Shown here piece by piece: positions 1 to 64,000 of a stretch of 64,000 nucleotides of DNA (position 1 is the stretch's first letter; each line of letters opens with the position of its first letter). The translations under genes and the position numbers were made by a program. The notes under the pieces are model-generated. The model made no database searches. It saw only the letters and a list, made by a program, of their open reading frames with translations, and was not told the DNA's origin. This DNA comes from Vitis vinifera. Its lineage: Eukaryota > Streptophyta > Magnoliopsida > Vitales > Vitaceae. Where the stretch lies: contig NC_081809.1 in the NCBI RefSeq assembly GCF_030704535.1, forward strand, positions 79,501 to 143,500, read 5' to 3'.

Positions 1-111
1 CATAAGCCCTGATGCAGTGAGACTAAACCATTGTTTTGTAACCTATTTAGGATCATGAGTGAACAGAGTAGTGAACCATGCAGTTTCCATAGATGGATTT
101 TCTATGTGCAG

Positions 112-3047
112 GAATGCAAAAGCTAATACATTTCTCAGAAGGAGTTCGGGAATCACTGGGACGCCTTTCAAACATAACCTGGATGGCAGAGGAGTTACTG
201 AAAATAGCTGATTATTTCCTGCCCTATAAATCGGTAAGTCATCCAGCACAATTCAAGTTTCAATCTGCTTTGATTTTTTTTTTTTTCTTTTTAAGCAGGA
301 GTCCTTTATGCCTTCAATTTCATTGTCAAATTTGTCCAGATGTAAAGCACCATTTTCTTTTCCTTTATTAACTACAGAAATGCCTTAGCCCTCCTACATG
401 AATCCTGTTAGAATCAACATTATGCATAAGAATTTATGCATAAGGGATTTCACAAGTTGTAGAAGGGCCACTAACAGGTCCAACCCTCCTTTTTCCCAGA
501 AATGGTATCATCTATGCAATTGTAACACTCATTTTATGTGGTACCTTGCCTCCCAATCATGAATCTTTTTTCAAATATCCAACCATACTGGTGAAGACTA
601 TCACTTTCAGAAGGATGCATGTGTTCAAATGAGGAAACTGAGCCGTAGAACAACGATTAATCCTCCTATCATATGCATGTTTAACTAAGAATGAATAAAG
701 CCACCAATGTTAGGAGTAGAGAAAAGGAGAGATGTCAGATGTGTCAACTCCAATAACAAGGAGCAGACACATCTTAATGGGTGATGATACTAAATTGCCA
801 CTAGTTAGAGAAAATAGGTATCCAACATAGCAATATAAACTAATGCAGTTGCTCAAACAAAAACAAAAAAAAAAAACAAAAAACAAAAAACAAAAAAACA
901 AAAACAAGAAAAGAGAAATAGTCAAACAGGTATATCTAAAAAAGCTATAACTTGACAGCCAAATTGACATGTGGCAGAAAGTAAAGGTCAATTTGTGTTA
1001 TGCATCTAGTAATTTTGACATGAGATGGCCAATATGATAGCATGTCAGTAATATCTTAATGTATCTGTTAATTACATTCAATTTCAACCACCGGTGACAA
1101 ATATTCATTTACTGTCTTGCCCATTTTGTTGTGATGGTAAGAGCAGCATATATCTTGTGTTCACACACAAATTCTGGAGATGGGTCGCAAATGCAGTGGA
1201 GCTGTAACTGCTCTCATCTACTACAGGGGACAACTTTGCAGTGGATACTCTGATGGTTCAATTAAGGTATGAGACAGTATCATGCACTTCATACTTAAGA
1301 ATCCTGTTTTTGGTCATTGTAGGCTAATAACTTAAACGTAATGTTTCTTGGCATTGAAAATGGTAAGAAAACTAATTCTAGAGCTTGGGCTTACTTGATA
1401 AGTAATATAGACATGAGGCATTAACTGCAAGAAGCCCCACACCTGAAATGAAAGGGAAATCTGTAACTGTGAGAAAAACAGTGAAAAACTTACAACCTGT
1501 TTGTGAATTGAATAGGTGTGGGACATCAAGGGGCAATCAGCCACTCTAGTATTGGATATTAAGGAGCACAGAAAGGCTGTGACATGTTTTTCACATTTTG
1601 AACCAGGGGACAGCCTTCTAAGTGGATCTGCTGATAAAACCATCAGAGTACATAAAACATTTAACATTACTGATCCCTTTCTTTTTTCTAATTGGGTGAA
1701 TGAAAAAAAAGAACCAAACTAACTTTCGAACTGCGCTATTCTTCCTTCTACAGGTCTGGCAAATGGTCAAAAGGAAAATGGAATGCACTGAAGTAATATC
1801 AACGAAGGAACCAGTTCAGAATCTAGATACTCATGGCCAACTGATTTTTACAGTTACCCATGGCCATGGAGTGAAGGTAGTAGAAATAATAATGCCAAAT
1901 TCTTTGATCTGTCACTAAATATTCAGGAGATGGTCATATTATGCTGTCTTTCAATATGTGTGTGTGTGCAATTATGTATATGCAGATATTCAAGAATAAT
2001 GACACTGTGATGGAAATATCAAAGCTTTAACCCACCAGCAGATCAGTTTTCAGGTCATCAGCATAAAATTAATAAATGATATGTTTTTCAGGTGTTTGAT
2101 GCATCACGAAAAGTCAAAGACATTTGCAAGAGTAAACATGTGAAATGCGTAAGGGTGGTTCAAGGAAGGCTTTATATAGGTTGCATGGATTCAAGCATAC
2201 AGGTTGGTTTAAGGGTCTTGTCTGACACAAAACTCTCACACCAATCAAATCCATAACTGATTCATCACTGTATCTAGGAGGTAGTCATAACAAGAGCTCG
2301 TGAGCAAGAGATCAGAGCACCAGCAAAGAGTTGGAGGATGCAAAACAGGCCCATCAATTCAATTGTCGTGTACAAAGATTGGCTTTATAGTGCAAGTGAT
2401 ATTGTTGAGGGTTCAAATTTCAAGGTAAGAACTCTTAATTATGAATGCACAGACTTTGACAGAACTTTTTCAAATTGGAGGAATGGTGCAGGAATGGAAA
2501 AGGCACAGCAAGCCTCAGATGTCCATGGTACCTGATAAAGGAGCAAGTGTGCTTGCAATGGGAATTGTAGAAGACTTCATATACTTAAACTGCAGCTCAT
2601 CAACAAGTATCCTTCAGGTGATTGATTTATTTATCCATTGAGAGGCTACAATTGGTAATATTGATCCAGGGTAGGCAGGGACCTGGTTACATTAACAAAA
2701 TTATATGTTTACAATTATGCACAGATTTTTATCACTAGTACCTAAACCAGTAGGTTACATTTCTCCCATGTTGTTGAACATCTTTGTCTATCGGTTACTA
2801 ATATACAATGCGGAACCAGATATGGTTGAGGGGGACACAGCAGAAAGCAGGGAGGTTATCAGCAGGCAGCAGAATAACAAGCCTCCTCACTGCCAATGAC
2901 ATTGTCCTATGTGGCACCGAAATGGGGCTAATCAAGGTGTGTGTGCATTTGACCCAATTAGTCCTAGCATTCTGCACTCTAGCTTGTTCAATTCTTTGAT
3001 AATCCTCACCCCAATCCCACCATTGACAGGGCTGGATCCCACTCTAG
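112..3047 (+). CDS. LIN: LIN/CERBERUS-like E3 ubiquitin ligase, C-terminal WD40 part (5' truncated by window edge)
   Basis: Nine exons are read: 112-233, 1147-1266, 1516-1647, 1754-1876, 2092-2202, 2278-2424, 2492-2617, 2820-2936 and 3030-3047. All have AG/GT borders and, after the first partial codon, stay in phase 0. They give about 337 residues ending in GLIKGWIPL. WD40-type blades are visible (SGYSDGSIKVWDIKG, SGSADKTIRVWQM, CGTEMGLIKGW). The order and wording match the C-terminal WD40 domain of the LIN/CERBERUS U-box E3 ligase family, which in legumes is needed for rhizobial infection threads; homologues occur in non-legumes. The U-box and N-terminal parts lie left of the window, so ligase activity cannot be judged here. 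The last exon codes for only five residues plus the stop. The family assignment is from remembered conservation; the role in this plant is unknown. Confidence 0.87.
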
Positions 3048-4312
3048 CAGAGCACCCAGTATTTCTTTCACATTCTTCATCCAAAGTTGAAAGAGAAAAT
3101 GTTGGTAAAGGGGCATTTGCTTGATTTGGGTCACTACACCATGTAAAAAGCTGGTATAGAAACATAAAGGAGGAAGAGGATGTGAAGCATAATATGATTG
3201 ATGGCAATAACAATGTTCCAGTTGAAGAATATCACTATGTAAAAATATTTCCATACCACACTTGTTGAATATCAATAAAATATCTGCTATTCCTCTCCAA
3301 GCAAATTGAAGTTCGAACTTTGACATTAATAGCAAACCAGAAAAACAGGAAAACCCATGAAATTTCAGCGCTGGAATCTGGTAAGTATGAAACATGAAAG
3401 AAAGAGGATAATGAGAAAGCATATTCTGAAAACTTCTTATGAATTGGGAACTTCGTCTCTTTACTGGTTACTACTGGATTTCCAATGTGCAGAGCATAAG
3501 TTAGAGATAACCCGGTTCACTTGTGTTGTTGCATTTTACCAGGATTAGAAAACACTTACGTTAGATTATCGACCTTCATTTTTTTCCCCCTTATTTTCTT
3601 TGTTCCGTTCTTTTTCTCAAACTTTTCACAATCAAAATCAAGATTTTTAAGAAAAGAAGAAAAAGGAATGTTAGCAGGGGCGGGGGCGGAGCCGGCTAAT
3701 GCTGAGGGAGCAAGTGCCCCCACAAATTTGAACCTTTGTTTACGAGGATCTGAACCTTTGTCCTTGTGGTTACAGAAAACCTTGCTTACCACACCTATAC
3801 AACTGATTTCTACTCATTTTTTACCTCTCGGAAGATAAATTATTATTCTTAGCCCTCCGAAAATTTTGAACCCATTTACGACTACATATAGGGTGTTTAA
3901 ACAAAGCTCATCCTATTTTCTTATTGTGCAGTTTCATTTTCCTTTCCCTTTTTCAACTTTAACAAACATCCGATATTTTAGCAATAAAAAATTATCTGTT
4001 ATTGAAAAATTAGATCCCGCATGATACTTTGACATCCCTTATTTTTTTAAATTTGAAACCTATTCAAACTCCACATAAAAAAACCAGAGGAAAATTGGGA
4101 TAAGATATTTTAAGATGAACATCTTTGATAAAAATATATAAAAGACATTTTCTAAATATTCTTGAAAAAATATGTAAAAGCCTCTCTAAATTAATCACAA
4201 ATGGAGACTTGTGACCCGACTATCACAAAAAAGTTGTGAAAAGAAATAAATTATTCAACTTTTACTATCAAGAGAAAAATCTTTTTAATTTTTTATTTAT
4301 TTAATATTCGTA

Positions 4313-4343
<31 letters not shown>

Positions 4344-4812
4344 AAATATAAAAAAAATTATTGTATAATAAATACATCACCACACTTTATCAAAAAAGCG
4401 CAACAAGATTAAAAATTAAAAATCCTAGGCAATTTAGACTCTAAAAAAATTATATTAAAAAATAATTCAAAATCTAGGAAGTTACTTCTGATGTTGAAAT
4501 TATTTTTAAAAACTATAATTTAAAGTTTTCTCTTGAAAAATTATATTTAAAAATGTTTTTTAGAACTGTACTATTGTTTTAAAAAAAAAAAAAAATCCTG
4601 GCTTCATTTACTTTTGGACAAACAGCCGTATCAAATTCAAGCACGCTAGGTCTTCATGCGAACCACGTGCCACGTTTGGAACGCGGCTGGCGTCAAAAGC
4701 AGAAGGCGTGTAAAATTCAAATTTTTATGCGTCCGGTCACAAAAAAGGTTAAAAGACCCTCGGCTCGTAACCACATACAAGGAAGGAGAAAAAAACGGAA
4801 GGGAAGAGAAAA
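3048..4812. other. Intergenic: LIN-like 3' flank and HIG1 promoter
   Basis: No gene is seen. An AATAAA at about 3275 could serve as poly(A) signal for the LIN-like gene. The middle is AT-rich with an (AT)n run at 4312-4339. A GC-rich patch at 3676-3724, containing GGGGGCGGAGCC and AAGTGCCCCC, resembles the ends and body of the hAT-like MITE found in PRL1 intron 4. The last 200 bp are the putative promoter and 5' leader of the HIG1 gene. Confidence 0.6.
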
Positions 4813-7800
4813 ATGGCTGAAACGAACACCCTGGCATCTATCAGAAAATGGATCGTGGAGCACAAGCTTCGCTCTGTTGGTAAGCTTGTTTCAGATCTCA
4901 TCTTTTCATCTCACTTTCTTATTCCAAAATTTTCATTATTATTATCAGCGTTATTATTATTTTATTTTTTTAGGGTTTTGTTTTGGTTGTGATGTTTTTT
5001 ATTTAAATTTTGAAATGTTGAAGGGTGTTTGTGGCTGAGCGGCATAGCGGGTTCGATCGCCTACAATTGGTCTCAACCCAACATGAAAACCAGCGTTAAG
5101 ATCATTCATGCCAGGTACTCAGAATTTATTATTATTATTATTCTTAAATCATGGTCGTGCTGTGCTGTTTAGGTTCTATGTGATTTAAAAATTTTTCAAT
5201 TGATTTGTGGAGAAGAAAATGGGTAATGCTTTTTTGGGTTGCTCTGTTGAGGAAAGAAAAAAATTTATGAGAACCCAGATGAGGATTTGTGATTCATAAA
5301 TGTATTTGGCTTGGTATTAGCCAGATTGTCTAATTTTCAGAATCATTGGTTGAGGGCTTTTCTGTAATCTTTATATCTAAACATGCTATAAAAAAACATT
5401 AAATAGCAATTAGATCATAAACGGAATTATAAACTGATCGGAAAACATACCTCCCGCCATTGCCATTCTACAGGTTAAAATGGGTTATGCTATTTTCGGG
5501 TTTCAGGTGCTTCTAAACCTTCACAATCTCCACTTAGATGGTGTTTTTGAAAACTGAAAAGAGATTGCAGGCTTAGGGTACCCTCCCGTTAGTGTTCTGC
5601 CTCGTTTTAAAAGACTCTCTCCATCACTGAGTTTATGGAACGTGCACAGAACATGGGGTAGTGATGCGAACATGGTTTGGAGCATGAATCCTCGTTCCTA
5701 AATTGATGGAATGATGTGGACCACATTCCGAATCACGTCTTCGGTTTATTACCGAAGATGCAGGAGAAATAAAATCCCAACATTTTCATGTTGTCATCGT
5801 TTGAAGATAAATAAGATTGGAAATAGTATCTATAATGGTGCCAACCTTCAATGCTAACGTGTCTGCCTTGATGGTTTTAAGGCTCGCTTTGGATCATGGA
5901 AAACGACGGAAAATGGTGGGAAGGAAAATAAAATAAAATAAAATAAAGGTTTAGGCTTGATTTTTTTTTTTCTCCTGCCCTTCTTCGATGTATTCCTAAT
6001 GAAGAATTTGTATTTAAAAATGGTATAAGTTTTTAAATCATTTCTCTTTGTTTTGTGTTCCGTCTTATTTCCATGATTAAGGGAAAGAGGGAACTTGAGG
6101 TTGCTTCCTATTCTTCTTTCCTCTTCCTGCTACTTTCAACATCCAAATGGAGATTAGATGTGATCTTATCCATAAAAGAGCCAATAGAATGGATGATGCG
6201 ATTGTTAAGAGAGTTCTTCCCTGATTTGGTTCCAGAATTTTGTGATAAACTTTATTATTATTTATAGAGATAAAATTTGGGGTGCAGTGTTATCCAGATA
6301 TGAATATTTATTTCTTTCCTGGAGATACCACTCCCCAACAACAAAAGCACCTTTACTTCTCTTCTTCTCCAAATAGATGCCTGTGTAAGGTCACCACTAG
6401 GCACATAGTTGGTATCGTCACAACCAATCTACCACCTGCAATAGGACTTAGTAGATACCAATGAGTTAGAACCCAACATGAATGGAGCCAAAACCTGGGC
6501 TTATATACTGGAAACACTGTCTATAATAAGTATTGATGTTTATATTTCAAAGCCTTGTGATTCTGAAGATGCACAATTCCAATGACAAACTAGATCGAGG
6601 CACAGGTAGCATTTGATAAAACTTAATACTTAATGTTTAATAACTTAAGATGACTTTGAGTTAAATCATGTTTAAGTTATTTAGTCATATTAAGTTATTA
6701 AGTTAATTTACTAAAATTCATTTTTAACTTTTAAGTTGAAATATTAAGTTATTTTACTAAACATATTTAATATGCTTAATAACTTAAGTCATTCAATTGA
6801 TAACCAAACACCCACTTAGTATTGGGAAATCAAAAACAAGTTCGGACAGAGATTGTGGCTAATCAAGTGGATTTGCAGTTTCAAATATTAAAGTAGCGAA
6901 GGCAGCAAAGGAGACTTTTGGTTTTTTCCATGCCACACAACCAAAATGTGGCATGAAGCATAATGTCAAGTAACCTGGATTAACTTGCTGTCATATTGTA
7001 TCAAGAAAAGATGGTAATTGTGTGATATATATGCTATGGGAACCCAAATAGATATTTATAATCTCCAAATGACTTCGGGAACTAATGATCAGTTATCCTG
7101 TATGCAAGAGCTTTTCAAGCAAGTGAACCCTATGGAGAAGAAAAGCAGGAAGTTTGTCCAAACCAGCTGTTAATGTTAAGCCATAGACAGATCATTATTT
7201 TTATGCTTTGCCTTTTAACTTTGTTCTCCAGTGGGCAGGTTTGATTAAAAAAATGCTGGGGATACTTGTGGCAGGTTTTCCATGCTCATGTTAGACCTAA
7301 TTCATTTAATTCTTATAAACATTCCATTCACTGTATTCATTAAGAAGTTTCTGATGAGCATGTGTGTTTGGTTTTAATATGTGCTGAGCTGATTCACTCA
7401 ACTCTAGGTTTTATTTTTCTGGTCAAGTACTGGAAAAGGGTATAAATTGTCAGTTGGTGACCCTTTCTTTTGCTGAAACCATCAATCTCATCATTACATT
7501 GTCAGTGTTGTTCTGATTGATCTTATTTCTTCCGGTCAGGAGTTCATCTCACTTCATCTTCTTACTGCCATTGATTCCCCTCCTGGTTCTTTACATACTA
7601 TGCAACATTCAGTAGTCACTTCATCTGCTTGAGTTTTGGGAATTTCTTTGTCAGGGAAAAAAATGCATGAAGCCCTATCTTTTTAAGAGTTTAATAACAA
7701 TGTTTAATGCCGCCCTTTTATTCTCCTCGATTATGGAGTGAACAATGAATTTTATAAAAAAATACATGAACTTATTAGCTTACTCTTATTATAGGCTGCA

Positions 7801-7930
7801 CGCACAGGCACTTACCCTGGCTGCATTGGCTGGGGCTGCAGTTGTCGAGTACTATGATCACAAAAGCGGGATAAAGGCTGATCGGTATGCAAAGTTCCTT
7901 GATATGGACACCCCTGCACACAAAGATTGA
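4813..7930 (+). CDS. HIG1-domain (hypoxia-responsive) mitochondrial protein
   Basis: Three exons (4813-4879, 5024-5114, 7795-7930) code for 97 residues. The start is the first ATG of the frame (MAETNTLASIRKW), as in plant homologues. The product has the HIG_1_N layout: a short hydrophilic N-terminus, a first membrane segment (CLWLSGIAGSIAYNW), a basic loop (KTSVKIIHARLHAQ) and a second membrane segment (LTLAALAGAAVVEYY), then a short charged tail. Family members sit in the inner mitochondrial membrane and are related to yeast respiratory supercomplex factors; in plants several are induced by low oxygen. Both introns interrupt codons for conserved residues (Gly after exon 1, Arg after exon 2) and the joins restore them. 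Intron 2 (2.7 kb) carries a MITE-like stretch near 6605-6825. The exact complex bound in plants is inferred from the family. Confidence 0.95.
5940..5963. repeat. (AAAAT)n short tandem repeat in HIG1 intron 2
   Basis: About four to five direct AAAAT/AATAA units lie in the large second intron. Simple repeat; no function is suggested. Confidence 0.7.
6605..6825. mobile_element. MITE-like relic in HIG1 intron 2
   Basis: About 220 bp of AT-rich sequence has roughly mirrored ends. The left end reads GGTAGCATTTGATAAAACTT and the right end, read on the minus strand, GGGTGTTTGGTTATCAATTG. The interior repeats TTAAGTTATTAAG-type words in both orientations. This is the look of an old miniature inverted-repeat element. 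A clear target duplication was not found, so the class is left open. Confidence 0.4.
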
Positions 7931-10900
7931 AGGAAGGACCTCATTGAGCTTACACAAATGCCGTTGACACGCATGTTTTTTTTTTTTTTTTTAATGCAGT
8001 TGCCCCAACACTTAAAGGAATTCATGTATGTTATAGTTGGTAGGCATGCTTCAATTCTTTGAGAAGATGATGAGTTTTATGTCAGGGTTTTGGCAGTATG
8101 TTATTGCATAAGCAATTGGGGAAAGTTAGAGTAGGAAAATAAAAATGTGGATGGTAGTATGGGGCATGAGCTACTGGACACTTACACTCATTATTACCCA
8201 TATCAATTAACAGTGATCACTCAATTTGGAGATTCAACTATTTGCTACGGACTTTTTATCTGTTTGCCTTCCACAGCATTGCATTACAGTTTAATGTTAC
8301 AAAGGTATGAAATATATGCGATTCCCCATCTTCCCACCTCAAAGATGGTTGTGCAAGTCAAATGTTAATCATCTGGAATTGTGATATTCTCATTTCTTTG
8401 CTGATGACAGGGTTTGGAGCTATGAAGGGTTTTTTCTTTTTGGTTTTAATAATAATTGCTTGCAGCATAGAATTGGGATGTAAAGATCGAATTTATTAAA
8501 TTCATGCGAAGCGTAAAAGCGTGAGATGGGGAATGCAGAGTGCACCTTTGAGAGAAGGGACACTCTTAAACTCGGGACAGACTCTATTATTAATTTACTA
8601 TCCACCCTGTAATTAAATTAGGGTTTTTGGTTTTTTTTTATAACTAAATGATAAGAAAAAATAAAATTAGAATTTTTTGGTTTTTTTATAATTAAATGAA
8701 AATAAAAGGGGAATTGAAAGTTCAAAGTTTTAGACTTAAGTACTGAGTTGTTGGCGACTCCTGTTATTTTAATTATTTTAGGTGGCCTAAAATATATTAT
8801 TATTATTATTTTAATTATTTTATTCAAGAGTTTTGTGTAGTTATAGGCTTATAGCTCGCCTAAAATATATTTCAATTATTTTATATGGGAACGGTATATT
8901 ATACAAACCTTTTTTTGGTTTATTTTGGCGGAAATTCGAACTCTTTTTTTATAATAATCTAGAATGGTAATTTATATTTAGGACTTAGTAAAACTGTTTT
9001 TTTATTAGCCTGCTAATGAAAATATTGAAGAAAAAAATTAAATTGGTGAGAAATGTGTTTTTTTCCTAATTAAATTGGTAATTTGGTTTTTTTTTTTCCT
9101 TTTTTGCTTAATGTTAATTCCTCCTTTTAAAAAAAAATATTTTTCATTACCATTTTCCCTTTTTTTAATACTTTTTGAAAGTTTGGTTTTTTTATTTTTT
9201 TTAAAGAAAATGTGGAGAAAAAGGAGAGGAAAAATAAACTATTGATTTAAAATTAATAAAATAATATTTTATTCTACTTCAAACTCATTTTATTGATTTA
9301 AAATATAAGGTAAATAATTTATATGTAAGGTTATTTGGATATGGGTAATTTTACTAAGAAATAACTCAGTTTGAACATTTTTAACCTTCTTTATTTTGTC
9401 TGTTTTTAAAATTATCATATTCTCATTTAATTTATTGATTCCATCCTATAGCACATTTATCCCTGCAATTTTTTATTTTTTTAAATATTTTGCATCCATT
9501 TTACTTTTTTTTCTTCTCTTTTATATCTCAAGCAACTCATTCTTGTTTCCATTTCAATATATTTATTTGGATTCAGCTTTATTTAATACAAATTTAACAA
9601 ATGTTAATTTCTCACTAAGGATGTTCATTTGAATGGTATTGAATTAAGTTTGGTTAATAAAAATCTTAATTAAGGTTAAGTTCTTCGACATATTTGAACT
9701 ATAAGTTTTATTTACAAATAATTTAATTAAGATTAAGTTCTCATTTGAGTTACAAAGAATTTAATTATAATGACTTTAACTATGTCATTGTTAAAATTTA
9801 TTTAGAAATAACTTTATCCGGGTTAAAGTTTTCATTTTGCCTAAAAAAACTTAATTAAGATCAAGTTTTTAATGAAAATGTTCATTTGAAATAAAATATT
9901 GTATCTTATCTAAAATAAAATGTGAGGTTGCAAAACTCATTTTCACATTTTAGGAGTTTAAACAAATTTTATTTTATTTTTTAAAAAAACTAAAATCTCA
10001 CCACAAAAAGCTTCAACTAAAATTCCAAAAGAAAACACCCAAAAACCCCAATAAAAAATAATTGTAAAATATCTCAACTGTTGGGGTGCAACAATAGCAC
10101 TCTTAAGCCCTATAATAATTTACCAAAATAATGTTTCTCAAAAGGTATGATGTTGAATTTTATAAAAAAGTCTGATTTACTCTCACTAAATACCAATTAG
10201 TTTTTCATTGTGAGATGATTAAAGCTCAATTCAAAATCAACTAAAAACAAGATAAAAAAAAACCTTAGCTAATATCCCATAAAAATAAAAAATTCATAAT
10301 AGAATCTTACTACAAAAAACCTTAACCAAATTCCCAACATAAAACATCCATGAATAACCTCTAGAAATATTGTAAATGCTCCTTAAGGAAAAAAAAAATT
10401 GTATTGTTGAAGTTTAAATATAATTGCATATTAGTTTTCTTTATTGTTTTAATACTTAATATAAATAAAATATTATAAAATAAACAATTTAATATTTAAC
10501 ACTATTAAACATTAAAATTCTATTTTAGAATTAAGTAAAAAAATAAACATCATCTTAATTATTAACTAATCGAGTATCCTTAATAAAAAAATTTACTTTT
10601 GTGAAACTTGTAATAAATAAAATTTGATCCACATAAATCATTTAAATGAAAATAATGAATTGTTTGAGATAAAATAGTTATAAAACGTAGACAAATAATA
10701 TAAAGATAAATAAAATAAATACAAATAAAAGTATTCTAATGAATCATTTCCCAATAAAATTAAGGATTATTTAATTAAAAATAAATAAAAAATCTAAATT
10801 TAGAAATCCAAAACCTTATATATATATATTTAATCTTTTTGATAAAAAGGGTCTCATTATTTTTATTATAAATGTAATATTTTTTTTTAAGAAACTAAAT

Positions 10901-11286
10901 GTAAATTATAGAAATAGTGAAAGAGATTTATGTAAAAAATTAGTTTATTTTATTTTATTTTAACTAATTAATTCTAAAATTAAAAAAGAAGATTATTTTC
11001 ACGATTTGATAGTTGTTTTCCCCAATGTGTCAAAATAACCTTATACGTTTTTAAATAATTTATTAATCTATAAGTTTTTAATTAAGATTAATAAAGTAAT
11101 TTATACATGTATAAGTTTCTAATTAATAAAATTTTATTTTATTTTTATATTTTCATCGTAAAAACGAAGACGAGAAAATAATTTTTCTTGACATAAAAAT
11201 AAAATTTTTATTTATTCAGGGTACATGGGCGCGTAGGTGTGTCACCGTGTGTGTAAGTCTGCTCTGGTGGCGGTGGAAAGAAGACG
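7931..11286. other. AT-rich intergenic region between HIG1 and PRL1
   Basis: No supportable gene; open frames are short and of low complexity. Two stretches resemble the MITE at 59809-60134. One, at about 9170-9350, shares TACTTCAAACTCATTTTATT. The other, at about 11040-11195, shares TAAGTTTTTAATTAA and GAGAAAATAATTTTTCTT and ends less than 100 bp before the PRL1 start codon. Around 9640-9880 a degenerate AATTTAATTAAGATTAAGTT-like unit recurs. PRL1's promoter and leader must lie in the last few hundred bases. Confidence 0.6.
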
Positions 11287-14200
11287 ATGCCAGGTCCGAC
11301 GGTAGAGATGGAGCCAGTGGAGCCACAGTCTCTGAAGAAGCTCAGTTTCAAATCCCTAAAGCGAGCTCTCGATCTCTTCTCTCCAATCCATGGTCACTTT
11401 GCTCCTCCCGATCCCGAAAGGTCTCTCTTTCTTTTCTTCTCGTTTGTTCTCTTAAAAACCCTAATTTATCTCTTTTCGTGTTGTGCCTTATGCTTCGACG
11501 TAATTGAAGCTTTTTTTTATTTTTTTTATGGTGCAGTAAGAAGATACGGCTGAGCCATAAGGTGGTGAATATTTCTTTTATTTTTTTTATTTTTTTATTT
11601 TTAAAGCAGTGTTAAGGTTGATGATTTGATCGGTTCTCGTGATTTTGTTTTCTTTGATAAAAATTTATATTATTGAAATTTTTGTAGAAGATGAAAACTG
11701 GCATAAACAGTGTTCATTTGAACCTTTAGTTTCTCTCGATGTGTATTTGCCTATGTCAAAATATTGATAGTGTTATTGTTTAGGGCTCCATTCATGAAGC
11801 AATTGTGTTTTTATCATTTTGATTGGAAATGCAATTCAATTTACAGATTCAGCTAGAATATGGAGGCATCAAAAGTGCTACGAACCCTAATCAAGCCAAT
11901 TCTACCCAACCAGATGGCAATAGTCAAGCCTCAGCTCCTTCTAATGCCCTTGCTCTTCCCGGTATCTTGTTTTTTCCTTTCTAGGCTTCTAATACTATGA
12001 CTAATGGCTTTGAATCATACAGGAATTCTTTCATATGTACAATTGTATATCAATATATTTAATGCTAGAAATTCTTGTTAAGTATCAGACAGAAACATAA
12101 AATTTGCCCTAGTTCCATTTTAAAGTGTTAACAAGTGAAAAACACTGATGTTGATTCTTAAGTAGGTTCTATTGCTTTCAACTTGAGGTGGTTGAAACTT
12201 TTGGTGGTAGTTTGGGCAAATTGAACCATAATGTCTTGCAGGCTGATGACAGTTTAGCATTGGAGAAGAATTGCTTCTTTTGATGGAGCCAAAATCTTGT
12301 TGCTTTTGGGTTTGGAAATAGAGGCTGTTGGACAGGTTACAGGATCAATTATATATAAAACTGAGTTATATCTTGATTATTGGCTTAGGATTTTCTCTGT
12401 AATTGGCTATGGAAGAGTGATTGTCCAAACTAGTGACGCAGTGGGGTAAAAGGCATCTATTTTAGGGATGAAATTGGTTTTGGACTGATATATATTTGCC
12501 TTGTAGTGTGCCTAAAAACATATTTCTCTGGTTTCTTATTTTTTTTCCTTGGGATTCCCTTTTTTGGTTATGCAGGTACTGAAAATTCTAAGGATCCACA
12601 GACAGGGGGAACTCAAAATGCTTTAGTTGTCGGTCCATCAGTGCAACAAAAGGGATTGTATGTATATTCATTTTCGTGGCAGCTGTTTTAGGGGGTTTTT
12701 CAACCACAGTTCTGCTTCTTTCTTATTTGTTACATTCCCTTCCTGGCATCTCTTATTTTGCTCTTATAACTGATATTAAAATCCCCTACACTTGCCATAG
12801 GGTCACTGGTGGAGCCAGAAATGTAAGGTTGAGGTTTGCATAATAGAAAAATTTTGTTTCAAGGGGGGCAATATGATACAAAGACGTAAATTTGGCTTAG
12901 TTATTAAGTGAATTTGGTTTTTGAAGGGGGTGGGGGGGCAGTACTTGCCTCCGCTGGGAATATGCTGGCTCCGCCAGTGCATAGGGGTGGGTTTAGAGAT
13001 GGATTTCCTGGAATACCCCTAAACTTTGACCAAGAAGAGATTCATTGTTACCTTAATTGTATATGGGGCACTCAAAATCTGAATGCCAGAAGGTTGATAT
13101 TGATTAAGGACTAATCTCATATTCCAGAGGCATAAAGACCATTGTTTTCTAATTTTTTGTGTGTCATTTCATGTATGGGGGGAACCTTTGCTATTGGACT
13201 GCATTGGAGCTCATGGATACTTGTTTCTAATTTTTTGTGTGTCATTTCATGTATGCGGGAAACCTTTGCTATTGGACTGCATTGGTGCTCATGGATATTA
13301 TTATTTTTTTTTTTCCAGAAATGATGTCGGTCATCTGGGTAAAAGCACTGCAGTTGTTTCCTCTTCTGGGCCATCTGAAAGGTTCTTGATGTTTTCTTTC
13401 CTTATTTCCTTTGGCCCCTTTGAGTTACGTCAATTATTCTTCTATTCAGGCAAATACTTATGTTTATTAATTTACTTCTTGTGTAATGACTGAGATTAAA
13501 CATGCAATAAGTTTATGTTATTGTTTTAGAATTTTTAAACGGCTGCTTGGATCAATGCAGGGCTAGAAAAAAGGAAGTTTGATACAGCTAAAAAATTAAA
13601 TTGTTTTTGAAGTAGAAACATGTCTTGCTCTAATATTTCAATATTTTTCAGTCCTACATTGATTTGATTTCATATGACACGTACAGGACTGACTGATGGC
13701 ATACTATAATATGGAATTTTGCTATATTTTTATCATTTTTATGCATTCATAATCCCATGTGGGTTATTCACATTCAACTTATTAGTTTGTAAACTATGCT
13801 TTCAAGGTGCCCTTAAAGTTCTCTTTGAGATCCCATTAGACAATTGCGTTCACTCACTGGAACATTTTAGGTTCTGATATATATTCTGCATATTTTCCAT
13901 CATTTTACATTTATTCTCCAGTTGAAATCTTTGAAAAAATTGTAGGTTTTGGCTTAAAAGCTCTCTGTTTTCTAGGAACCTATCAACTTCAGCTATCATG
14001 GAAAGAATCCCAAGCAAATGGCCACGTCCTGTATGGCGTCCTCCATGGAGAAATTACAGGGTAAGAGTTTTTTATTGGTGACTGGGTTGGAAGTATTGTG
14101 TTGTTTATTTTGTCATTTAAGTTAAATTTGGTTTTCCTTTTTGTAATAACAATAATAAGATGTTTTCCTTGTTTTATCACGTTATGTGGTAATTGTTTAC

Positions 14201-17200
14201 AACATTTTTTATTCTCTGCTCCTTCATGGTGTTTAATTGTCTATCAGTTGCCATGTGGCAAGATTGTGAGTCCTGAAGCCTTTTGCTCTTCCTAGCCCTG
14301 TCCTTGGGTCATTGACTTTGTTTAAAACCGAGTCATTTGTGCCATGATTTTCAATTAAAGTACACATGCAAACTTTTACCAGTTCGCTTGAAATGCTTAC
14401 AATTCATCTACCTCCACTTGTTGAGTTATCTCTTTTCCTCAGCCATCATATTAATCCCTCCTTCATCATTGATGAAATCATCTGTTGGCTATATTGGGGA
14501 CTACATTCCTTGTAGTTTCTGCATTTTTTGACCTTCTTGCCAACATGAACTGTTCTTTGACAGATGGAGGCATGCTCACTGCTATTAACCTCACTTCTCC
14601 TACCTGCTGTAGCATAAGCCTCTTCTCTTCCCCTTCCTCCAAATCCCAGTCGCCACCACGAGCTTGCGTCTCCGCTCTCTGCCGTTCCTCTCTCTCCGTT
14701 TCCCACCTATAGAGTGATGAGATGAGAGGGGGAAAGAGGTGGTTTGCGATTGAGTCAAAGTTGTTTGAGGTTTCAGTAGAGGAAGTCAGAGGGAAGATAC
14801 GAGGTACCATTGTGGAAAGAAGTAGAGGTTTATCCTCCTGGATCAGATTTGGGGTGACAAGTTTGAGAAATTTTCTAGAAGGTCTTGAAGAATGCTGCAG
14901 GGAGGAAAGGAAAGGAAGGTTAGCAAAAGTGTGGGAGGAAGAGGGTAGAAAGTTTAAAGTGGAAAGATGCGAAAATGGGGCAGGGAGATATATTCTCTGT
15001 TCAGTTATTGATGTGGAGTCTAAGAGGTTTTGTTTAGTGGTCCCTGAAGGTAAGGGTTTACCAGGAGGGTGGGCTTTGTTTGCTGAGAAACTATGGGATT
15101 TAGGGGTAGTAATGCAAGAGGAAGTAAAGGTGGAAGAAGCCCTACGAGGTGAGTCAAAATCAAAAGGGGTGTTAACTGAAAATAAGGTAGAAAGCTGCAA
15201 TGAAAAGAAGGAGGTGGGGGAGAAGAAGCTTTTTGTGGATGTGACCAAGAAGCCGGTTGGAAAGCAAGGAGATGCTTTATGGCTTCAAGTAGGAGGGAGA
15301 GGATTAAGGAATAGGGAGAAGGGACTGGGCAAGTGCCTTGTTGGTAGTTGGGGTACTGGGTCAGTGGGGGAGCCGGAGTAGCAGACGTTTAGAAAATGGG
15401 GGGAACACGTTTGGAACTTAAGAAAAGGATTGAGAGTGCTGAGTATGGGAGGACCTCTCATGATGCTAGAGTTCGAAGATGAGGAAGAAGCAAAGAGAAC
15501 ACTAAAGAGGGGACGTGTAAATTTAAGGACAAAGTGTTGCATTTAGAGAGATAGAGCGTGGAGGCAGGCTGCTTAAAGGCAGGAAGCCAAACAAAGGATG
15601 TCTGGGTAAGAGTGGTGGGACTCCCGTTTCATTGCTGAAGTGAAGAAATTTTTAAGAGAATAGGAGACTATTGTGGAGGCTTTGTTGAGACGGATGGAGA
15701 AACAAAGAACTACTATCAGCTCTAGTGGGCCAGAATTTTGGTGAAGAACAGGGGGAACTTTTTTCCGGGAACTATGCATTTAGTGGTTGATGAATACTGT
15801 TATGCATTACAGTTGTGGTGGGAAAGGCTGCCATGGTTATCTAAGGTGGTGTCGATGAAGAAGATGAAGGGGGGAGAGAAGGAGAAGGCAAGGGAAGAAA
15901 GGGAAGTGGGCTCATGCACGGAGAGTAGTAGTAGCAAAGGAAAGGAAATGTGGCGTGTTGCAGAGGTTGAGGGGGTAGATTCAGTCAGAAAAGATGGAGG
16001 GGAAGAAAAGCTTGATGGAGACGAGACGGTTGGTAAAGCTGAAACTTTATCAGCTTTGGGGAAGAAGTATGGTGGTAAAGGGAAAGGAGAGGTGGGCTTA
16101 AGTGAAGGGGTTATTAGGCCTGAGCAGTGTAAGTCCACGGTTGAAGTCTCTCAAGTCCATCTGGATTGGGCTTTAAAAGTGAGGAAGAAGCTAAGTGGGT
16201 TGTGGGACTGCTGGGAAAAGGGGCAGTCCAGCGGAGGGTCGGGGCGGGCCTACAGTGAAGGCCATTCAAGCCCTCCTCGTTTTGGGCCAAATGGGGTGGA
16301 GTGTAGGCCCAGTATGGGTCTTTCAGAGGAACAACCAAGTGAAGCTTTGTGGGCTTGCCATTCTTTTAGGCCCACAAAGGAAAGTCGTTTAAAAGAAGCT
16401 AAGGCTTCTTTCGGTCGGCCGCTTTCAGTAAACTGGTTTGAAGAGCAGCTCCTGCCTGGCGAGATGGTTGTTGCAGCGGAGAGAAGTGAGAATGGAAGGG
16501 CTTCCTGTGCGGACGAGTGGTTGATGGAGGAAAATGCCATGTATTCCACTCTTAAGCCTTCTACGGTTTGCTTGTGGGGGGGATGGGTCTCTTCTTCATC
16601 TATTTTCTCGGGGGGGAGGGGGGGAGTTGTGATGGCAATGGAAGAAAGGTGTGAAATCGACACTGTGGTGAAGGAAAGTGAAGGGAGGTTAAACTTTACT
16701 CCGTTGAGAGTGTGTTCGGTGGAAGAAAGGGACGATCAGATGGGAGTGGGTATTTCTTTTTTGGTGGAAGAGGGGAGGGACGATAGGGCTGAGAAAGAAG
16801 ATGATGACGAGGATTCTTGGAGGTATAGTTGTCTGGCAAGATTTTGTCAGTACTTGGGAATGCCTGCGGAGGGCTTTGAAAGAGAAATCTTGCAACTCCT
16901 TAACAGAATAAGGGAAAGAAGGGATGTTTCCGAGAGGGTCACCGGAAGAAAGAGGAAAGGCCAGAGACTATCAAAATTTGACTGGGAGTTAAAGAAACTA
17001 GAGTAGTCAATGAATTATGGTGGAATAGAAGGGGATCGGGGCCATCAAGAGGCTGTTAGATGAAGTTAAGAATCCTGTCGTGGAATGTAAGGGTGGCAAA
17101 CGATAGGGAAAAGAGAAAATTAATAAAGGAGGTGATTAAATCACAGAAGGTTGACTTAGTGCGTCTCCAGGAAACAAAAATCCAGGAGATGTCGAATGGT

Positions 17201-20200
17201 TTGGTCAAAAGCCTCAGGGTTGGAAGATGCTTGGAGTGGGGGGTTTTAAATTCCAGGGGGGCAGCTGGGGGGGTTTTGGTGTTTTGGGATAATAGGATAC
17301 TGCAATTAGAGGAGATGGAGGTGGGCAAATTTACTATTTCTTGTCGTTTTAAGAACTGAGAGGATGGTTTCTGTTGGTGTTTCTCAAGAGTTTATGGCCC
17401 CACGGTGAAAGTCGAGAGAGAAGAACTTTGGAGTGAGTTGGGGCCAATTAGAGGGATATGGAATGAACCTTGGTGCGTAGCAAGAGATTTCAACATGATC
17501 AGATTCCTCTCTGAGAGGAGCAGAGGGGGTCGATTGTCCCAAGAGATGAGGAGATTTTCAGAGGTGGTCGAGGAGCTAGATTTAAGGGACTTGCCTCTTC
17601 AAGGAGGGAGTTTCACGTGGTGTGGAGGTCTTAATAATCGATCAAAGTCAAGAATTGATCGATTCCTTATTTCTGAGGAGTGGGAATCTCATTTCTAGGG
17701 GGTGGTCCAAACTGTTTTGGCTAGGCCGATTTCTAATCATGCCCTGGTTCTTCTAGATGGGGGAGGAATGAGGAGAGGACCCACGCCTTTTAGATTTGAG
17801 AATATGTGGCTGAAAAGTGAGGGCTTTAAAGAGGTGCTAAAATAGTGGTGGGAGGGGATTCAAGTGAGCGGATCAACTAGTTTCATCTTGACTAAGAAAT
17901 TGAAGGCTTTAAAACCTTTGTTTTTTTTGATAAGCAAACACAATTCAATAAAAGAAAAGGCTGAATAGCCCCAACGTATACAGGGTGTATACAAGGCAAC
18001 AAAGGCCAACCAAGCAAAAAGCCAAAAAACAAACCACCCCTTAACTGGAGGCAAACCACTCCAGGAAATCTATAAGGGAAAGTGGCTCCTCTACCATATA
18101 CAATTTAGCCCAACCCCAGAAATTACATATAAAAGAATATTTAAACCTCTGAATTGCTAAACCCCCCCTCCCCTTAAAGGCTAATCTATTCCTTTCCAAA
18201 CCATCCAAAAAATGAATAACGGAATGGAATTTCAGAATTTTTTCCTTTTTTTCCCCACAAAAGCACCCCCCAACTATATAAAACCTCCTTTACAGTATTA
18301 GGGAACACCCACTTGACCCCAACTAAACCCAACACTAAGTCCCAAAGCACTCTAGCCACTGTACAATGAATAAGTAAATGATCCACACTTTCCGCTTCGC
18401 AAGCACACAAAAAACACCGATTAGGAAGCTGCCAGTCTCTCTTTTGGAGCCTATCAAGAGTCAAAATCTTTTCCCAAGTCGCTTCCCACGCAAAAAACAT
18501 GATTTTAGTTGGGACTCTTCCCACCCAAATCTTGTTTTTCGGAAAGTTGACCTCCATAGGCCTATCCAGCCAGCTATACGCTTCCTTCACTTTAAACTGC
18601 CCACTTCCCCCGCCCTTCCAAGAAATCGAGTCATCCTCCCAAGTTAACCTAAGTCCTCTCAACGCTTGGAGCAACTTGCCTACCATCTCCACCTCCTAGT
18701 CATTAAAATCCCTTATAAAACTCAAATTCCAGCCCCCTTCCCCTGCATTCTGGTCCCACAAGTCTTCAACTGTTGCATTTCTATTGGCTGCCAAAATGTA
18801 GAGATGCGGAAACCTTTGGGACAGCGCTGCCTCCTCGCACCACACATCAGTCCAGAATTTGATTTTGTTACCTTTCCCCACAATAAACACCATTTTGTCC
18901 CAGCACCATCCAACTTCCTTTAAGATCTCCTTCCACACCTCCACCCCACACGCACCCACCGCCTTTTTGGTCTTCCAACCATAATCCTCTTGACCAAACT
19001 TAGCCATCAGCACTTGCTTCCAAAGGGCCTCCTTATCCGAAGCGAATCTCCAAGTCCATTTGCCAAGTAATGCTTTATTCATAATGATAAACTTCCTAAT
19101 TCCCAGCCCCCCATTCTCCTTATCCCCACACACCACTTCCCATTTAACCATATGAACTTTCCTCTCCATGTGACCCCCCCCCCCCCCCCAAAAAAAAAGT
19201 CTCTTTGCAATTTTTCTAACCTTCTTGCCATAGAACAGGGCATACGAAATAAAGACATCTGATACACTGGCATGCTTACCATAGAGCTTTTGATTAGAGT
19301 GATTCTCCCACCCTTTGAAATATATTGGCTCTTCCAAAGGGCGAGCCTCCTTCTCATTTTCTTTTCTACCCCATCCCACCCATAGGCAGCATTATTAGGC
19401 ACCCCCAAAGGTAGCTCCAAATACACAGTTGGCAGCTGCCCCACCCTACACCCTAACTCCACAGCCAGCTCCTCTATCCTTTGCACCTCCCCTACTGGAA
19501 TAATCTCGCTTTTAGCCAAATTAATTCTTAACCTGGACGCGGCTTCAAACCAGAACAAAATCCAATTTAAATTCGTTAAATACTCCTTCTTCGCCTCATA
19601 AAAGACAATGGTGTCATCTGCAAAAAGCAGATGAGCAATGTGGACAGCTCGCCCTCTATCGCGTTGAATTTTGCACCCTGAGATGAAACCCCCCTCCATA
19701 GCCCTTCTGATAAGAATACTCAACACTTCCATCCCCATGACAAAAAGGTAAGGGGACAGGGGGTCCCCTTGTCGCAGCCCTTTTGAACTCGAAAAGAAAC
19801 CAGTTGGCGTTCTGTTCACCATAATTGAAAATTTGGCTGTGGAAATACACCACCACATCCACCTCAGCCACTTAGCGCCAAATCCCATTTTTTCCATGAC
19901 CTTCAAGAGGAATTGCCAGTTGATACTGTCATAGGCCTTCTCTATATCTAGCTTGCAGATAACCCCCTTATCCCCCTTCTTATTCCAGAAGTCTATCGCT
20001 TCATTTGCTATTAGAGAGGCGTCAAGAATCTGCCTACCCGTAACAAACGTGTTCTGATCGTGGGATACTACTTTACCTATTACTTTCTTAAGCCTATTGG
20101 CCAACACCTTTGCCATCAGCTTATAGAGACCCCCCAATAGGCTGATGGGTCTGAAGTCTCCTAAATCCTCAGCCCCTCCTTTCTTAGGAATCAGCACCAG

Positions 20201-23200
20201 AAACGTGTTGTTAATACTCTTAAGGAACGTATTCTGGACATGGAGCTCCTTAAACATCTCCATTATTTCCTCCTTGACGAAATCCCAATAGCATTGCCAA
20301 AAGAAAACAGAGAACCCGTCAAGGCCTGGGGCTTTATCCCCATTCATTTCCATTAGGGCTGACTGGACTTCACCCTCCGTGAAGGGAGCCTCCAAAATCT
20401 CTGCCTCTTGCATGCTAATTTGATTAAAAGGAAGGCTTCCAATGTCCGCCTTCCACCCCGAATTTTCTGAAAATTGCTGCTGAAAAGCATTTGCTACCCT
20501 TTCTCTAATTTCACGCTCCTCTGTTAGTCTAATCCCATTGATTTTAATTCTGTCCATGTGATTAATTCTCCTATGGGCAGAAGCCATTCGGTGGAAGTAT
20601 CCCGTGTTCCTATCACCTGCCTTCAACCAAAGTTCCCTAGACACCTGCCTCCAATGAGTTTCTTCCAGATCTACCCACTTGGCATAATCCTCCTTGGCTT
20701 CCTTCTTACAAGCTAATTCCTCCATTGCCAAGCTTCTTTCATCCTCCACTCTGTCCCAAAACTCCACTTGCTGGATCGCAGCCTCCTTGTTACTTTCTAG
20801 ATTACCAAACTTCTCCCTATTCCAAACTTTAAGTTTCTGCTTCAGTTCCTTCAATTTTGCCGACAATCTAAAACTGGCGCTGCCCCTGACCTCTATTCCC
20901 CACCACCAACTCCGGATTAAATCCTTAAACCCCTCGACTTTGAACCACATGTTTTCGAATCTGAAGGGGGCAAGCCCTCTCCTCCAACTACCCCCCTCAA
21001 GTAGTACTGGAAAGTGATTCGAGGTCGGCTTGGGAAGCCTGCGCTGGCTCACCCTACTAAACTGATCAAGCCAGCAAGGGGACACCAAAAATCTATCTAG
21101 ACGAGCCTTTGACAGACTATTCAAACCCCCACTCCACGTGAAGGCACCCCCTTGCAATTGAAGGTCCACAAGACCTAGCTCATCTACAACTTCCGCAAAC
21201 CTCCTCATGGCTGAAGATACTCTTCCTTGCCTACTTCTCTCACCTTGAGCCAGGGTAATGTTGAAATCACCACCTAGACACCAAGGCCCCTCCCAAATTC
21301 CTCTGATCGCCCCTACTTCTTCCCACTACCACTCCCTTTCAATTCTAATGAACGGGCCATATACCCCCGTAAAAGCCCAAGTCACCCCATTCTCCATAGT
21401 TCTGAATCTGCAGGATAAAGAGAACTGACCCACCTCCCACTCCAACGGCTCCAGTGCTCTTTTATCCCAACAAATTAGGATACCCCCAGCCGAGCTACAC
21501 GCATTCAGGGCTTTCCACTCTAAAAACCTACCCGTCCCTAAACTTCTCACCACCCTGTCAGTCATATCCTGAATTTTTGTCTCTTGGATACAGAAAAGGT
21601 CCACCTTCTACTTCTTAATGACCGATTTAATAACCTTCCTTTTCAAGCTTTCGTTCATCCCTCTCACATTCCAGCTCAACAGTTTGAAATTCATTAATCA
21701 ACCTCCGTCTGCACCCCTTTGCCCTGAATAGGGCCTTTCTTTTTGCCATCCCCCTCACAATTCACTGAGCATTCCAACCTCTTTAGCTCCCTTTCAAACC
21801 TCGATTTTTCCAATAAATCCTTTACTATGAATCTTTTCCCTTCTTTTCCTGATTTTGACTAAAAAATTTAAAATATCCTTTTCCAGACCATCAGTCGAAA
21901 AGCCCAGAAATTGGCTGAACCTTGCTAGACTACTTTCTTGCCAATCCAGGTCCCCTTCCCCTCTTTCTTCTTGAATCTCAAACTGTGAGGGCCCCCCCTC
22001 CTGTTCCCTTGCCGTTGCTAGAGGGCCTTTGAATTCAACCATGTCCCAGCAAGCACTACCACTCGCCCTAGAGCCAGCTGCACCTTGCCTTTGTAATTCC
22101 CTGCCATTCTGGCAGACCTCCCTTAATACCCTAGAATGATCAAAGAACTCCCCCTCTGGAGTCCGATCAAGAGAAAATAGAGAAGAAAGAGACGGATTCC
22201 CCGATTCCCAGAAAACCCCTAGAGAAGATAAAGCCTCATACCTCATAGCTTCATCCTGTAGAACACTGTCTACCATCGCCTTGAGGGGGCTGACCTTCTG
22301 AGCAATCTCAGTTTCCTTCTCTCTCGCTCTTAGGAATTCAAGCTCAATGTTAGCTTCACCAAGCAGTCCAGAGAGAACTAAGGCCTCCATCGGGCCTGAT
22401 TTAGGTTGCCTCACCTTCGGGCCTGTTCTCTTCTTACTTGGAGGCCCACCTAGCTGTGCCCCATTCTCCTGCATCCAACTCGAGGACGGCCCGCTACACT
22501 TGCTTTGATTCGAAAGCCCAAATCGCGGCCCAAGGTCCTCCTCCAACACTTTCTCCTTGCCTTTTGGGCCTTTCGATCTGCCTGTCGGCCCAAGCCCACC
22601 ACTTCTAACTTCTTTTGACCCTACTAATCCAAATGTTGAAAGCAGGCTAGGCCCCCCGTCCCTCCTCATACCTAGATTGGGTCCATTAAGCCCATCCAAT
22701 GTCAACCCATCTTCCGCCCCATCCTTTGACGCCCGAAGCATCGACCCGAATTGGATCCGGCCCACCGACGAGACCCTACCCATCCCGTCCGCCTGCACTT
22801 CCGTCACATCGTCTGACCGTAGTAGTGCCTCGAGACCTGCACTGCCCCACTCCTCCACTCGCCGGCCAGCGCGTGCGCCTCCGTCATCCCTTTCCTCACG
22901 AACTGTTGCTCCCCGACAGTCCTCCGTCTTCTGTCTGATCATCGGCTTTACTTCCCACCAGAGCGGAAGGTGATATGTGGTCTCTTCCACTCCGATTTCT
23001 ATCGAGCTTGGCAACTCGCCTCTCTTTGTCTTCACTAGAATCCTCGCCCACCGAAGGTTTTCCATTTTCTCCGTCGAGGCATCCATGGAAACAAAGCCCC
23101 CACATTCATCTCCCACCCTTCGCAAAATGCTAGGAACCTAGAGCGACAACGGCAAACCTTTAATCCTCACCCAAAGTTCCTCTTCTATATCCCCTTCTTC

Positions 23201-26200
23201 CAAACACCCATAGCTCGGACTCCACCGCTCCAGATCAACGTGAATCCCCCCCACCAACCTTTCCCCGACATTGAAGATTTTCCTGGCTTCTGCCGCCTTT
23301 TCAAATTCCAATAGGGCTTGACCCTCATCCATCCAGGCCAACCCTAACTTCCCTTTTAACTCCCAAGCATTCTCCATCCGCCATCCCATCCTCGCCAAAT
23401 CCCTTCCTTCTGCTGCCTTAGGGTTCCATTTTCCCACCAAGCATTGTCCCAACCGATCCACATTTCTGCGGATGTCCTCTTCCTTAAATTCCATCCTGAA
23501 CCAGATGCTATTCCTATTCCCCATTTCAGATGACACTCTTTCGGGGATTGGCTCGCCATTGTTTTCCTCCCTTTTATCAGTCCTTTTAAACAAGTTCCGC
23601 ACCACATCCGCCATAACTGGCCATCCTTCTCTACCCCCTCTGCCTCTCGGGATGCAGATACTGAACCTTTTCTCCTCCGCATCTACCACTCCTAGCCTGA
23701 TAAAGCTTCCTGCCTTGTTAACTTCACGCACCATGGAATACCTTCTCCAGTTTTCCTTCCATCCCTTCTCCCATTTGTCGTTTTTCCCATCCTTAATACA
23801 CTGTTCAAGCCCTTCCAGAAACATCCCGACACTTGCCGGCCCCAATCTCACCCATGAGGACACACCTTTTTTACTTTCTACAATGAATATTAGGGTTTTA
23901 CCTCTTCTCTTCTCCACCTCTACTTCAAAGGTTTTCGATTTCACCCCGAACTTCTGCCTTTTCCGATTTGATTCCACCTCGTCATCGTCACCCTTCCCCA
24001 CGCTCTCACCCTCTTTCTCTCTCATCGAGTTACACGATCAAAGCAACTATCATAAACTTTAATTATGGCTTTAAAACCTTTGTTAAGAAACTGGAATAAA
24101 GAGGTGTTTGGACAGATTGACTGCGAGAAGCAGAAAACATGGATTTTAATAGATTATTGGGACAAGGAATAAAGGGGTCGATCTCTGTCAATGGAAGAAG
24201 AAGAGACTAGGAAGGAGGCAAGGGAGTTATATAAGAAGTGGGTTTTATTGGAAGAAGTCTCATGGAGGCAAAAGTCTAGGGAAATCTGGCTGAAAAAAGG
24301 GGATAGAAACACCAAGTTTTTTTCATAAAATGACAAATGCTCACAGGAGGAGGAATCAGCTGAATAGAATAAAGGTGAATGAGAGGTATTTAACTGAGGA
24401 AAGTGAAATCAAAGAGGAGATTGACAGAAATTTTCAAGAGTTGTTGACAGATCCAGGCGAATGGAAGCCTAGTATAGACGGGTTAATTTTTGAAAGGCTG
24501 GAAGCAGGGGATGTGGAGAGGTTGGAGAAGCCCTTTTCAGAGGAGGAGGTTTTTGAGGCGTTGGAATATTGTTGTGGAGAAAAAGTACCAGGGCCAGATG
24601 GCTTCTCAATGGCCTTTTGGCAATTTGCGTGGGAAGGAGGAAGTTATGAATTTGTTTAGATAGTTTCATGAGACGGGGAGATTTGTAAGAAGCTTGAATG
24701 CAACTTTCTTAGTTTTGATTCCTAAGAAAGGGGGGTTGAGGACTTGAAGGACTTTAGGCCAATAAATTTGGTGGGAGGGCTTTACAAATGGTTGGCTAAC
24801 AGGTTAAAAAGAGTGTTAGCCAAAGTGATATCATTGTCTCAAAATGCTTTTGTGGAGGGGTGGCAAATTATGGACACAATTCTGATCGCAAATGAGGCAA
24901 TAGATTCAATTCTGAAAAGTAATAATGGGGCAATTTTATGCAAATTAGATATCGAGAAAGCCTATGATCATGTGGATTGGTCATTTCTTTTAGCGGTGTT
25001 GGGGAAAATGGGATTTGGAGGAAGGTGGTGTAGTTGGATAAAATGGTGTTTATCCATTGTCAGTTTTTCGGTCTTGGTGAATGGCAGTCCAACGGTTTTT
25101 TTCCAGGGCTCAAAGGGCTTAAGGCAAGGAGACCCCCTTTCGCCTTATCTATTCGTAATAGTGATGGAGGCTTTCAGCTGTTTGATGAAAAGAACACTTG
25201 CTGGAGGTTTTTTGATGCCTTGTATTGTGCGGGGAAGAAGGGTGAAGGGGTCCAGATTACACATTTATTGTTTGCTGATGACACGTTGGTGTTTTGTGAA
25301 GCTAAAGAGGATCAGTTGACTCACTTGTGTTGGCTGTTAATGTGGTTTGAGGCTTTGTCGGGGTTAAAAGTGAATATGGAAAAAAGTGAATTGATCCTAG
25401 TTGGTAGAGTTGAAAATGTGAGAGAGTTGGCGGATGAATATGGATATAAAGTGGGAAATTTGCCATCCACCTATTTAGGAATGCCTTTAGGTGCCCCTTT
25501 CAAATCTATCGGTGTATGGGATGGAATAGAGGAAATATTCAGAAAGAGATTGACTATGTGGAAGTGTCAATACATCTCAAAAGGAGGAAGGATTACTTTA
25601 ATTCGGAGTACTCTGTCCAACCTTCCGATCTATTTTATGTCCATCTTCCATTTACCTAGGGCGGTTAGGATGAGGTTGGAAAAAATACAAAGGGATTTTC
25701 TGTGGGGAGGTGGCTCTCTTGAGCAAAAACCTCACTTAGTAAGGTGGCCGATTGTGTGTGAAGACAAAACTAAAGGAGGCTTGGGGGTTAAGAGCCTTGG
25801 TTTGTTCAATAAGGCTCTCTTGGGCAAATGGTCTTGGCGTTTTGCTAACGAAAAAAAGGCCCTTTGGAATCAGGTGATTAGAAGGAAGTATGGGGAGGAA
25901 ATTGGAGGATGGAGATCTTGTGAGATAAGGGAGGCTTACAGAGTTGGTTTGTGGAAAACTATAAATAAGGTGGGACAACTTGTAACCCCTTTTTTTGGCT
26001 TTGAGGTGGGGGATGATAAGAATGTGAGGTTTTAGAAAGATAAGTGGTGTAGTACCAGCCCCTTACGTGAGGCTTTCCCTTCACTTTTTGCATTAGCAAC
26101 GTCAAAAGAGGCTTGGGTAAATGAAGTTTGGACAGCCAAGGGGGATAGGAGGGGAAGTTGGACTCCTACTTTCAATAGGCTGTTTAATGATTGAGAGGTG

Positions 26201-27282
26201 GAAGAAGTGGGAAGGTTACTTTGTTATTTGGAAGGGAAGATGGTGAGGGTGGATGAAGAGGACAGAGTGAGTTGGGTGAAATCAAAGGACGGGGTTTTTT
26301 TTGGTAAAGTCCTTGTATAAGGCAATGCAGCCGGCTTCTTCAGCTTTGTTCCCTTCAAAGATTATTTGGAGGTCATGTGCTCAGCCCAAGATTAGCTTCT
26401 TTGTGTGGGAGGCTTCGTGGGGTAGAGTTTTGACTCTGGATCGGTTGCAAAAGAGAGGTTGGGTTTTGGAAAATAGGTGTTTTCTTTGTCAAAAGTGTGA
26501 GGAGTCGATTGACCACCTTCTCCTTCATTACGAAAGAACAAGGGAGGTGTGGACTTTGTTCCTTTCTTTCTTTGGAGTTTCTTGGGTTTTTCCACGTTCG
26601 GTGAAGGAAACTCTCATAGGTTAGAGAGCTCCTTTGTGGGCAAGAAGAGGAAGGTGGCGTGGCTTTTGGGGCCGTTATGCTTGTTTTGGGTTATATGGAA
26701 GACTAGGAATTCAATTGCTTTTGAGGACGGTGTGTTGTCCATCCAAAAGCTGAAAATTTCTTTTGTGTATTTACTTTGGTCGGAAACCAAATTGTGGATA
26801 AAAGATGGACCTTCGACCTTAATAGATTTTATTGAATGGGTGTGTAGGCATTAAGGAAGAGGGTTTTTTTGTGCTCTCTTTGTGGTTTGGGTTCTTTTGT
26901 AAGGGGGTGAGTTGTTCTTCTCTGTATCTATTTGAGTCGCTTCTTTAGTGCCTCTTTTGCAATATACATTTTTTCTTACTGATAAAAAAAAAATAAAAAA
27001 TGAACTGTTCTTTGACATTCTTTAACCTGTCTGTAGGTCATTAGTGGCCATTTAGGATGGGTGAGATCTATTGCATTCGATCCAAGTAATTCATGGTTTT
27101 GTACTGGCTCTGCAGATCGCACAATTAAGGTAATGAATTAAACTTTATTTACCTATATGAAAACTAATGTTATTTCCCTGCAGATAATTCTTGTAAGTGA
27201 TTTGCTCATGTGGTTCTGCAATAGATACACAGATTAGTAGTGTACATAAGTTCTGTGTTATTGTGGTCTCTCAGAGGTGACC

Positions 27283-27316
<34 letters not shown>

Positions 27317-30300
27317 TATGCGCAGGGAAGTGTAGTTATGTTTATCAGAAAATATTGCAAGGTAAATTTGGACTGATAATTTGTAAAGTGCTCTATCCTA
27401 TCAAAGTCATTGTAAAATTTGATCACAATTTTTCCGTTGTCAGTAATTTGGGCAGATTGTATTCCGAGTTATTATTTTTTTGGGGAGATTTTATCAACCA
27501 AATACCATGATATTGGAGTATAAGATCTCCTCTGTTCTATCATATTTCAAAAAGGTTTGGATTTTTGCGTTCTCTAGGAACAGCTTCTGAGGGTTTCTTT
27601 TCCTAAATTTTGGTTGACAAGATATGGGATGTAGGAAGCGGAAGGCTAAAGCTCACGTTAACAGGACACATTGAACAAATACGAGGTTAGTTTATTGTCA
27701 TAATTTCTATTGGCTTTATTTCTGCTGGCTAATCATATACAGTGTTTACTTTGCAGGCCTTGCTGTTAGCAACAAACATACATATATGTTCTCAGCTGGT
27801 GATGACAAACAAGTTAAATGCTGGGACCTTGAACAGAATAAGGTTAGAACCTTTTTTAAACTCACCGCTGAATCCTGTACTACAAGTGACTAAATTCATA
27901 TGCTATATATTTTTCTTTGTTCAGGTTATTCGGTCTTATCATGGTCATCTGAGTGGGGTTTATTGTTTGGCACTTCATCCCACAATTGACATTTTGCTTA
28001 CTGGGGGACGTGATTCTGTCTGCCGGGTATGAAGTTCATCAGTACGGATATAAATGGTTTTTTGCAATATTGTTGCTAATGCAGTATTTCAAGCTCTTTG
28101 TTAGAGGGTGCATTTAGTTGAAATTTGGAATGGAAAGATGATGCACATGTCAATGCAACATTGTTTGTCAGGTCTGGGATATCCGCAGCAAGATGCAAAT
28201 TCATGCACTGTCTGGACATGATAATACAGTTTGCTCAGTTTTTACCCGACCTACGGTATGTGGATCCTTCTGCAGTGGGAAGATATGATGGTTATAACCT
28301 GCTTGGGCAGAAATTTATGTTTTGTTCCTTCTATTATCCTATTTTTCCTCTGTGTGGTGTATATCTACTAAATCCATATTATCTTGTTGTAGTGTTTATT
28401 GATATCCTTATTGATTGATTGATTTTTCATTGTTTATCGTATCAAAACAAAATTTATAACCTAATTCAACTATGCTAAGGTAACTCTTGCCTGATCAAAA
28501 AGGGTTTTTAGCAAAAACTACTATAGTATAGTGGTTTTAGGTGTCGTCCATTGGGATGGATTATTTCCGATAATTAAGGCTTGAATGGGGGAAAAAAAAT
28601 AATTGTGATAAAGTGAAATTGAATTGAGAATTTATAATGAACGATCAAAATAACAATGATTTCAAATTGAGAAGAACAATAACATGTAAAACAAGATAAA
28701 ATTAATAATGAAAAGAAATTCTCGGAGTTAGAATTTTCTAGAAAACAATCTCTATGATGAATAGATGTTGAGATTTATTTTTCATTAAGTTAGATTGAAA
28801 ATCTAAATTCTCATCTAAACCGATTTTCGATTTAGCCTTAAGTCTAGATGTAATTTCTCTTCAAATTAGGTTATTTAATCCAAAAGATCAATTTAAACCA
28901 TATATTCAATTCATCTTTAATTATCTTCTAATGATTTATATAATACGACTATTCAATCTCATCAAATCTAGCTTTAAGAATTTAATGAATCTACTTAGTT
29001 TGCATTATAGTAGTAATTCAAGACAACTTGAAGAGAAAAATCCCCAAAATCCAAGTCATCAATCAATTGGATCAAATTACCTTGGCAATTAAAGCTCATT
29101 TCTCTAATTCACCATAGATCTTACTTCTAGATCCTCCTTCCTGCGAGAAAGATGAGATTTAGCCACTCATGCTTGGAGATTTGGTCTCACAAGGCATGTT
29201 TGGCTAGTGAGAAAATGAAAGAAAATAGAGAATTCTATTGAGAGAGTTTCTAGAAAATTCTACAATCAAAAGTGTTCAAAAAGTTTTTACATGAGAGATT
29301 TAGGTTTCTATGTATAGGCCAAGGTCAAGTGGAGACTTGGCAACCTTTGGTTGGCCTTTTAGAACCCTTCCGGATTCACAAATCTAGAGTTTAGCATCAA
29401 AATCATCATTTAGCATGGGCGTGTGAAATTCAGTTGAGTAGCAGCAGCAGCAAGGAGCTTTCTGGACGATTTCACATTAACATGCGGAATTTCGCATGTT
29501 AATGTGAAATCACTTCAAACATCCTTCTTGGACTGCGACAGAAATTTCCTTGTTTGGTCCAATTCGCATAGTCATACGAAATTTTCACATGATTATGTGA
29601 ACTTGCAATATATGGTTTTTGAGCTCATCTTCAATTCAATTAATCTCTTTTGTCACTCAATGCATCAAAATCACACCTTGAAAATGACTCCAAACCTCAT
29701 AAAAATCGTTAGTAACTCTTGCAAGGGCAACAACATATTAATTGGGTATTTTAGACATAATTACTACTTAAAGATGTTAACTACATGACAATTGTTGTTT
29801 ATAATATGTTCTTTTTGAGTAGTAATCACTTATTGATATAAGTTAGGAACCTGTGAATTTTATGGTGTTATAATTTTCTGCTAAAATTTGGTCTTTTGTG
29901 TGTGCTGGGCTTACGACTTCTCACCAAACAAAAACTGTCCTTGGTATTCATGAAACTTGTTGAGTGTTAGTAAAAAATTTTGCCCACTAAAAGGATACAG
30001 ATTTAAGGTCTGACATGGAAATATCCAAAAGAAAGGAGCATCATTTATTTAATAATGGAAACTGCCACAAGCACTGATGTCCAACATGGACCTTAGGTTC
30101 TAAAATGATATGGGGAAAATGTAGGATGTTATAGGATTCTATTCCTCTTATGTAGCTTATGCACAAAGATACATTGTAAGCATAGAATCCCTTTTATTAT
30201 GATTTAACTTAACCATGGTCTGTATGCTTCCAGGATCCACAAGTTGTAACTGGCTCCCACGACACAACCATTAAGTTCTGGGACCTTAGATATGGTAATT

Positions 30301-33300
30301 TTTATTTTTGGGATTGATTTGGTTTATGTTAGGTTGTTTTTTTTCAGTCCTTCCAGTTTTGGCATATGATTGCTCCTGTCTTGCAGGAAAGACGATGGCA
30401 ACTCTCACACACCATAAGAAATCTGTGAGGGCAATGGCACTGCATCCTAAAGAGTATGCCCTTGTACATGATCATTTGTTCATTGTGTGAAATAACGGGG
30501 CTAGGGTTGATTGTGACATTGTATCTCAAGTTTTGTTTTCCTTTTTCATCCTTGAAAGTTAATGTCATCGTTCTTTTCTTTTTTCCAGGCATACTTTTGC
30601 ATCTGCATCAGCTGACAACATAAAGAAATTTAATCTTCCGAAAGGGGAATTTTTGCACAACATGCTGTGAGTTTTCCAACAAACTCTATGTTTGTATATT
30701 TCCAATTACCAAAACTAGATATACAATTGCTCTTTTGTGATTTGAATATATGCATAATGATTTAGAATATTCACTGGACAGAACAGCAATGTGTGCATCC
30801 AAATTTGTTCTCCTCCATTGAGAAGTTTTCCAATTTATTGAATTCTTGACTATCAGACAACTTCACCAAGGAGTAAAGAACCTATATTTTGTAGCATATA
30901 TATTTATTGAATCCTTGCCTATTGTTTTCAGTTTTTACCTGATGGTAGTATCTCCATTCTGTATCACACTGTTTGTGAAGATCATATATTAATATTTTCA
31001 TTTGAATGTTAGAGGGTAATCAAGTCAGTATTTTTTATTTTAATTTATATTTTTAGATAGGCAAACAACAATTATATTAACAGCGCCTAACAAGAGGGTA
31101 CACAAAAGGATACACGGTGCATATAAAGAGGAGAGAAACAAAAAGCAAGTCCTTGTTTAGAGCTCAGTTAGTTAATGAAGTCCACCTTAGACATTGAAAA
31201 ATCTCTTATGTACACTTTAATCCACTTAAAAAAAAAATTATACATAACGGATTTTTTATTTTGATTCCCTTAACTTTGAGGAAGAATGTCATTTGGCATC
31301 TATAGAGGTTGATGATGATGAATATAATAAAGTCATTGTACGCACGATTTTTTCATGAAAAAAACTTGTGGCCAAATTAAAAATTATTTCAGGAATATGG
31401 TACAATTTTTAGTTGGTCCTCTAGTTCTTCTATTAAGAAACTAGACTTGGGCATTGACTCGGTTTGAACCTTGGCATCTATTGGGCCGGGCTTGGACCTT
31501 GGCATAGCTCATGTTCATTGAGGGCATGAACGCTTGATCTCTTATTGAAGACTCCTTTGAATCTTGAAAGGCTTTTAAGAACTTTATTAGTCTTCAAAGC
31601 AAGCTTTCTCTAACTCTTTTCAAGTGCAGAAGTCTTCTTGTGTTTGTGATTTTGAAAAATAAGGAGGAGGTATTTATAGGTGTTAAAGACATACATATTT
31701 GGAAAACCTTATTCATTTTAAAGTTAATATTTAGGTAGATTTTAAAACATATTTGGATAGTTTTAACTCTTAAAATATTATTTTTAATTAAAAATTAATA
31801 TTTAGGAAACCTAGCAAAACATATTTGGATACTTTTGAATTTATTTTTAATGAGAATTGATGTATACCTTTTCACTTATTAAATTCCCTATTTTATTTAT
31901 TGTGATAATTATATCTTAATTACCGAAATTCTTATTTCTTATTTAATTTGAAGGTAACTTGTCTTCCTTTTGTGTGGGATCATGTGACAAGTGTCACAAT
32001 TTGATTTGATAGAATTATAGCCAAGTGACAATTTTATTCTGTTACATGTATTATTGTATATTTTTTTTATGACATGTGGCTATCAATAAGTGGTTAAATT
32101 TTTTTGTCTTTTGGCCTTTTTGAAGGCGGGTGTATAGGTATTGTATACTTAGAGTCGCTATTTTAGTGTCTCTTTTTTAATGAAATTTATTTACTTATCA
32201 AAAAAAAATAAGTGGTTAAATTTTTTTATCAGTCTACAGTCATGCACAAAAATATGGAGGCAATTTATGGCTCATCAAGTGGTTAGCATAGTATCCCTAT
32301 TAGCAATGAAGTATTAATTCATCACCTTATTCTCTGATTTTTCCTTTTATCATGTTGTTTTAGGTTTGAGTTCTTGCAATCTGCAGTAGAATTTAGGAAT
32401 CACTTTTTTTTTTTTTTCTATAATTCTGAGGAATGAGAGATGTTAAATAAATACAGAGCCGGGTTCTTGTCAACAATTGAGGTACATGTATGGAAGATGG
32501 AATACTTATTGCAGCCAATTTAGTTTGTTATAGATTAGTTATACTGGTCCATATTTGGTATAGAAGAAATTATAAAATGTGGTAGTCATGGAGTTGTTTG
32601 AAAATAGGGTGTTTTAGGATTTCAATTGATGACTTCGTTTTTATCTTAGTAATGACTCTTTTCCATGCTTCTGTGATTATCAAATGTTTATGTCGAACAA
32701 CCAACATATTCAATTTGCATGGGATGTCCAAGGACCCTGACATTTTTTATTTTTTATTTCAATTTTATAGATTATCTTCATTTGTTATTGTGAGTTTGAG
32801 TTTGATGCTATTAATCTTATAAGAGGGTTGGTATTCTTTTGAGCAGGTCCCAGCAGAAAACCATCATAAATGCTATGGCTGTCAATGAAGAAGGTGTGAT
32901 GGCTACAGCAGGTGTGACACATTAAACTTTTTCTGATAAATTTCGTTTGAGATTATTAGCTGGGAGTTTTTGTCTATATTTACTGAAAGCTGATGGCATT
33001 AAGCCATTTTGAATTAGTATTCCATATAAAACAAAGTTGAAACAGCATCTTTAAAAAAATATCTAAACCTGTGTTTTTGGGTTACTAAAGGCGACAATGG
33101 GAGTATGTGGTTCTGGGATTGGAAGAGTGGTCACAATTTTCAGCAAGCCCAAACAATTGTACAGCCTGGTATGTATCTAATGCTCTTGGTTATTGCTGTT
33201 TGTAGAAAGGAGAAAATGATCAAATATTGATCTATACTTTTGTTTCAGGCTCACTGGATAGTGAAGCTGGCATCTATGCTCTATCCTATGACTTAACTGG

Positions 33301-33421
33301 TTCGAGGTTGGTCACTTGTGAAGCAGACAAGACTATTAAAATGTGGAAAGAAGATGAAAATGCCACCCCAGAAACTCATCCTCTAAATTTCAAGCCACCT
33401 AAAGATATTAGGCGGTTCTAG
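11287..33421 (+). CDS. PRL1: PRL1, WD40 subunit of the spliceosome-associated NTC/MAC complex
   Basis: Seventeen exons: 11287-11420, 11537-11561, 11847-11961, 12576-12657, 13319-13381, 13976-14060, 27037-27129, 27622-27685, 27757-27842, 27925-28026, 28172-28255, 30234-30294, 30387-30453, 30589-30666, 32847-32911, 33091-33168, 33249-33421. They sum to 1455 nt, or 484 aa, close to the Arabidopsis protein (about 486 aa as remembered). All joins restore frame. Residues 1-168 (exons 1-6) are the divergent N-terminus including [17 protein letters not shown]. From residue 169 seven WD repeats run to the conserved tail [14 protein letters not shown]. Two blades end in WDxR (WDIRSK, WDLRYG), the motif used for DDB1 binding. 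Known of the family: nuclear subunit of the PRP19/MAC complex, acting in splicing, miRNA biogenesis, immunity and sugar/hormone responses, and a possible CUL4-DDB1 receptor. Intron 6 is about 13 kb, filled with nested LINEs, yet its splice sites (AGG|GTAAGA, CTGTAG|GTC) look normal and the coding sequence is undamaged. Confidence 0.98.
12804..12979. mobile_element. hAT-type MITE in PRL1 intron 4
   Basis: A 176-bp element has 14-bp inverted ends CACTGGTGGAGCCA and TGGCTCCGCCAGTG (13 of 14 pair). It is flanked by CATAGGGT on the left and CATAGGGG on the right, an 8-bp target duplication with one mismatch. The 8-bp duplication and the terminal sequence point to a non-autonomous hAT element. It holds a G-rich GGGGGTGGGGGGGCAGT core and no coding capacity. 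Confidence 0.7.
13146..13301. repeat. 78-bp tandem duplication just before PRL1 exon 5
   Basis: Two direct copies (about 13146-13223 and 13224-13301) differ at only a few positions. Each contains AATTTTTTGTGTGTCATTTC, then ACCTTTGCTATTGGACTGCA and CTCATGGATA. The second copy ends right before the T-rich tract and acceptor of exon 5. The high identity suggests a recent duplication. Confidence 0.9.
14545..14562. repeat. Left target-site duplication of the outer LINE
   Basis: ATGAACTGTTCTTTGACA lies directly left of the LINE 5' end and recurs exactly at 27000-27017 after its A-rich tail. An 18-bp perfect duplication is typical of LINE target-primed insertion. The first A of the right copy could also belong to the tail. 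Confidence 0.93.
14722..17006 (+). pseudogene. Outer LINE ORF1 (DUF4283-like nucleic-acid-binding protein), broken
   Basis: Open pieces at 14722-15381 and 15738-17006 are separated by an in-frame TAG and further lesions near 15545-15735. The first piece has a DUF4283-like sequence ([20 protein letters not shown]) paralogous to residues in the inner LINE's ORF1. Between the pieces [11 protein letters not shown] and RIGDYCGGF are readable, the conserved end of that domain. The C-terminal piece is charged and low in complexity, with Gly/Pro/Ser-rich linkers. By family this protein binds the element RNA as a chaperone or packaging protein. Confidence 0.8.
17905..17922. repeat. Left target-site duplication of the inner LINE
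   Basis: GGCTTTAAAACCTTTGTT here recurs exactly at 24067-24084. Joining the outer LINE across one copy restores a continuous frame ([18 protein letters not shown]). The last Ts overlap the inner LINE's poly(T) end, so the true duplication is 16-18 bp. Confidence 0.94.
18186..21694 (-). pseudogene. Inner LINE ORF2 (endonuclease, reverse transcriptase, zf-RVT), few lesions
   Basis: The start is at 21694 ([13 protein letters not shown]), 100 nt after ORF1. The endonuclease region ([25 protein letters not shown]) has two in-frame TAGs, at 21608-21610 and 21326-21328. The reverse transcriptase is open for 709 codons (21208-19079) with [33 protein letters not shown] and FADDT (19610-19624). At 19176-19198 a C-run followed by an A-run shifts the frame; the C-terminal part continues at 19379-18696. 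One more TAG precedes the zf-RVT domain ([18 protein letters not shown]), which ends at 18186. Confidence 0.9.
21794..24025 (-). pseudogene. Inner LINE ORF1, DUF4283-like, one in-frame stop
   Basis: The frame is open from an ATG at 24025 to 21794 except for one TAG at 23138-23140, where the family usually has Trp (LPLSL-stop-VPSILRR). The N-terminal half has the DUF4283-like sequence ([41 protein letters not shown]). The C-terminal half is a long Ser/Gly/Pro/Glu-rich linker ending in a region ([11 protein letters not shown]) also found in the outer copy. Expected role: nucleic-acid-binding partner of ORF2. Confidence 0.85.
27286..27314. repeat. (GA)n microsatellite in PRL1 intron 7
   Basis: A pure GA run of about 14 units lies between exons 7 and 8. 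Simple repeat, likely polymorphic. Confidence 0.95.
28500..29790. other. Repeat-like AT-rich insert in PRL1 intron 11, unclassified
   Basis: Intron 11 is about 2 kb, and this part looks unlike the flanking intron. It starts with a stretch (ACTATAGTATAGTGGTTTTA, GTCGTCCATTGGGATGGAT) that reads like a recurrent plant repeat. It contains several small palindromes, the largest at 29468-29511. No coding frame, poly(A) tail, terminal repeat or target duplication was found, so the class is unknown. Confidence 0.4.
29468..29511. repeat. 44-bp perfect inverted repeat in PRL1 intron 11
   Basis: The arms GATTTCACATTAACATGCG (29468-29486) and CGCATGTTAATGTGAAATC (29493-29511) pair along all 19 bases around the 6-base loop GAATTT. 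In the pre-mRNA this forms a strong hairpin. Nearby words (TTCGCATAGTCATACGAAA; TTCACATGATTATGTGAA) are weaker versions of the same pattern. Confidence 0.95.
31050..31260 (-). mobile_element. LINE 3'-end fragment, antisense, in PRL1 intron 14
   Basis: On the minus strand this stretch ends in GTTTGCCTATCTAAAAA and contains TGTATCCTTTTGTGTACCC, close to the 3' end of the inner LINE (GTTTGCTTATCAAAAAAA, CTTGTATACACCCTGTATAC). It is a 5'-truncated copy of the same LINE group. No clear target duplication was found. Confidence 0.55.
32085..32105. repeat. Left target-site duplication of a tiny LINE stump
   Basis: A 21-bp stretch (AATAAGTGGTTAAA followed by seven Ts) recurs exactly at 32207-32227. 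The right copy follows an A-run. The two copies bracket the 101-bp insert described separately. Confidence 0.92.
32106..32206 (+). mobile_element. 101-bp severely 5'-truncated LINE in PRL1 intron 14
   Basis: Only the 3' end of a LINE is present: GAGTCGCTATTTTAGTGTCT, then TTATTTACTTATCAAAAAA. It closely resembles the outer LINE's 3' end (GAGTCGCTTCTTTAGTGCCT, TTTTCTTACTGATAAAAA). The perfect 21-bp flanking duplication makes this a clear case of aborted reverse transcription. Confidence 0.88.
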
Positions 33422-34040
33422 TGGTCATGCTTATGTCCTTTTGGTTGGTGCCGTCTTTAGAAAATTCTAAGTAATTTCTTTCCAGTGTTTTCTTTAATTG
33501 GCTTGGCTGACAAATATGCCAGCAATTTAGTGGCTTATGTGTACCTGAGGAGAGTCTTACCCAGTTTTAAAGTTGGGTTGTCAAAGTTCTGTTGTAATTT
33601 GGAAACTTGATTTCAAACCAGCTGTAGTCACTAGCTCAGAACAGAGAAGAAAGGAGATGATGGAGGACTAACGGATTTGCTTTTCTTTTTCCTTGAGAAA
33701 TCATGGATCAACACACTCACCTTTGATTCTAAGGTAATATTTGCTAGTCTTCTTCCAACAATCGCCCTAAAATTCATGGTCATTGCCCTGCATGTTCCCT
33801 TCGGTAGGCAGACATCATTAACACAATCCATGAAATTTGTAGGGACACCACTGTAAATTTAAATTGTTTTTAATGTAAATCCCAAGTCCGTAATCTTTAT
33901 AACCTCAATCAAAGCATAGTCATCCATTTTAATGGGGCTTGCTCTGTTCATATTTTGACTTCAAATTATTTGGGCCCAGATGACTTTGAGAATCACAAGT
34001 TTTGTGATGGGGAGTGCTGGACAGAATTTCATTCTAAAAC
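33422..34040. other. PRL1 3' UTR and flank
   Basis: Non-coding sequence after the PRL1 stop codon, about 600 bp. It has no repeat structure that could be recognised. The transcript end was not located. Confidence 0.5.
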
Positions 34041-34695
34041 TTAACGAGTTTGGTAGAATTAGAGTAGGAAATTCCCCCTATGCATTGAAAGTGCAGGGTG
34101 AAGTGACTTCCCCCTCTGGGGATCTTGGACGGTTATCAAAGTGAAGTTTTTCACCTGGGAAGCTTTTTGGGGATAGATCTTAATTACGGACCAACTCAAG
34201 AGAAGATGATGGGTTTTGGTAGGTTTTTTTTTTTTATGTGCAGAGATGCAGATGAATTAGTAGACCATCTTAGAGTTATGATACTTCATCTTCTCCTCTC
34301 TTTTTTTGGGCATCTCATGGGTTTTCTTTTTTCCTGTTAAGGATGTGTTAACCGATTGGATGGTAGTTTTGTGGGTAAAAAAAGAAAGGGAAGTTTGGAA
34401 AATAACTCCTTTTTGCCTTTAATGAACAATATGAAAGGAACAAGATTGGAATTTTTTTGAAGGGGAGCAATATATTATCCAAGCTCTTAAGAAATCCCTT
34501 ATTATTAATCTACATATATGGTCTGGAGGATTTCTTCTTGGTGACAGTCAGATGGTTCTATGTTCTTTGGAGAAGGGTTGTAGTTATTATAACTGGGTTT
34601 TTTTTTTGTTTTTTGGTTTTCTTACTTGTATTTTTTGACATTAGTTTATATATATATATACTCTCATTAGCCTATAAAGACAAAAAATAAATAAA
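34040..34695 (+). mobile_element. LINE C-terminal fragment (zf-RVT region), decayed
   Basis: Short frames resemble the LINE zinc-finger end: VKFFTWEAFWG after about 34140, then FFFMCRDADELVDHL (34230-34275), GHLMGFLF and FVGKKRKGSLE. The order matches the zf-RVT domain of the LINEs in PRL1, but the Cys/His positions and the frame are partly lost. It ends near an A/T-rich tail against the left end of the MULE relic. Confidence 0.6.
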
Positions 34696-34970
34696 TAAAA
34701 TAAAGGGTTACTTGGTTAAATGGGTCAAAATAACCCTAATATTTGCAAATCTAACCCATCGATTAAAAAACAAAAAAAAAATTGTTGATTGAGACAAAAA
34801 TGCCCTTCCTTTTATTTCCCTCTTACCACTTATAATTTCTCATCTTTTGCTTAATTTAACCTTTTATAGAATGGCTCCTCATCTTTTCCTTAAGAAATCG
34901 CAAAAAAAATTCTCATCATCTTCTTCTACTTCATTCTCTTCTTTTGGTGCACAGAACGGAAAACTCATAT

Positions 34971-35146
34971 TCTCTCTTGCTTCATTTACAAATGACTCCT
35001 CATCTTTCTTCTTTTATTTCATTCTCTTCCTTTAATGCACATAACGAAAAACTCATCTTCTCTCCTGCTTCATTTACAAATGACTCCTCATCTTTCTTCT
35101 TTTATTTCATTCTCTTCCTTTAATGCACAGAACGAAAAACACATCT
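34971..35146. repeat. 88-bp tandem duplication inside the MULE relic
   Basis: Two nearly identical copies (from 34971 and from 35059) share CTTCATTTACAAATGACTCC, TCATCTTTCTTCTTTTATTT and CTTTAATGCACA. A diverged partial third copy lies just before, at about 34886-34970. Subterminal tandem repeats are common in MULEs. Confidence 0.9.
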
Positions 35147-35396
35147 TTCCTTTAGAAGCCCTAGAAAATTTATTGTCCATCCTCTTATCCCCTGTTTCAT
35201 TCCCAAACCCTAGAAAAATTATCTCATCTCATTTTATCCTCTCGTCTATCATCTTATCCCCTCATCTCTTTGTCAAGTTATCTCATATTGTATCTTAAAG
35301 CACGATGAAAAAAATGAATTAATTGAAGAGTGATAAGAGAAAAAGGTTAAAAATGGTGGTGAAAAAGCAAAAATCCCAATTGCGAACAGAAAAAAC

Positions 35397-35544
35397 AAAA
35401 ATTCTAACTGTGAACTTAACTGTGGTTAAGTTATTTGTTAATGCAACTTAACCACTGTTAAGTTTAGGTGAAAATTCTGATTATGAACTTAATTGTGATT
35501 AAGTTCTTTATTAATGCAACTCAACAATAATTAAGTTTATGTTA
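35397..35544. repeat. 74-bp tandem duplication with inner palindromes, inside the MULE relic
   Basis: Two diverged copies begin with AAAATTCT and contain GAACTTAAnTGTGnTTAAGTT, then TAATGCAACT. Within each copy, CTTAACTGTGGTTAAG-like words form small hairpins. Confidence 0.8.
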
Positions 35545-35781
35545 ATATAATGATTGTCAACTTAACCAATTAATTTGTATGATAAAACTAAAACATAACT
35601 TAAAATTTCAATCCATCATTCAAAAAAATTGCTTTAAGCATATACATCACAAATTCCTTCATGACCTTATACAAAAAAAATAAAAAAATAAAAATGTAAA
35701 TACATAATTAAATCATCCCAAAAAACAAATTCTATGGTAACATTATTAAAGTGAGTGATGAATTGGTTCTAAGAAGAATTC

Positions 35782-36021
35782 TTAGATGCTGATATTGCTC
35801 TCAACAATATTGACACAACTATGTTCATCTCTAGGATGTAATGGGATTGGTCGTTTACATGTTTTTCGATTATATTTATAATCATTATATCTACCACAAC
35901 ATCGTGCGCGCTTAACCTCTCTACTTGAACAAATTCTCTCATTTCTTGGTCTTCCTATTGGTTGTCGACTTTTTGGTGGTAGCACAACTCTACAACGGAT
36001 GTCTTTCAGAATGTGATACAC
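35782..36021 (-). pseudogene. MULE transposase C-terminal remnant (zinc-knuckle tail)
   Basis: A 79-codon open frame contains VLPPKSRQPIGRPRNERI followed by a Cys/His-type knuckle (ARCCGRYNDYKYNRKTCKRP). The PPK-x-R-x2-GRP-x3-R stretch and the basic C-x2-C-like knuckle are typical of the C-terminal end of plant MuDR-type transposases. No catalytic domain or SWIM region remains upstream in frame. It shows what kind of element this was and its direction. Confidence 0.7.
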
Positions 36022-37014
36022 AACTCAATTGGATCTAGTTGAAGAATGCAATACACAATCCTCATTAATTCATGATATGATATATTCTTCTTCATTGTAA
36101 TGTCTTTATCTTCACTTCCTTTAAATGGTATGTGTTATTATCTTGTATCCAATTCCCTTTATACAAAAGCATTATTCTTACTTCATCAATGACCGCAAAA
36201 ATAAAATTTTCAAACTATCATATTAAGTATGAAATAGTATAACATATGATATACTTTTATTAGGTTTCAACTATAGACTATGTAATAAATCTTAAAACAT
36301 ATATTTATATGTTTATTAAATAACTCACTACATAATAATATGTCAACAATTCAATCTCAATTTTCAATACAGTTCTATAAAAATGGACTTTTGCTTTGAA
36401 TACCAACACATAAACTTAACTTATGTTAAGTTAAACCTAACAAATAGTAAAATTTATTGTTCAATGCAACAATGCAACACTTCCCATAAATCAAAGAACC
36501 AAATGAACAATATATAACTACAATGAGTATTAATCATAGAAGCAATACTAAAACCATAATAATTTTTCACGCATGTGATTTATTGCTTACCATCATTTCC
36601 CCTTGCCATATGGATAAATCTTTTTAACTTCTTTTCAACGAACTTTTCACTTTTTCGTAACTAATAATGGAGTCTCTGTTTTATACATATACAGGTGAAG
36701 TGATATTTTGAATTTTTAGGAAACAAAAAGAAATAAAATGAAAATATAAAAAATAAATTGTTGGTTGCTTAAATTTTTCTTTTTTTCATTTTTCTGTGAC
36801 AAAGAATGAAAAATAAATGAAACAATGGTGAGAACTTAGGTTTGTTCTTTGCAAGAAAACAAAGAAAACAAACAAGTAGTGACCAAATAAAAAAAATAAA
36901 AACCTAATCTATTATAAAAATAGAGGGAAGGAGAAGTTATGTAATAAGGAAAAATGAGGGGTATTTTTGTCTCCATCGGTCAACTTTTATGCTTTTTCAG
37001 GGGTGGGTTATATT

Positions 37015-37886
37015 GAGCTTTGACCCAAAATAGTGTGTTTTAAAAAAAAATTCCAAAAAATAAAGTTGTTTTCAAAATAATGCCCAATCTAATGTGTCTG
37101 TGCCACATAAGCTGCCACGTCATAAAACCGTAGTTGGTGACTACGGTTTTATTTTTATAAAGTGGTTAGAAACCGTAGTTACCAACCACGGTTTTAACTT
37201 TAAGTTTAAAGCCGTAGTTGGTGACTACGGCTTTAACTTTTTTTTAAAATGGTCAAAGCCGTAGTCACCAACTGTGGTTTTAACTTTATATATATTTATA
37301 TATAACTTTAATTTTTTTAATAAAAATATTATATTATTTTGATTTTAAATATACTTATTTCATTATTTTAAAAATAATAATATATGAAATTAAATAATTG
37401 ATATTTTTAATTTGATATAAAAATATATTTTTAAATTTTATTAAAACGCACTATATTTAATATAAATATAATTAATTAATTAAAATAAAATATAATAAAT
37501 TATATTTATTTAAAATAAATAAATTATAAATGCCTATTTAGAAAAATAAAAAAATAATATAAATTATTATATTAATTAATAATTTTTTATATATTATATA
37601 TAAGTGGTATATAATACCTCACACACACACACATAAGTTTAATTTAAGTTTAAAATTTATCACATTTTTATTTAAATATATAAATAAATTTTATTAAAAC
37701 AATTGACACTATATTTAATATAAATATAATTATTTAATTAAAATTAAATATAAATAAAATATAATAAATTATGTTTACTTAAAATAAATAAATTATAAAT
37801 GCCTATTTGGAGAAAAAAATAATATAAATTATTATATTAATTAATAATTTTTTTATATATTATATGTAAGTAGTATATAATATCAG

Positions 37887-37926
<40 letters not shown>

Positions 37927-38565
37927 TATGAACTTAAATTAAAATATGATAAATTTTAAACTTAATTGAACTTATATACATGTGACATTATATACCACTT
38001 ACATAGTATATAAAAAATTATTAATTAATATAATAATTTATATTATTTGTTTTTTAATAGGCTTTCATAATTTATTATATTTTATTTATATTTAAATATA
38101 ATTAACTAAATATATTTATATTAAATATAGAGTATATTATTTTAATAAAATTTTAAAATATATTTATATCAAATTAAAAATATTAATTATTTAATTTCAT
38201 ATATTATTATTATTAAAATAATGAAATAAGTATATTTAAAATCAAAATAATATAATATTTTTATTAAAAAAATTAAAGTTATATATAAATATATAAAGTT
38301 AAAACCGCAGTTGGTGACTACGGCTTTGACCATTTTAAAAAAAAGTCAAAGCCGTAGTCACCAATTACGGCTTTAAACTTAAAGTTAAAACCGTGGTTGA
38401 TAACTACGGTTTCTAACCACTTTAGAAAAACGAAACCGTAGTCACCAACTACGGTTTTATGACGTGGCAGCTTATGGCACAGACGCATTAGATCGGACAT
38501 TATTTTGAAAACAACTTTATTTTTTGGATTTTTTTTTAAAAACGCACTATTTTGGGTCAAAGCTC
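37015..38565. mobile_element. Foldback (long-TIR) Mutator-like element with 9-bp target duplication
   Basis: This 1551-bp element is almost all inverted repeat. The ends are GAGCTTTGACCCAAAATAGT and its mirror, and pairing continues inward for about 640 bp on each side. The flanks read GGTTATATT at both 37006-37014 and 38566-38574, a perfect 9-bp duplication, the MULE hallmark. It has no coding capacity. Each arm carries four smaller palindromes near its end (see 37124-37282). The left half holds an extra direct duplication of about 260 bp (around 37460-37630 and 37720-37893). Very AT-rich core. Confidence 0.9.
37124..37282. repeat. Four small palindromes in the left arm of the foldback element
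   Basis: Units at 37124-37150, about 37170-37196, 37208-37234 and 37255-37282 are variants of an 11-base arm (AAAACCGTAGT), a 5-base loop (TGGTG) and the mirrored arm (ACTACGGTTTT). The outer base pairs alternate between AAACC and AAGCC types. A matching set is in the right arm (38300-38460), giving eight units in all. Confidence 0.9.
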
Positions 38566-38615
38566 GGTTATATTTGCAAATAGGGGGTATTTTGACCTAT
38601 ATAATCAAATAACCC

Positions 38616-38954
38616 AAAAATAAAACAGAGTTTAGTGATGGTCCGTAAGACGTTAGGACATGCAGGCGCTGGTTGTGCCAAATTACTACTCGAAGTGTTT
38701 GTTTGAGAATAGAAAGAAAAGAGGAACTTCAGAACGGAACAATCATGGGAAGGGCGCTGTATCGCGATTTTGTGTGCCGAAAATTCATGCAATGGCTCCA
38801 CTGAATCAGTAGCCACCGAGTTCGAACCAATTGCTTGAGTGAGTCCGTCATTCTCTCTCCAATCCCTAGAAATTAAAGCTCGTCGCCTCAGACAACATTC
38901 TTTTTTATCCCCTCAGCCCTATTTCCCCGTCAAACCCAGAACATCGAACAAGAC
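38616..38954. promoter_or_regulatory. Putative UXS promoter and 5' leader
   Basis: Only about 340 bp separate the MULE relic's right end from the UXS start codon. The promoter must therefore lie here or extend into the transposon DNA. A TC-rich leader (TTCTCTCTCCAATCCCTAG) lies at about 38851-38869. No TATA box was identified with confidence. Confidence 0.45.
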
Positions 38955-41900
38955 ATGGGTGGTGGTGAGCTGTTTCATAGAGGCCATAGAACCCAGACTC
39001 TCCCTCTCCTCCGCTCCTCACACACTCGGTATCTTTCTCTCTATCTGACCAAGCTAACAAACCCCATTCGCTACGTTCTTCGCGAACAGCGAATCCTCTT
39101 CTTCTTCATCGGAATCTCCATCTCTACCCTCATCTTGAACTCCTTTCCACCCTCCCATCACCAGATCCCTCCCCTACTTCTCCGGTCCGATTCCACTCAT
39201 TCCACTCATCCCGTTTCCTACTATCACCATGCAGCAGGTGGAAAGGTGCTTCTAGGCCTCAAAAGGAAGGCCCTGAGAATCGTGGTCACCGGCGGTGCCG
39301 GGTTCGTCGGAAGCCACCTCGTCGACCGTCTCATCGCCCGCGGCGACAGCGTCATTGTCGTCGATAACTTCTTCACGGGTCGGAAAGAGAACCTCATGCA
39401 CCATTTCGGGAACCCCATGTTTGAGCTCATTCGGCACGACGTCGTTGAGCCCATCCTCTTGGAGGTCGATCAGATCTACCACCTCGCTTGCCCCGCATCT
39501 CCTGTTTATTACAAGTTCAACCCCGTCAAGACCATCATATCCTTTCTCAAAACCCATCGTTTTGCTCCGTACAGATCAATGCGCTTTACCATTTCGTTTC
39601 TACTTTTTCTGTTTTTGTTTCTATAAAACACGAAAGACCACTTGTGGTTTCGGAAGCCATTTTGTTGCCGTTCCTTGATTTAAAATCTGGGGTTAACAAG
39701 ACCAATGTGGTAGGGACACTCAACATGCTTGGGCTGGCAAAGAGGGTGGGTGCGCGGTTCTTGCTAACGAGCACCAGCGAGGTGTACGGTGATCCTCTGC
39801 AACACCCCCAGGTGGAGACATACTGGGGCAACGTCAACCCAATTGGTGTTCGGAGCTGCTACGATGAGGGGAAGCGCACAGCGGAGACATTGACCATGGC
39901 TTATCACAGAGGAGCTGGGATCGAGGTCCTTCTTTCTTTCTATCTTACAGTCATAATGAAGCAATTTTATGTATCTTTGAAATGGCGTTTCAGGTGAGAA
40001 TTGCTCGAATTTTCAACACTTATGGGCCGCGCATGTGTATCGATGATGGTCGTGTTGTCAGCAATTTTGTTGCTCAGGCACTGAGAAAGGAGCCATTGAC
40101 TGTTTACGGCGATGGGAAGCAAACCAGGAGTTTCCAATACGTTTCTGACCTGGTAAAACTTTTTTTCGCTTTTTGGCAATGTGAAAAATTGAATCATCTT
40201 TATCTTCAATTCTTGTTCATGTTATTTTTTTTTTCTCCTCTGTGGTTCCTCTTGCTGTGGTGGTGATCATTTTGTATAGTTTTATATTGCCCCTATCTTA
40301 TTTGATTTTGTTGTAGGTACTCGACATAAATATCAATAATTTAACTTTTACTGTTCTGTTTTGTGGCTTGGAAAATTTGATCTGGAAATTAAAATGACAG
40401 AAAATGACTTCTGTTCGGTGTCTGGGAGAAGTTAAACCCATAAAATAGTTTTGTTTTGTTTTTTTTTCCAGATTTTGTTATGAAAATTGGGTGTTTTAGA
40501 ACAATTTTGAGATGTTTTCACTTGTTTTAGAAGAATACTTTGGGTGTATAAAGTGGTGGAACTAGCAAATGGCTTGAGGGGGCAGCATCTAGCTATTCAT
40601 CTCAGGTTCAAAAAATGAACAAAAAGTATTTGTTGTGTATTGGTAGCAAAGGAATTCTTTGATATATATATTTTTTTCAAATTTCAGGGGGTATATGCCC
40701 CTCGTTGGCATGCATTGACTCTGCCCTTATATAGTACCTTTATGGAAAATAAGGTGACAAAACTATTTTCCATATTTGAATTCTCAAAAATTTTGTTTCA
40801 GAGAATAATTGAGAACTTCTTTTAAGAACTATTCTCAAGAATTGTTTTTTGAGAACTATTTTTTGAAAATGTTGGAAACATGCCCATAGTGTCTCATTTA
40901 TTATGGCTTGGCCCTTATGTGATGGATATTGATCCACAGATTTTTTTTTTCCTCTATATTTTCAAAGAAAGAGAATTAGCTGATAATCTACTTCAAGAAA
41001 GGCTTCTTTGTTTAATTTCTTAAGCAACTTTCTAAGAATTAATATTATAATTAATGATGTGTGGCCTCTTCCAACCCTTTTTAGTAGTCAATTGTATCTC
41101 CTGATTTTGATTGAAATCAAGGGTCCCTAGGCCATTGATTCAAAACTTCTTAGGCTGCTAACAACTTTTGGTAATTTTTTCTATGGTCTAGTAGAACCCA
41201 TGACATGAAAATGATCTCTTTAGTAAATATTTTGTTTGTATCGTGGAAATTCCAATGTCTTCTGGTAAGCAAGCAGTGTGAACTGGTCTAGATATCCCCT
41301 GTTTAAAGCCATGCTGGATTGTCGGTTATAATATGCTATATGGTAGTTTTGTGTTTAAACGTGGAGATAATACTTTAAGGAGGTTTCAATTTGGTCTCTT
41401 TCTGTTTTCCATATCTTTTTATCACTTAATGCAATTATTTCATGGAGAGGTACCTAGAAGGTTTCTCCTTTGAGAGCTCTATATCATCACGGCTACTGAA
41501 TTTAGATGTGCCTTAATTTTTGCGGGTACATTTGTAGTAGTCCTGAGTCTCACACCATTGCAAGGCATTCTTGTATTTCCTCATTAGAAACTTACCAGAA
41601 ATCACTTGATCATCCTATATTTTCTTTTCATTCTTGTGAGTCATTCAAGGACCAGGAACCAAAAATGGGAAATGAGTAGAGGAAAAAGCAGGTGAAAAAA
41701 TTTTCATAGATACATGATACATCCTGAATATGTGTGGTCCACTAGTCTTCATTGAACTTAGAGAAAATTGTCTTGAAAGTGGTACAAATATATAAGAGTT
41801 TAACCACAATCTGTGCTTGCACAACTCATTCTCTCTCAATGTTTCAGTTTTAAACGATTTGATCGAATGGGCAAGTGGGTTACAGGGATGTAATGCAACC

Positions 41901-42561
41901 AGTGAATATTGTTTGGTCTAGCATTTACTTTAAATGCTTTACATTTTTATGATCTCAAATCTCATTGTTTGTTGGGAGGTAAGATGTGGGGAAGGCTGTT
42001 GGTTTGTTTGCGGGGTAGTCTTGTCGCTGTCATGGCCACCGCACATGCTTAGTACAAATATTATTTATGTCAACAGAATAATTGATAAGAGATGAGGTGT
42101 TTTATGTCGGTAAACGAACAGGTGGAGGGTCTTATTCGGTTGATGGAAGGGGAACATGTTGGTCCTTTCAACCTTGGCAACCCTGGGGAATTCACCATGC
42201 TTGAACTCGCCCAGGTAGATTCAATGATTTGTGCATGTAATAGTATTTTTGTGTTTCAATTTTTACTTAGACAATTGGGATCCATTTCACTAGTAATTTG
42301 AGCCATGGACATTTGAAATCCTATATGGTGCAGGTGGTCCAAGAGACAATCGATCCAAATGCGAAGATTGAATTCAGACCCAACACAGAAGATGACCCAC
42401 ACAAGAGGAAACCGGACATCTCAAAGGCTAAACAGCTTCTGGGCTGGGAGCCATCTGTGTCCCTTCGCAATGGACTTCCTCTCATGGTTTCTGATTTCAG
42501 GCAGCGCCTTTTTGGGGATCGAAAGGAAGTTGGTGCAATCGCTTCTGTGGTGTCCAACTGA
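38955..42561 (+). CDS. UXS: UDP-glucuronate decarboxylase (UDP-xylose synthase), Golgi membrane-anchored type
   Basis: It converts UDP-glucuronate to UDP-xylose for xylan, xyloglucan and other cell-wall glycans. Exons 38955-39536, 39698-39925, 39994-40152, 42122-42214 and 42334-42561 give 429 aa. A cytosolic tail is followed by a membrane anchor at about residues 47-63 (type II), as in Golgi UXS2/UXS4-type enzymes. The SDR fold has TGGAGFVGS (Gly113, Gly116, Gly119 for NAD), the TSTSE stretch (218-222) and the catalytic pair Tyr249/Lys253 (SCYDEGK). The [14 protein letters not shown] and RSFQYVSDL regions are conserved. Intron 1 has AT-AC ends and U12 signals (separate entry); introns 2-4 are GT-AG, and intron 2 is only 68 bp. 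The first in-frame ATG is chosen. It cannot be assigned to one UXS paralogue from this sequence alone. Confidence 0.97.
39537..39697 (+). other. U12-type AT-AC intron in UXS
   Basis: The 5' end is ATATCCTTT, the exact U12 AT-AC donor consensus. TTCCTTGAT at 39671-39679 matches the U12 branch site TTCCTTRAY. The intron ends in AC, 19 nt after the branch A (39678). Removal gives NPVKTI-KTNVVGT, which is the conserved UXS sequence. No GT-AG pair gives that protein. Retention would run into a stop at 39626. Confidence 0.93.
40552..40726. mobile_element. Diverged hAT-like MITE copy in UXS intron 3
   Basis: AGTGGTGGAACTAG at the left and TTGACTCTGCCC at the right look like decayed forms of the PRL1 intron 4 MITE ends. 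The interior shares its G-rich feature (TTGAGGGGGCAGCA; CAGGGGGTATATGCCCC). No flanking duplication was recognised. Confidence 0.35.
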
Positions 42562-43002
42562 ATTCAGAGTTGATTGAAGGGGCATGACAAAAGAAAATGA
42601 GAAATAAATATAAGAATAAGTGAGATTAGTGGAAGCAGCTTTCTTCACTCCGCTTACAGCAAAAATAATAAGGGTAGCAGCTGAACTCCAACCAACCTGA
42701 ACCTACCACAGAACCGCACGCATCACTCACACAAGTCTCCTTTAAATAGTTGAAGAACTCTTACCCATTCTTGAATGTGTATAATTAATACACTGTTCTT
42801 CCTCCTATAATGTAATCTTCTCTTTTGATTTATCTAAAAGATGAGGACATCATTTTGCAATGTCAAACAGTCAGGAAAATTTGCCTCGTACTACTTGGTT
42901 CTTGTAATTTGAACAATTGAACCTATTGTATTTGAAGGTATCCCAAACATTCAAAAGATTAGTGAAAATGATTGACAGACAACTTCATGTGTATATATTA
43001 TA

Positions 43003-43127
<125 letters not shown>

Positions 43128-43547
43128 TTCCACACAAGATGAGTGAGGATTCATAATCATTCATGGCCATGGAGCACATGAGTTGTTTCAACTTTCTAGC
43201 TCATTCTCATATGTGTAAACATATTTTTAACTTGATAGATTCCATGGCAGTTAAAGGTGGAGTTCAGCTAGGCACACCTGACATGATCCACATCCATCAC
43301 CACCCCACAACTCTCCCTCAGTTGGTCTCAAAACACCAGTTCAATTGTTTAAGAACGTGAGCTCCTCCTCAAAGACGATCACAATGCTCCCTTACTTCTG
43401 CACAAGTTAAAAATAAAATTATCCAAATACATATTAAAATATATCTTATTGGATAGCTTCCAAAAGATCAATAAAAAATGGCCACCCTCCGCACAATAGA
43501 ATGTTGAACAGGGCCACTCACATCTCAATCCAATGTACCTTAGGCCT

Positions 43548-43685
43548 GGCCCAAAGTCCCAGACTGAAAATGGGAATTTCTTCTGGGCTGGTCTTAGATA
43601 ATAGTATTGGGCCTAAAACACATAAAAACCCAGACACTTAGGTTTCGAAGCAGCCCAAATTTGACGTACATAAATCTTAACCCTA
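43548..43685 (+). promoter_or_regulatory. RPL22 promoter with site II elements and a telo-box
   Basis: Four TGGGCY-type site II motifs occur, in either orientation: 43548-43553 (GGCCCA), 43584-43589 (TGGGCT), 43608-43613 (TGGGCC) and 43652-43657 (AGCCCA). A telo-box-like AACCCTA is at 43679-43685. In plants this pair of motifs is typical of ribosomal-protein and cell-proliferation promoters. It lies within about 210 bp of the start codon, which fits. Confidence 0.75.
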
Positions 43686-43755
43686 GCTTATCCTCCCTTT
43701 CTCTGCGGCGCAACCCCAATCTTAGGATTTTGTGAGTTGCAGAGCAAGGGACGCT

Positions 43756-47672
<3,917 letters not shown>

Positions 47673-50600
47673 AGATATGGACCTGTATTTACTTTATAGG
47701 TTTCTTTGTTCTCATTATGGTGGAATCTTCTTTGGTGAATTGTCTTTGTTCGTGGTTGCTTTTGTACTTTGTGGAACTTGAGATTTTGAAGTTTTGGTTA
47801 TGCTCAACCATAAATTTACGTTCCCTTGTTGCTATATTTGGTTTGTTATATTGCTTACATTTGTATTTTAATTTTTTATGATTTAGTTTCTCACTATTGG
47901 TGAATGAAAGGATATTTGCCTTACACCCTTTAATGTCTGCCGAGGCCCTTTAATGTCATGAGCTATATAACATACTTACCAATGGAAGTATCTGATGAGC
48001 TGAAAACACAATCACATTGTTACAACTTTCAATACCCGTTGTGATTTCATTTAATGATGCACTCGACTTGCCGCATGCGTGCATACTTGCGCACACAGCA
48101 CACTCTAAGTTGGCTTTCGAGTTGCAGTAGACCCTCAAAAGGTCTCTTGCCAGGCAGACCAACTGATACAATTGCCATTACATTGGATGGCCTAGGAGAA
48201 GATGGTATAAACATATCATCGCTCGATATCAAAACATCTATAGTTTTTGAATATTTGGTGTTCTTTTGCCATACCCTATCTGTAAGACTGGAATTACAGT
48301 TTAAATAACAATTTATGTTGTCATTTTTGGAAAATAAGAGTTTTCTTGTTATGGGTGGTTAACTGAAAGGTCAAGAAATGTAGGTGGTTTCCCTAAGAGT
48401 TCTTTATCATATGGAGACTTTCCTGGGATACGAAGTTATAAGATGATCAAGGCTGCGACTGTTACATCGGGGGATGGTGATGTAGAAAATGCTCACTGGG
48501 CCCATTTTTTTCTTTTGCTTATTATATTCCGAGAGAAGCAAGAAAAGGAAAAAGAGAAGAAAAATAAAGATTAAATTGTTTTTCTTTTGCTTATTATATT
48601 CCTAGAGAAGCAAAAAAAGGAAAAAGAGAAGAAAAATAAAGATTAAATTTGAGCTGAATAATTCAAGATTCAACCCGAGCAGGGTGGAAATTACTTAAAT
48701 TACTCGAAACATGTAGTCCTCGTGGGTTTGATTTACTTTGAGGTGATTACAATCGTGGTTGGTTGGCCCAGGTAAAAACAGAAATTCTCTTACCAGTGTA
48801 TGAATGAGAATCATTTCTTTATATTTGTTACAAAGAGTGCTCTCCATGAAACCGGTATTTCCCTTCTAGCATGCCATGATTGATGATTGCTTGGGTGGTC
48901 ATTCGCTTGGTTTTCTCTTTTGCATTGGTCTAGTTGGGCCTGACACTCTCAAGGATTATCATTTTGGCAGTGGATGGTCAATGATGATCTAGGATCACAG
49001 CCCATCATTCTCAATTTTTCTTTTAAGTCCACTCCAGAATACCACTACCCGGCAGCAAATTCTTACTTTTTACAATTTTGCATCAAAAATTCAAATCTGT
49101 TTTCAAGAATAGTTTCTGAACAAGTTATTAGCTTCTTAAAGCTCATCCTAGAGAAATTTAAGGTGGAAAGGAGCTTCTTCAAAATGTTGTAGGATTTAAA
49201 ATTATTTATATATTAAATAAAGATAATATTATTGACTTTACTTCAGATTTTTTTGAAAGAAATATTTTGCTCTAAAGTTACATTTACACAAAATAAATTT
49301 TTAAGATTCTATTTGGACTAATTTTGTTTGAAAAATAAATAGAGAAACTAGGAACATGTTATTTCTTCTATGGAACCTTTGTTTTGAATTATGTTTAATG
49401 AAAATTTTATAATATAAATAATGACCTTTTTGGCTTTCCTTTAGCTAAAAGCCTAAAATAAAGGGGAAAAACAAACCAAAAAAAATTAAGTGTATTAAAA
49501 AAGTTAAAGCTTTTTAAGAAAAAGTTGTACCAAATAAAACCCTAATCTTAAACAAATCAAAATCTAACATCTTTTGTGTTAGATGGGACGAATTTAGGGG
49601 AGATGAAATGCACGTGAAGCTTGAGTAGGCTAACTTGTTATTCAATTCACATTCATCCTGGACTGGTGTTCGAGTCGGTTTGAGGGGATCAACATCGATC
49701 ACACAACATATATATGACTCAAACAAACGGCATTTGGGGTTGCAAAAATAAAAATAATATACGCCTTTAATTATTTAATACTTGTCGACTCTGCATGCTT
49801 TAGGGGTTGTATACAACTACTGTACTACATATATAGTGAAATTGCTTGCCCCTGAAAAGTGCCTCCAACCTTGAGTTGCCCTTTTTCCAATCTTACTTTC
49901 AGAAGGAACCTAACGTGTAATGTCAATGTGTATTAATAACATGCATGGTATGGGAGCTGAGAGCCTTGATTGTCCAACGTCATCGCTGTCATGAATGGAA
50001 TAATATTTTTGTTTTCTCTGAAGTTGGCCTTGCCCAACATCTAACAATCAAGCTGGAGAGTTCTATATGACAACACAGGCATTAAGGACCAAGCTTTTGT
50101 ACTCTTTTCATCATTAATTAAGTTGACTCAGCTCAGATCCAATCAATATGAATTAAAGGAAAATGTTACAAGAAATATCACAGCCAATCATTACATTTGT
50201 TTGTTGGTATATTCCAACCCAGAATGCCCCCATTAAGAAGCAAATTCAAGCTAGAATAACCTCCCATCCACAAAAACTTTGCAGTATGAAGAGGCTGCAG
50301 GGATCATTGAAATGATGAAAAAGGCTACTTCAATTGATGATGAGCTATGGACCACACCAATGCTCAACCTTTTGAAATGGAGTGAACAAAAAAATTGGGA
50401 AGTGGGTGAATCTTAAGCTAGTTGCAACAACTTGCATCACTGCAGAGCCCTCCCGTTGGTTGTGGAAGCTTTCAAATGAGGGGACTGAGTGGAAGCTTAT
50501 GAAGGTTGGGGGGATAGGCAGGGAGTTTGCTAGCTTGTAGGGTGAAGCCCACCAATAAGGCGTGCATTCATGGCCAGCTTCATGATTTTGATGGGACAAA

Positions 50601-50716
50601 GAGAGGTGTGCTCTTTCTTGACTTCATATGCAGACCATGCATCCAGAGAGTGGGAGATCAGTAGGCTTTATCCCGAAGAGTCAAAAATAACTGCAGCCCC
50701 ATGGCCTCCGCATCCC
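47673..50716. other. Intergenic region between RPL22 and the phylloplanin-like gene
   Basis: No supportable gene. After the RPL22 3' UTR it contains a 72-bp tandem duplication (48507-48649) and AT-rich DNA. Open frames here are short and show no family resemblance. Confidence 0.6.
48507..48649. repeat. 72-bp tandem duplication
   Basis: Two copies (from 48507 and from 48579) begin TTTTTCTTTTGCTTATTATA and end AAAATAAAGATTAAATT. They differ at two to three positions, so the duplication looks recent. Confidence 0.92.
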
Positions 50717-50724
50717 TATAAATT
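50717..50724 (+). promoter_or_regulatory. TATA box of the phylloplanin-like gene
   Basis: TATAAATT lies 79 bp before the ATG, a normal distance for a TATA box plus a short leader. Confidence 0.7.
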
Positions 50725-50795
50725 GGCTTCCAACTTATCACCAAATTATAGCTGCAGTTGCAATAATCTCTTTTATCCTATCAAAAGAGCTAGCG

Positions 50796-51503
50796 ATGGC
50801 CTTAAAATCTCTTCTCTTTTTTTCCCTCTTAGTTGCTGTGGCTGCAGCCCCAGTGGCTGAGGCCCAACTCGGCAACATTATCGGCTCCATCTTAGATTTG
50901 ATCCGTATTCAAGGGAATCTGTTTTGCACAGCCAACGGCAACATGGGTGTTAATGGCACCGCAACCCCAGTTTTCCCCAGTAAGTTATCCAAAATCATAT
51001 AATCAACATTCCAAATAAGCTGCTTGATGAGCCCATTGAACTGGCTACATATTGTTCTAATGCATGTATTTACCCATGGTTTTTTGAGCTTCTGTAGCTA
51101 CTTATATATATATGTATTTGCAAAATGTGTTACAATATCATATCATGTATTTTTTTTCACTTCTGATCACATTGTGGCATGGCCCATAATACATTCACTG
51201 TATATATTGTTTGCAGATGCTCCGGTGCAGTTGCAATGTGGAGCTGGAAATGTGATTTCCAGTGCAACAACCAACTCGGCCGGACTATTTTCTATACTCT
51301 TGGACCCATTACAGTTCCTTCTTTCTTCACTATTGACCAACTGCAACCTAGTGGTTAACACGCCACTGTCCACTTGCAATTCCGGGCTGCCTTCCTCTGG
51401 GGCTCTGCTATCGCCCTTACGACTCATAGGCAACACTCTCCAGGGGCCCTTGCATATCACCAACATCATCCCTGCTAACTTTGTATTCCTTCCCCACCTC
51501 TAG
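50796..51503 (+). CDS. Phylloplanin-like small secreted protein (Ole e 1-related)
   Basis: Exons 50796-50979 and 51217-51503 give 156 aa. Residues 1-23 form a signal peptide (ALKSLLFFSLLVAVAAAPV) with a likely cut after AEA. The mature part has the phylloplanin pattern: LFCTANGN, a VFPNAPVQLQCG stretch that spans the intron join, ISSATTNSAGLFSI, a Cys in LLTNCNLVV and TPLSTCNS. One N-glycosylation site (NGT, 53-55) is present. In tobacco, phylloplanin is secreted onto the leaf surface by glandular trichomes and inhibits oomycete spores; the wider family includes Ole e 1-like cell-wall proteins. Function in this plant is inferred only. The Leu-rich insert (LLDPLQFLLSSLL) is longer than in tobacco as remembered. 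Confidence 0.9.
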
Positions 51504-54500
51504 GTTCTAAGTAAAGCATTGAAGGGGTCACTCTCACTGATCTACTACCAATATACACCCTCTATATATGAATAAGGTTAATAGAACTACCAAGTCCTAG
51601 GGGTTTATCTTTTAAATTCCATCTGTGTAGATCAGTATTTCTCTTATGTAAGCTCTCTTCAAGCAGTGTTGGCAAGTAATAAACAATTATCTAATCCTGT
51701 TTGCTATAATTCTAGCTACTTGTATGACCAAAGTATCTCTGCCTCTCTTTCTTAAGGAGCCTATGCAACCAAGTGCCTCATTTGAAGGTTTAATTATATC
51801 AAAGGACCAAAAGAGTCGAGTGACAGGCATTTTTTTCTAAGCTTAATTAGAAGGCAATAATATTTTGCATTAAATTAACATATGAGAGATGTTTGACAAA
51901 TGTAGTCATATAAGATTCGTGCTCCTGGCAGTGACCAGCATGGTATGGATGAAAGAATATGTTAGCTAAAAAGGTCCAGGGGGGCTCTTCTTCATGGCCC
52001 TGATCAGATGCATTGACACCACCTTCCTCAATCATACTTAAATTCTTATTTACAACACATATTTCTTCTGTAGAGAATATGTTTCTTGTAATAAAAATAA
52101 TTAATCGATAAGATATATTAACACATGGCATTAAAGTAAGTTTTCATTACCACCACTTTCTATGTTAACTTCCATCAGAAGTTCCACTAATTATAGTATG
52201 TTTATTAAGCGATCAGTACGGTCTCTTTTAATATCTTTATGTTCAGTCAAACTAATGAGTTAATTACTCTACTTATTAATAACCAAAATTTCCTTTTCAG
52301 CCATCATCAATTAACTAGATTACAATGATTAATTTATACAAGGTATGGTCTCCCCTATTGTATAATCCCATAATTCATGACCAAACTAAAAATTAAAATG
52401 ATTCACGAATGAATGTTCTCCTAGCAGAATTGTATTTTTGCTTAAGAACTAGTCAAAGCAATTGCCACCACATGTGCATGAGTGGAAGAGCTTCGCCAAA
52501 AAAGGTTGCCGCTGGCTATTCACTCCTTAAAAACATAAAAAAGAAAAAATATAATAGAAGTTTGACCACTGTGGCCATGGCTGGCTTAATATCTTAGAAG
52601 AGTGACAGACTGGATAGCCAAATCTTGGAACATTTCCAAAAGATGACAAGCAACAAAGCGAGCAGATATAATTCTAGAAGCAAATAATTACACGTATTTT
52701 TCTACCTTATATATATATATATATATATATGTTCATCCAACCTTACCTTATGTATTACATTTATATGAGACTATGTTCACAAACGTGGTTAGGCTATTTT
52801 CATCCCCCAAACATAGTCAAAGACGTGTGATATTTTATTGAATTGCTTTTGTAATATATATAGGATAATGAGATGTTATACAATTTTATGAAATTTAAAT
52901 ATTTGTGCTCAGTTATCTTGCAGAAGACTATGATGGGAGTACTTAAGCCAAGTGGCATGATACAACATGGTTTGGGAGTGAAAAGTTCAGATTGTATAAT
53001 TACAAGTTTCTTTAGTCACCAATCTCTAAAAATTATTGCACACCTCAACACTTCCCGGGTATGTTATGTTTAGTCTCTAGCCCTAAGTATCCAGGAAATC
53101 AAAACTTGTAATTTTAATTCACATTTTTTCATATTATATCAAATCTTATCGTTTGATTTTATTTTTGTATGTCTAAAATTGAGAAAGTATAATTAAAAAT
53201 ATTATATAAAATCTAGAAAATGTCTTATATTAAAATTCAATTCTTTTTTTTTTAAGATTTAAAGATAATGTTATATATTATTATTAAAAAAATTCAATTA
53301 TTAATTGAATAAGAGGATATACATTATGGGTTAAAAACCTGATTTGATGAGAGGGGATGTGTTTGAATCTCAGTGTAGGGTGTCACCCACATGTAAACAA
53401 GTGGTTGTCCACACTTATTTATGACTGGTAGGTCCAAAAGCATACGTGCACAGACATTGGGCCAATAACAATGCATGTCACCCCAAACAGCCTTTTCATG
53501 TCTATTATTTGCGTTTTTGGGTCATCCCATCCAAGCTTTTGTCACCTTCTGCCTCTATCGTCACTTGTCGTGTTTTCGTATTTTTCCGGCCCCATGGCAT
53601 CATTCACAAGCTTAAAGCTTTTTAAAAAAAATTTCTTCAGCCGTTGGGAGCTCATCCTAGTCTAGATGAAAAATACCATAAAATGATTTTCTTCCATTTT
53701 AACCAGAATGATAAAAGTGAAGTATAAATGTTTCATACAAAACCATAGCTTTTCTTAATAGTTAATACATAAAAGGCTCAGGCCTCTATAGACGTGTTTG
53801 AATTCAAAAGGATAATTCTAAGGTCGTTCGTTGGCCTTTCTACTGTAGCTTGGCATAAGGCTAGGCGGGCTCGACTTGAGAAGAGCTCCATGACTGGTGT
53901 TTGAACCCTTCGGATCGGATATCATAGTTTGATTAGGGTCTTCAATCCAACCCAATAAAAAGAAGTGCTATGCCCAAAAAATACAAAATGAAAGAAAGGG
54001 AGGTCATGTCAATAGGCTGTCTAGATCCGTCGAATTAAGTAAGTCTGATCCAAAAACTGCCAACCCTACCTGTGGCTGTGGGACACATCCCCGACCATGG
54101 CCTATTGACTAACACCTGAGACGACCCCCAACTCATAACCAGTGGCAGTCCTAGCGCAAAAGTTCTCACGTCGCTTGAAAAGTCGAAATTGTGTAACCAG
54201 TGCCACCCCAACTCGACGCGGATATATGCTAATAAGGTAATTGTTGGCCCAACCGTGGTTAAGACGATAAAGACTGCATAAAAACATCCAATCCCCAATA
54301 GAAGAATGGCATGTTCGTCTCTCACACGCCAATTCCCTCATCTTCCTACTTCCCATTGGGGTTTGGTGTGGAGGGCGAGCCACAAACAATTTCGTTTCTC
54401 AAACCTTTCTCGCAAAATTTCGTTTGTTGATTCCAAATTGACTTGACTCATAAGGGACTTCACCCTACTTCCTCTGCACGTAAGAATTGGTCCCAATGGA

Positions 54501-55519
54501 CTCACCTCCTGTCAAGTCTCAACCACCTGCCTCAAACTCTCTGCCTCTTTAAATGCCACTTTGCCTACTGTATGGCTATTTAATAATTAAAATGAATTTT
54601 TTGTTAAAGAATAAAGCTCCAGCCTCCATGTGATAATCACAGAAGCGTTGCAGTGCAACTGCAAGTGGCACCACGACCCTTAAACGCAAGTTGGACGAAA
54701 AAGTACATGAACCTGGTGATGTTGATTATTATTTATTACTTCCGATACCCTTGTAAAAATGACCTTAGTTATTTGAATTAGTTTAGATTGCAAGAAACCT
54801 TTTTTAGGTTATTAAATAATTAAAATCAATAGGAAAAATTAGGATAAACTCAAAATTAGTTGTGATATGATTTGTTATCAAATTGTACTAATAAGAAGAA
54901 GATGACGACGATCTTATAATATATTTATTTTTTCTTCTTCACACCTTATACTTTGTCCACGTGTATACACTGAGCCAGGATTGAAGTTATGAAAAAGAAG
55001 AGAAAATTATTTAGTCAAATAAGTCCAAGACCAAATTGTCCACAGGGAATTGGACATGGACAATACACTGCTTGCTTCAGATGATCCAGTGTGTTGTGTA
55101 CCAACAAACATGTGCAGACATGTGACCCGAGCTCCTCCAAACATATTGAAATCAAACACCTCTTTACCATTTGTCATAAACACCAACATACAAACTTACA
55201 ATAAATAATAAGCATTACAAAGAATACAGAGAAATAGAATGAGAGATGGCAGCCTAGCACACTGTGGATCCAATAGAAAAATTAAAGAACCCAGAAATTC
55301 ACAAAGAAGATGATGATGATAACAGTAATAGGTCAAGATTATTTCTATTTTCTTCATCTCTAACCTGCAGGCTGCAGTCCACACCCCATCTAAAGGTGAA
55401 GACCAGACCACGGAATTCTAAATCTAAAATGAAGGAAAAGGAACCAGAAAATGTGTGCCATCACTGATGAAACGTGGAGGAAAAAGAGTGATATTGAGTA
55501 AAAAGTGTAATAACATGTA
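51504..55519. other. Intergenic region, repeat remnants, no gene seen
   Basis: It holds 3' flanks of two converging genes, an (AT)n run near 52708-52731 and AT-rich DNA. At 53310-53420 a TTTGAATCTCAG box B-like word suggests a SINE remnant, but box A is not clear. At 53810-54450 the DNA is notably GC-richer than its surroundings, without codon-like order; it may be an old transposon piece. Confidence 0.5.
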
Positions 55520-56794
55520 TTAGCCTCTCACAGCCAGCAAAGAAGGAATAGCAGCCAAGTTGGGTTTATTGGGTGTAATGTCTCTCTTCCCTGCATCTTT
55601 GTATTCAACTTTGGACGATGATGGCTTGCTCAGGGCTCTCATGGGACTGGCGAATGCCCAGCCCCAGCTTTTGCTTCGGCCGTGAGACAGAGGTCCCGGC
55701 GCCGCCGCTGCGGTGGATTTGCCGTTCACGTTGTCTTCAACCGTGGATGACATCCAGTATGACGATGAGGATGAGGAAGAGGAGGATGAAGTCATGATGA
55801 ACCCACCAAAGATGCCACCGCATTTTACCCTCTCCTTGATGCATTGGTGGTCAGGGCCACCTGGAGCGCCGCCACGGTGGGCGCCGGAGGACTTCGGCTT
55901 GCCTTCCCTCTGGGACTCGACTCTTCTGAGAGTGCAGTCGCCGAACCCAGTAGAGATTCTCTCAAAGAAGTCACCCGAGAAGCTCCTGCTTCCACACCCC
56001 ACAGATCTGGATCTCGAGACCTTGCGTCCGAACGATGACGATGACGCGGTTGCATGGCTGTTGGGGCTCTCAGATTCGTCCACAAACTCTTCCTTCTTCG
56101 CCAAAGACGATGATCCCAGACCCTTATCTTTGGGTTTGTGGGAGAGCGAGGCATGTGTTTGTGTTATTGCCGCTGCGAGCTTGGACTCCCTTGGAGTGAC
56201 AGCACTCCCAACAGCCTTGTCCATTTTCCGAGTGGCAGTTGATTTGGGGAGGTAAAGAAAAGACCAAAACCCTCTCTTTTGCGGGCTGTAGTCGTTGGCA
56301 TCCTCAGACTCAACCAAAAAGTGGCCACGCCTAGGAGTTGTAGTGGACTTGCTCCTCTTGAGAACGATCCCAACAGCATCCGAACCCATCACCTCCTTCT
56401 TTTTCTTCTTCTTTTGAGCTAACAGAAAAGGGATCCGGGCCCGCCTCGAATAATTTCCATGATAATGACAATCTTTAGAGGCGCTATAAGATGATGACGA
56501 AGACGTAGGCCGCACAGAGAGTGAAGTTGACGATGCACCACCACCTCCACCTCCAACCCCAACCCCAACCCCAGCACCACCACCAATCTCAGATCTAAAA
56601 GAAGGCGACGAAGAAGACGAAGAAGGGAAAATAGCATTAGGAAAAGAGGAAGAAACCAGCTTCCCTAGCTTCTCCTGCAGGCAAAAAGCACAGATCCCAC
56701 CTGGGTTGTTCCTGTACGGATGGTCACTGCACTGCATTCCCTCCCCCACATCATCCTCCCCCCCTCCCCTCACACCCTCCATCACCCACCCCAC
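55520..56794 (-). CDS. Ser-rich plant protein with N-terminal Cys/His motif, function unknown
   Basis: A single open frame codes for 424 aa without introns. Near the N-terminus is C22-x2-H25-P...C35-x2-C38-L-x-E-K-L (CSDHPYRNNPGGICAFCLQE). The same spacing is found at the start of the OCTOPUS/DUF740 family of plant membrane-associated phloem regulators, so a distant link is possible but unproven. The rest is low complexity: Gly and Ser runs, a Lys run (KKKKKK), basic-Ser patches (GRKVSRSRSVGCGSRSF; HGRSKSWGWAF) and a C-terminal SPMRALSKPSSSK. Several SRSRS/RSKS sites look like phosphorylation targets. No signal peptide or membrane segment. The upstream-most ATG is used; Met5 or Met20 are alternatives. 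Long frames on the opposite strand are shadows of this biased composition. Confidence 0.85.
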   Translation of the reverse strand: MGWVMEGVRGGGEDDVGEGMQCSDHPYRNNPGGICAFCLQEKLGKLVSSSFPNAIFPSSSSSSPSFRSEIGGGAGVGVGVGGGGGGASSTSLSVRPTSSSSSYSASKDCHYHGNYSRRARIPFLLAQKKKKKKEVMGSDAVGIVLKRSKSTTTPRRGHFLVESEDANDYSPQKRGFWSFLYLPKSTATRKMDKAVGSAVTPRESKLAAAITQTHASLSHKPKDKGLGSSSLAKKEEFVDESESPNSHATASSSSFGRKVSRSRSVGCGSRSFSGDFFERISTGFGDCTLRRVESQREGKPKSSGAHRGGAPGGPDHQCIKERVKCGGIFGGFIMTSSSSSSSSSSYWMSSTVEDNVNGKSTAAAAPGPLSHGRSKSWGWAFASPMRALSKPSSSKVEYKDAGKRDITPNKPNLAAIPSLLAVRG

Positions 56795-59700
56795 TTCACA
56801 AGCCTCACCCCTCCTTCACAACCTCACACAACATTCATCCCACAAACACCCAAAACTCCAAATCCGAATCCAAACCCAGAATTCACAAAGGGAAGAAGAA
56901 GGAGGAGGAGGAGGTAAATGAACACAAGCAAACAAAGAAAAGCTCAAAAAAAGAGCGCTGGTGCAGATGGTCAGAGCGGAGCGGGAGTAATTGAATGGAG
57001 AAATGTGGCATTCAAGTAAAAGAGTGTCAAGGTGGGGGTCTTGGGGGGGAGAGTCCCCAGGAGCACGTGCAACCCTGACTTTCTTATATATTTTATTGTA
57101 GAATAAGACAATCCCCTACTGCCTAATAGCCCACTAGTCCCCCTAAACTCCCTCTCAACTCTCAAATGCCCCCACCCACCCACCTAATGACTGTAATGAT
57201 GCTGTGATTTGAATAAAAAGCACATGGACCTCATATGTATATATATATATCTACGACCACCATTAATCTTCTCAAATCCGACGATGTTTCAGTGTCCAAC
57301 CTTACACCCGGTTAGGTTTTGATGATGGGGTTTGTTGTCTTCATCAAGAAAAATTATACCAAGTATCATTATTTGTTTTCTATATTATTGTATCAACGAG
57401 TGTGTGTGTGGCTCTCCTTGGTGAGGTTTTCCCATCTTGCTACTTTAATAATTATTTCTGTTTTCTTTTAAGCCCTCTGTGAAAGACTGTGCTCCTTGAT
57501 TGAGATTTGAATTGATGTTTTTAATGTCAAGGATCGAAGCCCCCCATCCCATAATTCCTTTTACCAAAACTTCATAATCACTCCATCACAATAAAATAAT
57601 AATATGATTCACCATACGTCTTTCCATGACACATATATCCTTGAACAAATGCAGTTAAAAGATTAAATAACCTCTTCTAAAAATTAAGTTATAAATTTAA
57701 ATTTAGATCATTAAAAGTGTAACATGAGATTTGATCCCCCCACACTGTCTAACAGGCATTTTTTTTTAAAAAAAATGAATAAAAATGTATGATCTCTCAT
57801 TCATTGAAGAAGGGTAGAAATATGAGGCCAAAATATACCAATGTATAAAAGGAGTACAAATCACACATATCATGATTGATGCTACCGAATAGATAAGACG
57901 ACCCAAGCTGATCAAAATCTTAGAAATATAAAGTGAGGGCTGAGGGGAAGTGACACTAAGTAGTGTAGTGAAATTAAATTAGTAGGGCCCAGCTTATTTT
58001 AATTTCAAACCTACATGTGATAGCATCTCAACTTCAATCCTTTAATATAAAGCCTATCTGCATGTCCAGTTAGGACTTTTAAGTTTGGTCCATCTCCCAA
58101 TTATTTCTTTCCTTGAATTTTGCAGCACAAAAGTTCACGCACCATCAACTCCTCCCCTGCCGTCCGATCTCGATCGGGTCGTTCCTATTTTCTTTTCCTT
58201 TTTCTTAAGAAAGAAAAGGGTAGATTCAGATCTTATCCTGCCCCCTGGAGCGAGGTACTGTCACATCAGCCGTTGGATCGTGGGACCCGCACTCTTGTTT
58301 GTGTCCTTTTTAAAATGATTTTGCCACCTGGTAAGCCTGGTACATTTTAGTTGGATTGCTCCTTGTTGAATCTAACTTGCGCTGGGTGCGATTTGGTTCG
58401 TGTTCTGGAACCATATGATCTTGGGCCCTGGGGTACAATCGACTTAGTAGTTAGCCCACTAGACCGTACCATCCTAGCCTTTAGTATTCCCAGAATCTAA
58501 GATTAAAAATGATAATAACAATCAACCCTACACGCCCCTCCAAAGTCCAAACTAATTATGAAAATAATCTTCTGATGGCATGCAGTATACATAGGAAATC
58601 ATATTCAAAAGGTAAAGTCCTATATATTTGAAAGATGGTGGTTTCTTTTAATTTAAAACAAAACCACGTCTTAAAGATGTGGTTGCAATTCAAATTTACA
58701 AACTACATTTATATAATTACAAGGCACACGTATTATTTATATCACTAACTTATTTCTATTTAAAATTATATAATAAATATACAAAAGTTATATACTTTAA
58801 ATTAAAAAAAAAATTAATTTCATTCACCTCCTTTTTTATGTTTGATTAAATGTATTTTTATTTTTATTAATTTAAAATTTTATCAAATATTTTTCTTATT
58901 TTAAGTGAGAGATGATAGGGATAAAATTAACAAATAAAAATAAATATAAAAAAAATATTTAATAAAATTTCAAATCAACAAAAAATTAAAACAAAACAAA
59001 ACAAAATAATAAAATGTTGTCAATTTGAATTAAAACCGCAACCTCTAAATTTTGAATTAAAATCCTATCTTCTAAATTTGAATTTAAAGCTCATCTTCTA
59101 AATATAGTTTCTTTTGAATGTGATTTTTTAACCAAAATCTCATCTCCTATCGTTTCTATTTTAAATTGAACCTCATCTTCTAAATGTGGTTTTTAATCTT
59201 AAGGTCTATTCTTCCTTTTTATGAAACCACAAACCAGATTTTAATATATACATCTTATATGACCTATATATGGCATGATATATGAGTAGCCCACTATTTT
59301 GGTAGTAAGTTTCAAAGTATGTCTATATTTGATGAGACACTTGTTTTTTTTTTTTTTAATATATCATAAAGGTCTTTTTTTTTTCTCTTTTATCAATTCT
59401 CATCCATCTCCATTGTTTTGGTTACGAAGGGACGATGAGGGAGTGAAAACTGAAATTTTGAAAAAAAACAATTTAATTCAATTGAATTGATTCAATTTTT
59501 AACAATCATGAAAATTGGTTTGATTTAGAAAATATGAAAATTGATTTAGTTAGTTCAGTTCTTGTGAATCAATAAAAATCTAATGAAACTAACATTTTAA
59601 GAACTTGATATTAGATGAGTATTTTTATATTTATACATTTTTTTTACAGGTTTTGATCGAATTAATTTTACATTTTTTAAAATTAATTTCGTACTTGAAT

Positions 59701-60652
59701 TGACTTATATCCAACTAATGATGGAAAAATGAACTCAAAGTAAAACTTTTGGTTTGATTTGATTTTTATATGATTAAAAGGTTGGTTTGATTTTGACTCA
59801 AATATATAGGCTATGTTTGGTTCCCGGAAAATTTGAGGGAAAATGCGAGGGAAAGAAAATACAAAGGAAAAGAAGAAGGAAAGAAAAAGTGAAGGAAAAT
59901 AAAAAAATAGATTAAAAGTTGATAAATTATTTTTTTTGTTACTTCAAACTCATTTTATTTATTTTAACTCATCAATATAAAGATTAAATAATTTAAAAAT
60001 ACATAAGTTTTTAATTAATTTTAATTATATTTGATTTTCTTTGATATTTTTCATAGGACAACCAAATATGAGAAAATAATTTTTCTTAGCATTTTTTTTC
60101 TCTCCTTTGTACTTTCCGGGAACCAAACATAGCCATAAATAATTATTTTTATTTTTCACAGGACATAGCCATGATGATGCCCCTTAGAAAGAACTAAAGC
60201 TGAAGAAGGTAAATATGAGAAAATAGAGATGAAAGGCAAATGGGACTAAATCCAGGGATCAAATTTCAAATGCTTTTCAATGTTTACAAAAACATAAAAG
60301 AAATTACGAGCTGAAAATAGATAAAAGTGGGATAGTATGTACATATTAAAATGACAAAGCCCAAAGGCCCATTAGGATACCCCCAACCCTTTTCAAATTT
60401 AGTCCATTGGGCTGAATCAAAACCCACTTCTCATATCTAAAATCCACAATACATGTCATCCATGACAAAACCGGAGAACTCAGAAAATTGAAGTCTCTGG
60501 AGAAGTCAATGGTGAGTTTTTACAAACACCTTACCACAACAAAATATAACATATGGAGTGTGATGAAATCATTTTCCCTTCTTTTTTCTTTTGTTTGTTC
60601 TTCTTCCTAATACTTGTGAAAATGTTATCAGAGAGTACTCTATCCTAAGTGC
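56795..60652. other. Intergenic region between two minus-strand genes
   Basis: It holds the promoter/leader of the Ser-rich gene on the left and the SWEET 3' flank on the right. A 326-bp MITE is at 59809-60134. A block at 58980-59220 repeats TTCTAAATTTGAATT-like and CTCATCTTCTAAAT words several times, a degenerate tandem array. No gene is supported; the open frame around 58085-58318 shows no family features. Confidence 0.55.
59809..60134. mobile_element. 326-bp MITE with inverted ends
   Basis: The left end GGCTATGTTTGGTTCCCGGA and right end TCCGGGAACCAAACATAGCC pair over about 22 bp without mismatch. ATA flanks both sides, a possible 3-bp duplication (PIF/Harbinger-like), but the TA-rich context makes this uncertain. 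The interior is AT-rich with no coding frame. Related sequence appears at about 9170-9350 and 11040-11195. Confidence 0.78.
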
Positions 60653-62824
60653 TCAGCTGGAAGATGCGATGAGGTGCTCTTCTTGCGACCCATCTTCTAT
60701 GGAAAATTTGTTGGATGGTTTTGAGTTTCTGTAAATTGCATACAGCACTAACTGGGCAGTTCCAAGCACAAGCCCCGTCCCGTTCGGTACCTAAATTAAA
60801 CCAGAGTAGTAATATATCACAAGTGTGAAATATATTTACTTTTCAATGTCCTTTTAGAAAAATTGAAAGATGATCACATGTTGTTAGGAAAATCATACGT
60901 ATTGCAGTACTACTCTTCAAAGTCATAATTTTCGATGGAAGATTTGCAATATCTAAGTATTGCTCATCGTGGGTGTACGCGCATATATTGTTTTATTATT
61001 TTCGAGTCAATGTCCATTATGATGGCAGGGAGCGTACTTATCAATAGGGCTTATATAACGTACACGGTATACCCCTGGGCCCTGGGCCCTGGGCATGACT
61101 AGGGCACTATTTTTCTATAAATTAAATTGAAACAAATCAGAACGACTAAAATTAACATGGTTTATGGTGAAAGCTATGTTAATTTTGAGGAAATTAAACG
61201 ATGAAGTGATCATTATTGAGGTGGGTGGTGGTGGTGGTGATGGTGATCATGATCAAATTAATGTAACAAGTAATAACTTACAGCGAGGAAGTAATCCCGG
61301 ACAAGCACAGCGTAGATGGTCCAAATCCCTCCATTCAAGAAAAGGAAAAATGAGAGAAAGAATGGCATGAACTCCACGCTCTTGGTTGTCACCACTGTTT
61401 TCTGAACATGATTTGGACAAGCATATATATTTAGCATTAATCCCTCACCATATACAAGCTGCATCTGCTACAATCCTATTCATCATCTTTTGTCCAAATC
61501 TGAGTAAATAAAGAAATTTATTTTGAATCAAAGGTAAGATGCATGCTGAGGGTTTTGGATTGACAAAAGGCCATCCATTGCAAGTGAGCAGATGTAACTT
61601 TGGCTTCAACCCCCTCTCTCCCTCATTTCCCTATGCAACTACTGTATTAAAGTACATTAATGGCATGTGGCCGCCCTCCCTCCACGTCCGAAAACACTAT
61701 TCTATTACTATAGATTGCGGACCACACAAATCTGGATAGGTTATCTCCTGGCATATACCAAGAGCCACTTCCAAATCCCTACAACCATCCTTACACCAAG
61801 TTGAAGTGTCCCACTGCACAGTAACCTGCCTTGTTGGAATGAAGAGGAGGATGAAAGTCTACGAGTAAATAAAAATTATAATGACAAACTGAGACTACTT
61901 TTCAGAGGAAATGATTCATGTTAGCTAATTATTTGTTAAGTTTTGGTTGAAGACTAAGGTTTCGTTTTAATTGGATCAGAAGATCATCCAGTTCAATGCT
62001 CCCAAATCAAAACTGGATCACCCCATCGAAATCACTGTGTCGTTAATTCCCAATTACCAAAGAAAAATCTCAGTGACTGCAAATATAGATGATGAGCAAG
62101 CAGTAATTCTCACCATGGCAGCTAGAGGCGAGCCGTACATTACAATGTTGAGGCCGGAACATATGAACCCTAGTGCATCAATCCGCGTATCTCCTTGCAA
62201 TGCCAAGCGAGTCACTAGAATTGCTGCAGCTAGAAACCCCACATCCAAGAGGCTGACCAGAGCGACGGTTTTGGCCTGTAATTCGTAACAAATCAGCCAT
62301 GGAAGAAGGCGGTAAGCCACAAAGTGTGATGGTGAAAATTCAGATGAAGTTACCCTCATTTTTGCCGGTGCGTATATGAGGAATAAGGTAACATAGGCAG
62401 CTTCAACAACCACACCAAAACCATTAACAGTAGCTACAAGTATTTCCCCGGGCTTGATAATTCCATAGTAAGTCCACAAGGATGAGTTCAACAAAGTGCA
62501 AACGTAGGGAAGGCTCTCAAAGTCCTGGGTCGATCGGTGCTTTACTATTCGCCAAAACGTTCCACTGCAATTTCATCATAAGATAGGAGTTGATCATCAA
62601 CTGATGTTTAATGTTTAGTACAGAACGAGAAGAATCAAGCTGTGTCAAAGCATGAAAGAACTTACATGGGAGCTAGAAACACCAGCACTGAGATGATGTT
62701 ACCTGCAACAAGGAAAACCCTATGATCAGTTCCCTATCCATTTCTTTGCATGAATGCATTGCTGTGTACAGATCTACAACGGTCCCTCACCTATTACTCC
62801 AGCGAAGAAACTCAAGCTTTCCAT
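60653..62824 (-). CDS. SWEET17: SWEET sugar transporter, SWEET16/17-like
   Basis: Exons, in transcription order: 62791-62824, 62666-62702, 62354-62564, 62114-62275, 61282-61401, 60653-60790. They give 233 aa with all phases matching. Two MtN3/saliva repeats (seven membrane helices) are visible. The four hinge prolines are present (P23, P43, P144, P161), as are the pocket Trp residues (SLWTYYG W54; GIWTIYA W175) and Asn residues (N50, N137, N171). SWEETs are bidirectional uniporters for sugars. The short tail and the LAPIGTFWRIVKHRSTQDFESLPY sequence fit clade IV (SWEET16/17), which act at the tonoplast, mainly on fructose and glucose. The clade call is from remembered sequence; a tree would settle SWEET16 versus SWEET17. 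Confidence 0.95.
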
Positions 62825-64000
62825 GTCCGAAATGAAGATGCAGTTAGTGGGAAGTTGTGGTTTGGTGCCTTTGTGAGGGAGGGAAAGAAAGAGAAGGTGG
62901 GAAGAATTCTTATTTCTTTGTGCGAGGTTTCCCTGTATTGTTGCCTTTTAATTTAATGAAGTAGCTCATAACCCTCTACAGCAAATGGGTTGGATTTTTT
63001 ATGATGAGACCTCCTTTATGGCGTTGGATATCTTGATAGTTGATTCTTTTCCACAAATAAATGACGAAGATTAATGACTGAATTATTCCGACTGCACTGA
63101 CATGGCTAAATCATTTGGGTTATATTTTCTTAGTTTAAGTTTCAAAATAAAATAAAATAAATCCGTTGCAGAGGCAATCAAGCATGTCATAGAAGTGGAT
63201 TGAAAAATAATTTAATTTTAAAAAGAAAAAAAAAAACGAGTAGAGTGGAGGAATTGGAAATTTGGGGTCTGGAAAAACGGAGAACCAATGGTACGAAATG
63301 GACATGATGAGTTGGGCTGGATCGCCCTATTCTCACCTACTCAACAAAATAAACGGGGGTGTGAATCACGTTTGGACCCACATGCTGCCATCCCTGTCTT
63401 TTTTAAAGTTGAACTCTTCTTAAAGAAGAAAAAAAAAATCAATTTTTCTGTCAAGTTGATAAAAACAATGATGTAGGTTCCACCCCCAATAATGTCCAAT
63501 CAAGTGGAGGGAACGTGACAAAAACAAATGAAAGCGAATGGGAATGGGAGGCATGCCAAAATTTTAAAAGTATATAACGTAAAAAACTTAAATCTTAATG
63601 GGGAATTAAAAAAAAAAAAAAAGTTATAGCATTTATGTTTCGCTTTTACTAGTGCTGTGAGTCTGTGACTTTGACAGAGACAAATTCCGCTTAATTATTG
63701 ATTCGACAAGAACTGGCCCAAAAAAATAAAAATCCCCTCAAATATATGTATGAATCCTTGACCACACCCACTGGTGGGGTACCTTTTCCATTTATTTTAC
63801 TTTATTTTTTGCGATTTCGAGGTGAGGAGGTCCCACAAGTGGGCTGTTAAAACTTAAAGACAGTGAAGGCCTACCTGTCCCGGCCCCTCCTTCTTTCTGC
63901 ACTTGTTCATATAATTGGAAGTTCAATGGTCATGTCTGAAATGACCACCATTCCACGTGTTTCCATCACCCCCCAAGAAAGATGGATTTTTTATTTAAAT
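62825..64000 (-). promoter_or_regulatory. Upstream region of the SWEET gene
   Basis: About 1.2 kb of non-coding sequence, read toward the left, that must include the SWEET promoter. It is AT-rich with short A runs. No specific element was identified with confidence, and no other gene is seen up to the window edge. Confidence 0.5.

Follow-up and report, generated by a model that had tools for sequence, protein, structure and literature searches.

A foldback MULE 5' of a UXS-like gene in Vitis vinifera and its relation to one end of its parent elements

The origins of foldback transposons are usually hard to trace. In Medicago truncatula, MuTAnT elements are described as modular foldback MULE derivatives, with AutoMuTAnT as the related element encoding a MULE transposase; 90% of MuTAnT copies are 200–300 bp long, the target is TA microsatellites, and the transposase is Jittery-like (PMC4486113). 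In maize, Mu killer carries an inverted duplication of one MuDR end, from which both its TIRs come; it is a single locus with transposase-gene sequence that silences MuDR and for which a long hairpin has been proposed (PMC3440606). The multiple-TIR MULEs of tomato, Arabidopsis, rice, and maize are amplified non-autonomous elements with duplicated terminal sequence, mostly as tandem duplicates at an end (PMC3310237). The FARE elements of Arabidopsis are, by their description, foldbacks with long palindromic ends that are now classed as MULEs. Tm1 of the root-knot nematode is a Mutator/Foldback element with a 9-bp target site duplication (TSD), a transposase with the MULE domain, and composite TIRs with a repeated motif, in this case ~14-bp tandem repeats (PMC3169594). 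In grapevine itself, the Mutavine families are MULEs with the 9-bp TSD reported for MULEs of this plant; by description, Mutavine-2 (11 kb, 180-bp TIR) and Mutavine-12 (10 kb, 416–441-bp TIR) are similar in size to the parent elements considered below, and the word foldback is absent from the main text of that paper (PMC2528002).

Here we describe an element at positions 37015–38565 of a 64,000-nucleotide stretch of the V. vinifera genome (RefSeq GCF_030704535.1, NC_081809.1, positions 79,501–143,500 of the forward strand), referred to as the window. A non-autonomous foldback MULE, it is nothing unusual in kind; its history is instructive and can be tested. The element shares with MuTAnT the foldback structure and a related element encoding a MULE transposase. 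Unlike MuTAnT, its family ranges in length from 0.6 to 2.7 kb, inserts into varied targets, and has arms that can be traced to one parent end with several junctions; the TSDs and flanks of 33 copies were varied rather than TA microsatellites. As in Mu killer, an inverted duplication of one element end was found, in all eight foldbacks tested; unlike Mu killer, the duplicated part is the noncoding 3' end and the copies are many and dispersed. Compared with the multiple-TIR MULEs, the duplicated termini stand head-to-head and form the whole element, and compared with Tm1, derivation from one end is a feature of the family described here. Since a parent and its derivatives are present in one assembly with sharp junctions, foldback formation, a possible transposition advantage of having one end twice, and possible silencing of the parent become directly testable. 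We consider it very likely that the window element is a non-autonomous foldback MULE derived from one end of its parent, with an origin by template switching and mobilization in trans as the inferred parts of this history.

Table 1. Features of the foldback element and of the adjacent gene; positions are those of the window.
Feature	Position	Strand	Details
TSD, left copy	37006–37014		9 bp, GGTTATATT
Long arm	37015–38005	+	inverted copy of the terminal ~1,060 bp at the parent 3' end; 991 bp, corresponding to E2 3' positions 1–1060
Left TIR	37015–37240	+	226 bp, common to both parent ends
Mini-palindrome 1	37128–37146	+	exact motif
Mini-palindrome 2	37173–37191	-	2 mismatches
Mini-palindrome 3	37212–37230	+	exact motif
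Mini-palindrome 4	37259–37277	-	2 mismatches
Internal tandem duplication	37421–37958		37421–37693 vs 37674–37958, 80%
Apex marker	37957–37986	+	30 bp, common to class D copies, also present in E1 and E2
Short arm	38007–38565	-	second copy, in opposite orientation, of the terminal ~585 bp at the parent 3' end; 559 bp
Mini-palindrome 5	38305–38323	+	1 mismatch
Right TIR	38342–38565	-	224 bp, common to both parent ends
Mini-palindrome 6	38352–38370	-	1 mismatch
Mini-palindrome 7	38391–38409	+	3 mismatches
Mini-palindrome 8	38436–38454	-	exact motif
TSD, right copy	38566–38574		9 bp, GGTTATATT, perfect match to the left copy
Candidate TATA-like TATATAAT	38598–38605	+	in the element–gene interval, read by eye
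First coding frame of the UXS-like gene	38955–39623	+	epimerase domain; overruns the exon into the intron

The element is 1,551 bp long and forms almost one long hairpin. When one half is aligned to the other, the two arms hold 97% of its length, and the terminal 21 bp are the same at both ends (21/21 bases). The outer arms, 37015–37436 and 38140–38565, agree at 400 of 416 aligned sites (96.2% identity, three gap events), and the wider arms, 37015–37705 and 37905–38565, are 93.6% identical with twelve gap events. The original prediction, made from the letters of the window, had described nearly the whole element as one inverted repeat with perfect 9-bp flanking duplications, and both statements hold. 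The predicted RNA fold of the plus strand has an energy of -767.7 kcal/mol, compared with -230.5 on average (sd 9.7) across 12 dinucleotide shuffles. Unequal stretches of the parent gave rise to the two arms (Table 1), and the tandem duplication within the element has a counterpart in the parent 3' region, as seen in the self-comparison of the parent element E3.

A search of positions 36500–39200 against Rfam yielded 27 matches up to E 1, none of which reached its gathering score; a reading as a miRNA or another catalogued RNA gene was rejected, as matches such as mir-548 and mir-2944 were all below this score. A text search of the literature with six exact strings taken from the element, with Repbase and supplements outside its scope, gave no match. 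Matches of viral contigs to CCGTAGTNNNNNACTACGG, found at 52 loci with one exact place each, were read as chance occurrences in microbial DNA.

Eight 19-mers of the element fit the motif CCGTAGTTGGTGACTACGG with at most three mismatches, while none was found in 100 dinucleotide shuffles. The predicted set of eight mini-palindromes, four per arm, was thus recovered, but exact copies of the motif as it had been quoted number only three; two more have one mismatch, two have two, and one has three. Within each arm, their direction alternates as +,-,+,-, and, as read from the spacings, a palindrome, a linker, and an inverted palindrome make up a unit of ~85 bp that occurs twice per arm. At least five matches at the same threshold are present in each of 32 other both-ended loci of the family, flanks included. 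The parent elements carry them as well: each 5' end has three (four parents of four), and the 3' ends of E1, E2, E3, and E4 have three, four, four, and five, respectively, again with at most three mismatches. In the 5' TIR of E4 (L105:313–331), the centre of the first mini-palindrome runs opposite to that of the other ends.

As the mini-palindromes belong to the parent TIRs, binding of the transposase to them is plausible, and they may be regarded as candidate binding sites. For the suggestion that the series is a transposase-binding pattern, the presence of palindromes in the TIRs at both parent ends is in favor, while excess conservation is missing: between the 5' and 3' consensus sequences, 4 of 75 palindrome columns differ, compared with 9 of 158 in the remaining TIR (p = 1). 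Of the accompanying suggestion of a self-amplifying pattern, what can be retained is that foldbacks with these palindromes did multiply. Short inverted motifs arrayed next to the termini also typify En/Spm (CACTA) transposons, and their occurrence here in both orientations could be taken to mean that the window element is one of these. CACTA elements, however, have CACTA ends and a 3-bp TSD, whereas the ends here are GAGCTTTGACCC, the TSDs are 9–10 bp long, and the parents encode a MULE transposase, which leaves this identity practically no chance; we excluded it by the ends, TSD length, and transposase.

When the window element was compared with its own genome, at least 159 matches were obtained (40 of 726 candidates scored); since a foldback matches on both strands, the number of matches is not the number of copies. 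The 21-mer of the TIR, with at most three mismatches, occurs at 259 sites in the genome (135 + 124), versus 12 (2 + 10) for the reversed control. Thirty-eight loci were fetched, and both ends were present in 32 of them; together with the window element, these form a set of 33 copies. The loci outside this set are L063 and L074, with one end unrecognised, L089, where the element continues (refetched as L107), and L082, L086, and L097, which are single ends of ~11-kb elements.

Among the 33 copies, TSDs are exact over 9 bp in 23, exact over 10 bp in three (L076, L084, and L095), matched at 8/9 positions in two, and at 7/9 in one. The TSD test found none in four copies (L065, L066, L067, and L077), of which L077 has 7 bp in common as judged by eye. 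L069 and L071, both among the 23, resemble a duplicated segment and should be counted once, as they share both the TSD and the flanks. Five further foldbacks, L107–L111, have exact TSDs in four cases and a 7/9 match in one; L107 carries ~1 kb of additional sequence in its interior. The original prediction had named a lack of further copies with these ends and 9-bp duplications as counting against it; such copies are abundant, with exact duplications of 9 or 10 bp in 26 of 33. Both lengths lie within the range of about 9–11 bp for TSDs in the MULE superfamily.

The inverted repeats occupy 0.54–0.99 of the length of the 33 copies (0.97 in the window element). Of these long TIRs, ~230 bp are common with the parents, and the arms are much longer. 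The arms do not seem to have been homogenised within elements: in just 5 of 66 arms was the partner in the same copy the nearest relative, and the arms of the window element are closest to the opposite-side arms of L061 and L062. A related non-foldback element, L112:601–2062, with GAGTTTTGACCC ends, 94-bp inverted ends, and a TSD matched at 8/9 positions, has part of the end of the foldback family in common. Separately, TIR-like sites with the same sequence at G000:C5:2059654, 2167544, and 2275420 are spaced by even steps of ~107.9 kb, which suggests tandem duplication of a ~108-kb segment.

Four parent elements, E1–E4, were recognised among the TIR matches listed as pairs of the same TIR 10.9–11.9 kb apart (10,865–11,906 bp). 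Their TSDs are exact in two and matched at 8/9 positions in the other two (E2 and E4). E3 contains an uninterrupted transposase frame of 876 codons with the MULE domain PF10551 (E 1.2e-18), the MuDR DNA-binding domain PF03108 (2.4e-09), and the SWIM domain PF04434 (2.3e-05). These parents, together with the copies sharing ends and TSDs, bear out the classification as a foldback MULE. A transposase search gave at least 57 matches (52 of 1,240 candidates scored); among the matches scored, E3 has the sole uninterrupted full-length frame above 74% identity, the others being interrupted or partial, and relatives at 73–74% identity include uninterrupted frames. On the 3' side of the transposase, E3 has frames with the plant mobile domain (E 2.3e-52 for one of them); MULEs are known to capture plant mobile domains (PMC5418596).

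All 33 foldbacks are covered over 99–100% of their length by sequence of E1–E4. In eight foldbacks, the halves were compared with the two parent ends separately: all 16 match the parent 3' end over about 630–1,040 bp, and the same 16 match the 5' end over 224–235 bp only, that is, approximately the TIR. When compared with E1, some halves of class A (see below) match from position ~193 onward only. Since the halves match the 3' end far past the TIR and the 5' end within it, the tested eight are two copies of one terminus. The arms of the window element are the parent 3' end taken twice in opposite orientation, with the 5' end and all genes lost.

Inversion points were mapped on the parent 3' end for 38 foldbacks. 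Class D comprises 19 of 39 sequences by the apex marker, including the window element, and in most members its arms correspond to about 1,050–1,060 bp and about 585–606 bp of the 3' end. Since the marker also occurs in E1 and E2, the class rests on the breakpoint near E1 position 9903 and not on the marker alone; this breakpoint is seen in the copies aligned to E1, namely five (the long arm ends at 9903 in L062, L107, L108, L109, and L110) and the window element (9914 in its alignment). To class A belong 11 of the 39 sequences according to its marker, and also L085 and L087, which were assigned from their spacers; about 860–880 bp of the 3' end are present in both arms, with deletions in some copies, and the spacer, up to ~160 bp long, is a copy of part of the plant-mobile-domain region of the parent. 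Class B (L081 and L088) has 1,636 and 558 bp of the 3' end. L084 (1,049/1,033) and L111 (447/197) have inversion points of their own, and L072 and L096 were left without a class. Arm identity reaches 99.9% in L075 and 99.8% in L092, both of class A with exact TSDs, and is 88–95% in class D.

As the inversion junctions differ, one-ended foldbacks arose repeatedly: three or more classes, each with at least two copies, formed independently before spreading. A copy of the 3' type was the starting point in looking for foldbacks, so only a search with the 5' subterminal sequence speaks to foldbacks of the 5' type. With 1,200 bp of the parent 5' subterminal region as the query, at least 68 matches were obtained, 40 of 88 candidates being scored; inspection of the scored matches by eye showed no opposite-strand pair within 40 kb.

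The inversions happened several times at different points and left derivatives that have one terminus twice and lack the 5' end and the genes; we propose that they arose by template switching while a parent copy was being repaired or replicated. Template switching is suggested by short overlaps at the inversion junctions and by the spacer copied from the parent interior, and as the source of the inversions it is suggestive only. At three junctions, with coordinates taken from the start of the BLAST overlap and with class D and L084 outside the test, microhomologies of 6, 5, and 3 bp were found; the corresponding chance tails are 0.014, 0.032, and 0.138, and the 3-bp overlap is ordinary. The foldbacks might instead have resulted from recombination between two elements inserted head-to-head. 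Members of the family can indeed sit close to each other, as indicated by a second palindrome array in L079. However, the class A spacer is a fragment of the parent's own interior with short overlaps at both joints, and every arm maps to the terminal ~1.64 kb at one and the same end of the parent, which makes this origin quite unlikely.

The products spread, most of them with target duplications of 9–10 bp, and the shared ends suggest that the parent transposase may move them in trans by binding to the TIRs, with the mini-palindromes as its candidate binding sites. The foldbacks may even spread better than the parent, having two 3' ends with mostly four or five palindromes each, while the parent has one 3' end and one 5' end with three. 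The palindrome counts at the parent ends (three at the 5' ends, three to five at the 3' ends), the 38 both-ended foldbacks against four intact-ended parents in the fetched set, and the independent formation of three or more classes that each have at least two copies agree with such an advantage, and a similar argument has been made for tandem-TIR MULEs (PMC3310237). Yet there are many reasons why small elements are usually more numerous than large ones, the palindromes lack excess conservation, a search seeded with a foldback favors foldbacks, and the 3' end of E1 scores three palindromes, the same as the 5' ends. We treat a transposition advantage as conceivable but doubtful.

Alternatively, the window element might act mainly as a silencing locus, where a transcript running through it would form a hairpin RNA and be processed into siRNAs, leading to methylation of the parent TIR promoters in trans and of the UXS promoter in cis. 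The predicted fold is very stable, and the first ~225 bp of the arm are similar to the parent 5' TIRs, at 85–90% identity in the window element and up to 93% in L084. Mu killer, as an inverted duplication of a MuDR end, has been proposed to act in this way, although the same paper disputes the model of read-through transcripts from flanking genes; short antisense transcripts are proposed there, with the long hairpin as a possible contributor (PMC3440606). In grapevine callus, TE-directed 24-nt siRNAs and CHH methylation have been described for other elements (PMC8454084).

The pattern of decay could also speak for silencing. In 15 older copies, with positions shared by descent counted once per copy, transitions affect 7.2% of CG, 9.2% of CHG, and 5.3% of CHH sites, compared with 0.49% at A/T sites; the copies were split into 15 older and 18 younger ones by hand from arm relationships, and copies without an end were excluded. 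This C-to-T excess in all three contexts would fit a methylated element. Against this, the transposase region of the four parent copies has the same bias (1.7, 2.3, and 0.7% for CG, CHG, and CHH versus 0.05%), so the decay says nothing specific to hairpins, and methylation decay specific to the hairpin was not supported once this coding-region control was considered. The C-to-T decay in all contexts is consistent with methylated DNA in general, the comparison region being itself transposon sequence. On these grounds, we consider a role as a silencing locus rather unlikely. A broader scheme would join these ideas: one end of this MULE would be a hotspot that folds back on itself time and again during repair, aided by the palindromes, and the resulting double-3' hairpins would be both better transposition substrates and silencers of the parent, yielding a self-limiting cycle. 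We find this combination improbable.

The gap between the end of the element and the ATG at 38955 is 389 bp, in agreement with the predicted distance of about 390 bp upstream of the UXS start; the frame opened by this ATG encodes an epimerase/dehydratase domain. We take this gene to be UXS from our own reading of the frame and from the original prediction. The copy near UXS is an ordinary insertion of the foldback family. An influence on UXS is possible, and the copy, lying 389 bp 5' of the UXS-like start codon, provides one natural promoter insertion for typing.

Elsewhere in the window, positions 17905–24084 contain a minus-strand LINE with a reverse transcriptase domain, flanked by LINE-like frames on the plus strand. 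An exact 18-bp repeat, GGCTTTAAAACCTTTGTT, at 17905–17922 and 24067–24084 looks like the TSD of the minus-strand LINE. Finally, a minus-strand frame at 62054–62572 encodes a SWEET/MtN3 sugar transporter domain.
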